From positions 1 to 64,000 of the forward strand of contig WGMU01000114.1 in the NCBI GenBank assembly GCA_016124895.1: a stretch of 64,000 nt of DNA, read 5' to 3'. This stretch comes from a bacterium. GTDB lineage: Bacteria; Planctomycetota; Planctomycetia; Planctomycetales; Planctomycetaceae. This document shows positions 1 to 64,000 of the stretch, one piece after another. Made by a program: the position numbers and the translations under genes. The notes under the pieces are model-generated. The model was not told the DNA's origin. It was given only the letters and a program-made list of their open reading frames with translations, and searched no databases. How positions within the stretch are numbered: the stretch's first letter is position 1; the number at the start of each line of letters is the position of its first letter.

Positions 1-37
1 AGCAGTCTGGGGTACGTGGCCCCGGCGGCGTTCGCGC

Positions 38-90
38 GAGCGTGTGCTGATTCCGTTCGGGCTGCGCCCTCACTCCATCAGCACACGCTC
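38..90. repeat. Perfect 14-bp inverted repeat (hairpin)
   Basis: The arms GAGCGTGTGCTGAT (38-51) and ATCAGCACACGCTC (77-90) are exact reverse complements around a 25-base loop. The hairpin lies in the roughly 400 bases before the first gene, where I see no convincing coding sequence. There is no T-run on either side, so it does not look like a simple Rho-independent terminator. It resembles the other dispersed palindromes in this window, but I see no second copy of this one. Confidence 0.6.
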
Positions 91-413
91 CCTACACCCC
101 GACTCTCATAACAACCGGACCAAAAACCTGGGGCAGGCCAGTAGCCCGGCCATTCCTGGCCGGGTCGCGGAACGACAAGATGTAACATCATCGGCGTCCG
201 ATTAGGGAGTGACGTGTTTGCTGGCCATGAACGCTGATGGTGAGTCATCCTGTGTCTGCGGCACTTGGCCACGAGTGGTCTGGGTGCCCAAGGCAACTCA
301 GGCTGTTGAATGATTCTGCGGCGTGTGCGTGTCGATTGGGGCGAGGTACGATTGGGGCGCGTTCTTCTGTTTCCGGCCTGCCCTGCGTGTTCACTCGAAA
401 AGTAAAACGACTG

Positions 414-1034
414 ATGACAGAACAGAATTCGGCCCGCGGCCCTGAGACGCAGCACTCGGTGCATGGTCAGTCAGCGGCGCATGCTGACGCGGGCACGGGA
501 AGTGGCTGTGGAAAAGAGATCACTGCTTACGAGATCTACAAGCCGGCGGACATGCCCCTGCTGCCGGCTCCGATTGAGCGGGAGTGGATGGAGCAGACTC
601 AGTCGCGGTTTGCCTATCGTTGTCTGCCGCTGACCATCGCGAATCAGGCCGGGTGGGTGATTCCAAATCCGACCAGTTTCACCGCCTGCTGGTCGGGCGG
701 ACCGCTGCCTGAAGATACGAAGGTCAGTTTCGGCGGAGGCAAGCCGGACCTGCGGATTTCCTCGCTGTTCGGGCACGGAACGATCACGTTCAATCTGCCG
801 TATCTGATCCGCACGCCGCCGGACATCAATCTGTGGGTCAAGGGGCCGACCAATCAGCCGAAGCACGGGATTCAGGCGCTCGAGGGCATCGTCGAAACCG
901 ACTGGACGGCGGCGACATTCACCATGAACTGGAAGCTGACCTGCCCGAACGAGCCGGTGCATTTCAACTTGCAGTTGAATTCGATCCGTCGGTTAATACT
1001 AGCCCTACTCGACAACGAACCGCTTCTGGTTTGA
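414..1034 (+). CDS. DUF6065 family protein, C-terminally truncated
   Basis: This is a 206-residue protein of the DUF6065 family, whose function is not known. Family signatures are visible in order: PLLPAP then EREWM near residues 40-50, YRCLPLTIANQAGW near 60-75, and GIVETDWTAATFTMNW near 165-180. The ATG at 414 was chosen because the upstream part of the frame (from 237) is Arg/Ser-rich and unlike the family. From memory, family members continue for about 50-70 more residues with a VRFE...EP...F type segment. Here the sequence changes after PVHF into an unrelated tail, RRLILALLDNEPLLV, and stops. The gene therefore looks cut at its 3' end near position 965, with a new stop 15 bases before the next gene. 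It may still be expressed, and a divergent but intact C-terminus cannot be excluded. Confidence 0.6.
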   Translation: MTEQNSARGPETQHSVHGQSAAHADAGTGSGCGKEITAYEIYKPADMPLLPAPIEREWMEQTQSRFAYRCLPLTIANQAGWVIPNPTSFTACWSGGPLPEDTKVSFGGGKPDLRISSLFGHGTITFNLPYLIRTPPDINLWVKGPTNQPKHGIQALEGIVETDWTAATFTMNWKLTCPNEPVHFNLQLNSIRRLILALLDNEPLLV

Positions 1035-1049
1035 ATCGGAGACCGCGAC

Positions 1050-2501
1050 GTGCCATTGAACCCTCAGCAGCTTTCGCATCCAGTCTTGCCGCGTCGGACG
1101 GCCATTCAGGCGGGGGCGATTGGGTTGCTCGGGTTGTCGCTGGGGGATCTGGCTCAGGAAACGGCTCGGGCTGAGGGGGCGGCGGCGGGGGAGCAGCGGG
1201 CGGTTCGGAACGTGATCTATGTCTTTTTGAGCGGAGGACTGGCGCAGCACGAGAGCCTGGACATGAAACCGCTGGCTCCCGATTCGATTCGCGGCGAGTT
1301 CTCGCCGATTGCTACTGCGACGCCGGGGACCTTTATCTGTGAGCATCTGCCGCTGCTGGCGCAGCGCAGTCGCCAGTGGAGCCTCGTGCGGTCGTTGACG
1401 CACTCGCGCAATGATCACGGCGAGAGTATTCACATCATGAACACCGGTCGCAGCGATCTGCCGCCGGGACTTGACCGCAACCGACCCAAACCAACCGACT
1501 TTCCGTCGCTGCTCTCTGTCGCGAGCAGCCAGCTCGAAGGTCCGAGTGGACTCCCCGCGTCCGCGGTACTGCCTCGTCTGATCACGAACGTCAACAAGTC
1601 ACAGCGGCCCGGACAGACGGGCGGATTGATGGGGCCTCGTCACGATCCGTGGCTGATCAACGCCGCCGCCGAGTGCAACGGTTATGGGGCCTGCCCCGAC
1701 TGCTTCTATTTCTCGAACAAGCCCGAGTTCCATCACACCATTCAGCCGGTCTTCCAGGCACCAAACCTGTCGCTGCCCGACGGGCTGTCCCTCGGCCGAC
1801 TCGATCGTCGCGTCGATCTGCTGCGTGAAGTCGAGTACCAACAGCGGGAACTCGACCGACAACTCGCCGTATCGCGGCTCGGACGCGATCGTGCCGGAGC
1901 ACTCTCGCTGCTCACGTCGGGCCGGATTCGAGAAGCGTTTGATCTGCAGACCGAAGAGCCCAGCCGACTGGATGCGTACGGTCGGAGCGTGTTTGGTTCA
2001 TCACTGCTGCTGGCGCGGCGTCTGATCGAAGTCGGCGTCCGGATGGTGCAGGTCAACATGGGCCGCGGCTCGACCTGGGATCAGCACGGCGATTTGTTTC
2101 ACTCGTTGAGAAGGCTGCTGCCGCCGCTGGATCAGTCACTCTCGGCACTGCTCGACGATCTTGACGAACGCGGCCTGCTGGAATCGACATTGGTTGTCGT
2201 CGCCAGCGAGTTCGGTCGGACGCCGAAGATCTCAAAGCTCAGCGTTTACAAGGCACCGGGCCGCGATCACTGGGGAGCCGCTCAATCCGTTCTGCTGGCT
2301 GGCGGTGGCGTTGTCGGCGGCCGAGTCATCGGAGCGACGGACGACATCGGTGCTTACCCATCTGAAGATCCTCACACGCCAGAGAACTTCGCGGCTACGA
2401 TCTACGACACGCTCGGCATCCCGCGAAACGCCCACTGGCACGACCCGGCCGACCGACCCTATCCGGTTTACTACGCGCAGCCGATCAGTGGTCTGGCGTA
2501 A
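1050..2501 (+). CDS. DUF1501 domain-containing protein (alkaline-phosphatase-like fold)
   Basis: A 483-residue DUF1501 protein. This family is expanded in planctomycetes and belongs to the alkaline phosphatase/sulfatase-like superfamily, with no defined substrate. The GTG at 1050 is preceded by GGAG and opens a twin-arginine-like leader (LPRRTAIQAGAIGLLGLSL, residues 11-29), so export in folded form is expected. Family marks include FLSGGLAQHESLD near residue 55, the ECNGYGACPDCFYFS segment near 210, LDRRVDLLREVEYQQRELD near 250, and VVVASEFGRTPK near 385 followed by GRDHWG near 405. Members are usually encoded beside a DUF1549/DUF1553 cytochrome. Here the neighbour is a second DUF1501 gene, 104 bases downstream on the same strand, so the two may be co-transcribed. 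Confidence 0.9.
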   Translation: MPLNPQQLSHPVLPRRTAIQAGAIGLLGLSLGDLAQETARAEGAAAGEQRAVRNVIYVFLSGGLAQHESLDMKPLAPDSIRGEFSPIATATPGTFICEHLPLLAQRSRQWSLVRSLTHSRNDHGESIHIMNTGRSDLPPGLDRNRPKPTDFPSLLSVASSQLEGPSGLPASAVLPRLITNVNKSQRPGQTGGLMGPRHDPWLINAAAECNGYGACPDCFYFSNKPEFHHTIQPVFQAPNLSLPDGLSLGRLDRRVDLLREVEYQQRELDRQLAVSRLGRDRAGALSLLTSGRIREAFDLQTEEPSRLDAYGRSVFGSSLLLARRLIEVGVRMVQVNMGRGSTWDQHGDLFHSLRRLLPPLDQSLSALLDDLDERGLLESTLVVVASEFGRTPKISKLSVYKAPGRDHWGAAQSVLLAGGGVVGGRVIGATDDIGAYPSEDPHTPENFAATIYDTLGIPRNAHWHDPADRPYPVYYAQPISGLA

Positions 2502-2605
2502 CAGGACACTCACCGGCCAGGCATCCTGTCATTGCATCCTCGCGGATTACCGGCAGATTTCTCTGTTCATGGCGATCCATTGGTTTCAGTTTCGGAAGCA
2601 TTCTC

Positions 2606-3895
2606 ATGTCTGTCACAAGCCGCCGCTCGTTTCTTGAGTTCGGGTGCCGCTCGATCGGAGGTCTCAGCCTGCTGGATGTCCTGCGGGCTCGGCTGGTTGC
2701 CGAACGGACTGGCACTTCGGTACGCAGGACGTCGACGATCTTCGTCACACTGGGCGGTGGGCCATCGCAGTTTGAGACGTACGATCCAAAACCCGACGCA
2801 GCAGTCGAGTACCGTGGCAACTTCTCTCCGATCAGCACGAGCGTCCCCGGAGTGCAGTTCTGCGAGTTGCTGCCGCGGCAGGCCGCCCTCGCCGACCGGT
2901 TGACGATCGTCCGGTCCATCCAGCATCAGCAGGCGAGTCACATTGCCGAGCATATTGTTGAAACCGGGTACGACCTGCGCAGCTCGACCAATGCCCGCAC
3001 TGGCGAGATGCCCAGCGTCGGGTCCGTCGTCTCACGCGTCCGCGCCGGCAGCAGCAGCCTGCCGGGCTACGTGTCGCTGCCGAAGCATCATGCCTACGCG
3101 GGGCCGCACTGGCTCGGAGCACAGCACCGCTACTTCGACGTGAACGATGATCCGAATGCCGAAACGTTCCGCGTCAGCAACCTGAGCGTTTCCGACAAGC
3201 TCGACGTCGACCGTCTGAAAGACCGCCGGTCGCTGGCCCAACAGTTCGATCGCGGACAGCAGATTCACGATCAGTCTGGCGAAGCGGACTCGCTGGAAGC
3301 CGTGTCACAGCAGGCCTTCGAGCTGATCACCGGCCAGCAGGCGCAGCAGGCATTCGACATCACTCAGGAACCTCCGCAGCTTCGCGACCGGTACGGACGC
3401 AACATCGTCGGTCAGCGGATGCTGCTGGCGAGGCGGCTCGTCGAGGCCGGCGTGCCATTCGTCACTGTCCGTATGGGCGCATGGGATGATCATGAAGATC
3501 TCGACAGCAAAATCTCGCAGCGGGCTCCGATCTTCGACACGGGCATCACCGCCCTGATTGAGGATCTGCGTGATCGCGGCCTGACACAGGATGTCCTCGT
3601 CGTCGCGATGGGAGAATTCGGGCGGACTCCCCGCATCAATGGAAAGGGAGGACGGGACCACTGGCCGGCCGTCAACAGCGTGCTGATTTCCGGAGGCAGC
3701 TACCGCATGGGTCAGGTCATCGGAGCGACGGACTCAAAGGCCAGCCGTGTCGTCGAGGCTCCCTATCAGCCGCAGAATGTGCTGACGATGATCTACCGCC
3801 ATCTGGGGATCGACCCCGCCACGACGTTCCCGGATTACTCCGGCCGGCCGCGCTACGTTCTGGAAGAACGCGAGCTGATTCAGGAACTGCTGTGA
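2606..3895 (+). CDS. DUF1501 domain-containing protein, second tandem copy
   Basis: A 429-residue DUF1501 protein starting at an ATG preceded by GGAAG. The N-terminus carries an SRRSFLEFG twin-arginine motif (residues 5-13) followed by a short hydrophobic stretch, so it is probably exported. Family marks are TIFVTLGGGPSQFETYDPKP near 44-63, HIAEHIVETGYD near 112, the YGRNIVGQRMLLARRLVEAG block near 265, VVAMGEFGRTPRINGKGGRD near 335 and HWPAVNSVLISGG after it. It diverges clearly from the preceding DUF1501 protein and lacks its ECNGYGACPDC segment. They are therefore paralogues of different subgroups rather than a recent duplication. Catalytic function and substrate are unknown. Confidence 0.9.
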   Translation: MSVTSRRSFLEFGCRSIGGLSLLDVLRARLVAERTGTSVRRTSTIFVTLGGGPSQFETYDPKPDAAVEYRGNFSPISTSVPGVQFCELLPRQAALADRLTIVRSIQHQQASHIAEHIVETGYDLRSSTNARTGEMPSVGSVVSRVRAGSSSLPGYVSLPKHHAYAGPHWLGAQHRYFDVNDDPNAETFRVSNLSVSDKLDVDRLKDRRSLAQQFDRGQQIHDQSGEADSLEAVSQQAFELITGQQAQQAFDITQEPPQLRDRYGRNIVGQRMLLARRLVEAGVPFVTVRMGAWDDHEDLDSKISQRAPIFDTGITALIEDLRDRGLTQDVLVVAMGEFGRTPRINGKGGRDHWPAVNSVLISGGSYRMGQVIGATDSKASRVVEAPYQPQNVLTMIYRHLGIDPATTFPDYSGRPRYVLEERELIQELL

Positions 3896-3955
3896 CGGAT
3901 GGCCCGGATCGCCCACGCTGATTATCCGGATCAACTCCCGATTGACCTGTTGGGG

Positions 3956-4028
3956 GCCACTGCCGACTTGCCCGGCAGTGCTCTGCATGCACTCGTATCT
4001 GCCACTGCTGGGCAAGCCAGCAGTGGCA
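3956..4028. repeat. Interspersed palindromic repeat, CACTGCTGG family, copy 1
   Basis: An imperfect inverted repeat: left arm GCCACTGCCGACTTGCCCGG (from 3956) and right arm CCACTGCTGGGCAAGCCAGC (from 4002), separated by about 20 bases. It is the same element as 24588-24663 and 41379-41452. The left arm is diverged from the right arm while the right arm matches the other copies, so this copy looks older. It lies between two convergent genes. Just downstream, 4089-4128 holds a CTTTGCG...CTCTGCG...CTTTGCG stretch related to the hairpin at 58054-58199. Confidence 0.8.
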
Positions 4029-4196
4029 GACCAGACGACGGGTTTCCTGTTAGAAAAACAAGTTGTTGCTGGTGAACAATGCAAAGGCTTTGCGAATCTT
4101 CGAGCCTCTGCGACTTTGCGCTGAGGTCAGCATCCCTTGATTCGGTTTCTGCCTCGACTCCTGGCATTGCGAGTGTCCCGTCCACACCCAGTGTCA

Positions 4197-7100
4197 TCAC
4201 TTCACGATCAACAGCCCGTCGGCTTCGGCGATGGCTCGGGGGATGACGAGTTCCGCCGGGCATTTCGCCCAGTAGCTCGGCACGGAATACAGCAGCGGAA
4301 ATGCGAAGCCGTTGCCGCTGATCTGAGCCAGCGTACCCGTTTCCTCTGGTTCGAGCGGTACGCGGTGAGTGCCTCGGCTGCTGACGTCGACCTGCCGCGA
4401 CGGAACCAGCCGACCGTCTTTCAGGCCGCGATAGAGCTGCACCTGCTTGCGGTTGTACGCGTCCCAGACTTCCAGATCGAGCGACCGCGTTCCCTTCGGC
4501 AGGTAAATGTAGACCGGATCCTGCGTCAGTCCGAAAGCCCGCGAGAGGTAAGTGTGTGGCGATCGTTTTGAGAATTCGCTGCGGGCGACGTCGTAGCCGA
4601 GACTTCCCAGCGTGGCGAGAAATCCGCCGCGTCCGACTTCGATCCGGTAAGTGCCAGGCCGACTGGCGGTATGAGTCATCTCGGCAACGTGCCGCGGCTT
4701 GTTGTCGGACGTTTCGGTCAGCAGGTGCGAAGCAGTCGTCGTCGTGGTGACATCCAGCACCGGATCCCACGTCTTGCTTTCCGAGTCCCAGTAGTCGATG
4801 CCGACGGGAACGTCCTTTGGGCCGTAGAACCGCAATTGCGTCTCATTCGCCGGCCAGGCGAAACGAAATCCGATGGTTTCACCTTCGCGTGCCACAGTTA
4901 CAAACGGCGTTGGGTCGGTCTGGGCACTGTTGAAGAGGAACGGCCTGCCGGTGGTCAGAGACTGAAAATCGGACACGCGCACGAGATCGTTGAGGTCGAT
5001 GTCGCGGCCGCGGCGACCGTCAGCCAGCGTGGCGTCAGCAAAGTCGTCCACTTCAACGACCGGCCAGTGGTCGAGAATCTTCTGCCACCAGACGGCGGTT
5101 TCTCCCGCTGAATAATGGGCCGGCTGCTTCAGCAGTTCCTCGGGCAGCAGTTGCTCCAGTCTTCGACCGCCGGACGGAAACGTGTACCGCGTCGCCATGT
5201 GCATGGCCGTCATGTACGACATCTGGCCCTTCCACAGAAACTGGATCATCTCGGGCGACTTCGCAGCCATCGCGCCGGTGTCGATCAGATAGTAGAAGTA
5301 CCAGTACTGCTTCAGGTCATCGAGCCGCCGCTGCTCATCAGGCTCGACCGCCGGGTCGATCTTCGCATCCGCGGCTTCGATCATGCGGGTCGCTCTGGCC
5401 CAGGCGGCCGGAGCGTTGGCAGGGAAGTTGTCGATCAGCAGGAAGTCGTAGTACGCCTTCATCTCCTGCCAGCCGGAGCCGTAGGCACGCTGCAGCCAGC
5501 GGTCGCGGAGGGCATCCAGCTCATCGGGAGTCTGGCGGACGTTCCACAGCACTTTACTGAGCAGGTAGTACGCCAGGCCATACTTGCCGGAGTTGAAGTC
5601 GATCTCGTGATTGAGCGCCCGCACGCCAGCGTCGTACTTCGCTTTCATGTCGTGGAGAATGCTCGCCGGTGCAGCACTCCATCTGGCGGGAATTCCGTTC
5701 AGCGAACTGTCGGCGTAATAGGCGAGGCTGATGATGCGGTACTCGCCGGACGGCTCGCGCGGCAGCAGCTTCCGAAACGCCGCGGCGACGTCGAGTGGCG
5801 ACGCGAAGTTCTTCCACTCGCCGAGTCCTCGATGCTTCGGATAGCCGGCAATCATCACGCGGATGCGCGGATCGAGATTGAAGTGCGGCGGGATGTCGTG
5901 AAACGCATAGCTGTAAAGACTGCAGCGAACGAGTTCTTTCTTCGATCGCCCGGTCGAGGTCACCTGGTCCTCTTCCGGCAGTGAGTCAGTCCAGCGGTCG
6001 AATTCGCTGAGCAGCCAGTTGTTGAACGCGAACACGGCATCGGCGGGCATCGCGTAGTCCCATTGCTCGGTCGGCTGATCGATGCCGCGGTAACCATGCA
6101 GCGCGTACGGCTGCGGCCAGTCGCGGCCGATCGACTTGAGATAATCCGGATACCAGTGTCGATGCTCCGGCTGCATCCAATCGGCGATGTGCTGATAGCC
6201 GGCGCCGTCCTCCGCTTCGGTTCCGAACACGAAGACCTCGTCCGGCAGTTCTGCGAAGTGGCTTTCCGCTCGCTGCTTCAGAGCGGCGAGCACGATCTCT
6301 CGGGCAGACTGTGCCGACGTGTCGAGGTTGACCGTCATCCCGACCAGCCGCTGCTCTTTCCAGTCCTTGCCGTCCGAGAGGAAGACGCGGCCGTGCCCCG
6401 GCTGCATTTTCGGATCGGTGTTGATCCACAGGTGCGAAGCGTTCGATTGGGCTGCGGCTGGCCGGTCGGCATCCAGTCCGAGATGGTTGCCGGCCGTGAG
6501 AAAGCCCTCGGTCGAGCCGGTCTGCAGCATGTGCTCAATCATCGGCCGGTGGTACGCATACAGGGCGTGGCCGGGGAACGGGGCCATCGACTGCCCTCGG
6601 TCGCGGATCGCAATCGCCCAGCGTGGATAGCTGACACTGACCGGCTCGTCTCGCGGATCCGTGAGCTGCAGTTTCGGCCCGACCATGATCGTCCCGACGC
6701 CGTAAAACTGCCCGCTCGTCGGAGTGAGTCGCCGCAGGTAGAAACTCGGCCGATCTGCGGACTCGATGTTGAAGACGAGCCGCTGGCGGTCACGCGGCAC
6801 GTGAATCCAGTTCGGCCCCATGCCCAGCACTTCGTAGCCGACGGACTCCAGCAGCGCAGGCACGGCCGCAATCAAACCGTCAGCAGTATTCGCCATCACG
6901 AGCAGCCGGTCATGTTCGCTGCGAATGCAGAAGGCTTCGAGGTGGTTGTACGAGTCGGTGCCGTCGTTCTTCAGCGCCTGCTGAATGAACGCGTCGGCCT
7001 GCAGTTCCGGCGGAGCGTTCCTGCCGAGTAGAAGCACGATGCCGCGCGAAACGTCGCGGTCGCTGCGAACGTCGACGGTCTGCCCGGTCATTCGGGCAAT

Positions 7101-7355
7101 CCCTTCCTGCAGAAACCGCACAGCGTCGACCAATCTCGACTTCGCTGATCCGGCTGGCAGTCTCGGGGTGCTCAGTTCCTTCCAGTCGAAACCTGCTCCC
7201 GTATCCGCATCGAACTGCAGGAAGATCGACGCCAACTGGCCGCGTTCGACATCGACCGCCACGAACGGCTTAGCGGCGACCAATAGACGGCTCGACCCGA
7301 CCGTCACTGCAAAGACGAGAAAAGCCAGGACACCGGATTTTCGAACCATCTTCAT
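4197..7355 (-). CDS. Secreted DUF4838 domain-containing protein
   Basis: A protein of about 1,052 residues with the DUF4838 arrangement. The ATG at 7355 has GGAG eight bases upstream and begins a signal peptide (MKMVRKSGVLAFLVFAVTVG). The N-terminal third resembles the alpha-N-acetylglucosaminidase/hexosaminidase-like accessory domain, with GIVLLLGRNAPPELQADAF near residue 100 and the ESVGYEVLGMGPNWIHVP segment near 170. The middle part carries DUF4838 features such as NTDPKMQPGHGRVFLSDGKD near 320, DEVFVFGTEAEDGAGY near 370 and LAYYADSSLNGIPARW near 545. A beta-rich C-terminal region follows. DUF4838 proteins occur in glycan-degrading loci and are presumed hydrolases, but the substrate cannot be read from the sequence. 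The gene is convergent with the DUF1501 pair and divergent from the oxidoreductase genes. Confidence 0.85.
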   Translation of the reverse strand: MKMVRKSGVLAFLVFAVTVGSSRLLVAAKPFVAVDVERGQLASIFLQFDADTGAGFDWKELSTPRLPAGSAKSRLVDAVRFLQEGIARMTGQTVDVRSDRDVSRGIVLLLGRNAPPELQADAFIQQALKNDGTDSYNHLEAFCIRSEHDRLLVMANTADGLIAAVPALLESVGYEVLGMGPNWIHVPRDRQRLVFNIESADRPSFYLRRLTPTSGQFYGVGTIMVGPKLQLTDPRDEPVSVSYPRWAIAIRDRGQSMAPFPGHALYAYHRPMIEHMLQTGSTEGFLTAGNHLGLDADRPAAAQSNASHLWINTDPKMQPGHGRVFLSDGKDWKEQRLVGMTVNLDTSAQSAREIVLAALKQRAESHFAELPDEVFVFGTEAEDGAGYQHIADWMQPEHRHWYPDYLKSIGRDWPQPYALHGYRGIDQPTEQWDYAMPADAVFAFNNWLLSEFDRWTDSLPEEDQVTSTGRSKKELVRCSLYSYAFHDIPPHFNLDPRIRVMIAGYPKHRGLGEWKNFASPLDVAAAFRKLLPREPSGEYRIISLAYYADSSLNGIPARWSAAPASILHDMKAKYDAGVRALNHEIDFNSGKYGLAYYLLSKVLWNVRQTPDELDALRDRWLQRAYGSGWQEMKAYYDFLLIDNFPANAPAAWARATRMIEAADAKIDPAVEPDEQRRLDDLKQYWYFYYLIDTGAMAAKSPEMIQFLWKGQMSYMTAMHMATRYTFPSGGRRLEQLLPEELLKQPAHYSAGETAVWWQKILDHWPVVEVDDFADATLADGRRGRDIDLNDLVRVSDFQSLTTGRPFLFNSAQTDPTPFVTVAREGETIGFRFAWPANETQLRFYGPKDVPVGIDYWDSESKTWDPVLDVTTTTTASHLLTETSDNKPRHVAEMTHTASRPGTYRIEVGRGGFLATLGSLGYDVARSEFSKRSPHTYLSRAFGLTQDPVYIYLPKGTRSLDLEVWDAYNRKQVQLYRGLKDGRLVPSRQVDVSSRGTHRVPLEPEETGTLAQISGNGFAFPLLYSVPSYWAKCPAELVIPRAIAEADGLLIVK

Positions 7356-7883
7356 TCTGCCACTCCAGGGTTCCTGCCGGATCAGATGCAAAGCGGACGC
7401 TCGTCTCCATCCGCAGCCAATGTAATTCGCCTTTTCGTGTTCAACGAAATACTGACGTTAGCGGACCGAAACCAGATTCACAGCTTCAACCACCGCGATC
7501 GAGCAGTGCGCCGGGGCCGCTCGGAGAGGATAAAGCTCTTGCCCTGCCCGCTGCTGCAGTTAGCATCTGGTCCACTGAGACACCTCTCTGCAGACTTCTC
7601 TTTGAAGGTCGACGGTTCTGTCCGTCGAGTTTCCTGCGCTCATCCGGGGTCGTCACGGATCCCGACGAGATAACCGTTGGTCTGTTTCGCTGCGTTCGCA
7701 GCATAGTCTTCCGTCATTTCAGGTCGGTGGCTTTACGCAGTCCAGAGGCAATTGAAATTGCAGCGTCCAGACGCTGTCAGTTCGGTTAGCGGTGTATCCC
7801 GTTACGAGTTCCGTGCAGACCTGACAGTTCGACTGGTCGAACTGCGCCGGAGAGCTTGCCTATCTGCTCAGGAGATGTCGCAT
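7356..7883. other. Divergent intergenic region, no gene seen
   Basis: About 530 bases between the divergent DUF4838 and oxidoreductase genes. It should hold both promoters, but I found no pair of boxes good enough to call. The reading frame of the oxidoreductase runs open upstream to a TTG at 7752. The ATG at 7884, with AGGAG at 7870-7874, is the better start. Confidence 0.4.
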
Positions 7884-9863
7884 ATGTCTGCAGGAACGCT
7901 TGACCGCACTGCTCCCGCTTCTGATTCCGCACTCCCCGCATCAGACGCTCCTTACCCCGGTATTCCCACGACGTGTGATGGGGCCGAGGCTGTCGTCTGG
8001 GCGGAAACCCGCATCAGTCAAGGCTCCGGTGCCTATCCCATCACCAGTTCGACAACGATGGGAGCTGGCTTCAACTCCGCGTTCATGAACGGAGTCCCCA
8101 ACCTGTGGGGGCAGCAGCTCAAGTTTTTCGAGCCGGAAAGCGAGCACTCAGCCGCGACGTTCTGCGAAGGTTTCGCTCTCGCCGGTGGACGCGTCACAAA
8201 CTTTACGTCGGGGCAGGGCCTCGTCCTGATGAAAGAGGTTCTGTACACAATCTCCGGCAAGCGGCTGCCAGTCGTGTTCAACATTGGAGCCCGCGCGCTG
8301 ACGAGTCAGGGCCTCAACGTCCACGCCGGACATGACGACGTGATGAGCGTTGCTGACGTCGGCTGGGGAATGCTGTTCGCCCGCAATGCTCAGGAAGCCG
8401 GTGACTTGTGCCTCATCGCCCGCCGCGCCGCCGAAGCGTCGCACACGCCATTTCTGAATATACAGGACGGATTTCTGACAACGCATACCGTTGAGACGGT
8501 GCGGCTGGCTGAGCCTGAGTTCATGAAAGAGTACGTCGGCTGCCCGGAAGACAAGCTGATGAACCTGATGGATACTCGTAACCCGCTGATGTCGGGCGTC
8601 GTGCAGAATCAGGATTCGTACATGAAGGGCAAAATCGCTCAGCGCGACTATTACGACGCTGTCGAAGACGCGCTGACGGACGCCTTCGCTGAGTTCTCAC
8701 TGCAGACCGGTCGTCAGTACGACTTTGTTGAACCGTACCTCTGCGACGACGCCGAATACATCATCGTCGGCATGGGCAGCTACATGGAGACGGCGCGGAC
8801 GACCGTCGACTGGCTTCGCGAGCAGGGCTTGAAAGCCGGCTGTTTGAACATCTTCTGTTTCCGACCGTTCCCGGCCCGAGTGATCGTCGACGCACTGAAA
8901 AACGCCGTCGCGTTTACTGTCTTCGAGCGAATGGACGATCCGCTGTCGACGACGGGTAACCATCTGACGCGCGAAATCAAAGCCGCCTTCTGCGACGCCT
9001 GGAACGAGCAGAACGGTCAGACAGCGATCGAACGCATCCCACGCGTCTATCACGCAGCAGCAGGACTGGGCAGCCGCGACGTCCGCCCCGGCGACATCAT
9101 CGCAGCGTTCCGTAACATGGCCGAGGAGGGGCCGCATTTCTTCTGTGTCGGGATCAACCATCCACTGGCGCTGCAGGTTCGGGAAGACCCGGATCTGCGT
9201 CCGCACGGAGCGTTCTCGATGCGCGGGCATTCGATCGGCGGCTTTGGTTCGGTCACGACGAACAAGGTCATCGCAACGATCGCCGGGCAGGTGTTTGGAA
9301 AGGACGTGCAGGCTTATCCGAAGTACGGATCGGAAAAGAAAGGTCTGCCGACGACTTACTATCTGACGATCGCGGACTCGCATATCTATTCACACAGCGA
9401 GTTGAATTACGTGGACCTCGCCGTGCTGAACGACACGAACGCGCTGTTCAGCGGGAACCCGCTCGTCGGTCTGGTCGAAGGCGGCGCGATCGTCATGCAG
9501 AGTCCACACTCGGATCCGGTCGAAGTCTGGAAGCGAATCCCGTCTCACCATCAGGAAACGATCCGCAACCGCAGGCTGCACGTCTACTACCTCGACATGG
9601 TCAGGATTGCGCGCGAAGTGGCGACGGCGGCAGACCTGCAGATGCGTATGCAGGGCATCGTCCTGCTGGGGGCCTTCCTGCATCTGACGCCTTACGCCCA
9701 GGAACTGTGCATGTCGGAAGAGGAAGTCTATGCGGGGGTCGAAAAGGCGCTCGACAAGTATTTCGGAAAACGCGGCGTGCAGGTCGTTCAGGACAACCTG
9801 ACCTGCGTCCGCCGCGGCTACAGCGAACTGCAGGAGGTGCCGCTGGCGCTGATCGAAGGCTGA
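7884..9863 (+). CDS. 2-oxoacid:ferredoxin oxidoreductase, alpha-gamma subunit (pyruvate synthase type)
   Basis: A 660-residue fusion of the alpha and gamma parts of a pyruvate:ferredoxin oxidoreductase-type enzyme, which oxidatively decarboxylates a 2-oxoacid to its acyl-CoA and reduces ferredoxin in the cytoplasm. The alpha domain holds GAYPITSSTTMGAG (residues 49-62), the counterpart of the YPITPS motif, and FTSGQGLVLMKEVLY near 110. Domain II contains the VGMGSYMETARTTVDWLREQ segment near 300. The gamma domain follows, with FSMRGHSIGGFGSVTTNK near 450, LNYVDLAVLNDTNALFSGN near 510 and GAIVMQ near 540. The ferredoxin-beta partner starts 57 bases downstream. The start has AGGAG at a good distance. 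Pyruvate is the likeliest substrate given NifJ-like features in both subunits, but another 2-oxoacid is possible. Confidence 0.88.
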   Translation: MSAGTLDRTAPASDSALPASDAPYPGIPTTCDGAEAVVWAETRISQGSGAYPITSSTTMGAGFNSAFMNGVPNLWGQQLKFFEPESEHSAATFCEGFALAGGRVTNFTSGQGLVLMKEVLYTISGKRLPVVFNIGARALTSQGLNVHAGHDDVMSVADVGWGMLFARNAQEAGDLCLIARRAAEASHTPFLNIQDGFLTTHTVETVRLAEPEFMKEYVGCPEDKLMNLMDTRNPLMSGVVQNQDSYMKGKIAQRDYYDAVEDALTDAFAEFSLQTGRQYDFVEPYLCDDAEYIIVGMGSYMETARTTVDWLREQGLKAGCLNIFCFRPFPARVIVDALKNAVAFTVFERMDDPLSTTGNHLTREIKAAFCDAWNEQNGQTAIERIPRVYHAAAGLGSRDVRPGDIIAAFRNMAEEGPHFFCVGINHPLALQVREDPDLRPHGAFSMRGHSIGGFGSVTTNKVIATIAGQVFGKDVQAYPKYGSEKKGLPTTYYLTIADSHIYSHSELNYVDLAVLNDTNALFSGNPLVGLVEGGAIVMQSPHSDPVEVWKRIPSHHQETIRNRRLHVYYLDMVRIAREVATAADLQMRMQGIVLLGAFLHLTPYAQELCMSEEEVYAGVEKALDKYFGKRGVQVVQDNLTCVRRGYSELQEVPLALIEG

Positions 9864-9919
9864 AATGGCGAGACTGCGTGACTGCTGAATTTCAACACTC
9901 TCATTCTGGAGACAGTTTT

Positions 9920-11566
9920 ATGGATACGACCATCAGCCCCTGCTCAATGAACTGCGCCAGCTCCCGCGACCCGTGGAACAACAACTCCTATGGTACGCTC
10001 GTTGATTCGGAATACCTGCCGATTGAACTGCCGGTGCTTGACGCCACGGATTTCAACGATCGGATTATCCGCAGCTACGAGGACGGAACAGGCCCCGGTC
10101 AGCTTCCCGCGGAACATTCACTCGCGCGTTCGCTCGTGCCGGCCGGAACCGCGGCACTCCGTGATTTCAGTTACGTCGCGCCGGAGATTCCGGAGTACAT
10201 CCCCGAAAACTGCACGGGCTGCATGGAATGCGTGACCGAGTGCCCGGATACCGCGATTCTGGGAAAGGTGCTCGCCGAATCGACGCTCGAAGAACGTCTG
10301 ACGCACATTCCCGACGAAGGCGACCGCGAGATGTTCGCGCATCAGTGGTCGAAGACGCGCAAGTATTACGACGGTCCGCAGAAGAAAGGCCTCGAAGGCG
10401 GACGCTTCGCCATCATCATCGACCCCAGTAAGTGCAAGGGCTGCGCGGAATGTGTCACCGTCTGCGACGATCTCGCGCTGAAGATGATCGATAAGACGGA
10501 CGACGTGATGGACCAGATTCGCCGCAGCCACCGCTACTTCAAGCAGGCCGGTCCGACCGACGAGTCGTATGTCAACGACAACGTCCTTGTCGACATGATG
10601 CTGAAAGAGCAGACGCACGTGTACGTCGGCGGTGCAGGATCCTGCGCCGGCTGCGGCGAGGGGACCGCGCTGCGGATGCTTTGCTCAGCAACGGCCGCCC
10701 GCTATGGCCGCGAATGGGGCATCGTCGCGGCGACCGGATGCAACACCGTCTACACGTCGACGTATCCGTACAACCCGTACCTGATTCCGTGGACGAATTC
10801 GCTGTTTGAGAACGCTCCGGCCGACGCACTCGGCGTCCGGCTCCGCTGGGATCAGATGGGCTGGCAGGACAAGCCGCTGTGGTGTATCGGCGGCGACGGT
10901 GCGATGTTCGATATCGGTTTTCAGTCGCTCTCGCGGATGTTCGCAACCGGGCTGCCGATCAAAGTCTTTGTGCTCGACACGCAGGTTTACTCGAACACCG
11001 GCGGTCAGGCATCGACGAGCAGTTTCACCGGCCAGAACGCCAAGATGAGCCTGCACGGCAAGAAGTTTCACGGTAAACAGGAACGCCGCAAGGAGATTGC
11101 TCAGATTGCGATGATGCACCCGCGGACATTCGTCGCGCAAACGACCTGTGCCCACATGAACCACTTCTACAAGGCGGTCTTCGGAGCGCTGGAGTTCGAT
11201 GGACCGGCACTCGTTAACTGTTACACGACCTGCCAGCCGGAACATGGAGTCGCTGACAATATGGCTTCTGACCAGGCGCGTCTGGCCGTCGACTCACGAG
11301 CCTTTCCGCTGCTGATTCACGATCCCAGTAAAGGGAACACAATCAAGAGCCGTCTGTCGCTGCAGGGCAATCCGGCGATGAAAGAGGACTGGTGGACGAA
11401 TCCGAAGACGAAACAGGTCGTCGACTTTATCGACTTCGCCCGCAGCGAAGGCCGGTTCGCCAAGCATTTCGACAAGGATGGCAACCCGTCCCCGGAAATG
11501 CTCGCAACGCGCGACGAACGACTGGAGAACTGGCATCTGCTGCAGGAACTCGCCGGCATCATCTGA
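9920..11566 (+). CDS. 2-oxoacid:ferredoxin oxidoreductase, ferredoxin-beta subunit
   Basis: A 548-residue partner of the upstream alpha-gamma subunit. The ATG at 9920 follows a GGAGACAG Shine-Dalgarno region. Two four-cysteine ferredoxin motifs bind [4Fe-4S] clusters: C98-x2-C101-x2-C104-x3-C108 and C172-x2-C175-x2-C178-x3-C182. The beta domain then begins with GAGSCAGCGEGTALRM near 238-253, a cluster-ligand region. The thiamine diphosphate motif is GGDGAMFDIG (324-333) followed by VYSNTGGQAS (356-365), with the strongly conserved SNTGGQ seen in NifJ-type enzymes. The two genes together make up a complete enzyme that many bacteria encode as one chain of about 1,200 residues. The N-terminal 90 residues before the first cluster motif are not a domain I recognise. 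Confidence 0.9.
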   Translation: MDTTISPCSMNCASSRDPWNNNSYGTLVDSEYLPIELPVLDATDFNDRIIRSYEDGTGPGQLPAEHSLARSLVPAGTAALRDFSYVAPEIPEYIPENCTGCMECVTECPDTAILGKVLAESTLEERLTHIPDEGDREMFAHQWSKTRKYYDGPQKKGLEGGRFAIIIDPSKCKGCAECVTVCDDLALKMIDKTDDVMDQIRRSHRYFKQAGPTDESYVNDNVLVDMMLKEQTHVYVGGAGSCAGCGEGTALRMLCSATAARYGREWGIVAATGCNTVYTSTYPYNPYLIPWTNSLFENAPADALGVRLRWDQMGWQDKPLWCIGGDGAMFDIGFQSLSRMFATGLPIKVFVLDTQVYSNTGGQASTSSFTGQNAKMSLHGKKFHGKQERRKEIAQIAMMHPRTFVAQTTCAHMNHFYKAVFGALEFDGPALVNCYTTCQPEHGVADNMASDQARLAVDSRAFPLLIHDPSKGNTIKSRLSLQGNPAMKEDWWTNPKTKQVVDFIDFARSEGRFAKHFDKDGNPSPEMLATRDERLENWHLLQELAGII

Positions 11567-11719
11567 GACGCCGATTCGATTCTTTTAAACGGATCAATGG
11601 TCGCCAGGATTGGATTGGCGTCACATGGCGACGCAATCGCCGTCGGCGGTTTGCAGTGTCCGGGATGCCGGGCTGCGGCCGAGTCTGGGAGTACTGAAAC
11701 CTGAATAATCTGCACACTG

Positions 11720-11743
11720 CAGCCCCGCGCTGCCGCGGGGCTG
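11720..11743 (+). terminator. GC-rich hairpin between oxidoreductase and purA
   Basis: A perfect 10-bp stem, CAGCCCCGCG (11720-11729) with CGCGGGGCTG (11734-11743), around a CTGC loop. It lies about 150 bases after the beta-subunit stop and before purA. No T-run follows, so a classical intrinsic terminator is not shown. It could still pause transcription or be another dispersed palindrome. Confidence 0.4.
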
Positions 11744-11877
11744 TCTGCAGGTAAACACCGCGCGGCAGTGCGTTCCCATTTCGTCGGTGACTCCGCTAGA
11801 CTGGCCCGCTTTGCCGGATCCAAGGTTGTTTTGGGATTTCGGCAGGCTTGAGGCCACATCTTCAATCGGAAAAAACA

Positions 11878-13161
11878 GTGAGTTCGACATCGGTTATCGG
11901 CCTGCAGTGGGGCGACGAGGCGAAGGGCAAAATCGTCGATCTGCTAACGCCTCAGCACGACATCGTGGTGCGTTACCTGGGCGGCAACAACGCCGGCCAC
12001 ACCGTCATCTTCGACGGCGAAACGTACAAGCTCTCGCTGCTGCCGGCGGGCATTCTGCACGACACCGTGACGTCGGTGATTGCGACCGGCGTTGTCATTA
12101 ACCCAAAAGCATTTCTTGATGAGCTGGGCCGGATCGAAGCCCGCCGCGGCGGCGTCCCGGCCGAGCGTCTGCTGATCAGCAATCGGGCTCACGTCATTTT
12201 TCCGTACCATATGGCCGAAGAGGCCGCGTTTGAGGCGGCGCGTGGTGGTGAGGCCATAGGCACAACGATGCGCGGCATCGGCACCTGCTATCGCGACAAG
12301 GCCGGCCGGACTCATGCCATCCGCATGGGCGATCTGATTCAGCCGAACCGGCTGAAAAAGCGGCTCGACGAAATCGTGCCGTACAAGAACCAGATCATTC
12401 AGGCGATGGCTCCCGGCGCCGAGCACCTCAGCGTCGACGCGATTTACGAAGAGTACTCCGGTTACGCTGACCGCCTGCGTCCGTACGTCACCGACACGAC
12501 CGCGTTTCTGCACAAGGCCGTCCGCAACAGCAAGCGGTTGCTGTTCGAAGGTGCTCAGGGCTGCCTGCTCGACATTGACCACGGGACGTTTCCGTTTGTC
12601 ACTTCGTCAAACAGTTCCGGTTGCGGTATTCACAGCGGCAGCGGTGTTTCCGAACGAGTCATCTCGAAGATGATCGGCGTCGTGAAGGCTTACACCACGC
12701 GCGTCGGCGGCGGTCCGTTCCCGACAGAACTGAATAACGAGATTGGTCAGTACATCCGCGACACCGGTAACGAATACGGTACGGTGACGGGCCGCCCGCG
12801 ACGCTGTGGCTGGTTTGACGCCGTCGCGACCGGCTACGGCGCACGGCTCAGTGGCGTCGACGTTCTCGCCGTCATGCTGCTCGACGTGCTGGACGGGCTC
12901 GACGAAGTGCAGGTCTGCGAGGCGTACGAAATTAACGGCGAACGTACGACGGACTTCCCGGCCGACGTCGAGGATCTCGCCATTGCGAAACCGATCTTCC
13001 GCACCGTTCCGGGATGGAAGACTGATATCACCCGCATCCGCAAACGCGCCGATCTGCCCGAAAACGCACTCAAATACGTCGACGCGATCGGCGAAATTAT
13101 CGGTTACCCGGTCGAGATCATCTCTGTCGGTCCTGACCGGGAGCAGACGATCCTCGACTGA
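11878..13161 (+). CDS. purA: Adenylosuccinate synthetase
   Basis: A 427-residue adenylosuccinate synthetase, which joins IMP and aspartate using GTP in the committed step to AMP. Family motifs are in place: QWGDEAKGK (residues 10-18, the GTP-binding loop with Ala where many members have Gly), GGNNAGHT near 36, [18 protein letters not shown] near 128, [19 protein letters not shown] near 223, [10 protein letters not shown] near 278, [11 protein letters not shown] near 303, and the C-terminal [10 protein letters not shown]. The GTG at 11878 gives the normal family length. A TTG at 11848 in the same frame would add ten residues that do not match the family. The GH77 gene begins 13 bases after the stop, so the two are probably co-transcribed, although their pathways are unrelated. 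Confidence 0.95.
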
Positions 13162-13174
13162 AATGGATTGAGCC

Positions 13175-14842
13175 ATGAGCTTCGCAACGGAGGCGAAACG
13201 GAAACTTGGCATCAGCCGGCTCGTGCTGCAGATTCATGACACCAGCTTTCCGACACGCGCTGACGAAGATACCGGTCGCGGGTCGCCGTATTCGGAAGGC
13301 GCCGCGGACTTTCTGCGGTTCGTCCAGAAGCTCGGCTTTGACGGCATTCAGTTCGGGCCGCAGGGTCAGACCGACCGTGGAAACCCGTGCCCGTACGATG
13401 GCCGCCTGTTTCCGCACGACTTCCTGTCCGTCGCGCTCAAGCCGCTGGCTGAAGATGACTACTGGGGCGGGATCCTCTCGCAGCGGACGCTGCAGCAGAT
13501 TCTCGGCGGCAGGCCGCTGGGCACGGGACGCAGTCATCACCGGTTTGCCTGGGATGAAGTCTCGGCCGCGCTGTTCGAAGCTGTCGCCTGCTTCCGTGCG
13601 CGAGGTGATGCCGACGCGCCGCTTGACCGTGACTTCCGGACCTTCGTCGCTGACAACGAAGACTGGCTGCCGCGTGACTTCGGCGGGGGAGTTTCGATCG
13701 GCGAGGCTTTCCCGCAGTTCGTGCTGCACTGTCAGCGGCAGGTCCTCAGGAAGAGGTTTCCTGATCTGCGTTTCTACGGTGACTTTCAGATCGGCATCAA
13801 CCCGGTCGATGCGCAGCAGTTCGCTCACCTGTTTCATCCCGACTACGCCGTTGGAGCGCCACCAAGTCGCACGAACCCGGAAGGTCAGCCGTGGGGCTAC
13901 GCGGTGCTGCATCCGGACCGAATTGCGGACGGCAGCGCTCAGCAGTTTCTGAAACGCCGTGTCGAGCGTCTGCTGTCCGGCCTTGACGGCATCCGCATCG
14001 ACCACCCGCACGGACTTGTCTGCCCGTGGGTGTACCGCCGCGATCAGCATCCGGCCTCGGAAGCAGTCCGAGCCGGAGCCCGCTTGTACGAATCACCTGC
14101 CGATGCTGGCCATCCGGAACTTGCCGCATTCGCGATTGCTCGACCAGATCAGATCAACCCCAGTGTTTCCACGTACGATTCAAACCACGTCAGCGATCTC
14201 GACGATGAGCAGGTTGATCGATACTCAATGCTGATCGATGTCGTACTCGACTGTGTTCGCGCAGCCGGTGGCGACCTGTCCTCCGACGTCGCCTGCGAAG
14301 TGCTCAGCACGCTGCCGTACCCGCTGCAGCGCGTGATGGAGCGGCACGGTCTGGGCCGGTTTCGAGTGATCCAGAAGGCGGCTCTCGACAAGCCCGACGA
14401 CGGTTATCGGATCGAACACGCCGAGCCGGGCGACTGGATCATGCTCGGCAATCACGACACACCGCCGATCTGGCTGCTCGCCCGCGGCTGGTGCGGCGGC
14501 AACCACGGACGTGACTGGGCCGAGTACCTGGCCGACCAACTCGCTGTTCCCGCCGCGGACCGCGCCGACTTCCTCGCTCGCACGTCAACCGAACCCGGTG
14601 AGCTGGTTCACGCTCTGTTCGCCGCGATGCTGGCCAGTCGGGCTGCGCACGTCTCGGTCTTCTTCCCTGACCTGCTCGGCCTGACCGCGTTCTACAATCG
14701 GCCCGGCGTCATCAACGAAACCAACTGGACGCTCCGCGTGCCACCGACGTTTGAGGCCGACTACGCCGCGACCTGCCAGCAGAATGCGGCGCTTGATCTG
14801 ACTCGCTGCTTCACGCTCGCGCTGCAGGCGGCGAGAACCTGA
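13175..14842 (+). CDS. 4-alpha-glucanotransferase-like protein (GH77, divergent)
   Basis: A 555-residue GH77/amylomaltase-like protein, expected to transfer or release alpha-1,4-glucan chains from glycogen or maltodextrins in the cytoplasm. The barrel core is recognisable: GFDGIQFGPQGQT near 54-66, FYGDFQIGINPVDAQ at 200-214, NPEGQPWGYAVLHPD near 234-248, and GLDGIRIDHPHGL at 269-281, where D276 matches the catalytic nucleophile of the RIDH motif. The usual acid/base motif AEDLG is replaced by SSDVACEVLS, with E376 the likeliest equivalent. The THDNDT motif appears as NHDTPP at 427-432. The overall layout is clear but the active-site surroundings differ from characterised MalQ, so substrate and activity are uncertain. 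It follows purA by 13 bases; glgB in this window could be a functional partner. Confidence 0.8.
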   Translation: MSFATEAKRKLGISRLVLQIHDTSFPTRADEDTGRGSPYSEGAADFLRFVQKLGFDGIQFGPQGQTDRGNPCPYDGRLFPHDFLSVALKPLAEDDYWGGILSQRTLQQILGGRPLGTGRSHHRFAWDEVSAALFEAVACFRARGDADAPLDRDFRTFVADNEDWLPRDFGGGVSIGEAFPQFVLHCQRQVLRKRFPDLRFYGDFQIGINPVDAQQFAHLFHPDYAVGAPPSRTNPEGQPWGYAVLHPDRIADGSAQQFLKRRVERLLSGLDGIRIDHPHGLVCPWVYRRDQHPASEAVRAGARLYESPADAGHPELAAFAIARPDQINPSVSTYDSNHVSDLDDEQVDRYSMLIDVVLDCVRAAGGDLSSDVACEVLSTLPYPLQRVMERHGLGRFRVIQKAALDKPDDGYRIEHAEPGDWIMLGNHDTPPIWLLARGWCGGNHGRDWAEYLADQLAVPAADRADFLARTSTEPGELVHALFAAMLASRAAHVSVFFPDLLGLTAFYNRPGVINETNWTLRVPPTFEADYAATCQQNAALDLTRCFTLALQAART

Positions 14843-14964
14843 TTGCAACGCGACACTGAGTCAGAGTCAGGGCCGCCAGTGTTGAGAGGACCGGACCTCT
14901 GGATTGACCCCAACGGAATCAGACTACTTTGTTGGACAGCGCCACCTTGGCGAAATCTGCGAGG

Positions 14965-15058
14965 GTACAAGCACGAAGCGCAGGCGAGTGTGTTTGACGT
15001 AAAGACTCACTCACTCACTCACTCACTCACTCACTCACTCACTCACTCGTGCTTGTAC
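14965..15058. repeat. Inverted repeat enclosing an (ACTC)11 microsatellite
   Basis: Perfect 12-bp arms GTACAAGCACGA (14965-14976) and TCGTGCTTGTAC (15047-15058) enclose GCGCAGGCGAGTG and then eleven uninterrupted ACTC units at 15005-15048. The GTACAAGCACGAAGCGCAGG arm is of a kind I recall as common in planctomycete intergenic DNA. It lies between the convergent GH77 and PQQ-propeller genes. The tetranucleotide run should be prone to slippage. Confidence 0.85.
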
Positions 15059-15130
15059 GGCCACCGAACGCGGATCTGTTGAAGCAGACAGCTTGCAGCG
15101 GCGCGGCCGCACCACCCCAGGTGAACGACT

Positions 15131-18001
15131 TCACTCACCAGTCGACGTTCCATTCACGCGGATGATCTCGACGCCGCTGATCAACGTCTGGCCGGCGGTC
15201 GCCTTGAGAGTCAGCGCGAAGTTGCCGTCGATCGCGACGTTGTCAATCTGCCGCACGATGCCTGTCAGTGGTCGCTGTGTCTGAGCGAGAACGTCGAAGT
15301 CGCTCAATACCGCTCGCCCCTGCAGCGAAATCGTTTGCACGCGATCGCCGACTTTGAAGTCATTCGGTTCGGCAAAAACCAGCTTCACGGTGTAGAGCCC
15401 CGGCTTCAGGTCGCTCAACGTCAGCTTCTGCAGCCCTTCGAGGCACGATGCACTCACCCACGGCCAGCCAGCGCCTTCCTGCATCCACAGGCTGTGTCGA
15501 TACCGTGCCGCTGGCTTTTCCGGAACAGTCGTCACGTGAATCTGTGGAGACGGGCCGCCGACCGACGGATAGTCGAGCCACAGCGTTCCTTCGCGGGTCA
15601 TCCGATCGCCAGGGGCTCCGAAGTTCAGACCGATCCGCTGGATTGTTCCTGGCTGGATTCTGTCCTCACCCCACGCCGACCACTGCTCGAAGTCTGCGGG
15701 CATCGCGACGAGTGACAGCGCCGTCGGCAGCGGATAACTGCAGGTGCAGCCTTCGTAAAAGTACGGGACGTTCAGCAAGCCACCGGACGGAATGATGCTG
15801 TTTGTGCAGCCGCTGCGAGGTCCGCTGATGAAGACCGTACCGCTCTCCAGCGTCTTGTCGTAAAACGCTGCCGTGCCGCTCCGCAGAGTGTAGAACGCTC
15901 CGTAATCGACGCCGCCATCGCAGCCGTACGTCTTGGGGAACGCCCGCACTTCTTTCTGCCCGGTCAGCGGGTTGACCCGCTCACCCGCAACAGGCGGGTC
16001 GGGATTGAGCGCTGTCTTCTGGTGCGGCGCGTGGTAGTAACTGATTTGCGGTGAGCCGTCGGATTTCGGCAGCGACTTCCGCAGTTCAACCTGCTCGCTC
16101 TCAGCAAGCACCCGGCCCGTGTAGATGTCTGAGAGCACTGGCGGCAGCAGCGGGTAGTCAACCGAGTAATTGCCCTTGATCCGCGGCGCGTGCCAGTCCT
16201 TCGGTCGGGAGATCATCACGCCGTCGCGAAACAGCGGCTGCGGCGAGCGTTTGAAATGCGCGAGCGTATCGTCGAACCAGAGCACGCCGAGTGGAAACCG
16301 CACCAGTTCGTCCTCACACAACGCGTACTCACCCTGATAATCCGAAGATCCCGGCAGCGGCCCGACGCGGCGAATCAGAATCTCACTGTCGACAACGGAC
16401 AGCTCAAAACTGCCAGGCGACAGCGACTTGAGTTGATCGCCCGTAACGCTTTCGGTGCCCGGTGGCATTCCTGTTGCCGCGACGCTTCCAAACGGACGCA
16501 GCGTCTGCAGCAGAGGGTTCCAGAGATCAGAGATCCGCGGAGGTCTTTCCGTCGCGATCACCGTCGCCAGATAGGGCGGCAGCGTGAGTGTCTGGAGATC
16601 GCACTCGACGACGGCCGCACGTCTCCCCGCCAGCCCTGCCAGTTCCAGCTCCTGACGCAGCCGCTCAACGCGGCTGGCGTCATCGTCAAACGCCACGAGC
16701 TGAAACTGAGATTCCTGCAGTAATGCTTTGGCAAGTTCACCATCACTCAATCCGACGACCAGCGCATAACCCTGTGGCGCATCAGCGTGGCGAATCAGTC
16801 TCCGGGCTCGTTCCGTCGCCTCATCCGACGCGACCAGCGCCGCGTGTGAACGTTCCCAGTTGCGAGGCGTTCTCCGTTGAGCCGGCTGTGAATTGTCTGC
16901 TTCCCCAAAACAGTAAATCTGGCCCGCGCGCGTCGAGACGAACAGTCGTCGCTCGGCGACGATCATGGAATGGATCGTCCCCTCGACACCGTTGAACCCG
17001 TCATCGAACTTCAGTGTACGGTCGCCAGCGCGCAGTATCCGACTGATGCCGGAAACGCCGTCGCCCTTATTGAGCTTGTCCTCGTGCTGCTGGCGATTGA
17101 CGACGTCGTCGAATGTCAGTTTGCCTCGTCGAATCGCTCGGGCCGAATCCGCGTCGATGGCGGCGAACCATCCGCCAGGAAAGCGTCCCGGCGAGGGCAG
17201 ATCGAACTCAATCAGTTCGCCGGTTGCGCGGTTCAGCTTCGCCGGGTAGGCCGTCGAGCACGGAACAATCAGCTCGTCACCGTTGACAATCAGGTATCCC
17301 TGAGGAGCCAGCCCGCCGATGGCCTGCGTGTTGTGCGGCTGCTGACCGAACAGGTATCCGAGCCGTTCGTTCCGCCAGATCAGGTCGCCGGTGCCGACGT
17401 CAAGAGCGACGACGAAAACGCCTTCAAACGGCCACACTCCGGCAGCGAAGTAGACACGGCCGTCGGTGACGACAGGGCCACCGCGCACCGGCCAGACGGA
17501 AATCAGCCGCTGATTACCGAGCAGTTTCCGATTGCTCGGCACGACGCGATGCTTCCATCGCAGCCCGCCCGTCGCCAGTTCAGCACAGTACAGGCAGCCG
17601 TCGTCTGAGCCGAAACAGACGGAACCATTCCAAATCGCCGGTGCACATCGGACTGGACCGTTCGTCCGAAACGTCCACAACTCGCGGCCAGTCGCGGCGT
17701 CGTAGGCGGTCACCGAATCTGTCCGTGACGATGCCAGCAGTAGACGGCCGTCGGACACTACCGGTTCGTAACCCGCATCAAACTGCAGTCGCTCGCTGTG
17801 AAACGCTGGCGTCATCGGAGGCAGTGTCCGAACCCACTTGAGTTCGAGCGATTCCGGCAACGCTTCGGACGTCGCCGCAGTCCGGCCGGCATCGTGACGC
17901 CACATTGGCCAGTCATCAGCGTGGCAGGCCGTCACACCACCGAACAGCGCTGCGAGAGTCCACACCGAGAGACTCACAGTCCACTTGTTGAGATGTCGCA
18001 T
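15131..18001 (-). CDS. Secreted PQQ-like beta-propeller protein with embedded methyltransferase-like fold and malectin-like C-terminus
   Basis: A protein of 956 residues starting at the ATG at 18001 with a signal peptide (MRHLNKWTVSLSVWTLAALF, then a cleavage-like ACHADDW). The first 400 residues are PQQ/BamB-type propeller repeats: VTAYDAATGRELWTFRT, VVALDVGTGDLIWRNERLG and GQIYCFGEAD. Residues about 430-560 then resemble a class I methyltransferase Rossmann fold, with GYALVVGLSDGELAKAL as a motif-I-like glycine loop, LVAFDDDASRVERLRQEL as the acidic second strand, and AAVVECDLQTLTLPPYLA. The propeller resumes, and the last 170 residues look like a malectin-type domain (GLYTVKLVFAEPNDFKVGDR). 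Similar architectures recur in planctomycetes. Whether the Rossmann part binds a cofactor is unknown. It is downstream of the DUF1549/DUF1553 gene on the same strand. Confidence 0.8.
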   Translation of the reverse strand: MRHLNKWTVSLSVWTLAALFGGVTACHADDWPMWRHDAGRTAATSEALPESLELKWVRTLPPMTPAFHSERLQFDAGYEPVVSDGRLLLASSRTDSVTAYDAATGRELWTFRTNGPVRCAPAIWNGSVCFGSDDGCLYCAELATGGLRWKHRVVPSNRKLLGNQRLISVWPVRGGPVVTDGRVYFAAGVWPFEGVFVVALDVGTGDLIWRNERLGYLFGQQPHNTQAIGGLAPQGYLIVNGDELIVPCSTAYPAKLNRATGELIEFDLPSPGRFPGGWFAAIDADSARAIRRGKLTFDDVVNRQQHEDKLNKGDGVSGISRILRAGDRTLKFDDGFNGVEGTIHSMIVAERRLFVSTRAGQIYCFGEADNSQPAQRRTPRNWERSHAALVASDEATERARRLIRHADAPQGYALVVGLSDGELAKALLQESQFQLVAFDDDASRVERLRQELELAGLAGRRAAVVECDLQTLTLPPYLATVIATERPPRISDLWNPLLQTLRPFGSVAATGMPPGTESVTGDQLKSLSPGSFELSVVDSEILIRRVGPLPGSSDYQGEYALCEDELVRFPLGVLWFDDTLAHFKRSPQPLFRDGVMISRPKDWHAPRIKGNYSVDYPLLPPVLSDIYTGRVLAESEQVELRKSLPKSDGSPQISYYHAPHQKTALNPDPPVAGERVNPLTGQKEVRAFPKTYGCDGGVDYGAFYTLRSGTAAFYDKTLESGTVFISGPRSGCTNSIIPSGGLLNVPYFYEGCTCSYPLPTALSLVAMPADFEQWSAWGEDRIQPGTIQRIGLNFGAPGDRMTREGTLWLDYPSVGGPSPQIHVTTVPEKPAARYRHSLWMQEGAGWPWVSASCLEGLQKLTLSDLKPGLYTVKLVFAEPNDFKVGDRVQTISLQGRAVLSDFDVLAQTQRPLTGIVRQIDNVAIDGNFALTLKATAGQTLISGVEIIRVNGTSTGE

Positions 18002-18132
18002 TCTGATTTCCACAAAAAATCTGGCGAAGTCAATCCGCCGCAACTGTTGCCATGAGCGTTCAGAAGTCTGTCCGATGCCGGGTTCATAGCTCCGCTTCGG
18101 CGCAGCCAGCCGGCTGATTCGGACAACGGTCT

Positions 18133-21100
18133 TCACTCGCGCATCACAAACTCGTCGAGGTTCAGCAGCACGTTGGCCGTTAACGCGTAAGTGGCCAGCT
18201 CGGCTGGATCAATGTCACGGCTCGACTGAGCGTCCCCGAAGCCGAGCAGTGCCATCGCCGACTGAGGCTCACGTGTGAAACGGTCGCGGTCGGATTTCAG
18301 ACCGTCGACAAGAATCGCGACTTCGTCATCGGTGGGCCGTCGCGAGGTCGTCAGACGGAAGCCGTAAGCCACGCGGTCGCGGTCGTTGCTGCCGCCGTCG
18401 CGGAGCATTCGTTCGGCCAGCTTGCGGGCGGCTTCGACGAATGTGACTTCGTTGAGCAGCGAGAGCGCCTGCAACGGTGTGTTCGTTCGCGATCGTTTCA
18501 CGGTGCAGACTTCGCGGTTCGGCGCGTCAAAGAGCAGCATCGTCGGCGGGGCGGCGCTGCGTTTCCAGATCGTATACATCGACCGGCGATGCAGGCCGTT
18601 GTCGGTATCATGTTTGTAGTTCCGCAGGTCGCCGTACCGGCTGGTCTCATCCCAGACACCTTCAGGCATGTACGGTCGGACGCTCGGCCCGCCGACGGTC
18701 TCAACCAGCAGCCCGCTGACAGCGAGCGCCCGGTCACGAACGAGTTCCCCCGCCAGCCGGAACCGCGGCCCGCGCGACAGCAGCCGGTTATCCGGATCAA
18801 CGGTCGAGGAACTGTCTGTCACACTCCGGCTTCCGCGTTCCGACTTCCGACCAGAGGCCTGTCGATACGTCGCGCTCAGCAGAATCAGTTTCTGAAACGC
18901 CTTCATGTCCCACTTCTGCGCGGGTTGGCCGTCGACGTGGGGCGAAACCGTCGGCTGCATGAACTCACACGCGAGCCAGTCCAGCAGATGCGGATGACTC
19001 GGAAACTCGGCCTGCGAGCCGAAGTTCTCGGACGTCTTGACGATGCCCGTTCCGAAGAACCGCTCCCAGACACGGTTGACCTGAACGCGTGCCGTCAGCG
19101 GGTTCGACTCGTCGACGATCCAGCGAGCCAGACCGAGCCGGTTGAGCGGTGTCCCGTCCGGCAGTGGTGGCAGAAACGCCGGGACGCCGCGTTCGACTTT
19201 CCCGGCTGGCCTGTCGTACTCGCCGCGTGTCAGCAGAAAGGCGTCGCGCGGAGCGACCTCTTTCATCACCATCGTCGTCGGCAGGTTGTTGCGATAGTCG
19301 GTTGCTTCCTTCTTCGCGGCCGCAACCTGCTGCTCGGCCTTCTTCAGGGGACTGTCGACGTTCTTCTCGAAGTAGCCCGTCAATGTCTTCTGCTGAGCAG
19401 CCGATCGCTTCTCGGCTTCGACGAGCAGCGCGTCACGCACGTCCTGCGGCAGACCGGCTCCGTCAAAATCCAGCGTGTCCGGCGCAAGTGACGCAGTCGA
19501 GACTCGAAAACGACCGACGTTGTGGTCTCCGAACTGCGAATCGTGGCGCAGCGTGACGGTCAGTGTCGCGTCAGTCGGAATGTCGAGACGGCTCTTCGCA
19601 GCCAGCAGCAGGCGGCGATGCAGACGCTTGTCGGCACTGTTTCCATCGACGGCCCAGCCCTTCAGATTCTTCGCGGAGGCTCCAGCCTTTCCGACATTAG
19701 CCAGGATCAAATCCGCGGTGTAGTTCGACTGGTTGTAGTCCGCGACGATTCGAGCGAACTCGACATTGATCGGCTGCTCAAGCCGCGGCGCAGAGATCGA
19801 CGCGGTTACACCCGTCAGTACGAAATTGCCGTTGAAGCCGCGGCCCAGGCTCTGATTCGGCAGTGACGCATCCGGATAAACGTCGATCAGCAGTCCGCTG
19901 AGCTGCTTCGCGTTGAGCGGTGCGGCGAAGGTGTAGACGTCGTTGTTCGCGTTCTTCCCGCTCGCCAGCCAGGAACCGTCTTCCTGCCGGGAAAACGTCG
20001 TTCCGCCCGTTGATGACACCGTTGCATTGTCGAGCAACTGCCAGACCGGCGCCTCATCACCGAGTTCCCGCCGCGCCTGCTGAGCCCAATCGGCGATCAG
20101 TTGTGGCAGTTGCCCTTTCAGGGAAGTGGCTCGCTCTTCGGCAGTTTTCCCGGCAGCTTCGAGTCGCGTCAGTTCCGCTTTCTGCTCGTCGCTCGCGACC
20201 GTCAGAATCGGCGCTGTGTTGCCGCTCGCGCCACGAGCCAGCACGCCGCTCTCGTCGACGGAATTGAAGAATGCGAAGAGCTGATAGAACTCACGCTGCG
20301 AGATCGGGTCGTACTTGTGATCGTGACAGCGGCAGCAGTTGAGTGTCAGGCCGAGCCACGTGAGACCGGTCGTCTCGACGCGATCGATGACTGTCTCGAC
20401 GAACCACTCCTCGACGATGCGACCGCCTTCGCCGTTGAGCCGGTGATTCCGGTTGAAGCCTGTCGCGATCATCTGATCCTGCGTCGGGTCCGGCAGCAGA
20501 TCCCCTGCGAGTTGCTCGATCGTGAACTGATCGAACGGCAGATTGCGGTTGTACGCGTTGATGACCCAGTCGCGCCAGGCCCACATGGACCGGCTGTCGT
20601 CCGTCTGAAACCCGTTGCTGTCGCCAAACCTCGCCGCATCGAGCCACGGCAGTGCCATCTGCTCACCGTAATGCGAAGAGGCCAGCAGCCGATCAATCAC
20701 ATTCTCCCAGGCGTTGGGAGATTCATCAGCGAGAAACGCATCGACGTCGGCAAGCGTCGGTGGCAACCCGGTCAGGTCCAGCGTGACGCGGCGAATCAGC
20801 GTTTCGCGATCGGCTTCCGCAGACGGCGTCAGCCCGACATTGAGCATCCGTTGCAGGACGAATCGATCAATCGGGTTGTCTCGCCAGGTTTGCAACCGAT
20901 TCCGATCGGCACCGAGTGAAACAGCCTGCTCGACCAGCGCCTCAAACTCCGGCACGTCCGGTCGCTGCGGCTTTGAGTACGCCCAGTGACCTTCGTACTT
21001 CGCACCCTCGCGAATCCACTGCTTGAACAGTTCAATCTGCTTCGGCGTCAGCGATTTGCCCGACTCGACCGGCGGCATCCGCAGCGATTCGTCCTCGGCA

Positions 21101-21375
21101 GTGATTCGCGCGACGAGTTCGCTCGCCTGGACATTCCCAGGCACGATGGCGACGTCGCCCGATTCCGCCTTCCCGATCGCCGCGTCTCGCAGATCCAGCC
21201 GCAGCCCCGCCTGACGATCCTCTTCGCCGGGACCGTGACACGTGAAGCAGGTGTCCGACAGAATCGGCCGGATGTCGCGGTTGAACGAAACGTCGTCCGC
21301 GTCGGCCCTTGCTCCGCCGAGCAGGAGCGATGCTGACAGGAGTGCGGCCAGAACAACAGGCTGTTGCGAAAGCAT
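18133..21375 (-). CDS. Planctomycete cytochrome c with DUF1549 and DUF1553 domains
   Basis: A 1,080-residue exported protein with the planctomycete order PSD1 cytochrome c, DUF1549, DUF1553. The ATG at 21375 begins a signal peptide (MLSQQPVVLAALLSASLLLG). A single haem-binding CxxCH is seen as DTCFTCHGPG near residue 45. DUF1549 carries NPIDRFVLQRMLNVGLTPS and the RRVTLDLTGLPPTLADVDAF stretch. Its CRCHDHKYDPI is a second conserved Cys/His motif. DUF1553 carries LARWIVDESNPLTARVQVNR, RVWERFFGTGIVKTSENFG and SRRPTDDEV. Between them lies a beta-sandwich insertion of roughly 200 residues (about 450-650) with NFVLTGVTASI, typical of the long subtype. These proteins are usually paired with a DUF1501 gene; none is adjacent here. 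The physiological role is unresolved. Confidence 0.92.
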   Translation of the reverse strand: MLSQQPVVLAALLSASLLLGGARADADDVSFNRDIRPILSDTCFTCHGPGEEDRQAGLRLDLRDAAIGKAESGDVAIVPGNVQASELVARITAEDESLRMPPVESGKSLTPKQIELFKQWIREGAKYEGHWAYSKPQRPDVPEFEALVEQAVSLGADRNRLQTWRDNPIDRFVLQRMLNVGLTPSAEADRETLIRRVTLDLTGLPPTLADVDAFLADESPNAWENVIDRLLASSHYGEQMALPWLDAARFGDSNGFQTDDSRSMWAWRDWVINAYNRNLPFDQFTIEQLAGDLLPDPTQDQMIATGFNRNHRLNGEGGRIVEEWFVETVIDRVETTGLTWLGLTLNCCRCHDHKYDPISQREFYQLFAFFNSVDESGVLARGASGNTAPILTVASDEQKAELTRLEAAGKTAEERATSLKGQLPQLIADWAQQARRELGDEAPVWQLLDNATVSSTGGTTFSRQEDGSWLASGKNANNDVYTFAAPLNAKQLSGLLIDVYPDASLPNQSLGRGFNGNFVLTGVTASISAPRLEQPINVEFARIVADYNQSNYTADLILANVGKAGASAKNLKGWAVDGNSADKRLHRRLLLAAKSRLDIPTDATLTVTLRHDSQFGDHNVGRFRVSTASLAPDTLDFDGAGLPQDVRDALLVEAEKRSAAQQKTLTGYFEKNVDSPLKKAEQQVAAAKKEATDYRNNLPTTMVMKEVAPRDAFLLTRGEYDRPAGKVERGVPAFLPPLPDGTPLNRLGLARWIVDESNPLTARVQVNRVWERFFGTGIVKTSENFGSQAEFPSHPHLLDWLACEFMQPTVSPHVDGQPAQKWDMKAFQKLILLSATYRQASGRKSERGSRSVTDSSSTVDPDNRLLSRGPRFRLAGELVRDRALAVSGLLVETVGGPSVRPYMPEGVWDETSRYGDLRNYKHDTDNGLHRRSMYTIWKRSAAPPTMLLFDAPNREVCTVKRSRTNTPLQALSLLNEVTFVEAARKLAERMLRDGGSNDRDRVAYGFRLTTSRRPTDDEVAILVDGLKSDRDRFTREPQSAMALLGFGDAQSSRDIDPAELATYALTANVLLNLDEFVMRE

Positions 21376-21471
21376 GGCAGTCTCATCGAGAAACGTGAGT
21401 CGCATCAGCGAAACAGAATAGCCCTGTAGCGGCAGGCACGCCCAGCCAGCCCCCTCTGTTTCAATCGGTCA

Positions 21472-21870
21472 TCAGTCGCGGCTCACTGTGTCGTCGGCCT
21501 GCCGAGCTGATTTCTGTGACCAGGTAATGGCACCGATGCTGAGCAAAACGATACAGGCATAGGCCATCGCCCAGAAAGTTGCATCACGCCCGTTGATCAG
21601 GCTCAACACAAGAGGGATGCCTCCAAAGATGAGCAGAAAGATGCAGACCGCAATGACAACTCGTTTGCCTTCCCTGATCTGCTGCTTTGCTCTCTCTGGC
21701 GCTCTTTCAGCAAACTCGCGAAGTTTATTGAAGCACTCGACGTCGCCCTCACACGATTCGCGACAGGCCAGTCTCTTTCCAACGACTGTACAGCATTCAG
21801 AACAAAGCCCGCGGCCACAGGACGAGCAGACTCCCACGGCAATTACCTGCTGATGATAAAAGCAATTCAT
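21472..21870 (-). CDS. Small zinc-ribbon/B-box-like protein with two membrane segments
   Basis: A 132-residue protein with a well-placed AGGAG before the ATG at 21870. The N-terminus has a metal-binding pattern like a B-box zinc finger: C3, H6, C15, C18, C23 and C26, followed by more cysteines in CRESCEGDVEC. A charged linker (about 50-68) leads to two hydrophobic helices, VVIAVCIFLLIFGGIPLVLS and the FWAMAYACIVLLSIGAI segment. A cytoplasmic zinc-binding head anchored to the membrane is therefore likely. Proteins of this layout are common and mostly uncharacterised. It lies 47 bases upstream of nothing obvious and 46 bases downstream of the phosphodiesterase fusion on the same strand, so co-transcription is possible. 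Confidence 0.65.
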   Translation of the reverse strand: MNCFYHQQVIAVGVCSSCGRGLCSECCTVVGKRLACRESCEGDVECFNKLREFAERAPERAKQQIREGKRVVIAVCIFLLIFGGIPLVLSLINGRDATFWAMAYACIVLLSIGAITWSQKSARQADDTVSRD

Positions 21871-21916
21871 TCGGGAACTCCTGAATGATTGAGAAACGCA
21901 GGAACCATTAGATTGC

Positions 21917-24304
21917 TCAGTACAACGCCGGCAGCGTCTTAACCAGCGTCGCCGGATTGTCGCTCGACAGTGAATCGGGGTTGTGTTTCAGCAGGGGGGC
22001 GACTTCATCGGGCAGTCCCGTCGAGCCGTTGAGATGCAGACGCACGCCGGCTTTGCGGACTCGCGGGACGAGCGTTTCGTCCGTCAGCCAGCGAGGCCAC
22101 AGGCGGATCGTTTCGACGCCGGCTACCGCGTACGCCTCGATTTCGTCGGGGCTACCAATCAGCCCGATCTGTCGCGCTTCCGGCAGCAGTGATCGAAACT
22201 GCCGAGCCTGTTCGACGCTGCGGACACCAACGATTGTTCGCGCCGGATCGCCGGATTCGCGAATGACGCGCACGACTTTCTGAGCGTACTCGTTACCGGA
22301 CTCCTTCAGGTCGAGCAGCACGTCAATCTTCCCTCGACAGACAGCCGCGGCTTCGGCGAGCGTCGGGACTTTCTGATCGGCGTACTTCGCGTCGAAGTGG
22401 GTTCCTGCATCGAGCTTCCGCACGTCGGCAAACGTCAGATCATTGACCTTGCCGGAACCGCTCGTTGTCCGGTCAAGCGTGGCGTCGTGCAGCAGAACGA
22501 GGTGCCCGTCGCTGGTCGTACGCACGTCGACCTCGACGGCCGTCGCGCCGGTTTCGATCGCTCGCAGCGTGCTGGCGATTGTGTTTTCTGGCCGGTCACT
22601 GCTCGCACCACGGTGAGCGACAATCTGCCGGACACTGCCCCATTCCGCCGGCTGCGACCCGAAGCGTTCAATCTGCTGATACGTCCGCAGTGCCAGGCGA
22701 TATTCAGCAACCGCGTCCTCAGTGAGCACACCACTGTGCCGGGCGATCTCGCGCTGCATCTGCTCGATGATCCACCGGACCTCTTCGCGACGCGGACGCA
22801 GTGGACGACCGGGAATCTCGACGTGAACCGGTGACGAATGTGCAAAGCGGACGCGTCCATCCGGCCGCTTCTCAAAGACGCGGACCGTCACCCAGCCGGA
22901 GGCATCGAGCGTCACGCTCGCGTCGATTGACTGTCGATATCCGCCGCGATCCGTCTGCGTCGCTGCTCCGCCGATCCGCTGCACGATCGAGCCATTACTG
23001 ACGATCTCGATCCGGTCGATCGGATGCGGAGCCTCGGCTGATCCGGTTACGCGGCACGTCAGCGACTTCGCATCGGCTCTCAGCGTACTTCCGGGCGGCT
23101 GGCCGTTGACCTCGACAAACAGCATCGGGCCGGTCGAGACGAAGCTGCGGCCGGCATCGAGCCCCTGCATCCACTGCTCGTAACTGAAACCGTCCGGCAA
23201 CTGCACATAGACGCGGCCGAAGCCCAGCGGCACGGGATGCACTCCAGAGGCCGTGCCCGCAGACGGTCGCATTCGGAAACCACAGTCGAGCAGCGCGTAA
23301 TAGGTCTGCAGGCCGAAGTCGATCCAGCCCCACTCGGTGAATCCGTCGGCGTCGGTTTCAAGCTGCATGTACTGCGGCAGCGTTTCGATTGTCCAGCGGC
23401 GGAATCCGAACTGCGTCCGCCAGACGTGATTGTTCGACAGCTCAAACAGATCGACGTCCATCACAGGAACAAGCATCAGGGACCACGGCCACGAATGCTT
23501 ATCGAGATCCAGCAGCGCTCCCTGCTTCCGCGTCTCGACAGTTACAGGCGAGACCGGTGGCACACCGAAGTCGAACGCCTGTTTGTGTCCCAGAATGAAA
23601 ATTGCTCCCAGCGTATGTCGGCCGTCGGGCACCTGCTTGACCGTGAAGATTTCGTACTCGGTATTGATCGGATAGATGACGTGCGACTCGTCGACGGCGA
23701 TTGGCTGTGGCTTGAGGTTACCACCGGCCGCCTTGTCGCCCTGAGTCGGCGCCGTGTCCGACTTTGTTACCCAGTAGGTCAGCGGCAACGCGACGTTCAG
23801 ATCCTCGGCGAGCATCACGTTGGGCAGTTCGCCGATCGTCCGATGCGTGTGCGTGTCGCCCGAGTACCAGCCTCGGTCGCCCAGATTGATCCAGCGCTTC
23901 AGCGGAATTGTCAGTTCGACTCGCTGATCTCCGATGTCGATCGACTTCTCATACGTCAGGTACTCCTTGCCGCGTTCAACGGTCACCGTGTACCGGCCGG
24001 GCGGCAGTTTCACGGCGAACGGATGCGCCGACAGCGTCGTGTGCATCTCGATGCTGCCCGCCTGCCGCTCCTTGCGGTACTCGATCGCCGACCCGTCGGG
24101 TGAGGCCGACTGCGGGAAGAACCACTCGCCGTTGTTCGATTGAATGGAGATTCGAGCCGGCAGCAGTTGCCTCGAGTCCGCATCGACGATCCGCCCGTGA
24201 AGTTCCGTCGCCGCCTGTTCCGCAGCGTGGAGTTCAACGTGCCGACCGTGCAGGGCGATGGCCAGCAGACAGGGAAGGGCGATGGCAGAGAAGCGACGGC
24301 GCAT
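21917..24304 (-). CDS. CehA/McbA-like PHP hydrolase fused to a glycerophosphodiester phosphodiesterase domain
   Basis: A 795-residue exported protein starting at an ATG preceded by AGGAG, with a signal peptide ending near HAAEQ. Residues 35-135 resemble a carboxypeptidase-regulatory beta-sandwich (LHGRIVDADSRQLLPARISI). Residues 140-480 resemble the CehA/McbA PHP-type metallohydrolase domain, with GWYSGDTHTHRT (146-157; H152 and H154 as likely metal ligands) and LFELSNNHVWRT. The last 240 residues form a glycerophosphodiester phosphodiesterase domain: VAHRGASSDRPENT, ATAVEVDVRTTSDGHLVLLH followed by DATLDRTT, and DVLLDLKESG, covering the His/Glu/Asp catalytic set. The enzyme may release alcohols from exported phosphodiesters, but the pairing with a PHP domain gives no clear substrate. 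Confidence 0.85.
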   Translation of the reverse strand: MRRRFSAIALPCLLAIALHGRHVELHAAEQAATELHGRIVDADSRQLLPARISIQSNNGEWFFPQSASPDGSAIEYRKERQAGSIEMHTTLSAHPFAVKLPPGRYTVTVERGKEYLTYEKSIDIGDQRVELTIPLKRWINLGDRGWYSGDTHTHRTIGELPNVMLAEDLNVALPLTYWVTKSDTAPTQGDKAAGGNLKPQPIAVDESHVIYPINTEYEIFTVKQVPDGRHTLGAIFILGHKQAFDFGVPPVSPVTVETRKQGALLDLDKHSWPWSLMLVPVMDVDLFELSNNHVWRTQFGFRRWTIETLPQYMQLETDADGFTEWGWIDFGLQTYYALLDCGFRMRPSAGTASGVHPVPLGFGRVYVQLPDGFSYEQWMQGLDAGRSFVSTGPMLFVEVNGQPPGSTLRADAKSLTCRVTGSAEAPHPIDRIEIVSNGSIVQRIGGAATQTDRGGYRQSIDASVTLDASGWVTVRVFEKRPDGRVRFAHSSPVHVEIPGRPLRPRREEVRWIIEQMQREIARHSGVLTEDAVAEYRLALRTYQQIERFGSQPAEWGSVRQIVAHRGASSDRPENTIASTLRAIETGATAVEVDVRTTSDGHLVLLHDATLDRTTSGSGKVNDLTFADVRKLDAGTHFDAKYADQKVPTLAEAAAVCRGKIDVLLDLKESGNEYAQKVVRVIRESGDPARTIVGVRSVEQARQFRSLLPEARQIGLIGSPDEIEAYAVAGVETIRLWPRWLTDETLVPRVRKAGVRLHLNGSTGLPDEVAPLLKHNPDSLSSDNPATLVKTLPALY

Positions 24305-24991
<687 letters not shown>

Positions 24992-25414
24992 ATGGATCAA
25001 TCCGTGGAAGACGAAATCAGAGAACTTCTGGCGTCCGGCAATAAAATTGCCGCCATCAAGCGTTTCCGTGAGGAAACCGGCGTCGGCCTCGCAGAAGCAA
25101 AGGCTGCCGTTGAAGCGCTGGAGGCTGGCAGGACACTCCCGGTTTCGGGCGAATCACTTCCGAAATCGGACAGAATGGACGAGTCCGAATTGACCGATCA
25201 GGTGATTCGTCTGCTGGAGCGTGGCGAGAAGATTCAGGCGGTGAAGCTCTATCGCGAACAGGCCGGCACCGGCCTTAAAGACGCCAAAGACGCGGTCGAA
25301 CGGATTGGTGAGCAGAACGGAATTCCGTCAGCCTCAGGAACCGGCTGCTTCGGAGTCATCCTGCTGTGCCTGACATTGAGTCTCGCAGGGTACGTCCTGA
25401 CGCACTTCGTTTAG
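24992..25414 (+). CDS. Membrane-anchored protein with two ribosomal L7/L12 C-terminal-like domains
   Basis: A 140-residue protein; the ATG at 24992 follows GGGAGA. Two copies of a short helical motif like the C-terminal domain of ribosomal protein L7/L12 are visible: the segment IAAIKRFREETGVGLAEAKA around residues 19-38, and IQAVKLYREQAGTGLKDAKD around residues 80-99. Each is preceded by an acidic helix (EDEIRELLASGNK and LTDQVIRLLERGEK). In L7/L12 the matching region (KIxVIKxVRxxTGLGLKEAK) contacts translation GTPases. The C-terminus is a single hydrophobic helix (FGVILLCLTLSLAGYVL), so the protein is probably membrane-anchored with the domains in the cytoplasm. It is not the ribosomal protein itself. 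Function is unknown. Confidence 0.75.
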   Translation: MDQSVEDEIRELLASGNKIAAIKRFREETGVGLAEAKAAVEALEAGRTLPVSGESLPKSDRMDESELTDQVIRLLERGEKIQAVKLYREQAGTGLKDAKDAVERIGEQNGIPSASGTGCFGVILLCLTLSLAGYVLTHFV

Positions 25415-25422
25415 CTCTGACG

Positions 25423-25474
25423 GGGCCGGTTTCCACCAGCCGATCGATGACAGACGGCCGGCAGGAACCGGCCC
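25423..25474. repeat. GGCCGGTTTCC-type inverted repeat, copy 1
   Basis: Left arm GGGCCGGTTTCCACCAGCCG and right arm CGGCCGGCAGGAACCGGCCC (ending about 25474) form an imperfect hairpin between the L7/L12-like gene and the convergent toxin remnant. The same element in a better-preserved form lies at 26157-26208, so the pair brackets the toxin-antitoxin locus. Confidence 0.75.
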
Positions 25475-25487
25475 TCCGGCTGCTCTT

Positions 25488-25823
25488 TCAGTCCTGCAGA
25501 GCGTCGTCGATCTGTTGAGGACTGAGGTAACGACGCTGAGCCCTGAGAAACCGCAGCACTCGGACCGTGCCTGCATCGATCGTGTAAACGATGCGGAACA
25601 CGTTCGGTCGAAGACCGAAGAGCAACTCACGAAGTTCAACGTCGGCCTTCGAGTTTTCCGACGCCAACGGACACCGATCGGGATTCTGGCCGAGCGAGTG
25701 AATCGTGCTCTGAAGCCGCTGCAGTCAGCGCTCCGCAGCACCTGGAGCATTCACGGCCGCTCTGTCATACACCTCGCGAATGTCCGCACGAGCAAGCCGT
25801 CCGACGACAACGTGAAACGTCAT
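25488..25823 (-). pseudogene. RelE/ParE-family toxin interrupted by an in-frame TGA
   Basis: Read from the ATG at 25823, this gives 111 codons of a ParE/RelE-like toxin: MTFHVVVGRLARADIREVYD at the start, PDRCPLASEN in the middle, and FRIVYTIDAGTVRVLRFLRA near the end, before a TGA at 25488-25490. Codon 33 (25725-25727) is TGA, exactly where the family usually has the Trp of an AERWLxRL helix, so one base (TGG to TGA) accounts for the break. The start overlaps the antitoxin stop as ATGA, the usual arrangement of such operons. The frame beyond the stop stays open and well conserved, which suggests a recent mutation. A sequencing error or readthrough is possible. Confidence 0.8.
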
Positions 25824-26059
25824 ACCTGACTCGACTGCTGCTGGCCACGTCGAATTTCAGCAAAGGCCTCATCAACCGGCAGACCCTCGTCTCCGGATTT
25901 CCATTCGTCGATCGCCGCCTCAATCGCAGCAAGGTCAGCATCCGCTTCGCCAAGCGCCGTCAACGCAGCCCGAAGCACGTCGTCCTCGCTGTGATACCGC
26001 CCGGTGGAAAGCCGGTCTTTGACCTGCTGGTCAATGTCTGTCGGAAACTGATAGGTCAT
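25820..26059 (-). CDS. ParD-like ribbon-helix-helix antitoxin
   Basis: A 79-residue antitoxin of the ParD/CopG kind. The N-terminus MTYQFPTDIDQQVKDRLSTG and the following YHSEDDVLRAALTALGE match the ribbon-helix-helix region that binds DNA and represses its own operon. The acidic C-terminal tail (IEAAIDEWKSGDEGLPVDEA) would wrap the toxin. The stop overlaps the toxin start by four bases (ATGA), so the two are translationally coupled. The antitoxin frame is intact while the toxin carries a stop codon. The locus sits between two copies of the same inverted repeat. Confidence 0.85.
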   Translation of the reverse strand: MTYQFPTDIDQQVKDRLSTGRYHSEDDVLRAALTALGEADADLAAIEAAIDEWKSGDEGLPVDEAFAEIRRGQQQSSQV

Positions 26060-26156
26060 TGCCGCGTCCTCCTTCAGTACTCAATTCAACTGATTGTCAG
26101 CCAACATCAGATAAATGACAACCACGACTTCGCCTCACGAGGACGACCGTGAGCCA

Positions 26157-26208
26157 CGTGGCCGGTTTCTGCCGGCCAGCTCAAGTCGGCCGGTAGGAAC
26201 CGGCCACG
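26157..26208. repeat. GGCCGGTTTCT-type inverted repeat, copy 2
   Basis: Arms CGTGGCCGGTTTCTGCCGGC (from 26157) and its partner from 26188 to 26208 (GCCGGTAGGAACCGGCCACG) pair over 21 positions with two mismatches around a 10-base loop. It lies between the ASCH gene end and the antitoxin start region. No T-run follows, so termination is possible but not shown. Confidence 0.8.
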
Positions 26209-26212
26209 ACTG

Positions 26213-26635
26213 CTACCGGCAACGAATCAGCTCCATCGCTTTCGACGCTTCGAGATAAGCGAAACTCTGTGGGGCGCGATCGAGGCCGGCCGCGGACTTC
26301 AACTGGCGGGCTCGTGGCAGGCGGTGAGCGTGGCGGACGCGGATGGCGTAGCCGGTGTCCGATCCGTCGTAGTAGGCCAGAAACTGCGACTTCGAGATCC
26401 CGCCACAGTCGCAGAACTCCGACCAGAGCCTGGCAGGCGAGTCTGCTTTGATCGTCTCGACTTCAAACCAGCCAACAACCTTGCCGACCGGCTGCGTGGC
26501 GTAAATCACGACGAACGAAACGTCACGTGTAAAGCGAGTGCGACGAAATTCGACGCGCTTCGACCCATTGAGTATCGCTTCTGCGTATTCCGGTCGGATC
26601 GACAGCAACGCTACTTCAGGTAAGCCTCGAGCCAT
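26213..26635 (-). CDS. ASCH-domain protein
   Basis: A 140-residue ASCH (PUA-like fold) protein. The family signature is at the N-terminus: LLSIRPEYAEAILNGSKRVE (residues 10-29) followed by FRRTRF, then VVIYATQPVGKVVGWFEVET near 42-61. ASCH domains are thought to bind RNA or modified nucleotides, and some act as RNases or transcription co-regulators. The ATG at 26635 lies inside the end of the upstream PIN-GNAT gene (25-base overlap), so translation is probably coupled and the products are likely to act together. The gene is visibly less GC-rich than the metabolic genes around it. The exact biochemical activity cannot be inferred. Confidence 0.8.
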   Translation of the reverse strand: MARGLPEVALLSIRPEYAEAILNGSKRVEFRRTRFTRDVSFVVIYATQPVGKVVGWFEVETIKADSPARLWSEFCDCGGISKSQFLAYYDGSDTGYAIRVRHAHRLPRARQLKSAAGLDRAPQSFAYLEASKAMELIRCR

Positions 26636-28083
26636 GTGTGATCATCTTCCTTGATTTGAACGATCGATTGCGGCGTGCCATTCAAGAGGCATGAATCAGT
26701 CAGCCCCTGCAACCGAATGGCCTCTTTGAGAATTGGAGCATATCGGAACAGAATCCCCAAGGCGTTTCGGCCTTCGGTCATGCTCTCGATGTCAGACCGT
26801 TCGTAGACTGTGCGTTTGCTGGCGAACTTCTGTAGTTGATCGGCGTCGGCAGTTCGGATGGTTTCTTCAACGATACCAACGGAAGTGACTTCCTGCCGGG
26901 CATGTGATTTGTAGAACAGCAGCACGTCGCCCGGCCGAATCTGCTTTGTCACCGCTTTACACAGGTAGGCTTTTCTCAGTGTGTTACCGCATGAGTCAGT
27001 TCCCTCGTAAAGACTCCGTTGCTCTTCGAGGTCCGGGAAAAGCATCCTGTGAAATCTCGGTTCGATCGGCACTACAAAGACGCGGACGCCATCGAGTGAA
27101 ATCCGGTACGGCCCAAACTCCTGATGAAAGTCGAGTGGGGCGATGCCATGAGTCGAACCTGTAGGAACCATCAACTTGCGAAGTTCGATTTCACCGCTGT
27201 TGCCAGCCTTCTGTCCGCGCTGTCGAAATCCAAAGCATTCAAGCAGATAAATCAGAGCCGCCTGTTTGTCGAATGTCTCGATGAAGAGTGTGCCGTATCT
27301 GTTTTCGTTTGCATAACGGAGAACTGCGTGCAACAGCAGCTCGCCAAGCTTGGCTCCGACAGCATCTTCGGCAATTTTGAAGGAGCAGATCTTCAATGTC
27401 GGATTCGTCGCGTCTGCCCAGACGCGATCTTGTCGATTGACGATGCAGATGCCTGCGTACGTTGACATCCCCGGCAACTCGACGGTCCAGCACTGCCGAT
27501 GCTCCTCTCGGCATTTCTTCAACCATGTGTCGAAGGGAGGATAATCGGCCCGGAAACTGTCGAAGATGGGGTCCGATTCATCGAGTTCATGAGCGAGGAC
27601 TGGCCGAACAGCGGGGAGCCTTCCCGGCTTTGCGGGAAGTTCTTCTTTCAGAAGCTCAAGCGTTTGAGCAACTGTGGCACAGCGAGTCGCGAGATTCAGC
27701 GTTCGACACCTTGAATGGATCCCTCTGTCCTCAGTGACAAGTATCGAAACGAGATCACGGTTCAGAGCGGCGATCAGGTGGGCATCAATCCAATGATTTG
27801 TGGCAGGCTTCGGATTTCCGATCGACGCAAGAAATACCACGTCAGGAACCGGTGGTTTTGGCAGTGACGGGTACTTTTCGATCAATGACAAACGCAGTTT
27901 TCGGCGGTCAGCGTTTTTGTCCTGCTCGATATCCTGACGTTGAATTGGGTGAAGGTAGACAACTGAGCCTGCCTCCATCGCCAGTCTGAACATCTCCCGA
28001 GCTTGCTGTCCGCCTGGCTCCTCATCGGCGAGTACGCTCGGTTCCAGCGGGATCAGCACGTTCGTGTCTATCAGCAGTTTCAT
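26611..28083 (-). CDS. PIN nuclease - GNAT acetyltransferase - EVE/ASCH-like fusion protein
   Basis: A 490-residue three-domain protein. Residues 1-150 form a PIN ribonuclease-like domain with the acidic set in place: D6 in LLIDTNVLIPLE, D100 in HWIDAHLIAALN, and E118-D119 in LVTEDRGIH. Residues about 165-305 resemble a GNAT acetyltransferase: SFKIAEDAVGAKLGELLLHA (the acetyl-CoA loop region) and FDKQAALIYLLECFGFRQRG at the end of the fold. Residues about 325-490 resemble an EVE/ASCH PUA-like domain, with RPGDVLLFYKSHARQEVTSV at 383-402 and GIVEE after it. The gene overlaps the ASCH gene by 25 bases and is divergent from the DUF5131 gene (125-base gap). PIN plus GNAT plus a nucleic-acid-binding domain suggests an RNA- or translation-targeting toxin- or defence-like protein. 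This is inference. Confidence 0.75.
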   Translation of the reverse strand: MKLLIDTNVLIPLEPSVLADEEPGGQQAREMFRLAMEAGSVVYLHPIQRQDIEQDKNADRRKLRLSLIEKYPSLPKPPVPDVVFLASIGNPKPATNHWIDAHLIAALNRDLVSILVTEDRGIHSRCRTLNLATRCATVAQTLELLKEELPAKPGRLPAVRPVLAHELDESDPIFDSFRADYPPFDTWLKKCREEHRQCWTVELPGMSTYAGICIVNRQDRVWADATNPTLKICSFKIAEDAVGAKLGELLLHAVLRYANENRYGTLFIETFDKQAALIYLLECFGFRQRGQKAGNSGEIELRKLMVPTGSTHGIAPLDFHQEFGPYRISLDGVRVFVVPIEPRFHRMLFPDLEEQRSLYEGTDSCGNTLRKAYLCKAVTKQIRPGDVLLFYKSHARQEVTSVGIVEETIRTADADQLQKFASKRTVYERSDIESMTEGRNALGILFRYAPILKEAIRLQGLTDSCLLNGTPQSIVQIKEDDHTWLEAYLK

Positions 28084-28208
28084 CGTTGTGCCCGTATTTC
28101 GTTGTTGCTGACTTCTCGAAACATTACTGGACGTGGCATTACGTGCGCGTATTTTTCAAATCGTCCAACAACTTGTCGAGGCAACCTCAGGGATGAGAGG
28201 AGCGAACG

Positions 28209-28970
28209 ATGGCCCAGAACTCGAAGATCGGCTGGACGGACCATACTCAGAATTTCTGGTGGGGGTGTCATAAGGTCAGCGAGGAGTGCCGGTTCTGTTA
28301 TATCTCGGGGATCATGCGCCGGGGTGGGTATGAGCCGTTTGGCGGGCCAATGCGGACGAAGAACTGGAGCAGTCCGGCACGCTGGAATCGCGAAGCCGCT
28401 CGGACGGGGCGGCGGGCTCGCGTGTTTACGTGCTCGATGTCCGACTTCTTTCATCCCGGAGCCGACGCGTGGCGCGACGATGCCTGGGAGATTGTTCGGG
28501 CCTGCGAGTCGCTCGACTGGCTGATCCTCACCAAGCGGCCGGAACTGATTGAGGACCGCTTGCCGAGCGACTGGAACGACGGCTATCCCAACGTGTGGCT
28601 CGGCGTGACGGCCGGTTGTCGGAAGTCGCTGGAGCGGGTTGATGTGCTGACTCAGATCCCCGCCGCCGTGCGGTTTGTTTCGGCTGAGCCGTTGCTCGAA
28701 GCCATTGATCTGCGGCCGTATCTCGATTCGCTCGACTGGGTCATCACTGGCTGCGAGCGGGCGAAGAAGGGCGAGCGGCGGTTGATGGATCTCGACTGGG
28801 TCCGCGTGATCGACGTTCACTGCTCGGCCTACGGTGTGCCGCACTTCTTCAAACAGTATTACGACAACGATCAGGGCGTCCCCTGCGAGGACGGACTGCT
28901 CGACGGCGAGGTCCGGCAGAGCTGGCCGCAGTCGCGAGACATTCAACTCGCACAGAGGTCCTTGGGATAA
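28209..28970 (+). CDS. DUF5131 (phage Gp37/Gp68) three-Cys-motif protein
   Basis: A 253-residue protein of the phage Gp37/Gp68 (DUF5131) family, starting at an ATG preceded by GAGAGGAGCG. The N-terminus IGWTDHTQNFWWGCHKVSEE is typical, and it carries the three-cysteine motif C20-x6-C27-x2-C30, which may bind an iron-sulfur cluster as in radical SAM proteins. Other family marks are VFTCSMSDFFHPGADAWRDD near 78, LDWLILTKRPELIEDRLP near 104, VWLGVTAGCRKSLERVDVL near 130 and the FVSAEPLLEAIDLRPYLDSL stretch near 156. Members are found in phages and genomic islands, often beside a TcmP partner, which I do not see here. It is divergent from the PIN-GNAT gene and could share its regulation. Function is unknown. 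Confidence 0.88.
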   Translation: MAQNSKIGWTDHTQNFWWGCHKVSEECRFCYISGIMRRGGYEPFGGPMRTKNWSSPARWNREAARTGRRARVFTCSMSDFFHPGADAWRDDAWEIVRACESLDWLILTKRPELIEDRLPSDWNDGYPNVWLGVTAGCRKSLERVDVLTQIPAAVRFVSAEPLLEAIDLRPYLDSLDWVITGCERAKKGERRLMDLDWVRVIDVHCSAYGVPHFFKQYYDNDQGVPCEDGLLDGEVRQSWPQSRDIQLAQRSLG

Positions 28971-29078
28971 CCGCCGCTTTCAGGTCGCACGTCGCCGGGT
29001 TCCGGGCGGCTGATCGTTGCCGGACTCCACGCCTCTGCACGAGAATCCTCGGTCCCCCAATCTCTGCGAGGCTTCTCC

Positions 29079-30668
29079 ATGCGATCGTTCCTTGTCGTCG
29101 CCGTTGTTCTGCTGACCGTCTGCGATTCCGCCGTCGCTGCCGAGCGGCCGAACATTCTGTTCTGCATCGCGGACGATGCCTCGTATCCGCACTTTGGCGC
29201 ATACGGCTGCGAATGGGTGAAGACGCCAGCGTTTGACCGGGTCGCCCGCGACGGCATTCTGTTCCGCAACGCGTACACGCCGAACGCGAAGTGTGCGCCC
29301 TCGCGGTCGTGCATTCTGACCGGCCGGAATTCCTGGCAGCTCGAAGAAGCCGCGAACCACATCTGCTTCTTCCCGGCGAAGTTCAAGGTCTACACAGAAG
29401 TGCTCGCCGAGCACGGTTATTTCGTCGGTAAGACCGGCAAGGGCTGGGGGCCGGGTGTCGATAACGACGCGAACGGCAAACCGCGGCAGATGGCGGGCAA
29501 GCCGTTCGACCGCCGTAAGACGCAGCCTCCGGCCAAAGCGATCTCGAGCACTGATTACGCCGCGAACTTCGACGACTTTCTCGATGCCGCGCCGAGCGAC
29601 GGTCCCTGGTGCTTCTGGTACGGCGGGTTCGAGCCGCATCGCGCGTACGAATACGGAGCTGGTGTCAGCAAGGGCGGCAAAAAGATCACTGACGTCGATC
29701 GCGTCCCCGAGTTCTGGCCGGACAACGAAGTCGTCCGCACCGACCTGCTCGATTACGCCTATGAGATCGAGTACTTCGACAGCCATCTCGGCCGGATGCT
29801 CAAGGCACTCGAAGACCGTGGGCAGCTTGATAAGACCATCGTTGTCGTCACGGCTGACAACGGGATGCCGTTTCCTCGCGTGAAAGGTCAGGAGTACGAA
29901 CTCTCGAATCACCTGCCGCTGGCGATCATGTGGAAACGCGGTATCGAAGCGGCGGGCCGCACGGTCGATGACTATGTCAGCTTCATCGACTTTGCGCCGA
30001 CGTGGCTGGAAGTGGCCGGCGTCGAGTGGTCAAAGTCCGGGATGCACAGCTCGCCGGGCCGCAGCCTGACCGACGTCTTTCGCTCGCCGAAATCCGGCCA
30101 GGTGAACCCGGCGCGCGATCACGTGCTGATCGGCAAGGAGCGGCACGACAGCGGCCGGCCGCACGATCAGGGCTATCCGATCCGCGGCATCGTGAAGAAC
30201 GGCTGGCTGTACCTGAAGAACTTTGAGCCGTCGCGCTGGCCGGTCGGCAATCCGGAAACCGGCTACCTCAACACAGACGGCAGCCCGACGAAAACGGAAC
30301 TGCTGAACCGCCGCGAAGACGCCGCAACTCGCCAGTTCTGGCAGTGGAGCTTCGGCAAGCGACCGATCGAAGAGCTGTACCATGTGGCGTCAGACAGCGG
30401 CTGCATGAAGAACCTCGCTCAGCTTGCGGAAGCGTCCGAGCAGAAGGCGGCGATGATCAGACAGCTCGACGCCGAACTGCGCGCGCAGGAAGACCCGCGC
30501 ATCCTCGGTCGCGGCAACGTTTTCGACCGCTACATCTATTCGGCCGAAGGGACGCGTGGCTTCTACGAACGCTTTATGCGCGGCGAGAAGCTCAACGCCG
30601 GCTGGGTCAGTCCGTCCGACTTCGAGAAGACGCCACTGACCGATGACGGGCTGCCGGTTCCGCGGTGA
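29079..30668 (+). CDS. Secreted sulfatase, heparan N-sulfatase-like
   Basis: A 529-residue exported sulfatase with a signal peptide ([20 protein letters not shown]). The active-site cysteine that is converted to formylglycine is C72 in [12 protein letters not shown] (72-83), and the metal-binding pair D32-D33 lies in [15 protein letters not shown]. Later ligands include [11 protein letters not shown]-type residues ([13 protein letters not shown] near 264). The [20 protein letters not shown] tail and the [20 protein letters not shown] segment recall heparan N-sulfatase (SGSH-like) enzymes. It would hydrolyse sulfate esters or sulfamates of polysaccharides outside the cytoplasm. No formylglycine-generating enzyme is encoded in the window. 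It begins about 108 bases after the DUF5131 gene on the same strand. Confidence 0.9.
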
Positions 30669-30717
30669 CGTGAAGTCATCGAGGTAACGATCCTCGCGGT
30701 TGCAGGAGGAATAGGCC

Positions 30718-30736
30718 CCGCGGCGCTGCGGTTTTT
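30718..30736 (+). terminator. Weak Rho-independent terminator after the sulfatase
   Basis: A short stem CCGCG/TGCGG (one G-U pair) with a GCGC loop, followed by TTTTT at 30732-30736, 50 bases after the sulfatase stop. It is in the right place for an intrinsic terminator, but the stem has only five pairs. Confidence 0.45.
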
Positions 30737-30834
30737 GCCTCACTGAACTGGCCGCGGCGATTCTTCCGCCACGGCGATCGGAAGCGAGCCAGGATCAGGG
30801 AAACTGTTCGCTCGCATTCCTACGGTCTTCTGAT

Positions 30835-31905
30835 ATGTCCGCATCCGCGTTTCATGCCGGCCGACTCTCGATCGACGATCTGCTGTCGCCGGTCGCGTTG
30901 TCCGATCTGGCGGTCGATCTCGAATCGCCGCTGCTCGACGCAGCCCTGCAACTGGCTCGTTCTCCGTATCAGCACCTGCTGGTGCGGTCTCCGGACGGGC
31001 AACTCGCGGGTGTGGTTTCCGACGCCGATCTGTTGACGTTTCTGGCGCGGACCGGCATCGACGACCTGACCTCCTGGAAAACTCGCGGCGTCGAATCGGC
31101 CATGCCGGTTCGCTTTCGATCACCGAACGATGAATTGTCGATGACCGGCGACTTTCCGCCACGAGTGGCGACTGAGGCCGGCTGCACGATCGACTGCGTC
31201 CCGATCATTGCGGACGGTCGGCTGGTCGGTGTTCAGACAACAGACGATCTGCTGCTGAGCTGGTCTCACATGCAGACGCTGATCCGGTCGGCAACGACGG
31301 ACGAACTGACGACGCTGACGAATCGCTCAACGTTTCAGCGGCGTCTGACCGAAGAGTGGGACCGATCGAAACTCTATAACGAGCCACTCGCGCTGCTGCT
31401 TATTGACCTGGATGACTTCAAGGCGATCAACGATTCGCAGGGACATCTGGCGGGTGACGCCGTGCTGGCGGAATTTGGAGTCTGCCTCCAACGGACCTTG
31501 CGTCTGTATGACGTTGTCGCGCGTTTCGGAGGGGACGAGTTTGTCGCTCTGTGCTGCAACTGCGACCCATCGAGCGTTGACGCGCCGATTCGCCGTCTGC
31601 TGTCCGCTGCTCACGAACTGCCGCTGCCGTATCGTCGAGGTGGATTTCGCATCTCGGCTTCGATCGGCGCGGCCATCGTTACAGACGGCTTCGATCAGCT
31701 CAGTACCGATGCGCTCATCGCTGCCGCGGACAAAAGCCTGTACGCGTCCAAACAGGCTGGCCGGGATTGCGCTCACTGCGTCACGCTCGATGGCGGCACC
31801 CAGACTGCTCCAGTTCTGATCGGCCGCGGTGACGAAACACACGGCACAGCCTGTCGGCAAACGCAGACCGTCGAACTCGCGGCGCCGTCTTCTGCAGACA
31901 AATGA
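30835..31905 (+). CDS. CBS-domain diguanylate cyclase (GGDEF)
   Basis: A 356-residue protein with an N-terminal pair of CBS-like motifs (about 5-145) and a C-terminal GGDEF domain (about 155-315). The CBS part shows LLVRSPDGQLAGVVSDADLL near 48-67 and CVPIIADGRLVGVQTTDDLL near 122-141, both typical of adenosyl-ligand-binding modules. The cyclase part begins with TTDELTTLTNRSTFQRRL, carries the intact active-site FGGDEFVAL near 237, and ends with AADKSLYASKQAGR. It should make cyclic di-GMP from two GTP in response to a nucleotide or similar ligand sensed by the CBS pair. No RxxD inhibitory site was obvious in the usual place. The protein has no signal or membrane segment, so it is cytoplasmic. 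Confidence 0.88.
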   Translation: MSASAFHAGRLSIDDLLSPVALSDLAVDLESPLLDAALQLARSPYQHLLVRSPDGQLAGVVSDADLLTFLARTGIDDLTSWKTRGVESAMPVRFRSPNDELSMTGDFPPRVATEAGCTIDCVPIIADGRLVGVQTTDDLLLSWSHMQTLIRSATTDELTTLTNRSTFQRRLTEEWDRSKLYNEPLALLLIDLDDFKAINDSQGHLAGDAVLAEFGVCLQRTLRLYDVVARFGGDEFVALCCNCDPSSVDAPIRRLLSAAHELPLPYRRGGFRISASIGAAIVTDGFDQLSTDALIAAADKSLYASKQAGRDCAHCVTLDGGTQTAPVLIGRGDETHGTACRQTQTVELAAPSSADK

Positions 31906-32273
31906 GTCGCTGGCGGGACCTCAGCAGCCAGGCGATTCCGCGGCTCAGGACACTGTCGAGCCGCTGATTCAAGACAATCGTCGCGACGATTTCGGCAAAA
32001 TGAGTTCCGTGTGAATGGTCGAGTACGGCTCTTGTGAGTGAGGCCGGGGAGAATTAGCATCGCGACCAACCTCTGAGGTGTTCGATACCGACACAGCTCT
32101 AAGTTGACCCTACAAGCATCCCGATGGGAGTCCCGTTTACCCGGCTTCGTGGCGTGCCGCTCTGGCGGAGGTCGTGTCCCGGGTTTCAGATTCCCCCCTT
32201 AATCGCACGGGTCTGAAAAGGCTGAGTCCTGCGGCACTGCGGAGGTTTTTTCGTGCGCGCATCGCGACGGCAC
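31906..32273. other. Intergenic region with possible structured RNA
   Basis: About 370 bases between the convergent cyclase and DUF423 genes, without a convincing reading frame. On the plus strand it contains several pairable stretches (ACCCGG near 32140 with CCGGGT near 32180; TTTCAGA at 32184-32190 with TCTGAAA at 32212-32218) and ends in a T-run hairpin at 32228-32251. I do not recognise a known RNA family. Confidence 0.3.
32228..32251 (+). terminator. Terminator-like hairpin with T6
   Basis: CCTGCG (32228-32233) and CGGAGG (32240-32245) pair with one mismatch around GCACTG and are followed by TTTTTT. It could end the cyclase transcript or a small RNA from this intergenic region. Confidence 0.45.
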
Positions 32274-32741
32274 TCATTCCGCGGGATCAGTCGCTCGGTC
32301 GACTGCACTGGAATTCGCCTGCGCGACGGCGAACGCGACCCAGCCGATGATCATCAGCGTGCCGCCGATCGGCGTGATCGCTCCCAGCCAGCGTTTTCCT
32401 GTCAGGACGAGCACATACAGGCTGCCGGAAAAGAAGATGATCCCCAGCACGAAACACCACGCCGCAACTTTGTGCCCGGTCCGGACCGTCGTGACCTGAG
32501 CGGCAGCGACTCCCAGAGCGAGTAGTCCCAGCGCGTGGTACATCTGGTACTCGGCGGCCGTGCTGAAGTCTCGCAGGTACTTGAACGTCGCCGGTACTTC
32601 GAGTCCACCGATCGTCTTCACCTCGTCACCGTAAATCTCTGCAAGCCGCCCTTCGAGACCGTGCGCACCAAATGCTCCGAACACGACGGCCAGTCCGGCG
32701 AGAATTGCTCCGAGGACAATCCAGTTTCGTGGAGTGCTCAT
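32274..32741 (-). CDS. DUF423 (TMEM256-like) small membrane protein
   Basis: A 155-residue integral membrane protein of the DUF423 family. The N-terminus after the ATG at 32741, WIVLGAILAGLAVVFGAFGA followed by HGLEGRL, is the family signature, and the conserved YQMYHALGLLALGVAA follows near 70. Four hydrophobic helices are visible in all, the last two around AAWCFVLGIIFFSGSLYVLV and TPIGGTLMIIGWVAFAV. It has a somewhat longer loop (EIYGDEVKTIGGLEVPATFK) than short bacterial relatives. No function is established for the family. The upstream sulfatase gene ends 83 bases before this start on the same strand. Confidence 0.9.
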   Translation of the reverse strand: MSTPRNWIVLGAILAGLAVVFGAFGAHGLEGRLAEIYGDEVKTIGGLEVPATFKYLRDFSTAAEYQMYHALGLLALGVAAAQVTTVRTGHKVAAWCFVLGIIFFSGSLYVLVLTGKRWLGAITPIGGTLMIIGWVAFAVAQANSSAVDRATDPAE

Positions 32742-32824
32742 GTCAGGTCTCAGATTTCCGGTCTCAAGGCTCAAATCACAGAACTTAGATTTCAGAACTC
32801 AGAACACTCGAACGGGCAGTCCCG

Positions 32825-34612
32825 CTACTTCAGTCGTTTCACATACGCGTAATACGCCCCGTAAACTGTGCCGTCGCCCGTCAGAAACCGGGCCGACAAT
32901 CGCGTTCGGCCAGCTTTCAGTTTCAGTGCGAACACGACTGACTGCATCTCGTCAGCCACCGAGGGGAATTCAAGCTTCTGCCCGCCGATTTCAATTTCGG
33001 CCTTCATCGCCGGAATCGCTTTTCCCGGACGGGCTCGGTAAGCCTGCACGCCAGGGACGTCAGCTCCGGCCGGAATCGCGGCGGTGATCGGTTTGTTGAT
33101 TTCTCTGGGCCAACGGCGGATTTCGATCTCGTAGTCGCCGTCTTTGTAGACGTCGACGTTCCAGTATCCCGTGTTTTCCGGGCCGGTCATTCCGCTGCGG
33201 ACGCTGGCCTGATTCCACGGCGTCGAGCCCGTCGTGATCCAGTCGTGACACGTCAACCTCGCCGGATTATCCGCATCGTTGCCGAGCACGATCGCGACGT
33301 CCTGCTTGAACGTCGGTTCGAGTTCCTCCCACCACGCGTCGTAAAAACCGGACAGTCGAGCGACGACGTCAGCATGCTCGGACGCGACATTCCGCTTCTG
33401 CCCCGGATCGGCTTTGATGTCGTACAGCTCGGTCTGATTATTGAGCCGCCAGCGTGACGTCATCACGGCGCTCTTTCGCCACTTGATCGGATCCTTTACC
33501 CGCTGCGAGTCGGTAATGAGAATCCGGTCCGGCCACGATCCCGCGGCCAGCGAGACTTTGCCTTCCAGCAGCGGTCGGATGCTGGTTCCGTCGAAGCGAA
33601 CGTCGTCCGGTTTCGGGACACCGCACAGGTCGAGCAGCGTTGGAACGACGTCGACGTGCGCGGTCAGGTCGGACACGTCGCGGCCGCCGGTCAGCCCGCC
33701 TTCCGGCCAGTAGACAAAGAACGGAACGCGGTGTCCGCCGTCGTACTCGCTGCCCTTTTGAGCCCGCATTCCGGCATTAAAGACCTTTGCTCCGCCCGCC
33801 GTTCCGTTATCCGTCGTGAAGATAAAGATCGTGTTTTCTGAGAGCCCCTGCTCGGCGAGAAACTTCCGCATCTGGCCGACGTTGTCGTCGATGTTGGCGA
33901 TCATGCCGAAGAAGTGAGCGGTTCCCGTCCCTAGTTGCTCATACGGCGCGGCGGCAGTTTCCGGGGCGTGATTCGGACCGTGCGGAGCATTCGTCGCGAT
34001 GTAGGCCAGAAACGGCTTGCCCGCTTTCTTCTGCTGCGTGATGAACCGTTTCGCATAGGCGAACCAGACGTCGGTGCAATAGCCCTTGACCGGCTCGGGT
34101 GTCGAGTTGTGCCAGTAGCTGCCGTCGAAATACGCGTTATCCCAGTAGTCGGGCGTCTGTCCGACTCCGCCACCGCCCAGACGCATGACTTCCGTAAAAC
34201 CGCGGTCCTCGGGCCGGCACGGGTAGTTATCGCCCAGGTGCCATTTGCCGAACATGCCCGTCGCGTAGCCGGCTCGGCGGAACATCTCGGCGACGACCAT
34301 CTCGTTCTCGCGAATCATCGAGCGGCCCATGATCGTGTGCCAGACGCCGGTGCGATTCGTCCAGTGGCCCGTCAGAAATGCGGCACGCGTCGGCGAACAC
34401 GTCGGCGAGACGTGATAGTCGGTCAGCCGGATCGACTCACCATGCAGCGCGTCGATGTTCGGTGTCTTCAACACCGGGTTGCCGTGGCAGCTCAGGTCAC
34501 CGTAACCCTGATCATCAGTGATCACGATGACGACGTTCGGGGGCTGAGCCGCGGAAGCGACAGAACCGACGGCCAGGCACAGCAGCACAATCAGCAGATG
34601 AGGCGGGTGCAT
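32825..34612 (-). CDS. Secreted arylsulfatase-type sulfatase
   Basis: A 595-residue exported sulfatase. The ATG at 34612 follows GGAGTTCCTGTG and begins a signal peptide (MHPPHLLIVLLCLAVGSVAS). Formylglycine-forming C72 is in CSPTRAAFLTGH (72-83), and the metal pair D33-D34 is in VITDDQGYGDLSCHGNP. Further marks are GYATGMFGKWHLGDNYPCRP near 115, APHGPNHAPE near 210, and TIFIFTTDNGTAGG near 265. The last 150 residues form a beta-rich domain containing DYEIEIRRWPREINKPITAA, common at the end of planctomycete sulfatases. It would remove sulfate from polysaccharides outside the cytoplasm. It is distinct from the heparan N-sulfatase-like gene at 29079. Confidence 0.92.
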   Translation of the reverse strand: MHPPHLLIVLLCLAVGSVASAAQPPNVVIVITDDQGYGDLSCHGNPVLKTPNIDALHGESIRLTDYHVSPTCSPTRAAFLTGHWTNRTGVWHTIMGRSMIRENEMVVAEMFRRAGYATGMFGKWHLGDNYPCRPEDRGFTEVMRLGGGGVGQTPDYWDNAYFDGSYWHNSTPEPVKGYCTDVWFAYAKRFITQQKKAGKPFLAYIATNAPHGPNHAPETAAAPYEQLGTGTAHFFGMIANIDDNVGQMRKFLAEQGLSENTIFIFTTDNGTAGGAKVFNAGMRAQKGSEYDGGHRVPFFVYWPEGGLTGGRDVSDLTAHVDVVPTLLDLCGVPKPDDVRFDGTSIRPLLEGKVSLAAGSWPDRILITDSQRVKDPIKWRKSAVMTSRWRLNNQTELYDIKADPGQKRNVASEHADVVARLSGFYDAWWEELEPTFKQDVAIVLGNDADNPARLTCHDWITTGSTPWNQASVRSGMTGPENTGYWNVDVYKDGDYEIEIRRWPREINKPITAAIPAGADVPGVQAYRARPGKAIPAMKAEIEIGGQKLEFPSVADEMQSVVFALKLKAGRTRLSARFLTGDGTVYGAYYAYVKRLK

Positions 34613-35423
34613 CACAGGAACTCCGTTCGAGGCATCTGATCGATCAGGCACGACGGAGGGATTCTGGTTGCGAGGATTCACTGATGCAAACCGCGGCGAC
34701 AGTCATCAGCGTCGCGTTCGGAGGCGTCAGCGCCGTCTGGAGGACCATTCCGCACGGCGCATTCGAGCAGTCCGGCGCTGCGACTTGCACAGCCGAACTA
34801 TCTCCACTCATGGTCCCCATGTTCTCCAGTCATGTGTCTCTTAACAGAAACTCGATGATTCACACAGCCTCGGAGCCCGCAAAGTCTGCCACAGCTTCCG
34901 CAGGCGTTACAGCAGGTCTATCCGGAATCAAAACTCGCCGTAATTCATGGCTATTTCTGGAGTTACAAAGCTCAAGGCGTTGAAACAGAGCCGTCGATAC
35001 TCCCGGCTGAATCTGTCGAACCGGCGTTGCGGATTGCTCCTCGGAGCACGGTTTCGATGGAACTTCGCTCGACGCAAGTCGGGGCGGTTTCCAGAGGGGG
35101 TAACCAGGAAACCATTCCCAGTCTGGGACGAAGAGGGCAAGTCAGCAGGTCCGCTCAGGCCTGTGGACTTCAACTGAAACCTGGAGACGAAACACGTTCC
35201 TGCCATTGTCAGGCACATCTGGTCCAGCCGGGAAGAAAACCAGTGACGTGTGTCACTGACGGAGTTCGCCCGGACGTCGGTATTCACTGCGTGGGTCGGC
35301 TTCTCAGGAAGTCACCGTGAAGGTCGTCGTTCGAGCATCTGGTACTAGGTATGAGCACCGTCTGTTGAAGTTTTCCCACCGGGTGTCTGACAACTTTGGT
35401 CAAGCGCAAAGGAGACGCTGTCC
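34613..35423. other. Long intergenic region, no gene seen
   Basis: About 810 bases between the divergent sulfatase and the Cys-rich protein gene. Several short frames run through it, but none has a recognisable sequence or a good ribosome site. The AGGAG at 35409-35413 is the ribosome binding site of the Cys-rich gene. I did not find a confident promoter. Confidence 0.35.
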
Positions 35424-36638
35424 ATGAAATGGATCCGAGTTCTTACAACCTGTACTGCAATGCTGGGGATGAGTGTCAGCGCTCAGGCTGGCCTGTTCTC
35501 CTTCGGTGGCCAGTGTGGCGCCGAGAAGTGCTGCGGTGCGACACGTACGTGTCAGCCGCGTTGCTGCAAACCGACGATTCAGCGTCCGTGTGAGTCGAAG
35601 ACCTTCACGTACCAGCGCGCTGTCTCGAACCTGTGCAAACCGTGCTGCAAGCCGGACAACTGCTGCCCGGCCAAGCCGAGCTGCTGTGCTCCGGCTGCGA
35701 AGTGTGCTCCGGCGTGTGCGCCGAAGGCTGCTGACTGTGCTGCTCCGTGTGCCTCGAATGCGTGTGCTCCGGCGTGTGCGCCGAAGGCTGCTGACTGTGC
35801 TGCTCCGTGTGCCTCGAACGCGTGTGCTCCGGCGTGTGCGCCGAAGGCTGCGACCTGTGCCGCTCCTTGCGACAGCAACAGCAAGTGTGCTCCGGCCTGC
35901 GGCCCGAAGGCTGCGACCTGTGCCGCTCCTTGCGACAGCAACAGCAAGTGCGCTCCGGCCTGCGGCCCGAAGGACGCAAGCTGCGCAGCTCCCTGTGACA
36001 GCCAGTGTGCTCCGAAATGTGCTCCGGCCTGTGCTCCGAAGACCTGCTGTGGCGACAATCGTTGCTGTGCCGATCAGGCCTGCGAAATCGCTGAGCTGAT
36101 CTACGAATCGCAGACGGCCTGCTACGCGAAGCATCGTGCCAAGGCGATCGATCGTCTGGGCGATCGTTACAACTGCTGCTGCAACCCCGAAATCATGTGC
36201 GCCTTTGTGTACGCTCTGAACGATTGCGATGAGCGAGTTCGTCACGAAGCTGCGGATGAAATCGGCGATCAGGTTCGCAAGAACGGCTGCTGCTGCATGA
36301 CCGATAAAGTTGTCGAAGCTCTGACGGCTGCTCTGGCTGACTGCGATCGTGGCGTTCGCAAAGAAGCTGAAGAAGCTCTGGAAGAGTGCGGCTACGAAGT
36401 TGTCGACTGCTGCAAGCCGAAGTGTGGCGCCGCTGGCTGCTGCAACGACGGCTGCAAGCCGGCTGGTCCGGCCTGCAATCCGGCCTGCCACGCACCGGAA
36501 GCCGCTCCTGCGTCTCCGATGCCGGCTGCTCCGGAAGCTGCTCCCGCTCCGGCTCCGCCGGAAGAAAAGAGCGCTCGCTCACTGTTCCCGATTCGTCGGA
36601 ACAGCAAGCTGGCCAACCTGTTCGGCCTGCTTGACTAA
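35424..36638 (+). CDS. Secreted Cys-rich repeat protein with HEAT-like segment
   Basis: A 404-residue exported protein with a strong AGGAG before its ATG and a signal peptide (MKWIRVLTTCTAMLGMSVSA). Residues 30-90 are rich in Cys pairs. Residues about 92-200 are tandem repeats of a 20-21 residue unit of the type CAPACAPKAADCAAPCASNA. Residues about 215-335 look like HEAT-type alpha-helical repeats (DRLGDRYNCCCNPEIMCAFV, NDCDERVRHEAADEIGDQV, DCDRGVRKEAEEALEECGYE). A proline/alanine-rich tail follows. Proteins of this kind are known from planctomycetes and are suspected of contributing to a disulfide-stabilised cell surface. That is family knowledge, not shown here. A strong terminator follows the gene, consistent with a separately transcribed, well-expressed unit. 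Confidence 0.8.
   Translation: MKWIRVLTTCTAMLGMSVSAQAGLFSFGGQCGAEKCCGATRTCQPRCCKPTIQRPCESKTFTYQRAVSNLCKPCCKPDNCCPAKPSCCAPAAKCAPACAPKAADCAAPCASNACAPACAPKAADCAAPCASNACAPACAPKAATCAAPCDSNSKCAPACGPKAATCAAPCDSNSKCAPACGPKDASCAAPCDSQCAPKCAPACAPKTCCGDNRCCADQACEIAELIYESQTACYAKHRAKAIDRLGDRYNCCCNPEIMCAFVYALNDCDERVRHEAADEIGDQVRKNGCCCMTDKVVEALTAALADCDRGVRKEAEEALEECGYEVVDCCKPKCGAAGCCNDGCKPAGPACNPACHAPEAAPASPMPAAPEAAPAPAPPEEKSARSLFPIRRNSKLANLFGLLD
35704..36003 (+). repeat. 60/63-bp tandem repeats inside the Cys-rich gene
   Basis: Two units of 60 bases (35704-35763 and 35764-35823) are identical except near their ends. They are followed by related units that lengthen to 63 bases (TGCTCCGGCCTGCGGCCCGA type). 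The near-identity at DNA level implies recent expansion or conversion of the protein repeat. Confidence 0.85.
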
Positions 36639-36694
36639 GCAGTATCCAGCGTCACGTGACGCTGATCTGAACTGATCTCTGAGTGTGTGTGACA

Positions 36695-36727
36695 GAGGCT
36701 CCGGTCGAAAGGTCGGAGCCTCTTTTT
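36695..36727 (+). terminator. Rho-independent terminator of the Cys-rich gene
   Basis: GAGGCTCCG (36695-36703) and CGGAGCCTC (36714-36722) form a perfect 9-bp stem with a GTCGAAAGGT loop, followed by TTTTT. It lies 57 bases after the stop codon. Confidence 0.9.
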
Positions 36728-36910
36728 GTTTGGTCATTCGTCATCTGCCATTGGTGGTTCGTTTGGACTGCCAGTGATCAGCCGCGCCGCGATCTTTCTT
36801 CGTTCTCTTTGTTGCCTTCTGTTCAAAACCCAATACCGTGCTTCGTCCGACTGGGGGATGAACGAACGGCGGGATTGGCCGTCCAAGCATGAGAATCTGA
36901 GTCTGTCTGA

Positions 36911-38158
36911 ATGGCCATCGTGCGACGTGCAACTCTGCTCTGTGGACTCGCCGGTTGTGCGGTGATGAGCTGGTTGGCAGCGACGCTCGATGAGTTTCTC
37001 GTTCTGAGCAGCGTGACGTCGTTGGCGGCAGGGCTGTCTGTTCGAGAGATTCGTGACGGCGTGGACGGCGACTCGTCCGACCTTCGGCTTGCTGCGGTCA
37101 GCATTGTCTGCCTGCTGTGCGGAGCTGTGTTCCTGCTGGCGTTGACAGGAACGACGTCGCTCGTCGGAATCCGCGAGACACTCGCTGCGAACTATCAGCC
37201 GCAGCGAATGGACCTGCTGGCCGGTCGTGCGTCGATCCTCGGTGCTGCTGCTGCGATATTCATTCTCGGCGGCGCCGCATTGGCCATCGGTCTGTTTCCG
37301 TTTCAGTTCCCTCAGACCGGACTGTTCAACACAACCCGCGGCTGGCAGGCACTCGCCATTGTGTCGCTGCTGCGTCTGCAGGGGCTCGGTCTGCTGGTTC
37401 GCGTTCTCGATGTCGCCAGCGTTGGCAGCGAGGACGCTGTGCAGATCGTGACGGGCATTTCCGGGGCAGCAACGTGTCTCGCCGGCGCCACGCTGTTGTG
37501 TCGGGTCGAATCGCTGCGTGCCATCGCTGGTTGCCTGTGGCTGACGTTTGGCGGCCTGTCTGTGGCCGCGTACTCCGTCTGTGTGACCAGCCCGACATTC
37601 CTGCCGGCTCAAAGCGTCGCTCCGTTTCCTGCGGGAGCGACCGCAGCTCTCGCCGTCACCCTGCTCGGTATCGTGATCTGTGCGAGTCTGCTGGCGCTCG
37701 ATGCACGCCTCTCTCGCAACGGCCGGCCCCTCGGTCACTTTGACGAGCTGACCGGCCTGTGGCGACAGGCGCCCGGCACGGCTGGTCTGCTCGCCACAAC
37801 TCTGCTGAGCTGTCTGCCGTTTCCGCCGCTGCCTCTGTTCTGGAGCCTGCTGATGATTGCCGGAAGTGCGTTCGTTCCCGGTATCAAGCCAGACGGAACT
37901 CAGCAGGAATTCGCCGGCGCTGTCCCGCTGCTGACGCTTGCCGCGACGAGTCTCGCGCTGCTGCTCATCGCCGCGCGGCTGGTTTACCCGCTGAGCCTGA
38001 TGTTCCACCACGAGCCGCTGCGCCGATTCGAGCCTGCTGCCGGCCGATCATCGCTCATCATGGCCACGGCCTGCGTCGCCCTGCTGATTCTGACCGGCCT
38101 GCTGCCGAATCTGCTGTTCTTTAAGGTGGCTTCCTTCGTCGCCGTCACCAGGCAATAG
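36911..38158 (+). CDS. Orphan NuoN/antiporter-like multi-spanning membrane protein
   Basis: A 415-residue polytopic membrane protein with weak similarity to the proton-pumping antiporter module of respiratory complex I (NuoN/NuoL/MrpD). The best matches are GLFPFQFPQTGLFNTT near 126 (in place of the usual LFPFHxWLPDA), RVESLRAIAGCLWLTFGGLS near 197-216 (where NuoN has DLKRxLAYSSIxHxG), and FDELTGLWRQAPGTAGLLAT near 277 followed by LSCLPFPPLPLFW. Key lysines of the pump channel seem absent at these places and the protein is shorter than NuoN (about 480). No other complex I gene is nearby. It may be a degenerate paralogue with another role. The call rests on motif shape only. Confidence 0.55.
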   Translation: MAIVRRATLLCGLAGCAVMSWLAATLDEFLVLSSVTSLAAGLSVREIRDGVDGDSSDLRLAAVSIVCLLCGAVFLLALTGTTSLVGIRETLAANYQPQRMDLLAGRASILGAAAAIFILGGAALAIGLFPFQFPQTGLFNTTRGWQALAIVSLLRLQGLGLLVRVLDVASVGSEDAVQIVTGISGAATCLAGATLLCRVESLRAIAGCLWLTFGGLSVAAYSVCVTSPTFLPAQSVAPFPAGATAALAVTLLGIVICASLLALDARLSRNGRPLGHFDELTGLWRQAPGTAGLLATTLLSCLPFPPLPLFWSLLMIAGSAFVPGIKPDGTQQEFAGAVPLLTLAATSLALLLIAARLVYPLSLMFHHEPLRRFEPAAGRSSLIMATACVALLILTGLLPNLLFFKVASFVAVTRQ

Positions 38159-38233
38159 TGTGCCGCTCTGTCTGAACCGACAGGTGCCACTGGCTCTGCT
38201 AGTGCCCGCCTCAATTCACCAAAGGGCCCCGCC

Positions 38234-39169
38234 ATGCCGCGTTACGAGGTTCAACGCTCGATCACGATCAGCGCGACACCGCAGCAGGTCTTCAATACGG
38301 CTGCCGACTACAGCACGTGGACAAGCTGGTCGCCGTGGCTGTGCGCCGAACCGGACGCCAGAGTCACGGTCACCGACGACGCAAACTCGGTTGGCTCGAT
38401 CTATGCCTGGCAGGGAGACCTGGTCGGCGAAGGCGAGATCGAGCACCGCGACCTGCAGTCTGGCCGGCTGATCGAAGACGAGATCCGCTTCTTCAAGCCG
38501 TTCCGCTCGAAGTCGAAGGTTTCGTTTGAGTTTGAGCCGGCCGACGGCGGGACGAAGGTGACCTGGAAAATGCAGGGCTCGCTGCCGTGGTTTCTGTTCT
38601 TTCTGACGTCGATGATGAAATCGTTTATCGCGATGGATTACGACCGCGGCCTGAAGATGCTCAAGGAGTTCATCGAGACCGGCGATGTCCTCTCGACAAC
38701 GACGATCGTTGGCGTCGAACCCGTCGGCCCGCTGCAGATGGCTGGAGTTCGCCGGAGCTGCACGCTGGCGGAGATCGGGCCGGCGATGACGTCCGCGTTT
38801 GGCGAGGCCAAAGAGAAGTTCTGCCAGCTCGGCCTGCCGGCCGACGGCGGCGGAGCGATCTCGGTTTATCTCGACTGGGACCTGAAGACGCAGACCTTCG
38901 ACTTCATCAGCGGCTTCCTGCTGCCCGAGTCGTTCACCGGCTCAGTCGGCGGCCTGACGCGCTGGTCGACTCCGCAGGTCAGTGCGTTCCGAGTCGATCA
39001 CACCGGCCGCTACGACCACGTCGGCAACGCCTGGAGCGCCGCCCACCAGGTCGCCCGCTGCCGCAAGCACAAGATCAGAAAGTCGGGCACGTTCGAGATC
39101 TACCGCAACGACCCCGACCAGACCGTCCCCGCCGACCTCAAAACCGAAGTCTACCTCCCCCTCAAGTAG
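38234..39169 (+). CDS. SRPBCC domain fused to a GyrI-like effector-binding domain
   Basis: A 311-residue cytoplasmic protein. Residues 1-155 form an SRPBCC/polyketide-cyclase-like hydrophobic pocket domain: the segment YEVQRSITISATPQQVFNTA near 4-23, WTSWSPWL near 29, and GGTKVTWKMQGSLPW near 103. Residues about 165-311 match the GyrI-like/AraC effector-binding fold (VGPLQMAGVRRSCTLAEIGP near 165, AISVYLDWD near 217, and a C-terminal FEIYRNDP followed by LKTEVYLPLK). The combination is widespread in bacteria as a stand-alone ligand binder; no DNA-binding domain is present here. The ligand is unknown. It starts 75 bases after the NuoN-like gene on the same strand. Confidence 0.8.
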   Translation: MPRYEVQRSITISATPQQVFNTAADYSTWTSWSPWLCAEPDARVTVTDDANSVGSIYAWQGDLVGEGEIEHRDLQSGRLIEDEIRFFKPFRSKSKVSFEFEPADGGTKVTWKMQGSLPWFLFFLTSMMKSFIAMDYDRGLKMLKEFIETGDVLSTTTIVGVEPVGPLQMAGVRRSCTLAEIGPAMTSAFGEAKEKFCQLGLPADGGGAISVYLDWDLKTQTFDFISGFLLPESFTGSVGGLTRWSTPQVSAFRVDHTGRYDHVGNAWSAAHQVARCRKHKIRKSGTFEIYRNDPDQTVPADLKTEVYLPLK

Positions 39170-39205
39170 CCCGCGTGCAATGCGGCAGCGACGCTCCATA
39201 CTTGC

Positions 39206-40123
39206 TCACAGGTTGCTGAGTGCGGCGATGTACGAATTCCAGACGTGGGCGAACTGCTTGTAGAAAACCGGAATTAGAAGGACGAATCCGACGAGGTAAA
39301 GCGTGAAACAGATCAGCCGCGCAACGCGGCCACGATACTGGTACACGGCACGCACATCTGAAAATGCACCGCAGACGTCTGGATCGCCGAAATTCAAAAC
39401 CTCGAAACGCTTGTCGAAAGGGAGTTGGCCAGCCGGTGTTCCTTCACCACCCCTCAGCCGCGGTTCTAGTAGTTCAAAAAGGTCGTCTCGCCGTTCTTCA
39501 TTCTCGATCCGAAGTAACTCAGGTTCAGGGCAAAGTGGAACACTTCTCAGCAATGGTCGAATTTCGTTCTTGAGTTTGGTACTTGTCCCAGCAGTACCGC
39601 TCGAGAAGAACTCGGAGTCGTTTTCATACCGTGAAATCAATCGAGGGCAAAACCACGAAAAGCAAATTGATGCGGCGGCAAAAAACATCGACGCGAAGTA
39701 GAGGTAGTGCCAAGTAAATGGCAGATTGAAATGTGGGTATATAACCCAGGAATGGCCAGCGAATCCAACGTGGATTTGTTCGGGTACTGAGTGAATGAAG
39801 CTTGCGATGACTGGGATGCCGGCAAACCAGAACACAGATGTTCGCATAATACGGCTCGTTCCAAGGACCCTTAGGACTTGCCACGTTGGTATCCAAAGAC
39901 ACGCCCGCTTTAGTTGCTTCTTTTTCACTGCAAGTAATCGTGTTTTCAGTTCAGGGATTGAAGATGTTCCAGTGCTGATGCCGAAACGATTGCACGCGAC
40001 GGTGAGGGCTGCTTTATCCATTCGATGAATATCAATCTCGTGGATTGATTCCCTTCCTCCGTAGAGGAGCCGATCCAAAATCAACGTGAGCAGGCGTTTG
40101 TGCAGTTGCTTTACCTCAGACAT
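39206..40123 (-). CDS. Unrecognised membrane protein, AT-richer than neighbours
   Basis: A 305-residue protein I do not recognise. The ATG at 40123 was chosen over the frame start 42 bases upstream because the sequence from there (MSEVKQLHKRLLTLILDRLL) begins an amphipathic helix. A charged N-terminal 95 residues containing the segment IHEIDIHRMDKAALTVACNR is followed by hydrophobic segments near 108-120 (VFWFAGIPVIASFI), 150-168 (WHYLYFASMFFAAASICFSW) and 275-292 (LICFTLYLVGFVLLIPVF). A long cytoplasm-like loop with many Glu/Arg residues lies between the second and third. Base composition is visibly AT-richer than the flanking cysteine desulfurase, which suggests recent acquisition. It follows the desulfurase by 51 bases on the same strand. 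Confidence 0.6.
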   Translation of the reverse strand: MSEVKQLHKRLLTLILDRLLYGGRESIHEIDIHRMDKAALTVACNRFGISTGTSSIPELKTRLLAVKKKQLKRACLWIPTWQVLRVLGTSRIMRTSVFWFAGIPVIASFIHSVPEQIHVGFAGHSWVIYPHFNLPFTWHYLYFASMFFAAASICFSWFCPRLISRYENDSEFFSSGTAGTSTKLKNEIRPLLRSVPLCPEPELLRIENEERRDDLFELLEPRLRGGEGTPAGQLPFDKRFEVLNFGDPDVCGAFSDVRAVYQYRGRVARLICFTLYLVGFVLLIPVFYKQFAHVWNSYIAALSNL

Positions 40124-40174
40124 GTCAGCGGCCCTTTTTATTCGAGTCTGTTCAGCGAATCTCACGCACGACGA

Positions 40175-41362
40175 TCACGAATCTGCACGTTGTTTCACGG
40201 GAAGTCGCCTGAACTGAGCGATCACGAACTCTGCCGCGGTCTCGACCTCCTCCGGTGTGTTGAAGCGGCCGAGGCCGAAGCGGAGGCTGGACCTTGTTAA
40301 CTGGTCGCTGCGGCCGATCGCTCGCAGGACGTGGCTGGGTTCGGGGTCGGCACTCGTGCAGGCTGAGCCGGAGCTGACGGCGATTTCCGTCATCGCGTTC
40401 AGCAGAGCCTCGCCGTCGACGCCGTCAAAGCTGACGTTGAGGTTCCCCGGCAGGCACTCGGTCGGATGTCCGTTCCGCGTCAGGCCGTCGAGACTCTCTG
40501 ACAGTTGAGCCCACAACGCGTCGCGCAGCGTGGCGATGCGAACAGCCTCGGCGGGGAATTCGTCCTGAGCGATCCGGCAGGCTGCGCCGAAGCCGACGAT
40601 CAGCGGGACCGGCAGCGTGCCGCTCCGCAGATGCTGCTCGTGCCCGCCGCCGTCGAGCAACGGTTCCAGAGCCACTCGCCGCCCGCCTCGCCGTACCAGC
40701 AACGCACCGACGCCCTTCGGGCCGTACAGCTTATGCGCACTCAGAGAGAGCAGATCGACGCCGAGTTGCGACCAGTCGACCGCAATCTTCCCCGCCGCTT
40801 GCACCGCGTCGCAGTGAATCAGCGTGCGAGGATTCGCGTCCCGGACAGCCGCGGCGATTTCTGCGACCGGGTTGATCGTGCCAACCTCGTTATTCGCCAG
40901 CATCACCGAGACGAGCACCGTCTGCGGCGTTACGGCCTCGCTAACCGACTCCGGCGCGACCTGCCCGAACTCGTCGACCGGCAGCACGGTGACGTCAGCC
41001 CCGCAGCGTTCGAGCCGCTTTGCCGGATCGAGCACCGCACGATGCTCGGCCGCGTTGACGATGAGGTGCGGTCGCGGCTGGTCCGCTCGACGCAGCAGCG
41101 GAGCGACAACGCCTTTCAACGCGAGGTTGTTCGCCTCGGTGGCTCCGCTGGTAAAGACGACCTCGCGCGCGGTCGCACCAACCAGCGAAGCGACCTGCTC
41201 ACGAGCCGCATCGACAGCGTCCTTCGCGTCCCAGCCGAACCGATGCCCGACACTCGCCGCGTTGCCGTACCGTTCGGAAAAGAACGGCAGCATCGCCTCA
41301 ACGACCCGCGGATCGCACCGTGTCGTGGCGTGGCTGTCGAGATAGATCGGCGCTGCTGGCAT
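40175..41362 (-). CDS. Cysteine desulfurase (NifS/IscS family)
   Basis: A 395-residue pyridoxal-phosphate enzyme that removes sulfur from cysteine as a persulfide for iron-sulfur clusters or thiolated products. Family motifs are clear: IYLDSHATTRCDPRVVEAML at the start, VFTSGATEANNLALKG near 69, NAAEHRAVLDP near 102, VMLANNEVGTINPV near 153, HCDAVQAAGKIAVD near 180, the PLP lysine in SLSAHKLYGPKGVGALLVRR near 203, and the catalytic loop cysteine in SSGSACTSADPEPSHVLRA near 322. The loop spacing fits the IscS/NifS group (group I). No IscU, SUF or tRNA-thiolation gene is adjacent, so the acceptor cannot be told. The start overlaps no upstream gene; repeats fill the 216 bases upstream. Confidence 0.93.
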   Translation of the reverse strand: MPAAPIYLDSHATTRCDPRVVEAMLPFFSERYGNAASVGHRFGWDAKDAVDAAREQVASLVGATAREVVFTSGATEANNLALKGVVAPLLRRADQPRPHLIVNAAEHRAVLDPAKRLERCGADVTVLPVDEFGQVAPESVSEAVTPQTVLVSVMLANNEVGTINPVAEIAAAVRDANPRTLIHCDAVQAAGKIAVDWSQLGVDLLSLSAHKLYGPKGVGALLVRRGGRRVALEPLLDGGGHEQHLRSGTLPVPLIVGFGAACRIAQDEFPAEAVRIATLRDALWAQLSESLDGLTRNGHPTECLPGNLNVSFDGVDGEALLNAMTEIAVSSGSACTSADPEPSHVLRAIGRSDQLTRSSLRFGLGRFNTPEEVETAAEFVIAQFRRLPVKQRADS

Positions 41363-41378
41363 CTGAAAGCTCAGTCGG

Positions 41379-41456
<78 letters not shown>

Positions 41457-41475
41457 GGGAAAACTCACACAACGG

Positions 41476-41526
41476 CACGAAGGCACGAAGGGAAGGAGCA
41501 ATTGTGAAACTCTTCGTGCCTTCGTG
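41476..41526. repeat. Perfect 15-bp inverted repeat (CACGAAGGCACGAAG)
   Basis: CACGAAGGCACGAAG (41476-41490) and CTTCGTGCCTTCGTG (41512-41526) are exact complements around a 21-base loop. It begins 24 bases after copy 3 of the CACTGCTGG repeat, so two different repeat families are packed side by side. The arm is itself a direct duplication of CACGAAGG. Confidence 0.85.
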
Positions 41527-41578
41527 TGAGACATTGTCTGCCTGAGAATTGCCGGAGCGACGCTGCGCTTGATCCGGC

Positions 41579-42451
41579 CTACAAATCCAGGACGCGGTCC
41601 ATCTGAGCGGCGACGTCGGCGAGGTGGGTTCGGTCGCCGCCGGCGACTTCGGCGGTGGCCCAGCCCTGGTAGTTAATCTTCGTCAGTTCAGCCCGAACTT
41701 TTTTCCAGTCGATGCTGCCTTCCCCCAGCGGTTTGGCGAACGCCTTGCGCATCCCATCGTTCATGGCGACATTCAGGTCGTACTCCTTGATGTCGAGCTT
41801 ACCGACTCGTTTGCCGAGCACTTCGATCCAGTGTTCCGGCCAGCCCCAGCGGACGACGTTGCCGACGTCGAAGTAGCACTGCACGAAGGGGCTGTCGAGT
41901 TCGTCGATGTACTTCGCCATGCCCAGTGGTTCGATGAGGAACGTCGCCCAGACGTTTTCCAGCAGGATCTTCACTTCGTTTTTCTCGGCATGGTCGATCG
42001 CCCGGCGGACGATGTCCTGAGTCTCCCGATAGTTTTGCAGATAGCCGATGTTGCGGTCGTAGCGCACCACATGGAGCACCGAAGTGGCGCCATATCTTTT
42101 TGCCAGGTTGATCGCTCCGGCAATGTCCGGATTGCTGGAATTGACGACGCCATGAATTGGCAGTCCGGTTACCTCGGACGCCTTCGCGATCTGCTTCACC
42201 TCGTCAACCTGATCTGGATTCAGCATGGCTCGGGGCTCGACGCCGTCGAAGCCCAGATCCACCAGCAGCTTGAACTTATCGAGTGCCGACAGCTTCTCAG
42301 TAATCATGTGGTACTTGACGGCCTTGCGAATCTTCCCGGTGAACTCGCCGGCCATTGTTGTCTGGGGGGCCGTGGCGGCGAGAGCAGCTCCGCCAGCCAG
42401 CAGACTGGTGGCCGTCTGTAGAAACTCACGTCGATTCGATGGCTGATTCAT
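41579..42451 (-). CDS. Exported TIM-barrel sugar isomerase/epimerase-like protein
   Basis: A 290-residue protein of the xylose isomerase-like TIM-barrel family (sugar phosphate isomerase/epimerase). A twin-arginine leader, NRREFLQTATSLLAGGAALA (residues 6-25), predicts export after folding with a bound metal. Barrel motifs include KLLVDLGFDGVEPRAMLNPD near 61-80, VKILLENVWATFL near 163, QCYFDVGNVVRWGWPEHWIE near 190 and a C-terminal GSIDWKKVRAELTKINYQGW stretch. The Glu in LLEN and the Asp in CYFDVGN are in the positions of the usual metal ligands. Exported members are abundant in planctomycetes, often in carbohydrate loci; the substrate is unknown. It is divergent from the deacetylase-sialidase gene, which may share the sugar context. 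Confidence 0.87.
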   Translation of the reverse strand: MNQPSNRREFLQTATSLLAGGAALAATAPQTTMAGEFTGKIRKAVKYHMITEKLSALDKFKLLVDLGFDGVEPRAMLNPDQVDEVKQIAKASEVTGLPIHGVVNSSNPDIAGAINLAKRYGATSVLHVVRYDRNIGYLQNYRETQDIVRRAIDHAEKNEVKILLENVWATFLIEPLGMAKYIDELDSPFVQCYFDVGNVVRWGWPEHWIEVLGKRVGKLDIKEYDLNVAMNDGMRKAFAKPLGEGSIDWKKVRAELTKINYQGWATAEVAGGDRTHLADVAAQMDRVLDL

Positions 42452-42699
42452 GGAGAGCCCTCAGTGTTGTGGATTGGCAAGTTGTTGAGTGGTGGGATTC
42501 TGGACGTCGCTGGATTCCCGGGAATACAGGAGCTGCTCGTCCAACTGAATGGCTGCGAATCCAGCTACGTCGTCACAGTAGCGATGCCGCGAGACAGTAC
42601 CACTTCGGACCTCAGTCCGCACGCTTGCTTCCGTCGATGGGCTCGATCAGCGACAGTCCAGGCGGTCTGATTCCGTGTCCTTTTCGCAGAGACCTTGTC

Positions 42700-44682
42700 G
42701 TGAGATTCCGTCGTTTTGCAGGCACCGTTATTCGTTCGCTGTTGATCGCTTTCCTGTTGTCTGCTGTGGCCGAATCAGCTCAGGCTCAATCCCGTCGAGA
42801 ACTCAAGCCGATCCCCGATAAACTGGTTGTACTGACATTCGACGACGCCGTCCGCTCGCAGGCAACGGTCGTCGCGCCGATCCTCAAACAGTATGGCTTT
42901 GGAGCGACATTTTTCATCAGTGAGGGCTGGGACTTTGCGACGAACAAACGCGACTACATGACGTGGGAGCAGATCGCCGAGCTGAACCGCGACGGCTTCG
43001 AGATCGGCAATCACACACGCGATCACATGGGGGTGACGGAGAAGTCTGTTGGAAAGCTCGACGAACAGCTTCGGGGCATTGAGGAACACTGCGAGCAGCA
43101 CGGCATCCCCATACCCGTCAGCTTTGCGTGGCCGGGCAACGCAACAACGCCGTTGGCGTTTGAGATTCTGAAGCAGCACGGCATCCAGTTTGCGCGACGC
43201 GGTGGTTCACCCGAGTACCCCTACACGGAGGGCCGCGGCTTCGCATATCAGCCGCACGAGGATCATCCGTTACTGCTACCGTCGGCCGGAGATTCGCGTC
43301 CCGTCTGGACGATGGACAACTTCGTGCCGGCCGTCAGTCAGGCGAAGGACGGCCGCATCGCCATCCTGCAGTTTCACGGCGTACCGGACACGGCGCATCC
43401 TTGGGTGAGCACTCCGCCCGAGCAGTTTGAAGCGTTCATGAAGTATCTGTCGCTGAATGATTTCAAAGTGATCGCGCTGCGCGACCTGGCCGAGTACGTC
43501 GATCCTGACCGGGCAACTGACGACTACGAGAAGCTGATTGCGAAGCGGACCGAGGTCGCTCGGCAGATCGTCGCTGCCGAAAACGACGAACTCGCAGCGT
43601 TGTGGCCGGCTGAACTGTCCGTGCCGAAAGCCGGCAAACTCGCCCCGCTGGACGGCGTTGAGATTCATGTGATCAAGGCACGCGTCCCGGAAGAGGATGG
43701 CTACAACTGGCTGCACGGTATCGCGCTCGCGTTTCACAACGATCGCCTGTTTGCTTCGTTCGGCCACAACGCCGGCGCAGAAAACACGGCGAGCGAAGTC
43801 GCCAACGGCACCGTTAGCCTCGACCGCGGCAAAACCTGGGGACCACTGTTTCAGATTGACGCCGGCGCTGACGAGAATCTCGCTGTCAGCCACGGCGTGT
43901 TTCTGAATCACGACGGAAAGCTGTGGGCGTTTCACGGAGCGTTCATCGGCCGGATGCAGGATGTCCACACGCGGGCGTATCAGCTCGACAATGAAACAGG
44001 GAAGTGGCAGCCGCGTGGGATCGTGGCGAAGGACGGCTTCTGGCCAATGCAGGAGCCGCAGAAGATGGCCGACGGAAACTGGATCATGGCTGGTATCGCG
44101 GTCACCGATGGCTACGGTGGCCCGAACGATCCTGCGGCGGTCGCCATCAGCGAGAACGTGAACTTCACGAAGTGGACGGTGATTCGCATTCCAAAACCAA
44201 CGGATCTTGAGATGTGGGGCGAGTCGACCGTGCTTGTTGACGGCCCTGAAATCCTGCTGATCTCGCGCTACCGCAAGCCGGTCGCACTGACATCGATCAG
44301 CCGCGATTACGGCCGCACCTGGACGCCGGTCCGCGAGAGTCGCCTGCCGATGGCCGCGTCGAAGCCGTACGCCGGTGCGCTCTCGAACGGGCAACGCTAC
44401 CTGATCGGCACAACGACCGCCGACAACGGTAATCGTCGCTGGCCACTGACGGTCGCGGTCACTCGACCGGGTGAAAAGCAGTTCTGCCGCGTCTTCTGCA
44501 TCCGCGACGCCATTCACGCCAGCCCCGGCGAATCCAGTGAGAAGGCCGCGCTGGCGTATCCGTACGCGATCGAGCACGACGGCAAGCTGTACGTGGCTTA
44601 CTCCAACAGCGGAGGCCGAGGCGGTAACCGCAACAGCGCCGAACTCGCCATCATTCCGCTTCAGAGTCTGAACGTTGAGTAA
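42700..44682 (+). CDS. Polysaccharide deacetylase (NodB-like) fused to a sialidase-like propeller
   Basis: A 660-residue exported fusion. The GTG at 42700 begins a signal peptide (FAGTVIRSLLIAFLLSAVAE, ending near SAQAQS). Residues about 38-270 form a polysaccharide deacetylase domain: VVLTFDDAVRSQ carries the motif-1 Asp pair, GNHTRDHMG the HxxxH metal site, and FAWPGNATTP the following motif. From about residue 300 onward comes a sialidase/BNR-type propeller: ALAFHNDRLFASFGHNAGAE, GTVSLDRGKTWGPLF (an Asp-box), ISRDYGRTWTPVRESRLPMA (another), and ALAYPYAIEHDGKLYVAYSN. Such a protein could remove acetyl groups and then a terminal sugar from the same glycan outside the cytoplasm. The frame is open further upstream, but that part resembles no protein. 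Confidence 0.85.
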   Translation: MRFRRFAGTVIRSLLIAFLLSAVAESAQAQSRRELKPIPDKLVVLTFDDAVRSQATVVAPILKQYGFGATFFISEGWDFATNKRDYMTWEQIAELNRDGFEIGNHTRDHMGVTEKSVGKLDEQLRGIEEHCEQHGIPIPVSFAWPGNATTPLAFEILKQHGIQFARRGGSPEYPYTEGRGFAYQPHEDHPLLLPSAGDSRPVWTMDNFVPAVSQAKDGRIAILQFHGVPDTAHPWVSTPPEQFEAFMKYLSLNDFKVIALRDLAEYVDPDRATDDYEKLIAKRTEVARQIVAAENDELAALWPAELSVPKAGKLAPLDGVEIHVIKARVPEEDGYNWLHGIALAFHNDRLFASFGHNAGAENTASEVANGTVSLDRGKTWGPLFQIDAGADENLAVSHGVFLNHDGKLWAFHGAFIGRMQDVHTRAYQLDNETGKWQPRGIVAKDGFWPMQEPQKMADGNWIMAGIAVTDGYGGPNDPAAVAISENVNFTKWTVIRIPKPTDLEMWGESTVLVDGPEILLISRYRKPVALTSISRDYGRTWTPVRESRLPMAASKPYAGALSNGQRYLIGTTTADNGNRRWPLTVAVTRPGEKQFCRVFCIRDAIHASPGESSEKAALAYPYAIEHDGKLYVAYSNSGGRGGNRNSAELAIIPLQSLNVE

Positions 44683-44801
44683 GAACGTCGCGTCTGTTTG
44701 TGTTGGCGTTTCACGCAGAGGGTGAGCTACAGATCTGAAGTTTCATCTGATCGACACGGCGAGGTCGGAACTGCGGGCAGCTCTGCCAGCAGGCTCTGCG
44801 T

Positions 44802-46451
44802 TCAGTCCCGGTCTGAGTCAGATGGAACTGGCTCTGGATCCGCTGCTGTTTTCAATGAGACCTGCAGCTTGAGTGGAACCTTCTTGAGGACCGTGCCCTT
44901 GAATCTGCGCTTGCCGATGCGGACCTGCCAGACATCGGCTCGTGAGATGTCGGCGAGCCAGGCTTCGAAGGTGCCGGCGTCGGAAGCCTGTTTGAGCATC
45001 AGCAGTTTGTTGTCGGACATCGCCGCCACCCAGGCGTTGCCGACCGGTCGATCGTCCTCGTCAACCAGTGCGGCCTGCATCGACAGCGTTCGCGGGACGA
45101 AGACTTTGACCTCGGCGCGTTCGTCGTCCGGCTTGACGTCAAACGTCTGGACGCGAAAGCGACTGAAGCCGGGGATCATCGTCCTGGCAGTCACCTGATA
45201 GTGACCAGGGGGAACGACGGCCTGGAACCTTCCATCGCCCTGAGTTTTGACCTCGAAGACCTGCTGTGTCTGCATCCATTGGGCTTCCTTCAGTTCAATC
45301 GTTGAATCGCCAAGCAGTTCATTCATCTGCCGGTCGATGACGTAACCGTCGACCGGGATGCCCGGTTTCAGTTCGCCGGCATACTCGGTGACACCCCCGG
45401 GCTCAATGTTCAGGTTCACGACAGGGCCATGCAGCAGCCAGACCGTTTCTTCATCAATCACCTGATGCACAATCAGACCTCCCGGTGGGAGTCCGTTGAC
45501 TCGAAAGTGACCTTTCTGATCCGGTTGCACGGTGACGGGCTTTGAGCCTGGTTCATGCACAATCAGACCGACACCAGGCAGTCGCACAGTCCTTCCGCTG
45601 GAACTGACTTCCAGCTTCAGATGGGAAAGCTGTTTTGGGTCGGTACAGCGGATTTGTCCGACGACCGATCCCTTCGCTTTAAAGAGCAGATCAAACGTCT
45701 CTCCTTTCTCTGCAGACGCAGCAACAGCCGTGGTCAGAACGCCGAACTCAGGAGACGTCGCCGTAATCTGAAAATGGCCCATGCTGCCGACGATCCCCGG
45801 AAACGTCGCCACACCGGAGTCGTCAGACTTGCGAATGCGGAGTTTCAGAATCTCCGACGGCGGTATCAGTAAGGACTTGTGACCGAATTCTGTCCCAACC
45901 CGCACGTCCACTCCCGGCAGCGGTTTGCCTTCCGGTGACCAGACTCGAAAGGACAGATTGTGACCTTTCGTCAGCGATGCCTGTGGCAGATCGGCACTCC
46001 AGCCGTCCTGTTCCCGCAGCAGGAACGACTGCATCGAGACCGGACGCCCGGCGACATGGACGAAGCACTGGCAATGCACCTGAGGGTCAGCCCGCTTCTG
46101 TCGCAGCGGCGCATCGCGGAACTGGTCGGGAATCTCGATCGAGAATCTTCCGGCCATATCAGTTTTTCCGGTCGCCGCTTTGAGGTCGGGAACCCTGCGT
46201 TGCTCGGAGACAACTACCAGTGCGCCCTCGATCGGGTTTCCGGTGTCGTCGACGACTCGCCCGGTGACCGTTCCCGCGGCGGCATTTCGGGCTCGCTCGG
46301 TAGCAGATGTGCGATCCTCTGCGGGCTGCGCCGACGGTTGTGCCCGCAAAACGCTGTCTGGCGAGACGGTGATCCATACCAGGAGCGACGTCAGCAGCAG
46401 CCGTCGGAGTGGCTGGCGTTCTGTGCGGCCTTCGCTGTGACACGTCGTCAT
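44802..46451 (-). CDS. Secreted carboxypeptidase-regulatory-like domain protein
   Basis: A 549-residue exported protein made mainly of repeated beta-sandwich domains of the carboxypeptidase regulatory-like type. The ATG at 46451 is preceded by GGAGG and followed by a signal segment (RRLLLTSLLVWITVSPDSVL). The clearest domain is TVTGRVVDDTGNPIEGALVV near 60-80, with DMAGRFSIEIPD at its end. Others begin at HNLSFRVWSPEGKPLPGVDV, at GIPVDGYVIDRQMNELLGDS and at LSMQAALVDEDDRPVGNAWV. No catalytic motif was found, so it is probably a structural or binding surface protein. Planctomycetes carry many of these, often with poorly conserved sequence. Confidence 0.75.
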   Translation of the reverse strand: MTTCHSEGRTERQPLRRLLLTSLLVWITVSPDSVLRAQPSAQPAEDRTSATERARNAAAGTVTGRVVDDTGNPIEGALVVVSEQRRVPDLKAATGKTDMAGRFSIEIPDQFRDAPLRQKRADPQVHCQCFVHVAGRPVSMQSFLLREQDGWSADLPQASLTKGHNLSFRVWSPEGKPLPGVDVRVGTEFGHKSLLIPPSEILKLRIRKSDDSGVATFPGIVGSMGHFQITATSPEFGVLTTAVAASAEKGETFDLLFKAKGSVVGQIRCTDPKQLSHLKLEVSSSGRTVRLPGVGLIVHEPGSKPVTVQPDQKGHFRVNGLPPGGLIVHQVIDEETVWLLHGPVVNLNIEPGGVTEYAGELKPGIPVDGYVIDRQMNELLGDSTIELKEAQWMQTQQVFEVKTQGDGRFQAVVPPGHYQVTARTMIPGFSRFRVQTFDVKPDDERAEVKVFVPRTLSMQAALVDEDDRPVGNAWVAAMSDNKLLMLKQASDAGTFEAWLADISRADVWQVRIGKRRFKGTVLKKVPLKLQVSLKTAADPEPVPSDSDRD

Positions 46452-46526
46452 CTCTGCGTCCCTCCGGAGCCGTCGGATCAGGGAAAGCATTGTGATGGTT
46501 ACGCACGATCAGTCCAGACGGGATCC

Positions 46527-46559
46527 GGCAGAATGATGAGGGCCTGAAATCATTCTGCC
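46527..46559. repeat. GGCAGAATGAT hairpin repeat
   Basis: GGCAGAATGAT (46527-46537) and ATCATTCTGCC (46549-46559) are an exact 11-bp inverted repeat around an 11-base loop. It lies between two genes on the minus strand. Elements with this arm sequence are, to my recollection, frequent in planctomycete intergenic regions. No T-run follows on either strand. Confidence 0.75.
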
Positions 46560-46580
46560 CCCACTTCACGCTGCTGGTCC

Positions 46581-47189
46581 TCAGTCGTAGATGACGACCA
46601 GAAACGCGGTTGCGGCGCTGCGGCCGGTGTTGGCGATCGAGTGCGGGACGTCGGCGTGGTAACTGGCCGAGTCGCCCTTCTCGACGTCGACGCAGTCGTC
46701 ACCGGAAGTCACTCGCAGGCGACCTTTCTGCACGGTCAGGAATTCCCGCGTGCCTTCAAAGTGTGGAGCGCTCTGCAGGCAGGCGTCGGGTTTGAGTTCC
46801 AGTTCGTAAAACTCGACATCCTTCTCCAGGTGCAGCGGCGAGAGCGTGCGGAGGCTGCAGGACTTGTCGGAGCGGTAGTGGTACTCGCGGTCGTGCGCCC
46901 GGATGACGTGGATTGATGAACTGGCCTGTGGCGACTCGACCAGTTCGCCGAGTGTCAGTCCAAAGGCCTGCGCGATGCGCACGGTGACAGCCAGCGTCGG
47001 GTTGGCTTCGTTGCGTTCGATCTGACTGAGCATCGAGCGACTGACTCCGCAGGCGTTCGAGAGGGCTTCGAGCGACCAGCCGCGCGCCTGACGCAGTTCT
47101 TTGACGCGGCGGCACAGTTCGGTGCTGACTCGATCGGCATTGACCGGCGACGGTGCAACGACCTGGCGGGGCTTCGATTTCTTTTTCAC
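46581..47189 (-). CDS. XRE-family regulator with C-terminal cupin domain
   Basis: A 202-residue transcription regulator starting at a GTG (47189) preceded by GGAG. Residues 24-80 form a helix-turn-helix of the XRE type ([20 protein letters not shown], then [20 protein letters not shown]). Residues about 105-200 form a cupin ligand-binding domain: the segment [20 protein letters not shown], then [18 protein letters not shown] and [20 protein letters not shown]. Such XRE-cupin proteins (as in PuuR and relatives) sense small amine or amino-acid-like ligands and repress adjacent operons. It is divergent from tdh, and a palindrome sits in the shared 100-base promoter region, so regulation of threonine breakdown is the natural inference. 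Confidence 0.87.
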
Positions 47190-47289
47190 ACAGTCTCCAG
47201 TATTTCGGACGCCCTGTCTTGTATCTCAGAAAGAGGTGTCTACTATACCGGACGATTTGTCCGGTTCCCAGCACAGTGGAGAAGGTATC
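47190..47289. promoter_or_regulatory. Divergent promoter/operator region of the XRE-cupin regulator and tdh
   Basis: In the 100 bases between the two start codons lies a perfect inverted repeat, ACCGGAC (47247-47253) and GTCCGGT (47259-47265), with a five-base centre. A TACTAT (47241-47246) next to it could be a -10 box for tdh, and the complementary strand reads TATAGT, a possible -10 for the regulator. A dyad over both core promoters is what one expects of an operator for the divergent regulator. Confidence 0.5.
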
Positions 47290-48318
47290 GTGAAGGCACT
47301 CGTCAAACTGGAAGCGGCCCCCGGACTGTGGCTGCAGGATATTCCCGAGCCGCAGATCGGGATCAACGACGTCCTGATCAGAGTTCATCGGACCGGCATC
47401 TGCGGCACCGACGTGCATATTTACAAGTGGGATGCCTGGGCGCAGAAGACGATCCCCGTACCGATGGCCGTCGGGCACGAGTTCGTCGGCGAGATTGTCG
47501 ACGTTGGCTCGAACGTGAGTGACTTTCACCCTGGTGAGATCGTTTCCGGGGAAGGGCACGTGGTCTGTGGACGCTGCCGGAACTGTCTGGCCGGGCGTCG
47601 GCATCTGTGTGCTCACACAGTCGGCGTCGGCGTCAATCGGGCGGGGGCGTTTGCCGAGTACATCTCGCTGCCGATGACGAATGTCTGGCATCACGCACCG
47701 GGGATCGATCCGGACATTGCGTCGATTTTCGACCCGTTCGGCAACGCTGTGCATACGGCGCTGTCGTTCCCGGTGCTCGGCGAAGACGTCCTGATCACGG
47801 GGGCGGGGCCGATCGGACTGATGGCTGCTGCCGTTTGCCAGTTTGCCGGAGCTCGCTACGTCGTCGTGACCGACGTCAATCCATACCGCCTGGAACTCGC
47901 GAAGAAGATGGGAGCGACACTGGCCGTTGATGTCCGGTCGCAGTCGGTCGAGGATGTCCAGAAGCAACTGGGAATGCACGAAGGTTTTGACGTCGGCCTC
48001 GAAATGTCCGGTAACCCATCAGCATTCAAGAGCCTGCTCGCCAACATGTGCCACGGTGGGAAGATCGCGATGCTCGGTATCCCCGAGCAGGAGATTGCCA
48101 TCGACTGGAACACAGTGGTGTTCAACATGCTGACAATCAAGGGCATTTACGGTCGGGAGATGTACGAAACCTGGTACAAGATGACGGTCATGCTGCAGGG
48201 CGGTCTGGACATCTCGCCGGTCATCACACACCGCTTCCATTACACCGAATTCGAGAAGGGCTTTAAGGCGATGCTCAGTGGCGAGTCGGGTAAGGTGATT
48301 CTGAACTGGGAGGAGTGA
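47290..48318 (+). CDS. tdh: L-threonine 3-dehydrogenase
   Basis: A 342-residue zinc-dependent, medium-chain dehydrogenase that oxidises L-threonine to 2-amino-3-oxobutyrate with NAD. The GTG at 47290 gives the family length. Motifs: [17 protein letters not shown] near 37-53 (the catalytic-zinc cysteine and the KWDAW typical of Tdh), [13 protein letters not shown] near 60, the structural zinc cysteines in [15 protein letters not shown] near 97, and the NAD loop [15 protein letters not shown] near 171. The C-terminal [20 protein letters not shown] segment is also characteristic of Tdh and helps exclude other alcohol dehydrogenases. The kbl gene follows on the same strand, so the two-step threonine to glycine pathway is complete here. 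Confidence 0.95.
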
Positions 48319-48462
48319 AGTTGTCTCGCGCCTCGGCACTGAATCGGGACGGAGGGGATTACGATTACGATCAGGAGTACGAGTCTGTGACTGATCGACC
48401 GACACCGATCTGGCAGCCGCGTCACTGCTGAGGAATGTAGAGGAAACTAATTCCCCGAGATC

Positions 48463-48529
48463 AGCCGGCACGCGCTAGCGTCCGGTTCCTTTGGGTGCCG
48501 TCAGAACCGGACGCTAGCGCGTGCCGGCT
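48463..48529. repeat. Perfect 26-bp inverted repeat between tdh and kbl
   Basis: The arms at 48463-48488 (AGCCGGCACGCGCTAGCGTC followed by CGGTTC) and 48504-48529 (GAACCGGACGCTAGCGCGTG followed by CCGGCT) are exact reverse complements with a 15-base loop. From memory, this AGCCGGCACGCGCTAGCGTC element is a common dispersed repeat in planctomycetes. It lies inside a likely operon, between tdh and kbl, where it would form a very stable RNA hairpin. Confidence 0.9.
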
Positions 48530-48609
48530 AATGCTGCTCGACCAGAATCGGAAAGTTGTTTCCAACGCGTCACTGCTCATCGCGCATCGCTCAAAAGGAG
48601 CTTCCCGCC

Positions 48610-49815
48610 ATGTCGCGCCAGTTGATGAACCATCTTGCGACGGAACTCGACCACATCCGATCGCAGGGTCTCTGGAAGGGCGAGCGGGTCATTGCGACGC
48701 CGCAGGATGCGCACGTCGCGGTCGGACAGGATGCTCAAACCAGGAAACAGGTGCTCAACCTGTGTGCGAACAATTATCTCGGGCTGGCGGATCATCCGCA
48801 GATGATTGCGGCGGCGCACGAAGGATTGGATCGGTGGGGCTATGGGATGGCCTCCGTCCGCTTTATTTGCGGAACGCAGCAGGTGCATAAGCAGCTTGAG
48901 CAGCGGATCAGCTCGTTTCTGGGGACCGACGATACGATTCTGTATTCGTCGTGTTTCGACGCGAACGGTGGCCTGTTTGAGACTCTGCTCGATTCGAATG
49001 ACGCGGTGATCTCCGACGAGCTGAACCACGCGAGCATTATTGACGGCATCCGGCTCTGCAAAGCTCAGCGGTTCCGGTACCGCAACAACGATATGGCGTC
49101 GCTGGAGGAGCAGTTGAAGGAAGCCGAGTCTGCCCGGTTCCGGCTGATCGCAACCGACGGCGTGTTCTCGATGGACGGCTACCTGGCGAATCTGCCGACG
49201 ATCTGTGAGCTGGCCGACAAGTACGACGCGCTGGTGATGGTCGACGATTCGCACGCTGTTGGTTTTGTCGGGCCGAACGGAGCCGGCACGCCGGATCATT
49301 TTGGCGTTCGCGACCGCGTCGACATTGTGACGGGCACGCTGGGCAAGGCACTCGGCGGAGCCAGCGGTGGGTACACCAGCGGCCGGGAGGAGATCATCGC
49401 GTATCTGCGGCAGCGGTCGCGGCCGTATCTGTTTTCCAATTCCGTCGCACCGCCGATCGTCGCGGCATCGCTGAAGGCTCTGGAACTGGTCAGTGGCTCG
49501 GACGAGTTGCGACAGCGACTGCGTGACAACTCGCAGTTCTTCCGGACTGAGATGACGAAGCTGGGCTATGACCTGCTGCCGGGCGAGCATCCGATCATTC
49601 CTGTCATGATCGGCGACGCCGCTCCGGCCGCCGAACTGGCCGATGCTCTGCTGGCCGAGGGCGTTTACGTGATCGCGTTTTCGTACCCAGTTGTCCCGCT
49701 GGGGAAAGCTCGAATCCGCACGCAGATGTCGGCAGCCCATTCGACGGAAGATCTGGCGTTCGCGATTGAGGCATTTGCTCGAGCGGGACGGGCGCTGGGG
49801 CTGATTGACGCGTAG
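48610..49815 (+). CDS. kbl: Glycine C-acetyltransferase (2-amino-3-ketobutyrate CoA ligase)
   Basis: A 401-residue pyridoxal-phosphate enzyme of the alpha-oxoamine synthase family. It splits 2-amino-3-oxobutyrate with CoA into glycine and acetyl-CoA, taking the product of Tdh. The ATG at 48610 has AAAAGGAG upstream. Motifs: [14 protein letters not shown] near 50-63, the [20 protein letters not shown] stretch near 78, the [14 protein letters not shown] near 117, [17 protein letters not shown] near 139, [20 protein letters not shown] near 216 and the PLP lysine in [15 protein letters not shown] near 243. The near-complete match to Kbl motifs plus the tdh neighbour separates it from 8-amino-7-oxononanoate synthase. 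The 290-base gap after tdh holds a long palindrome. Confidence 0.95.
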
Positions 49816-49920
49816 CGACATCACCGAGACCTGCAGTCAGTTCCGATGCGCGGTCGGGAGACTCGCGCACAGCGGTGCAGCGTCATGAGGGCTGATTGCC
49901 GGTTCGGCAAGTCTGGTTGT

Positions 49921-49943
49921 CGGCTGCCAGGCAGCCGGGTTTT
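49921..49943 (+). terminator. Possible terminator after kbl
   Basis: CGGCTG (49921-49926) and CAGCCG (49932-49937) pair around CCAGG and are followed by GGTTTT. It lies about 105 bases after the kbl stop. The T-run is short, so this is a weak call. Confidence 0.4.
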
Positions 49944-50117
49944 GGTCGTCTGGGCGGCGCGCTGATTGGCTCATGGCAAACGTTGCCATTTCGGGATTCG
50001 TCGAGGCGAATATGTTGCCCGCCGATTGAGACGGTCCATCGAGCGGCGATTCCGGTCGGCGACGCAGCTCGCTTACGAGGCTCAGATTCGGCCAGTGACT
50101 TCAGCGGGAAGGCGACA

Positions 50118-52052
50118 GTGAATACAACGACGCAGGACACGCACGCGGATGCAGAGATTCTTGACGTGCGGACAGAACTGTTGGCAACGACGCCGGACGG
50201 TGGCATGGAACACAAGATGTATGGACGGCTGGGGGCTCATGTGGAGACTCGCGACGGAGTCTCAGGTGTCCGGTTTGCAGTCTGGGCTCCCAACGCGAGA
50301 GAAGTCTGCGTGCTGACCGACGGCAACGGCTGGCAGCACGGCTATGACTGGCTGAACTCCAGCGACAGCGGCGTGTGGAGTGGCTTTATTCCTGGCGCCG
50401 GCCTCGGGACGACCTACAAGTACAGCCTGCGAACGCAGTCTGGCGAGCTGCTGACGAAGGCCGACCCGCTCGGCTTTTACTGCGAACTGCCGCCGAAGAC
50501 GGCGTCTATCGTTTACGACCTGAATCAGTATCACTGGGCCGATGGCGACTGGATGGCACGTCGGGCTCGGACGAACTACCTCGAAAAGCCCGTCTCGATC
50601 TACGAAGTGCAACTCGCGTCCTGGAAGCGTCCCTGGGACGGACGCCGTTATCACTCGTACCGGGAACTCGCTGAGCAGCTCGTCGAGTACATCAGGGAAC
50701 TCGGCTATACCCACATCGAGCTGATGCCGATGGCCGAGTACCCGTTTGATGGCTCATGGGGCTATCAGGTCACCGGATACTTCGCGCCGACCAGCCGCTT
50801 TGGCACTCCGGATGACTTCCGGTATTTCGTCGACTACTGCCACCAGAACGGCATTGGCGTGATTATCGACTGGGTGCCGGCTCACTTCCCGACTGACCCG
50901 CACGGGCTGGCCCGTTTCGACGGCACGGCGCTGTACGAGCACGAAGACCAGCGGAAGGGATTTCACCCGGACTGGAACACGCACATCTTCAATTACGGGC
51001 GGTTTGAAGTCCGCGAGTTTCTATACGAGTCCGGCCGCTTCTGGCTCGACCAGTACCACATCGACGGACTGCGCGTCGATGCCGTCGCTTCAATGCTGTA
51101 CCTGGACTACTCGCGCGACGAAGGCGAGTGGGTGCCGAATCAGTTCGGTGGGCGTGAAAACCTGGAAGCCGTCGACTTTCTGAAGGACTTCAACACGCGG
51201 GTGCATGGCGAGTACCCCGGCGTGCTGACCATCGCTGAAGAGTCAACATCGTGGGGCGGCGTCTCGCGGCCCGTGTACGACGGCGGGCTGGGCTTCAGCA
51301 TGAAGTGGGACATGGGCTGGATGCACGACTCGCTGAAGTACATCGCGCGCGAGCCAGTGCATCGTCAGTTTCATCAGAACGAACTGTCGTTCCGCTCGCT
51401 GTACGCGTTCAGTGAGAACTTCGTCCTGCCGCTGTCGCATGACGAAGTCGTGCATGGCAAGGGGTCGCTGATCCGCAGGATGCCCGGCGACGACTGGCAG
51501 AAGTTCGCGAATCTGCGGTTGCTGTTCGGCTATCAGTACACGATGCCGGGCAAGAAGCTGCTGTTCATGGGCGGTGAATTCGGGCAATGGGACGAGTGGG
51601 ATCACGAAAGCGAACTCGACTGGTGCCTGCTCCGCTTCCCGTTCAACGACGGGATCAAAAAGCTGATCGGTGACCTCAACCGCCTGTACCGCGACTATCC
51701 GGCGCTGTACGAACTGGATAGCTCGCCCGAAGGCTTTTCGTGGATTGAGGCCGACGACGCGGCTCACAGTATTTACTCGTACTGCCGTTACGCGAAGAAC
51801 GGACAGACGATCGTCGTCGCCCTCAACTTTACGCCGGTCGTGCGGTACGAGTACCAGATCGGCGTGCCGCACGCGGGGCAGTACGTCGAGCTGCTCAACA
51901 GCGACTCCGAGCTGTACGAAGGCAGTAACGTCGGCAACTGGGGAACACTGACCGCGACCGATGAGCCGTCGCACGGCCGTGAGCACAGCCTCAAGCTCAA
52001 CCTGCCTCCGCTGGGCATGGTCATCCTGCTGCACTCACCCGACGCTGAGTAA
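50118..52052 (+). CDS. glgB: 1,4-alpha-glucan branching enzyme
   Basis: A 644-residue GH13 branching enzyme that makes alpha-1,6 branches in glycogen. The GTG at 50118 follows GGGAAGG; the frame is open further upstream, but that part resembles no protein. Residues about 20-130 are the CBM48 domain ([20 protein letters not shown] near 51). The catalytic barrel has [20 protein letters not shown] near 206, [20 protein letters not shown] near 253, the nucleophile Asp in [20 protein letters not shown] near 317, the acid/base Glu in [17 protein letters not shown] near 370, and [20 protein letters not shown] near 439, all highly typical of GlgB. The C-terminal beta domain is intact. No other glycogen gene is adjacent; the GH77 gene is at 13175. 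Confidence 0.95.
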
Positions 52053-52546
52053 TCCGCTGAACGAACACAGGCTCTCTCAGAGCGACTTGTGGCCGACACA
52101 TCAGATTCTCTGGACCAGTTGATTTGCGGCGAGTTCAACATCTGCTCGAAGAATCTCTGCGCAGGATCCACCATTGCGCCGGTCAGCTCAGCGACGAGCA
52201 GCTCTGGCAGCGACCAGCGGCAGGCATGAACAGCGTCGGCAAGTGGATTCCCGAAGCGAGGCGTGGAGGTGTCCCTCTCTGAACTTCGGCTGTGAACAAT
52301 TGCAGTCGTGCTTTTCTGCTGCAGTCAACGACAGCCACTCAAACTATTCGCGAGAATTCTGTCATCGTTCGGAAGTTTTTCTGCACAGGAATCTCCACCC
52401 TGCCGAATCCCACAACAGCTATTGGACGTCGAATTCACAGCGGGTTGATCAGGCTCAATTCGAGACGATCGCGTGCGCGGAGAACGACTTCCGGGCACGG
52501 AAAAAGTCGCCCCGACGTTTTTTATCCGTGGTCGGCAAACCGGAGC
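52053..52546. other. Intergenic region, no gene seen
   Basis: About 490 bases after glgB and before the promoter of the acidic protein gene. Short frames are open, but none has a recognisable sequence or ribosome site. No repeat with perfect arms was found. Confidence 0.4.
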
Positions 52547-52575
52547 TTGACACGTTCCGGTCGTTCAAATAATTA
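52547..52575 (+). promoter_or_regulatory. Near-consensus sigma-70-type promoter
   Basis: TTGACA (52547-52552) and TAATTA (52570-52575) are separated by exactly 17 bases. The -35 box is a perfect consensus and the -10 box is close to consensus. The implied transcript would start near 52582 and leave a 5' leader of about 90 bases before the acidic protein gene. Confidence 0.8.
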
Positions 52576-52674
52576 ACCGCGCGCATTGCAGAGGATGGGT
52601 AAGCAGCCCGCTCTGCTGAACCTGATACAGCGTCACTTGATTACGACTTAGACTGTCAGAGCGGAGCACCGGAA

Positions 52675-52977
52675 ATGCCTCTGTCATGGGAAACCACCGA
52701 CTGGAAACTGACTGCCACCGATGCCTCAACCGGCAGCCGATGCGCTGTGCTTGATGCCCGTCTGGAAGACGAAGAAAACGACGAGTCCTTCTACGACGAC
52801 GGAGATGAAGACGACGTCGACGGCGACGACGAATGGGACGACGACGACGATGATGACCTGGACGACGATGATGATGAGGACGATCTGGAAGACGAGGACG
52901 ATCTCGACGACGACCTCGATGATGATGACGACGACGAAGACGATGACTGGGACGACGACGACTTTGGTGATGACTGA
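52675..52977 (+). CDS. Small Asp-rich acidic protein
   Basis: A 100-residue protein with a non-repetitive first third (MPLSWETTDWKLTATDASTG, then SRCAVLDARLEDEENDESFY) and an almost purely acidic remainder of Asp/Glu with a few Trp, Leu and Val (DDDDDDLDDDDDEDDLEDED type). No signal peptide or membrane segment is seen. It is flanked by a consensus promoter and a strong terminator, which makes it a genuine single-gene unit despite its low complexity. Asp-rich tails like this can bind calcium or other cations, or act as a histone-like acidic chaperone; none of this is shown. Highly acidic small proteins are often seen in planctomycetes. Confidence 0.75.
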   Translation: MPLSWETTDWKLTATDASTGSRCAVLDARLEDEENDESFYDDGDEDDVDGDDEWDDDDDDDLDDDDDEDDLEDEDDLDDDLDDDDDDEDDDWDDDDFGDD

Positions 52978-53007
52978 GGTTCCGTCCTGAACGGGAAGCG
53001 ATTCAAG

Positions 53008-53041
53008 AACGACCGCCGCACTGCTGGCGGTCGTTTTTTTG
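53008..53041 (+). terminator. Rho-independent terminator of the acidic protein gene
   Basis: AACGACCGCC (53008-53017) and GGCGGTCGTT (53026-53035) form a perfect 10-bp stem with a GCACTGCT loop, and a T-run extends to about 53041. It lies 30 bases after the stop codon. Confidence 0.92.
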
Positions 53042-53052
53042 TGCGCGGCGCG

Positions 53053-53180
53053 GGGGGAGCAGGGAAAAGGCAGTGGGCAGTAGTGGCTGCGGAACAGCGG
53101 ACAGGACGAGTGTGACGTCCATGAACTCACCTGCTGCCCGTTTCCCACTGGCTACTGCCTGCTTCCCGCTACCTCCCTCC
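53053..53180. repeat. Purine-rich GGCAGTGGGCAGTAG-type inverted repeat
   Basis: GGGAAAAGGCAGTGGGCAGTAG at about 53063-53084 is partly complementary to CCCACTGGCTACTGCCTGCT at about 53146-53165. Similar CAGTGGGCAGTAG strings are common in planctomycete intergenic DNA as I recall them. The arms are diverged. The rest of 53181-53545 up to the exporter gene has no convincing gene. Confidence 0.45.
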
Positions 53181-53545
53181 AACTGCAGACAATCCCGCCC
53201 ACGTCGTTAAAATCGGCCCGTTCAGCCGCAGTCACGCGACAGAGTCTGGCTGGCCTGGGCAGTCGGCAGGAGCGGGAAGGTTTTGCCAGCCGGAGCGATG
53301 AGGCGATTCAGCGATGCAGTTGTCGCCGTTCGGCGTGAGGGTTACTGCGATGCACAGGTCGGCTCGTACCTCGCGTCGATGAAAACTGGATTGGGCGGGC
53401 AGCAAATCATGAGAGGTCCATGTCGAGTGAATCCAGCACGTCGATTCACAACTCCGACAATGTCACGGCGAGCGCGTTCCGGTATGGTGGCGATTGCCGG
53501 TGAGAGCGCTCGACTCGACTGGGACAGGTTCGAACGAGAATCAGC

Positions 53546-56500
53546 ATGACGCACTTTCTCGAGAAGAAAGATCCCTGGGGGCACGGTATGGGCCTCTGGG
53601 TGCTCGTCCTGATGGCAGCGGTGCTGCCTCCAGCGATCTGGGCACTCGGCGGGATCCACATGGAAAATGACATCCGCAAGTGGGTGCCTTCCGATGATCC
53701 CAATACCGTCGCGCTGAACTGGTATCAGGAGCACTTCCCGCACAGTGAAAGCGTGCTTGTCTCCTGGGACGGCAGCACACTGAATGACCCGCGCGTTGGC
53801 TGGCTGCACGATCGACTGGCCGGAGTACCTGACGAAGACGGTGTTCTGCGCGGCGGATCGCGTTATGTCGACGAGGTCGTCACTCCTCAGAGCCTTTTGC
53901 GTCGTGTCGAAGACGAGGGTGTTTCGCACGAAGAAGCACTCACGCGGCTGCAGGGCGTTCTGATCGGAACCGGACCTCTGAAGCTGAGGCTTACGGAACT
54001 GGGGGTCGAGCGCCAGCGGTCGACTCTGAAGACGATCAAGGACCGCCTCGCGAACGAACTCGGATTGACAATCGACGTACTCGATCCCGTCGCCGAATGG
54101 CTGCCGGAAAAGTCGATCGACGACTACCCGCGTGCCGTGTCGATTATCGAAGATGTCGAAGTGCCGGAACCGTTTCCTCCAGTCGCCGAGCATCACGCGC
54201 AGATTCGCTGGGAAGGAATGCACGCGCGCAGCGAGCAGGCCAGGCAGGTGATCGCCCTGATCGAGTCTCTGACTGTCGACGGCACTGCCAGCTCACCGAA
54301 ACTCGTGGAGGCAGCGTTCTTTGCACCGGGATCGCCGCTGACTGTCGCCGTCATTCTGAATGAAGCCGGCGAAGCTGATAAGAAACTGGCGATTGCAGAG
54401 ATTCGTGAGGTCGCCGCGGAACTCGGGATTCCATCCGGCATTCTGCATCTTGGAGGGCGGCCTGTTGCCGGAGCGGTGCTGAACGCAGCCGTCAAAGAAG
54501 CCGGCTGGAACCGTGACTTCCCGATCTGGAATCTGCCTCGCCGATCGATCGTGCTGTTTTCCGGTCTGGTGGGAATTGTGCTTGCGTTTCTGATGCTTCG
54601 CAGCGGCGTGCTTGCCAGCCTGGTGCTCTGCGTCTCGTATTACACCGTGCTGCTGACGGTGTCGACAGTTCCGGTCACCGGCGGCAGCATGAACATGGTG
54701 CTGGTGGTCATGCCGACGCTGCTGCTGGTCCTGACGATTTCCGGGGCCATTCACATTGCGAATTACTGGAAACACGCCCTCCACAGTGCGCCCGGTCGAG
54801 CCCCCGTCGCCGCTGCCGTCATGGCTGCGCGACCGTGTTTCCTCGCCAGTCTGACAACGGCGCTTGGTCTCCTGTCGCTGATGACAAGTCCCCTGAAGCC
54901 GGTGTCGGACTTCGGACTGTATTCGGCGCTCGGGTGCTTCGTCGGTCTGGGGGCAATTCTGTATGCACTACCGGCAATGCTGCTTTACCTGCCGCAGAAA
55001 GCCGAAACCAGCGAGTGGGTCATCAGAAACCAGTGGCCGGAGGTCGGACGCTTCATCAGTCGCCGTCCCGTCACTGTCGCGACGACCTGTCTGGTTGCAT
55101 TTGCCGTCTGTTCGCTCGGCCTGCGGAACTTCGACACCGAGACGAAGGTAATTCGTTATTTCCCGGACGATTCGCAGATCGTTCGGGACTACAAGTGGCT
55201 GGAAGAGAACATCGGAGGAATCATCCCGGTCGACGTCGTCGTGAGGTTCTCGCAGGAGAGCCGGGCGCCGCATGAAGGCGGGCGACTGTTTGCCGAGCGG
55301 CAGGAAATTGTCCGCCGCATTCAACGGAGACTGGTCGGCGGGCATCCGGACGTGACCGGAGCCCTGTCGCTTGTCTCGTTCCGACCGGAACTTGCGGAAG
55401 AGGAATTGACACGGCGGGCAACCAGTCCGCTGCTCCGCCGGGTCGATACGACCACAGAACAGAAGGTCCTTGAAAACGCGTCGGCAGCAAACTTCATTCG
55501 GCTGGCAAAAGATCGGATGTCGCTGACACTGCCGGATAACGAGGCCGTGTCGCGGACACCTTTTGAGCGAGTTGCTTCGCAACTTGGTGTCGGCCCGCGA
55601 CCGGAGTTTCGTTCGGTGGATATCAGCGAGACCGACGAGCTGTGGCGCATTACCGCGCAGGTCAACATCATGACCGACTGCGACTACTCGGTCCTGACGC
55701 GCGAGATCGACGACATTGTCCGCAGCGAAACGAAATCTGTGGCCGGGTCCAATCACATCGTGACGGGCATGGTCCCGCTGTTTCTCGAAACACAGCAGGC
55801 CATCCTGACGAGTCTGATCAAGAGTTTTCTGATCGCTTTTGTCGTCATCGGCGCCGTGATTTCCTGGGTGCTGAAGAGCGTCCGCGCCGGCCTGATCACA
55901 ATGCTGCCGAACGTGCTCCCGATCAGTACCGTCTTCGGAGCAATTTCGTGGTACGGTATCAAAGTCGACATCGGCACGATGATTACGGCCTCCGTTGCTC
56001 TGGGGATTGCCGTCGATGGTACGCTGCATCTGCTGACGTGGTTCCGTGAGAATATCCGCAACGGTCTCGACATTCCTGAAGCCGTCAGCCAGGCACTGGG
56101 GCATTGTGGTCCGGCGCTGTGTCAGACGAGCATTGTTGTGGGAACGGGCTTGCTGGTGCTGATGCCCGCCGAACTGTCTCTGATCAGCCGCTTCGGCTGG
56201 CTGATGGCTGCGATGATCGGAACCGCTCTGTTCGCTGACCTGGTCCTGCTGCCCGCACTGCTGAACTGGAAGCTCGGCGCTCTGATTAGAAGCGTCGATG
56301 CCGCGGCTTATCAGCCTGCAGCACCGGCCCCTTCAGCGAACGCGCCCAGCAACGGAATCTCGCCGGTAGTTGCAGACTCGCCGGTAACGACGGGCGTCAC
56401 CACGGGCGATGACGACTCTTCAATTGCCGACATGGAGACCGTGTACGAGATCCGTGCCGAAGATGTCGGCATAAAGGAAGGGCTGCCGTCACAGCCCGCT

Positions 56501-56587
56501 GATAAGGCAAATCCGCCTTCGCCTCACATGCTGCGTCCCGATGACTCAAAAGCCGTCCGTCGCCCGGATCGCGATGAGTCCGTCTGA
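53546..56587 (+). CDS. MMPL/RND-family transporter
   Basis: A 1,013-residue inner-membrane transporter of the RND/MMPL superfamily, with the two-fold arrangement of one N-terminal helix, a large periplasmic domain, five helices, and then the same again. The first membrane block runs near residues 335-490 (VLFSGLVGIVLAFLMLRSGV, VVMPTLLLVLTISGAIHIAN) and the second near 750-910 (FLIAFVVIGAVISWVLKSVR, TASVALGIAVDGTLHLLTWF). Both have the GxxxD-like polar residues of the proton path, such as D826 in IAVDGTLH. The last 100 residues are a polar, Ser/Pro-rich cytoplasmic tail. Planctomycete members may export lipids or hydrophobic compounds. No membrane-fusion or outer-membrane partner lies nearby. 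Confidence 0.85.
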   Translation: MTHFLEKKDPWGHGMGLWVLVLMAAVLPPAIWALGGIHMENDIRKWVPSDDPNTVALNWYQEHFPHSESVLVSWDGSTLNDPRVGWLHDRLAGVPDEDGVLRGGSRYVDEVVTPQSLLRRVEDEGVSHEEALTRLQGVLIGTGPLKLRLTELGVERQRSTLKTIKDRLANELGLTIDVLDPVAEWLPEKSIDDYPRAVSIIEDVEVPEPFPPVAEHHAQIRWEGMHARSEQARQVIALIESLTVDGTASSPKLVEAAFFAPGSPLTVAVILNEAGEADKKLAIAEIREVAAELGIPSGILHLGGRPVAGAVLNAAVKEAGWNRDFPIWNLPRRSIVLFSGLVGIVLAFLMLRSGVLASLVLCVSYYTVLLTVSTVPVTGGSMNMVLVVMPTLLLVLTISGAIHIANYWKHALHSAPGRAPVAAAVMAARPCFLASLTTALGLLSLMTSPLKPVSDFGLYSALGCFVGLGAILYALPAMLLYLPQKAETSEWVIRNQWPEVGRFISRRPVTVATTCLVAFAVCSLGLRNFDTETKVIRYFPDDSQIVRDYKWLEENIGGIIPVDVVVRFSQESRAPHEGGRLFAERQEIVRRIQRRLVGGHPDVTGALSLVSFRPELAEEELTRRATSPLLRRVDTTTEQKVLENASAANFIRLAKDRMSLTLPDNEAVSRTPFERVASQLGVGPRPEFRSVDISETDELWRITAQVNIMTDCDYSVLTREIDDIVRSETKSVAGSNHIVTGMVPLFLETQQAILTSLIKSFLIAFVVIGAVISWVLKSVRAGLITMLPNVLPISTVFGAISWYGIKVDIGTMITASVALGIAVDGTLHLLTWFRENIRNGLDIPEAVSQALGHCGPALCQTSIVVGTGLLVLMPAELSLISRFGWLMAAMIGTALFADLVLLPALLNWKLGALIRSVDAAAYQPAAPAPSANAPSNGISPVVADSPVTTGVTTGDDDSSIADMETVYEIRAEDVGIKEGLPSQPADKANPPSPHMLRPDDSKAVRRPDRDESV

Positions 56588-56714
56588 AACACCGCTGGCT
56601 GGGAACGTTTCTTCGAGAGATAGGCTTCGCAGCAGCATCCACAGGGTCATGCTCACAGACTCGTCATTTTGTGACGCATGATTCTGTACCCCGTCCGAGC
56701 AGGATCCGTGACTT

Positions 56715-58016
56715 TCAGACCTCCGCGAGTCGTTCGGTGGAATCGCCGAATTTCTCCAGTGGCAGGCCGTAGTGATCGAGCAGTGACAGAAACAGGCTGC
56801 ACATACGGCGGTTCGACTGGCCCAGGTAGTCGAGCGTGCGTCCGGTTTCGAGCTTCCCGCCGGCGCGGCCAAGCATCACGACCGGAAGCTGAGTCGCGTT
56901 GTGGCTGCCGGTCAACATGCTCGAACACAGCATCAGTACCGAATTGTCCAGAGCCGTTCGCTCGCCTTCCTGCACCGCATCCAGACGGCGGGCGATATAA
57001 GCAAGCTGCTCGACGAAGAACTGATTCACCTTCAGCCAGTCGTCGGATTCCTGATGCGACAGCAGGTGGTGAATCATGTAGTCGACGCCCAGGTTCGAGA
57101 ATCGAAGTGACGAATGGTCGTTGTTGAGCTTCAGCGTGCAGACGCGTGTCGTGTCCGTCTGAAACGCCAGCACCAGGATGTCACACATCAGCCGCATGTG
57201 CTCGCCGATGTCCTGCGGAATCCCGTCCGCCGGGCGCGGAATGTTCGGCTCACTGAGCGTCGGTCGCCAGCCCTGCAGTTCGCCACGCTGCCCGGCGCGT
57301 TCGATCCTCTGCTCAACTTCACGCACCGAGTTCAGATACTCGTCGAGTTTCTGCTGATCCGTCTTGCTGATTGACCGCCGCAGATCCGTTGCGTCCGCCA
57401 GAATTGCGTCGAGCACGCTGCGATCACCGAGGTTCGCTTCCGTCTTGAACAGCCGGTCGAAGGCCAGCGCCGGATAAACTTCCAGCGGCGTCGGTGTCGT
57501 CGGCGAACTCCACGAGATGTGGGAGCTGTATATCATCGAGTAGTTTTTGTGGACGGACGGATTCGACTTCTCACAGCCGAGCACCAGGCTCGGCACTTTG
57601 GTCGAACGTCCGTATGTCTGCGCCAGCAACTGGTCGATGCTCGTGCCGGAACGAATCTCACCGCCGTCAGACAATGGCGCTCCGGAGAGCAGGTTACCCG
57701 TCTGCGAGCTATGGATGTTCCCCTTCAGAGCTTCCTCGTTATACAGCCCGCGAATGAACAGCAGCTTCTCACGGAAGTCGGTCAACGGTTCGAGCACGCG
57801 GCCGAGTTCCATGTCGCGGCCCGATCCCTTCGCCCACCAGTGGTCCTTGTGAAAGCCGTTGCCGGCGAACAGAACGCCAAATCTCAGCGGTGCCTGGTTT
57901 ACGGCGTTGCCATCAGAGACTTCGGCTCCGAAGACGCGGACCGATTCCATCCACGGTAGCGCCATCGACACACCCAGGCCACGCAGCAGAGTCCGGCGGG
58001 AAAATCGGTTGCTCAT
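56715..58016 (-). CDS. DUF1552 domain-containing protein
   Basis: A 433-residue DUF1552 protein beginning with a twin-arginine leader (SNRFSRRTLLRGLGVSMALP). The family shares the alkaline-phosphatase-like fold theme of DUF1501 and is almost always found next to a DUF1592-type cytochrome, as here. Marks: LRFGVLFAGNGFHKDHWWAK near 42, VPSLVLGCEKSNPSVHKNYS near 140, ISWSSPTTPTPLEVYPALAF near 166, VLDAILADATDLRRSISKTD near 200, and SNRRMCSLFLSLLDHYGLPL near 405. The upstream DUF1592 gene ends 189 bases before this start on the same strand and the pair is probably one operon, with a repeat hairpin in the gap. No enzymatic activity is established. Confidence 0.93.
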   Translation of the reverse strand: MSNRFSRRTLLRGLGVSMALPWMESVRVFGAEVSDGNAVNQAPLRFGVLFAGNGFHKDHWWAKGSGRDMELGRVLEPLTDFREKLLFIRGLYNEEALKGNIHSSQTGNLLSGAPLSDGGEIRSGTSIDQLLAQTYGRSTKVPSLVLGCEKSNPSVHKNYSMIYSSHISWSSPTTPTPLEVYPALAFDRLFKTEANLGDRSVLDAILADATDLRRSISKTDQQKLDEYLNSVREVEQRIERAGQRGELQGWRPTLSEPNIPRPADGIPQDIGEHMRLMCDILVLAFQTDTTRVCTLKLNNDHSSLRFSNLGVDYMIHHLLSHQESDDWLKVNQFFVEQLAYIARRLDAVQEGERTALDNSVLMLCSSMLTGSHNATQLPVVMLGRAGGKLETGRTLDYLGQSNRRMCSLFLSLLDHYGLPLEKFGDSTERLAEV

Positions 58017-58053
58017 TTGAACTTCCAGTTGGTGACTGCTCACGAGGATTCCG

Positions 58054-58199
58054 GACGCAAAGTCGCTAAGACGCAATGATTCGCCAAGAAAAAACACACA
58101 GAAGTGACAGGGGGCTTATTGCAAACTGAAGTGTCGTTTCATGCTGATTCTCGGCTGTTCTTCTCTTTGCGCTGCTTTGCGGCTCCGCGCCTTTGCGTC
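58054..58199. repeat. Long imperfect inverted repeat, CTTTGCG type
   Basis: Two 35-base arms (58054-58088 and 58165-58199) pair with about nine mismatches, the outermost nine bases GACGCAAAG and CTTTGCGTC perfectly. The loop is about 76 bases. It fills the gap between the DUF1592 and DUF1552 genes. Related one-armed sequences occur at 4089-4128 and about 24765-24803. Confidence 0.8.
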
Positions 58200-58205
58200 A
58201 GATGA

Positions 58206-61200
58206 TCACTGACGACTGACCGTTGTGCCGTAAGCCGCTCCCCGAATCATGCGGAACTGCTGACTGCGGACGATTGTCTCGACCGCCGTTTGAAAGCGGA
58301 AGTCGTTTTGTTTGAGCTGCTGCCGCATTTCGGCCAGCAGCGGCTCGTCAGAAAGTTGCACCGACCGCCCCAGCGCATAGCCCAGCAGCTTCCGGCAGAA
58401 CTGACGGAGGAAGTCCTCGCGCCGCTTCGTCAACAGATAATGCTGTAGTCCGGCGAGGCCGTCGAGTTGCGTGCCGTCGGGCAGAGTTGTTTTCGTATCG
58501 ACCGGCTGACCACTGGCATCACGCTCGCGCAGCCGGCCAATGGCGTCAAAGCGTTCGAGTGCAAAGCCGAACGGATCGATCCGCTGATGGCACTTCGCAC
58601 AGGCCGGATCGGAACTGTGCCGCTCGATGAGCTGCCGCTCGGACAGACCGGCAGGGACATCTTCCGGCAGGACGGGCACGTTCTTCGGTGGCCGCGGCAG
58701 CCGCTCGCCAAGAACCACTTCCGAGAGCCAGTTACCGCGCAGAATCGGGCTCGTCCGCGACGCGCCGGACTGCTTCGACAGAATGCTCGCCTGAGTCAGA
58801 ATGCCGCCCCGGTTGAATGCACGCGTCCCTTCCACCAGTCGCCACTGCGGGCCGGCGACGTCTGGAACTCCGTAGGCCGCCGCCAGCCGCTCGTTCAGGA
58901 AGGTGTGATCGGCATCGAGAATCTGGAGGATCGAACGGTCATGGCGGAACAGATCCGCGAAGAAGCGGATCGACTCTTCATACATGTCGCTCCGCAGGCT
59001 GGCGAACTCCGGAAAACGCTGCTCGCTCTTCTCGTTGTGCTGATCGAAATCGCGAACGTGCAGCCACTGACAGGCAAACTCGATGGCGAGCCGCCGCGCG
59101 TGCGGCGAGTCGAGCATCAGTCGCATCTGTTTGACCAGCGTGTCCGGATCACTGAGCTGCCCTGCGTCGGCCAGGCGGCGGAGTTCGCCATCGGGCAGCG
59201 TCGAACTCAGAAAATAGCTGAGCCGCGTCGCGAGTTCATGGTCATTGACCGGGACTCGTTCGCTACCCGATCCCGGTTTCTCGGTGCGAAACAGAAACGC
59301 GGGCGACGTCAGAATGCGGGCGAGTGTTAATCGGGCAGCCTCGTCATGCGGAACCTCTTCGTTGCGCAGTCGCCGGTAAAGCGAACGAATTCGGGCAACC
59401 TCCGACTTAGTCAGCGGATGCCGGTACGCCCGGTTGGCAAACTCAACGAGCGCATCGACGTGTCGCGGTTCAGCGTCGAGCAGCGTCTGCCGAAACGCGG
59501 CGGCACGATCGGCAATCGGCTTGCGCAGTGGCTCGAACACGCGCGGATCGGCATCCTGCGTCGCAAACTCCATCAACTGTTCAAAGCCGGTGACCATCGT
59601 CAGCGCGTCCTGACTGACGAACCGCAGCTCTTCCCACAGTCGATCGAGTTCCGCTCGCTCGGCATCGCTGAGCATCAACCGGCCGAGGTGGTCATCCTCA
59701 CGGTGAAACAGGACCAGCGTGACAACTTCGTCGACGGGAACAATTCGGGCATGGCACATCGCTGTGGGGAACAGACCGCGGAATTCGTCAAAGGCGGCAG
59801 TCGCCTGGGACTCGGCCGGTCCGCCACGGCGCACGGTCAGCGGCACACCGGCCAGCAGCGAGTCGTCGGTGAGTTCCGTCGTGACCGCAAGCTGCACACT
59901 GGCATCGGCCCCCGCTGAGGCGTGCAGTCTTCCAGTCGTGACGAAGCTCGCCTCAGCCAGCAGGTTGCGTGGCAGACGCACGGCAATGACCGACGGCGCG
60001 CGAACGACGATGTTCGCCGAGCCGCTCTCGTTCTGAACTGAAAACACATTTGGATCGACGCCCAGAGTCGATGCTGCAAGTTGCTCGGCCGTCGCGCGGC
60101 CTGCCAGTTTCGAACGGTCGAGATTTCCAAACAGCGGTCCCGACAGCGACCGCAGTTCCTCCCACAGCAGCGCATCTCCAGCGTCCAGCTCGGCCGGAAG
60201 CGGTTGAGTCAGCAGCGTCGTCAAGGACTTCGCGATCTCCGCCGCCGCGGCGCTGTCCGACGTATCAAGCCACTTTGCAGGCAGGGAGTTTTCCGGAATC
60301 ACGCTCTGCAGTCGCGGTTCGTCAACGAGTCCCGTGTAGAAATGCCAGACAGCGGGATTGCCGAGACGGTCGGCGAGCGGATTTCCCTCCGCGATCGAGT
60401 CTGCACAGTCGCCGCTCAGCGACCAGCGCCGCGGCTCGGCCTGATCGCTGCGCAGCTCCGTGATCGACAGATCGATGTGCGTGAGATCGCAGACGTGGTT
60501 GCGGTCGCGAGAATCGATGATCAGCGAGAGCAGGTCGCCGGGGCGCACGTCGAGTTCGCGGATCGGTTCAATCGTCGCCCGGCTGCCGAGGTTGACGTCG
60601 CCACTGCGAAGCACACGTCGCTGCGAACCTCGCCGCAGTTCGACCGACCAGCGAATCCCGTTGCCACACGCGTTGTGCGCATCGGCGACGGTCGGTTCAA
60701 CACGTACACGGCTGGCCAGCGGGCTTTTCCAGCCGACGGCGACCCAGCGCTCCGGCCGGGGATGCACCGCGACAGTGTGTCCCGGCAGGTCGCCGGGAAT
60801 GTTGACTTTCTGGTCCGACGAGTTCGCAACAATCGACAGCGCATCGGCGCCGGGCAGTCCCCAGCCTTTGACGAACGGATACCCGCCCGTCTGTTCGAGT
60901 CGCTGATGCAGGTAGTCAGGAATCTGCACGTCGCCCGCTGCCGCGATTCCCAGGAGGTTGAGCCACGCACGCAGAACGTCTGCATCGACGCCGTGCTTCG
61001 TCGCGAGCTGCTCGACATCCGCGTCTGCTCCCACCTGCTTCGCGTCAAAAGCGACCGCCAGGTAGTCGGCCGTGCGGCGCAGTTCGGCGTCGCGCATCTG
61101 CTGCAGGACGACGGCCACCGCGCGAACATCTCGTAACGGAGTTGCCGGTCGGCCGGCCTGTTCGAGCCGCGGGTTAACCCACTCGACAACGTCCTGCTCA

Positions 61201-62435
61201 CTTTCGGAACCCGCTGATGAAGCGATCAGATACAGCGTGACGATCTCTTCGCCACCGGTGTTTGATACAGCAGCGTCCTTCAAGGGAAGTCGCACGTCGA
61301 CTGTGTCCCGCAGTGGCGTCACAGCTTCCTGCCACGGTCGAATGCTGCCGAAGTGGCCGACAGTATTGAACTTCCAGAGTTGATCCTGCCACGCACGCAC
61401 ATCGGCGGCGAGTTTTCCAGCGTCGTCGATACCCACTGTATGAAAACGCCGCCTCAGGTCGCCGAGCAGCATTGACTCCGGTTTGTCACCGAACAGAGTC
61501 TCGGCGATCAGACCGAGATACTTCGTGTTGAGTTGCGACTCTTCAGCGATCTGTGCAACTGCCGCAGTTCGATCGGACACCGAATTCAATTCGGCTCGAT
61601 GCTGCAGCAACGCGGCGAAACAGCGGCTCAAATCGACACGACCATCGGCCAGCGTTGAAACTCGCGGATCGGAAACGCTCCAGTGATCAAGCTGGCTGAC
61701 GTCGGCATTGCCGCTCGTATATCGCAGATAGAGCCCGCGAATGTGCCGCACCAGATCGTTGACGGCATCACGCCTCGTCGTGCCGGCGATAAAGCGGATG
61801 CCTTCCGGTGTCAGCACGGCGTGACGAGCAATCTCCTTGCCAGCGTCCAGATACTTCTGCACCAGAGCTGGTGACATCGACAGCGCATTGCCCGTGTTTG
61901 TAAAACCCTCGCCCGCTGCTCCGTCGACGGGAAAGTCGTGCGCCGGATCGAGCGACTCAACGCCCGTCAGATCCCGCACCGTGTACGTGTACTCGGAGTT
62001 GTTGAGCCGCCGCAGAACGACCGGGCCAGGGTCGCCCGCGTTGGCAAGAGCTTCCGTGTCGAGATACCGCTGCGCCCAATCTCGCAGTTGCCGCTTCTGA
62101 TCGGCTGAAAGCTGAGGACTGTCTTCCGGCGGCATCTCGCCGTGATCGAGCATCTCAACGACGCGTTGCCACGGCGCCGGGTCTCGACGCAGATCGGCGA
62201 GGGTCGCATAGCGCTGCAGATCAAGCTCGCCTTCCTTCGCCTCAGTTGAGTGGCAGTCGAGACAGAACTTTGTGACCAACGGCCGAACATTCGTGTTCCA
62301 CGCTTTGGTGAGGTCGGCAAACGAATCCGATGCGGCAGCGTGGCCAGGTAACGTCGCAACGCTCGACAACACCCCGCAAGCCGCTGTCACCACGGCAATC
62401 CGGAAACGCGTATCAACAGGCCGGCAGCGAATCAT
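58206..62435 (-). CDS. Large planctomycete cytochrome c with DUF1587/1592/1588/1585 domains
   Basis: A 1,409-residue exported protein. The ATG at 62435 starts a signal peptide (RIAVVTAACGVLSSVATLPG). A haem-binding KFCLDCHS (CxxCH) lies near residue 60, followed by DUF1587 (LRRLNNSEYTYTVRDLTGVE near 143). The C-terminal third holds DUF1592 (FANRAYRHPLTKSEVARIRS, then ATRLSYFLSSTLPDGELRRL), DUF1588 (RGGILTQASILSKQSGASRT, SPILRGNWLSEVVLGERLPR) and DUF1585 (LPDGTQLDGLAGLQHYLL), with a second CxxCH-like site in DPACAKCHQRIDPFGFALE. The middle 500 residues hold carbohydrate-binding-like beta domains. The DUF1552 gene follows on the same strand. The electron-transfer role is presumed only from the haem motifs. 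Confidence 0.93.
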   Translation of the reverse strand: MIRCRPVDTRFRIAVVTAACGVLSSVATLPGHAAASDSFADLTKAWNTNVRPLVTKFCLDCHSTEAKEGELDLQRYATLADLRRDPAPWQRVVEMLDHGEMPPEDSPQLSADQKRQLRDWAQRYLDTEALANAGDPGPVVLRRLNNSEYTYTVRDLTGVESLDPAHDFPVDGAAGEGFTNTGNALSMSPALVQKYLDAGKEIARHAVLTPEGIRFIAGTTRRDAVNDLVRHIRGLYLRYTSGNADVSQLDHWSVSDPRVSTLADGRVDLSRCFAALLQHRAELNSVSDRTAAVAQIAEESQLNTKYLGLIAETLFGDKPESMLLGDLRRRFHTVGIDDAGKLAADVRAWQDQLWKFNTVGHFGSIRPWQEAVTPLRDTVDVRLPLKDAAVSNTGGEEIVTLYLIASSAGSESEQDVVEWVNPRLEQAGRPATPLRDVRAVAVVLQQMRDAELRRTADYLAVAFDAKQVGADADVEQLATKHGVDADVLRAWLNLLGIAAAGDVQIPDYLHQRLEQTGGYPFVKGWGLPGADALSIVANSSDQKVNIPGDLPGHTVAVHPRPERWVAVGWKSPLASRVRVEPTVADAHNACGNGIRWSVELRRGSQRRVLRSGDVNLGSRATIEPIRELDVRPGDLLSLIIDSRDRNHVCDLTHIDLSITELRSDQAEPRRWSLSGDCADSIAEGNPLADRLGNPAVWHFYTGLVDEPRLQSVIPENSLPAKWLDTSDSAAAAEIAKSLTTLLTQPLPAELDAGDALLWEELRSLSGPLFGNLDRSKLAGRATAEQLAASTLGVDPNVFSVQNESGSANIVVRAPSVIAVRLPRNLLAEASFVTTGRLHASAGADASVQLAVTTELTDDSLLAGVPLTVRRGGPAESQATAAFDEFRGLFPTAMCHARIVPVDEVVTLVLFHREDDHLGRLMLSDAERAELDRLWEELRFVSQDALTMVTGFEQLMEFATQDADPRVFEPLRKPIADRAAAFRQTLLDAEPRHVDALVEFANRAYRHPLTKSEVARIRSLYRRLRNEEVPHDEAARLTLARILTSPAFLFRTEKPGSGSERVPVNDHELATRLSYFLSSTLPDGELRRLADAGQLSDPDTLVKQMRLMLDSPHARRLAIEFACQWLHVRDFDQHNEKSEQRFPEFASLRSDMYEESIRFFADLFRHDRSILQILDADHTFLNERLAAAYGVPDVAGPQWRLVEGTRAFNRGGILTQASILSKQSGASRTSPILRGNWLSEVVLGERLPRPPKNVPVLPEDVPAGLSERQLIERHSSDPACAKCHQRIDPFGFALERFDAIGRLRERDASGQPVDTKTTLPDGTQLDGLAGLQHYLLTKRREDFLRQFCRKLLGYALGRSVQLSDEPLLAEMRQQLKQNDFRFQTAVETIVRSQQFRMIRGAAYGTTVSRQ

Positions 62436-62541
62436 GCGGAAATCCCAGAAATGGCCAGACAATTGAGTAAGGCCCGACGCTGTTGGCGATCCGAGCCAGA
62501 CGTCCGACGTGTATGCTTTCAGTGTTGCTTATGCCTCTGTC

Positions 62542-63573
62542 TTACCACGCGGATGGATCAAGCACGACGTGCTTGACGCGCCGCCGTTTCCACGTATACG
62601 TCGCGTGAACCTTGCCGTCCGATGTCTGAATGATGGCCGGGTAGGAATACTCGCCCGGTTCGTTTTCCAGCGTGACGACCTGCTTCCAGTCAGTGCCGTT
62701 CGTCGAAACCGCAACGTTCAGCGGACTGCGACCGCGCTTCGTGTGGTTATAGATGAGCAGCCCGCGGCCATCTTTGAGCGAGACTGCGTCGATACCACTG
62801 TTCGGGTTCGGCAGGTCGATCAGGCTCATTTTGCTCCACGATTTGCCGCCATCGGTGGAGGTCGCCGTCGAAATCTGCCCCTGCCGGGTACGACACAGAA
62901 TGCGAATTGTGCCGCCGAACGTCAGCAGCGCCGGCTGAATCGCGTCCATCTCGTCCTTCGTATTCAGCGGTTCGGTCACCGTCCACGTTTTGCCGTTATC
63001 CGTGCTGAGTTCCATGTGAACGCGCCAACCGTCGTGTTCCGTGCTGGAGCCAGACAGAATGGTCCCGTCTTCAAGCTGAACGGGTTTGTTCTTGATCGGC
63101 CCGTAAATGCCGTCCGGCAGTCGTTCCATCTTCGACCATGTCTTTCCGCCATCGTTCGAGCGGAGTAGTTCGCCCCACCACGTGCTGGGACTCGGGCCGT
63201 TTTTGTAGAAGAGCAGTAGCGGCCCGGTCTTCGGCTGGAACAGCACCGGGTTCCAGGTGGGATAACGTTGTTCGGCGCTGACGACACCGTTCGCCACTTC
63301 GACCGGTGTGCTCCACTTGCCGTCGCTCCTGCGAGACACCCAGATGCCAACATCGGGATTCTTCTCGTGCGTGCCGCCAAACCACGCGGCCACCAGGCCG
63401 TCTTTCGTCTCCTCGATCGTCGACGCATGACACTGCGGGAACGGCGCGTCCTCATAAATGAACTCGCCGAGGACGTATCCGGGCTGTTTTGTAAGGTCGT
63501 CTGCCGCTTGCAGACTGGTGAAGGATCCGGCGAGAACGGCGGCAGTCAGTGACAGAATAATCTGTTTCAGCAT
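62542..63573 (-). CDS. Secreted sialidase/BNR-repeat protein
   Basis: A 343-residue exported beta-propeller of the sialidase family. The ATG at 63573 follows GGAGTTGACC and begins a signal peptide (MLKQIILSLTAAVLAGSFTS). At least four Asp-box repeats are seen: SNDGGKTWSKMERLP, STDNGKTWTVTEPL, STDGGKSWSKMSLI and STNGTDWKQVV. FEYEDAPFPQCHASTIEET-like residues near 35-50 (IYEDAPFPQCHASTIEETKD) carry an early conserved stretch, with VAAWFGGTHEKNPDVGIWVS after it. Such proteins may be exo-sialidases or act on related sugars; the catalytic Arg triad cannot be judged by eye. It follows the DUF1592 gene with a 106-base gap. Confidence 0.88.
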   Translation of the reverse strand: MLKQIILSLTAAVLAGSFTSLQAADDLTKQPGYVLGEFIYEDAPFPQCHASTIEETKDGLVAAWFGGTHEKNPDVGIWVSRRSDGKWSTPVEVANGVVSAEQRYPTWNPVLFQPKTGPLLLFYKNGPSPSTWWGELLRSNDGGKTWSKMERLPDGIYGPIKNKPVQLEDGTILSGSSTEHDGWRVHMELSTDNGKTWTVTEPLNTKDEMDAIQPALLTFGGTIRILCRTRQGQISTATSTDGGKSWSKMSLIDLPNPNSGIDAVSLKDGRGLLIYNHTKRGRSPLNVAVSTNGTDWKQVVTLENEPGEYSYPAIIQTSDGKVHATYTWKRRRVKHVVLDPSAW

Positions 63574-63782
63574 GGTCAACTCCGATGATGGTTCGCTGAG
63601 TCGAGAGTTCCACAGGTTTCGAGCAAGACTCTGACGGGCGACGATCGACGCCGTCAACTCGACGGCGCAGGCATGACGTTCGGACTGGCAACTCACTCAG
63701 TGGAGATGTCGCCGAGCCTCCACTCTAATGGATGACCTGTCGATTGCTCCCCGCTCCATCTTCCTCTCGATTGAGGCTCCCT

Positions 63783-64000
63783 ATGCGGACAACTTTCCCA
63801 ACGCTTGCTCGCCTGCTGACGCTGTTCGCACTGGTTGCGGTGGCGTTTCTCAACCAGGCGTGGACTGCTGACGCGGCGCCGGATTCGGTCTCGTGGACCT
63901 TCGCGGACGGTGACGCCGGCTGGAAGCCGGTCACCGACGTCCAGCTCAACGCTAAAGACGGACATCTGATGGTCATGGGTACCAATCGCGATCCGCATTT
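63783..64000 (+). CDS. Start of an exported protein, cut by the window end
   Basis: An open frame begins at the ATG at 63783 and runs off the window (72 codons plus two bases). Residues 1-31 form a clear signal peptide (MRTTFPTLARLLTLFALVAV, then an AWTADAAP cleavage-like end). The next part, VSWTFADGDAGWKPVTDVQL, looks like the start of a beta-sandwich domain as found at the front of many planctomycete secreted enzymes. It is divergent from the sialidase gene. Function cannot be told. Confidence 0.6.
   Translation, partial: MRTTFPTLARLLTLFALVAVAFLNQAWTADAAPDSVSWTFADGDAGWKPVTDVQLNAKDGHLMVMGTNRDPH

Follow-up and report, generated by a model that had tools for sequence, protein, structure and literature searches.

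Stand-alone genes for small acidic proteins in planctomycetes: an apparently undescribed family with a common promoter layout and a recurrent gene order

Introduction

Long acidic stretches are found in proteins and peptides of quite different kinds. The delta subunit of RNA polymerase (RpoE) of Firmicutes is a small protein composed of a folded N-terminal domain and a long, acidic and disordered C-terminus. The acidic domain of APLF, which is part of a larger eukaryotic protein, is described as holding histones via aromatic anchors (PMC9328677). In the leader peptide MgtL, acidic residues are located near the start, and the peptide acts on the downstream gene mgtA (PMC11282234). Such early acidic residues are reported to destabilize ribosomes (PMC11282234, PMC9718836); the ABC-F protein EttA aids ribosomes past them, and EttA-dependent synthesis is stated to require acidic residues within the first 30 positions (PMC11282234). 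According to PMC9718836, the ribosome tunnel holds about 40 residues, and early aspartate and glutamate are avoided by many, though not all, proteomes.

Here we describe a locus that shares features with each of these systems. It is located in a window, by which we mean the whole analyzed stretch of 64,000 nucleotides, from a member of the Planctomycetaceae (contig WGMU01000114.1), and it encodes a protein of 100 residues, 59 of which are Asp or Glu (net charge -56). Like the acidic domain of APLF (PMC9328677), this protein has a presumably disordered acidic stretch with spaced aromatic and hydrophobic residues, but it is the product of a stand-alone bacterial gene and not a domain with a known partner within a larger eukaryotic protein, and the likeness is one of residue pattern. 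Like the delta subunit, it is a small protein from bacteria that ends in a long, acidic and apparently disordered C-terminus; unlike delta, whose N-terminal domain is recognized by a family model, it has an N-terminus of just about 36 residues in the family, and Pfam and NCBIfam had no matching model, either for the protein of the window (E up to 1) or for eight relatives (E up to 0.01). With MgtL-type leader peptides it has in common acidic codons that would be hard to translate. Unlike in MgtL, where such codons fall within the first 30 residues, the acidic run begins at residue 31 in the window protein and near residue 36 in the family, and many units carry their own terminator, which argues against regulation of the MgtL type, where peptide and controlled gene share one transcript. 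A search of open-licence papers returned nothing on such a planctomycete protein, and the family appears to be undescribed in the libraries searched.

Organization of the locus

The window belongs to a genome of 8.13 Mb in 195 contigs, in which the acidic gene lies on contig C62 between a GlgB gene upstream and a gene for an MMPL-type exporter downstream, the latter starting more than 500 nt beyond the terminator. The relatives of the gene have other neighbors. G001, the single further genome of this genus (84% complete), yielded no counterpart of the acidic gene, and the MMPL neighbor had no match there at E 1e-20, leaving no counterpart place to compare. The layout reported in the preliminary description, i.e. 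a promoter, an acidic open reading frame (ORF) and a terminator with a 10-bp stem, was confirmed by direct reading of the sequence (Table 1), and its view of the locus as a self-contained unit is supported by the conservation of promoter, terminator-like hairpins and reading frame. Two ORFs on the minus strand (52726-53148 and 52791-53021), valine-rich and serine-rich, are the mirror image of the acidic codons and are not necessarily genes.

Table 1 Features of the acidic mini-gene unit (positions within the window)
Feature	Position	Strand	Basis and remarks
-35 box TTGACA	52547..52552	+	Direct sequence reading; inside GCTTGACA (52545-52552)
-10 box TAATTA	52570..52575	+	17-nt spacer after -35; alternative AATAAT at 15 nt
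5' leader	52582..52674	+	Start site inferred; without family-wide structure
Ribosome-binding site GGAG	52663..52666	+	8 nt before ATG; sequence
Acidic mini-gene, 100 aa	52675..52977	+	ATG 52675, stop TGA 52975-52977; relatives, selection
Non-acidic N-terminal spacer, 30 codons	52675..52764	+	Composition
Acidic tail, begins EDEE, with Leu/Trp/Phe residues	52765..52974	+	Composition
Intrinsic terminator	53008..53040	+	10-bp stem with arms AACGACCGCC (53008-53017) and GGCGGTCGTT (53026-53035), 8-nt loop, T-run 53034-53040

The term consensus promoter, which had been applied to this site, holds for the -35 box, a perfect TTGACA, but not for the -10 box, which agrees with TATAAT at two of six positions; a generic promoter scan of the window region did not return the TTGACA-17-TAATTA site. 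The window promoter is credible because it is conserved across the family: CTTGACA is located 86-174 nt 5' of the start codon in the window, where TAATTA and ATG are 99 nt apart, and in 36 relatives, which were collected by a pattern containing CTTGACA. The 31 distinct promoters of the family have a -10 region rich in A/T 15-18 nt past the -35 box, about the distance of TAATTA in the window; unlike the final T of TATAAT, TA is common in these regions. The family promoter is sigma-70-like, and high expression of the window unit is plausible from its -35 box. GGAG or GAGG precedes the start codon in many relatives. Throughout the window's own genome, GCTTGACA-(16..18)-TANNNW occurs seven times, versus 30 times for the reversed control. 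Two near-identical promoter-like strings starting with GCTTGACACTTGACAG were noticed on separate contigs of this genome (C30:39100-39130 and C163:29604-29634) and perhaps represent a duplicated element.

The suggestion that the leader might be regulatory found no support, as 64 family leaders fold like their dinucleotide shuffles (mean z 0.0, with two leaders below -2). The leader of the window itself has mild structure (z -1.6; equalled by 16 of 200 shuffles), and all Rfam matches over the window region remained under their gathering scores. On the shuffle comparison, a regulatory RNA common to the family was rejected.

The stretch past the window's stop codon folds with -31.8 kcal/mol (z -2.3; equalled by 4 of 200 shuffles). 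A generic terminator scan, which scored just five pairs of the 10-bp stem, gave three terminator-like sites in 2.7 kb versus 2.4 expected by chance. By a rule of our own, a terminator-like hairpin is present within 130 nt past the gene in 36 of 68 family loci; among mononucleotide shuffles the figure is 61 of 680. The locus of G186 sits at a contig end, and its downstream side is absent from this scoring.

Relatives in the class

A search with the N-terminus in 59 genomes, including the window's own, gave one clear homolog, in G007 (E 0.011), which is preceded by AGCTTGACA; most of the weak matches that were translated looked like chance. Profile searches added relatives in G059, G008 and G060. 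In G008, a sequence resembling a whole tRNA gene by eye precedes the acidic gene, and the last part of a similar sequence can be seen in G060. A first genome-contig scan found no relative, plasmids gave no match, and searches of the window's own genome with the N-terminus or the DNA revealed no second copy.

Because low-complexity tails cannot be aligned trustworthily across genera, common descent of the family rests on position and layout. Further members were collected by pattern. CTTGACA combined with EDEE codons matched 11 of 170 genomes of the window's taxonomic family versus 15 of 170 for the reversed control, so that this pattern alone proves nothing, though six of the 11 matches were acidic mini-genes when the loci were read. 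A longer pattern, CTTGACA followed by six acidic codons beginning 218-278 nt on, matched 42 of the 170 genomes versus four for the reversed control. With the permuted box CTTCAGA, an acidic run was found in 13 of 170 genomes; of these matches, one was identified, in G110, where the overlap shows it to be the same gene. A small acidic protein is encoded in 37 of the 42 matching genomes; G073, G095, G152, G161 and G189 were dropped because the matched ORF is not a mini-gene, although G152 and G161 do carry an acidic mini-gene upstream of the gene for purine nucleoside phosphorylase (PNP). The window itself falls outside the longer pattern, since six acidic codons in a row first appear there 291 nt on. 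Two of the loci read (L118 in G161 and L012 in G052) show recurring small proteins with an acidic start, a zinc-ribbon-like pair of CPxC motifs and a C-terminal hydrophobic segment as seen by eye.

Class-wide, GCTTGACA followed by an acidic run occurs in 40 of 397 genomes versus one of 397 for the reversed control, and 34 of the 40 matches are such genes (20 of 22 inside and 14 of 18 outside the window's taxonomic family); G419, G309 and G221, which are not mini-genes, and G335, from which no ORF was obtained, were dropped. Among 352 genomes of other classes, the same search gave six matches, none a member once translated; as the pattern misses many true members, including the window, this zero does not amount to absence. 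A similar protein is encoded in G273, from another taxonomic family, with no CTTGACA in the 220 nt before the gene. The set of 69 members used below has start codons set by rule, three of them reset by eye, and leaves out G144 (no start by rule) and the similar-looking G273 and G328, the last of which is counted among the 14 genes outside the taxonomic family.

The window gene has the CTTGACA promoter, the ORF of about 100 residues, the short spacer and the acidic tail that characterize these genes, and by its layout it is a member of an apparently undescribed family of stand-alone acidic mini-genes across the organism's class. Its link to the members located next to PNP runs solely via the short EDEE-type motif that it shares with G007, G059, G008 and G060.

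Gene order

A PNP gene lies directly downstream on the same strand, 45-335 nt past the stop codon, in 19 of the 37 pattern-found loci (10 genera), which were collected without using PNP; the copy of G117 scores above the cut-offs of NF006054 and TIGR01700. A terminator-like hairpin is present between the two genes in 15 of the 28 loci where the terminator script detected PNP. Starting from PNP in 30 genomes of the taxonomic family, 25 of them without a match to the longer acidic-run pattern, we found an acidic gene upstream in 19 and none in 11. In the loci of one other family, f2, which were chosen regardless of their neighbors, the order acidic gene, small TPR protein, PNP occurs in seven of seven (three genera), and the same order is seen in G024 of the window's taxonomic family; in f3, a TPR gene follows the acidic gene after 195-1078 nt in five of five loci. 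Among named records, close relatives of the family's PNP are labeled Planctomycetaceae, Gimesia and other planctomycetes. In the best 80 loci of 589 relatives, an acidic ORF upstream of PNP, at most 3 kb away, is present in 15 of 27 labeled Planctomycetota, including Gimesia, Isosphaeraceae and Pirellulales, versus none of the 53 others, some of which have little upstream sequence; there is probably overlap between several of the 15 and the genomes of the family searches.

Since PNP adjacency extends over many genera and named planctomycete records, the acidic gene probably lay upstream of PNP ancestrally. A position upstream of PNP or of TPR and PNP is thus frequent, not universal, and PNP is also absent beside the acidic gene in G007, G059 and G027. 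The window gene lacks it as well: the PNP gene of its genome is on another contig and is not preceded by an acidic ORF within 1.5 kb, so that the window copy has probably moved.

Properties of the protein

The protein had been called almost purely acidic, which applies to residues 31-100 (79% Asp/Glu) and not to the 30-residue non-acidic start. AlphaFold, run on the single sequence, gave a mean pLDDT of 58 without secondary structure or a folded domain. Aspartate and glutamate swap between the tails of relatives, and the non-acidic positions are of a restricted kind: in 69 tails, F, L, W, I and M make up 700 of 1005 non-acidic residues, versus 1.5-5% under random point mutation of Asp/Glu codons. 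Hydrophobic residues are most often spaced five apart, with Phe or Leu at about every fifth residue, a regularity beyond mutational expectation as looked for in an acidic chaperone, and the C-terminal residue is F, Y or L in 41 of the 69 proteins. Pooled over 17 pairs, pN/pS is 0.19 for the tails and 0.45 for the N-termini (simple counting; some pairs share a member, and some are saturated). The reading frame is thus conserved among relatives, as the preliminary description had asked, and the purifying selection on the tails indicates that the protein is being kept.

The non-acidic N-terminus, whose conservation was also raised there, is fairly constant in length and variable in sequence. The median start of the acidic part is residue 36 (quartiles 31.5 and 38), with 58 of 69 members between 27 and 45, while spacer sequences differ widely between genera. 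Of the 11 members outside this range, two are effects of the start rule, which picked a late Met in G076 and G078 so that their spacers read as 3; three members of one genus (G031, G115 and G116) have no spacer, which counts against a role related to the ribosome tunnel. A spacer of about 36 residues is roughly of tunnel length and would fit the published destabilization of ribosomes by early acidic residues (PMC11282234, PMC9718836). An ABC-F gene is located immediately upstream of the acidic gene in three f3 genomes (L162, L163 and L164). The two of these neighbors that were scanned have EttA models as top matches, under their cut-offs, and score above the cut-off of a ribosomal-protection-like ABC-F model; a tie between an EttA-like ABC-F protein and translation of the acidic run is suggestive only.

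Possible functions

From this anatomy we infer a disordered polyanion whose binding to basic partners relies on both charge and hydrophobic anchors, a reading that we prefer tentatively and hold at somewhat below an even chance. The protein would be abundant in the cell, its tail would grip basic proteins by charge, for example at ribosomal, nucleoid or RNA-polymerase surfaces, the hydrophobic residues would act as anchors, and the bound proteins would be shielded, the polyanion acting as an acidic chaperone or mimic. The main role of the N-terminal 36 or so residues would be to occupy the ribosome tunnel and thereby allow translation of the acidic run without ribosome drop-off. The complete version of this proposal, a strongly promoted polyanion-chaperone gene in which a tunnel filler selected for its length permits more than 50 acidic residues and Phe and Leu provide the grip, is rather doubtful as a whole. 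A cation buffer that stores Mg2+, Ca2+ or polyamines with low affinity and high capacity, comparable to the acidic ends of calsequestrin-type proteins, would account for 59 acidic residues in 100, for the net charge and for the interchange of Asp and Glu, but it would not need a hydrophobic residue every five positions; the regular Phe and Leu, over-represented beyond mutational expectation, favor protein binding over plain ion buffering, and we consider such a buffer unlikely. The same anchors on a polyanion, together with the finding of no second copy in the window's own genome, are compatible with a nucleic-acid mimic acting on one enzyme instead of a general chaperone, as the acidic tail of the delta subunit acts on RNA polymerase, yet with no folded domain predicted from the single sequence (pLDDT 58) and no Pfam or NCBIfam match, this is judged equally unlikely.

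The gene order raises the possibility that the protein is a ligand of the small TPR protein encoded nearby, its tail or C-terminus docking in the TPR groove. A same-strand TPR gene within 1.1 kb downstream in all f2 and f3 loci and in G024 and the terminal F, Y or L agree with this, but within the window's taxonomic family the TPR gene appears in the available flanks of G024 only, and two TPR proteins, with Lys/Arg to Asp/Glu counts of 25:19 and 22:22, are not strongly basic, which makes docking improbable. It is distinctly improbable that the ORF is a sensor in which ribosome drop-off on the acidic run reports Mg2+ or translation stress and controls the next gene in the manner of the MgtL leader peptide: acidic runs do destabilize ribosomes (PMC11282234, PMC9718836) and an ABC-F gene precedes three f3 members, but the run mostly begins past residue 30, the leaders are unstructured as a set, terminator-like hairpins follow the gene (36 of 68 loci) and precede PNP (15 of 28), and the distance of more than 500 nt between the window's terminator and its next gene, the MMPL exporter, points the same way. 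That a non-functional low-complexity ORF arose by chance after a promoter-like sequence is hardly credible; simple repeats arise easily and the EDEE pattern alone did not exceed its control, but promoter, frame and neighbors are conserved and the amino acids are under selection.

Significance

What looked like an isolated oddity has become a family present in many planctomycetes and outside the coverage of Pfam and NCBIfam, probably because low-complexity proteins resist alignment; it was revealed by promoter and gene order instead. Planctomycetes have an unusual cell and nucleoid organization. In these organisms, the family would serve as a natural test case for the translation of long acidic runs in cells, and it may be considered a candidate bacterial acidic chaperone.
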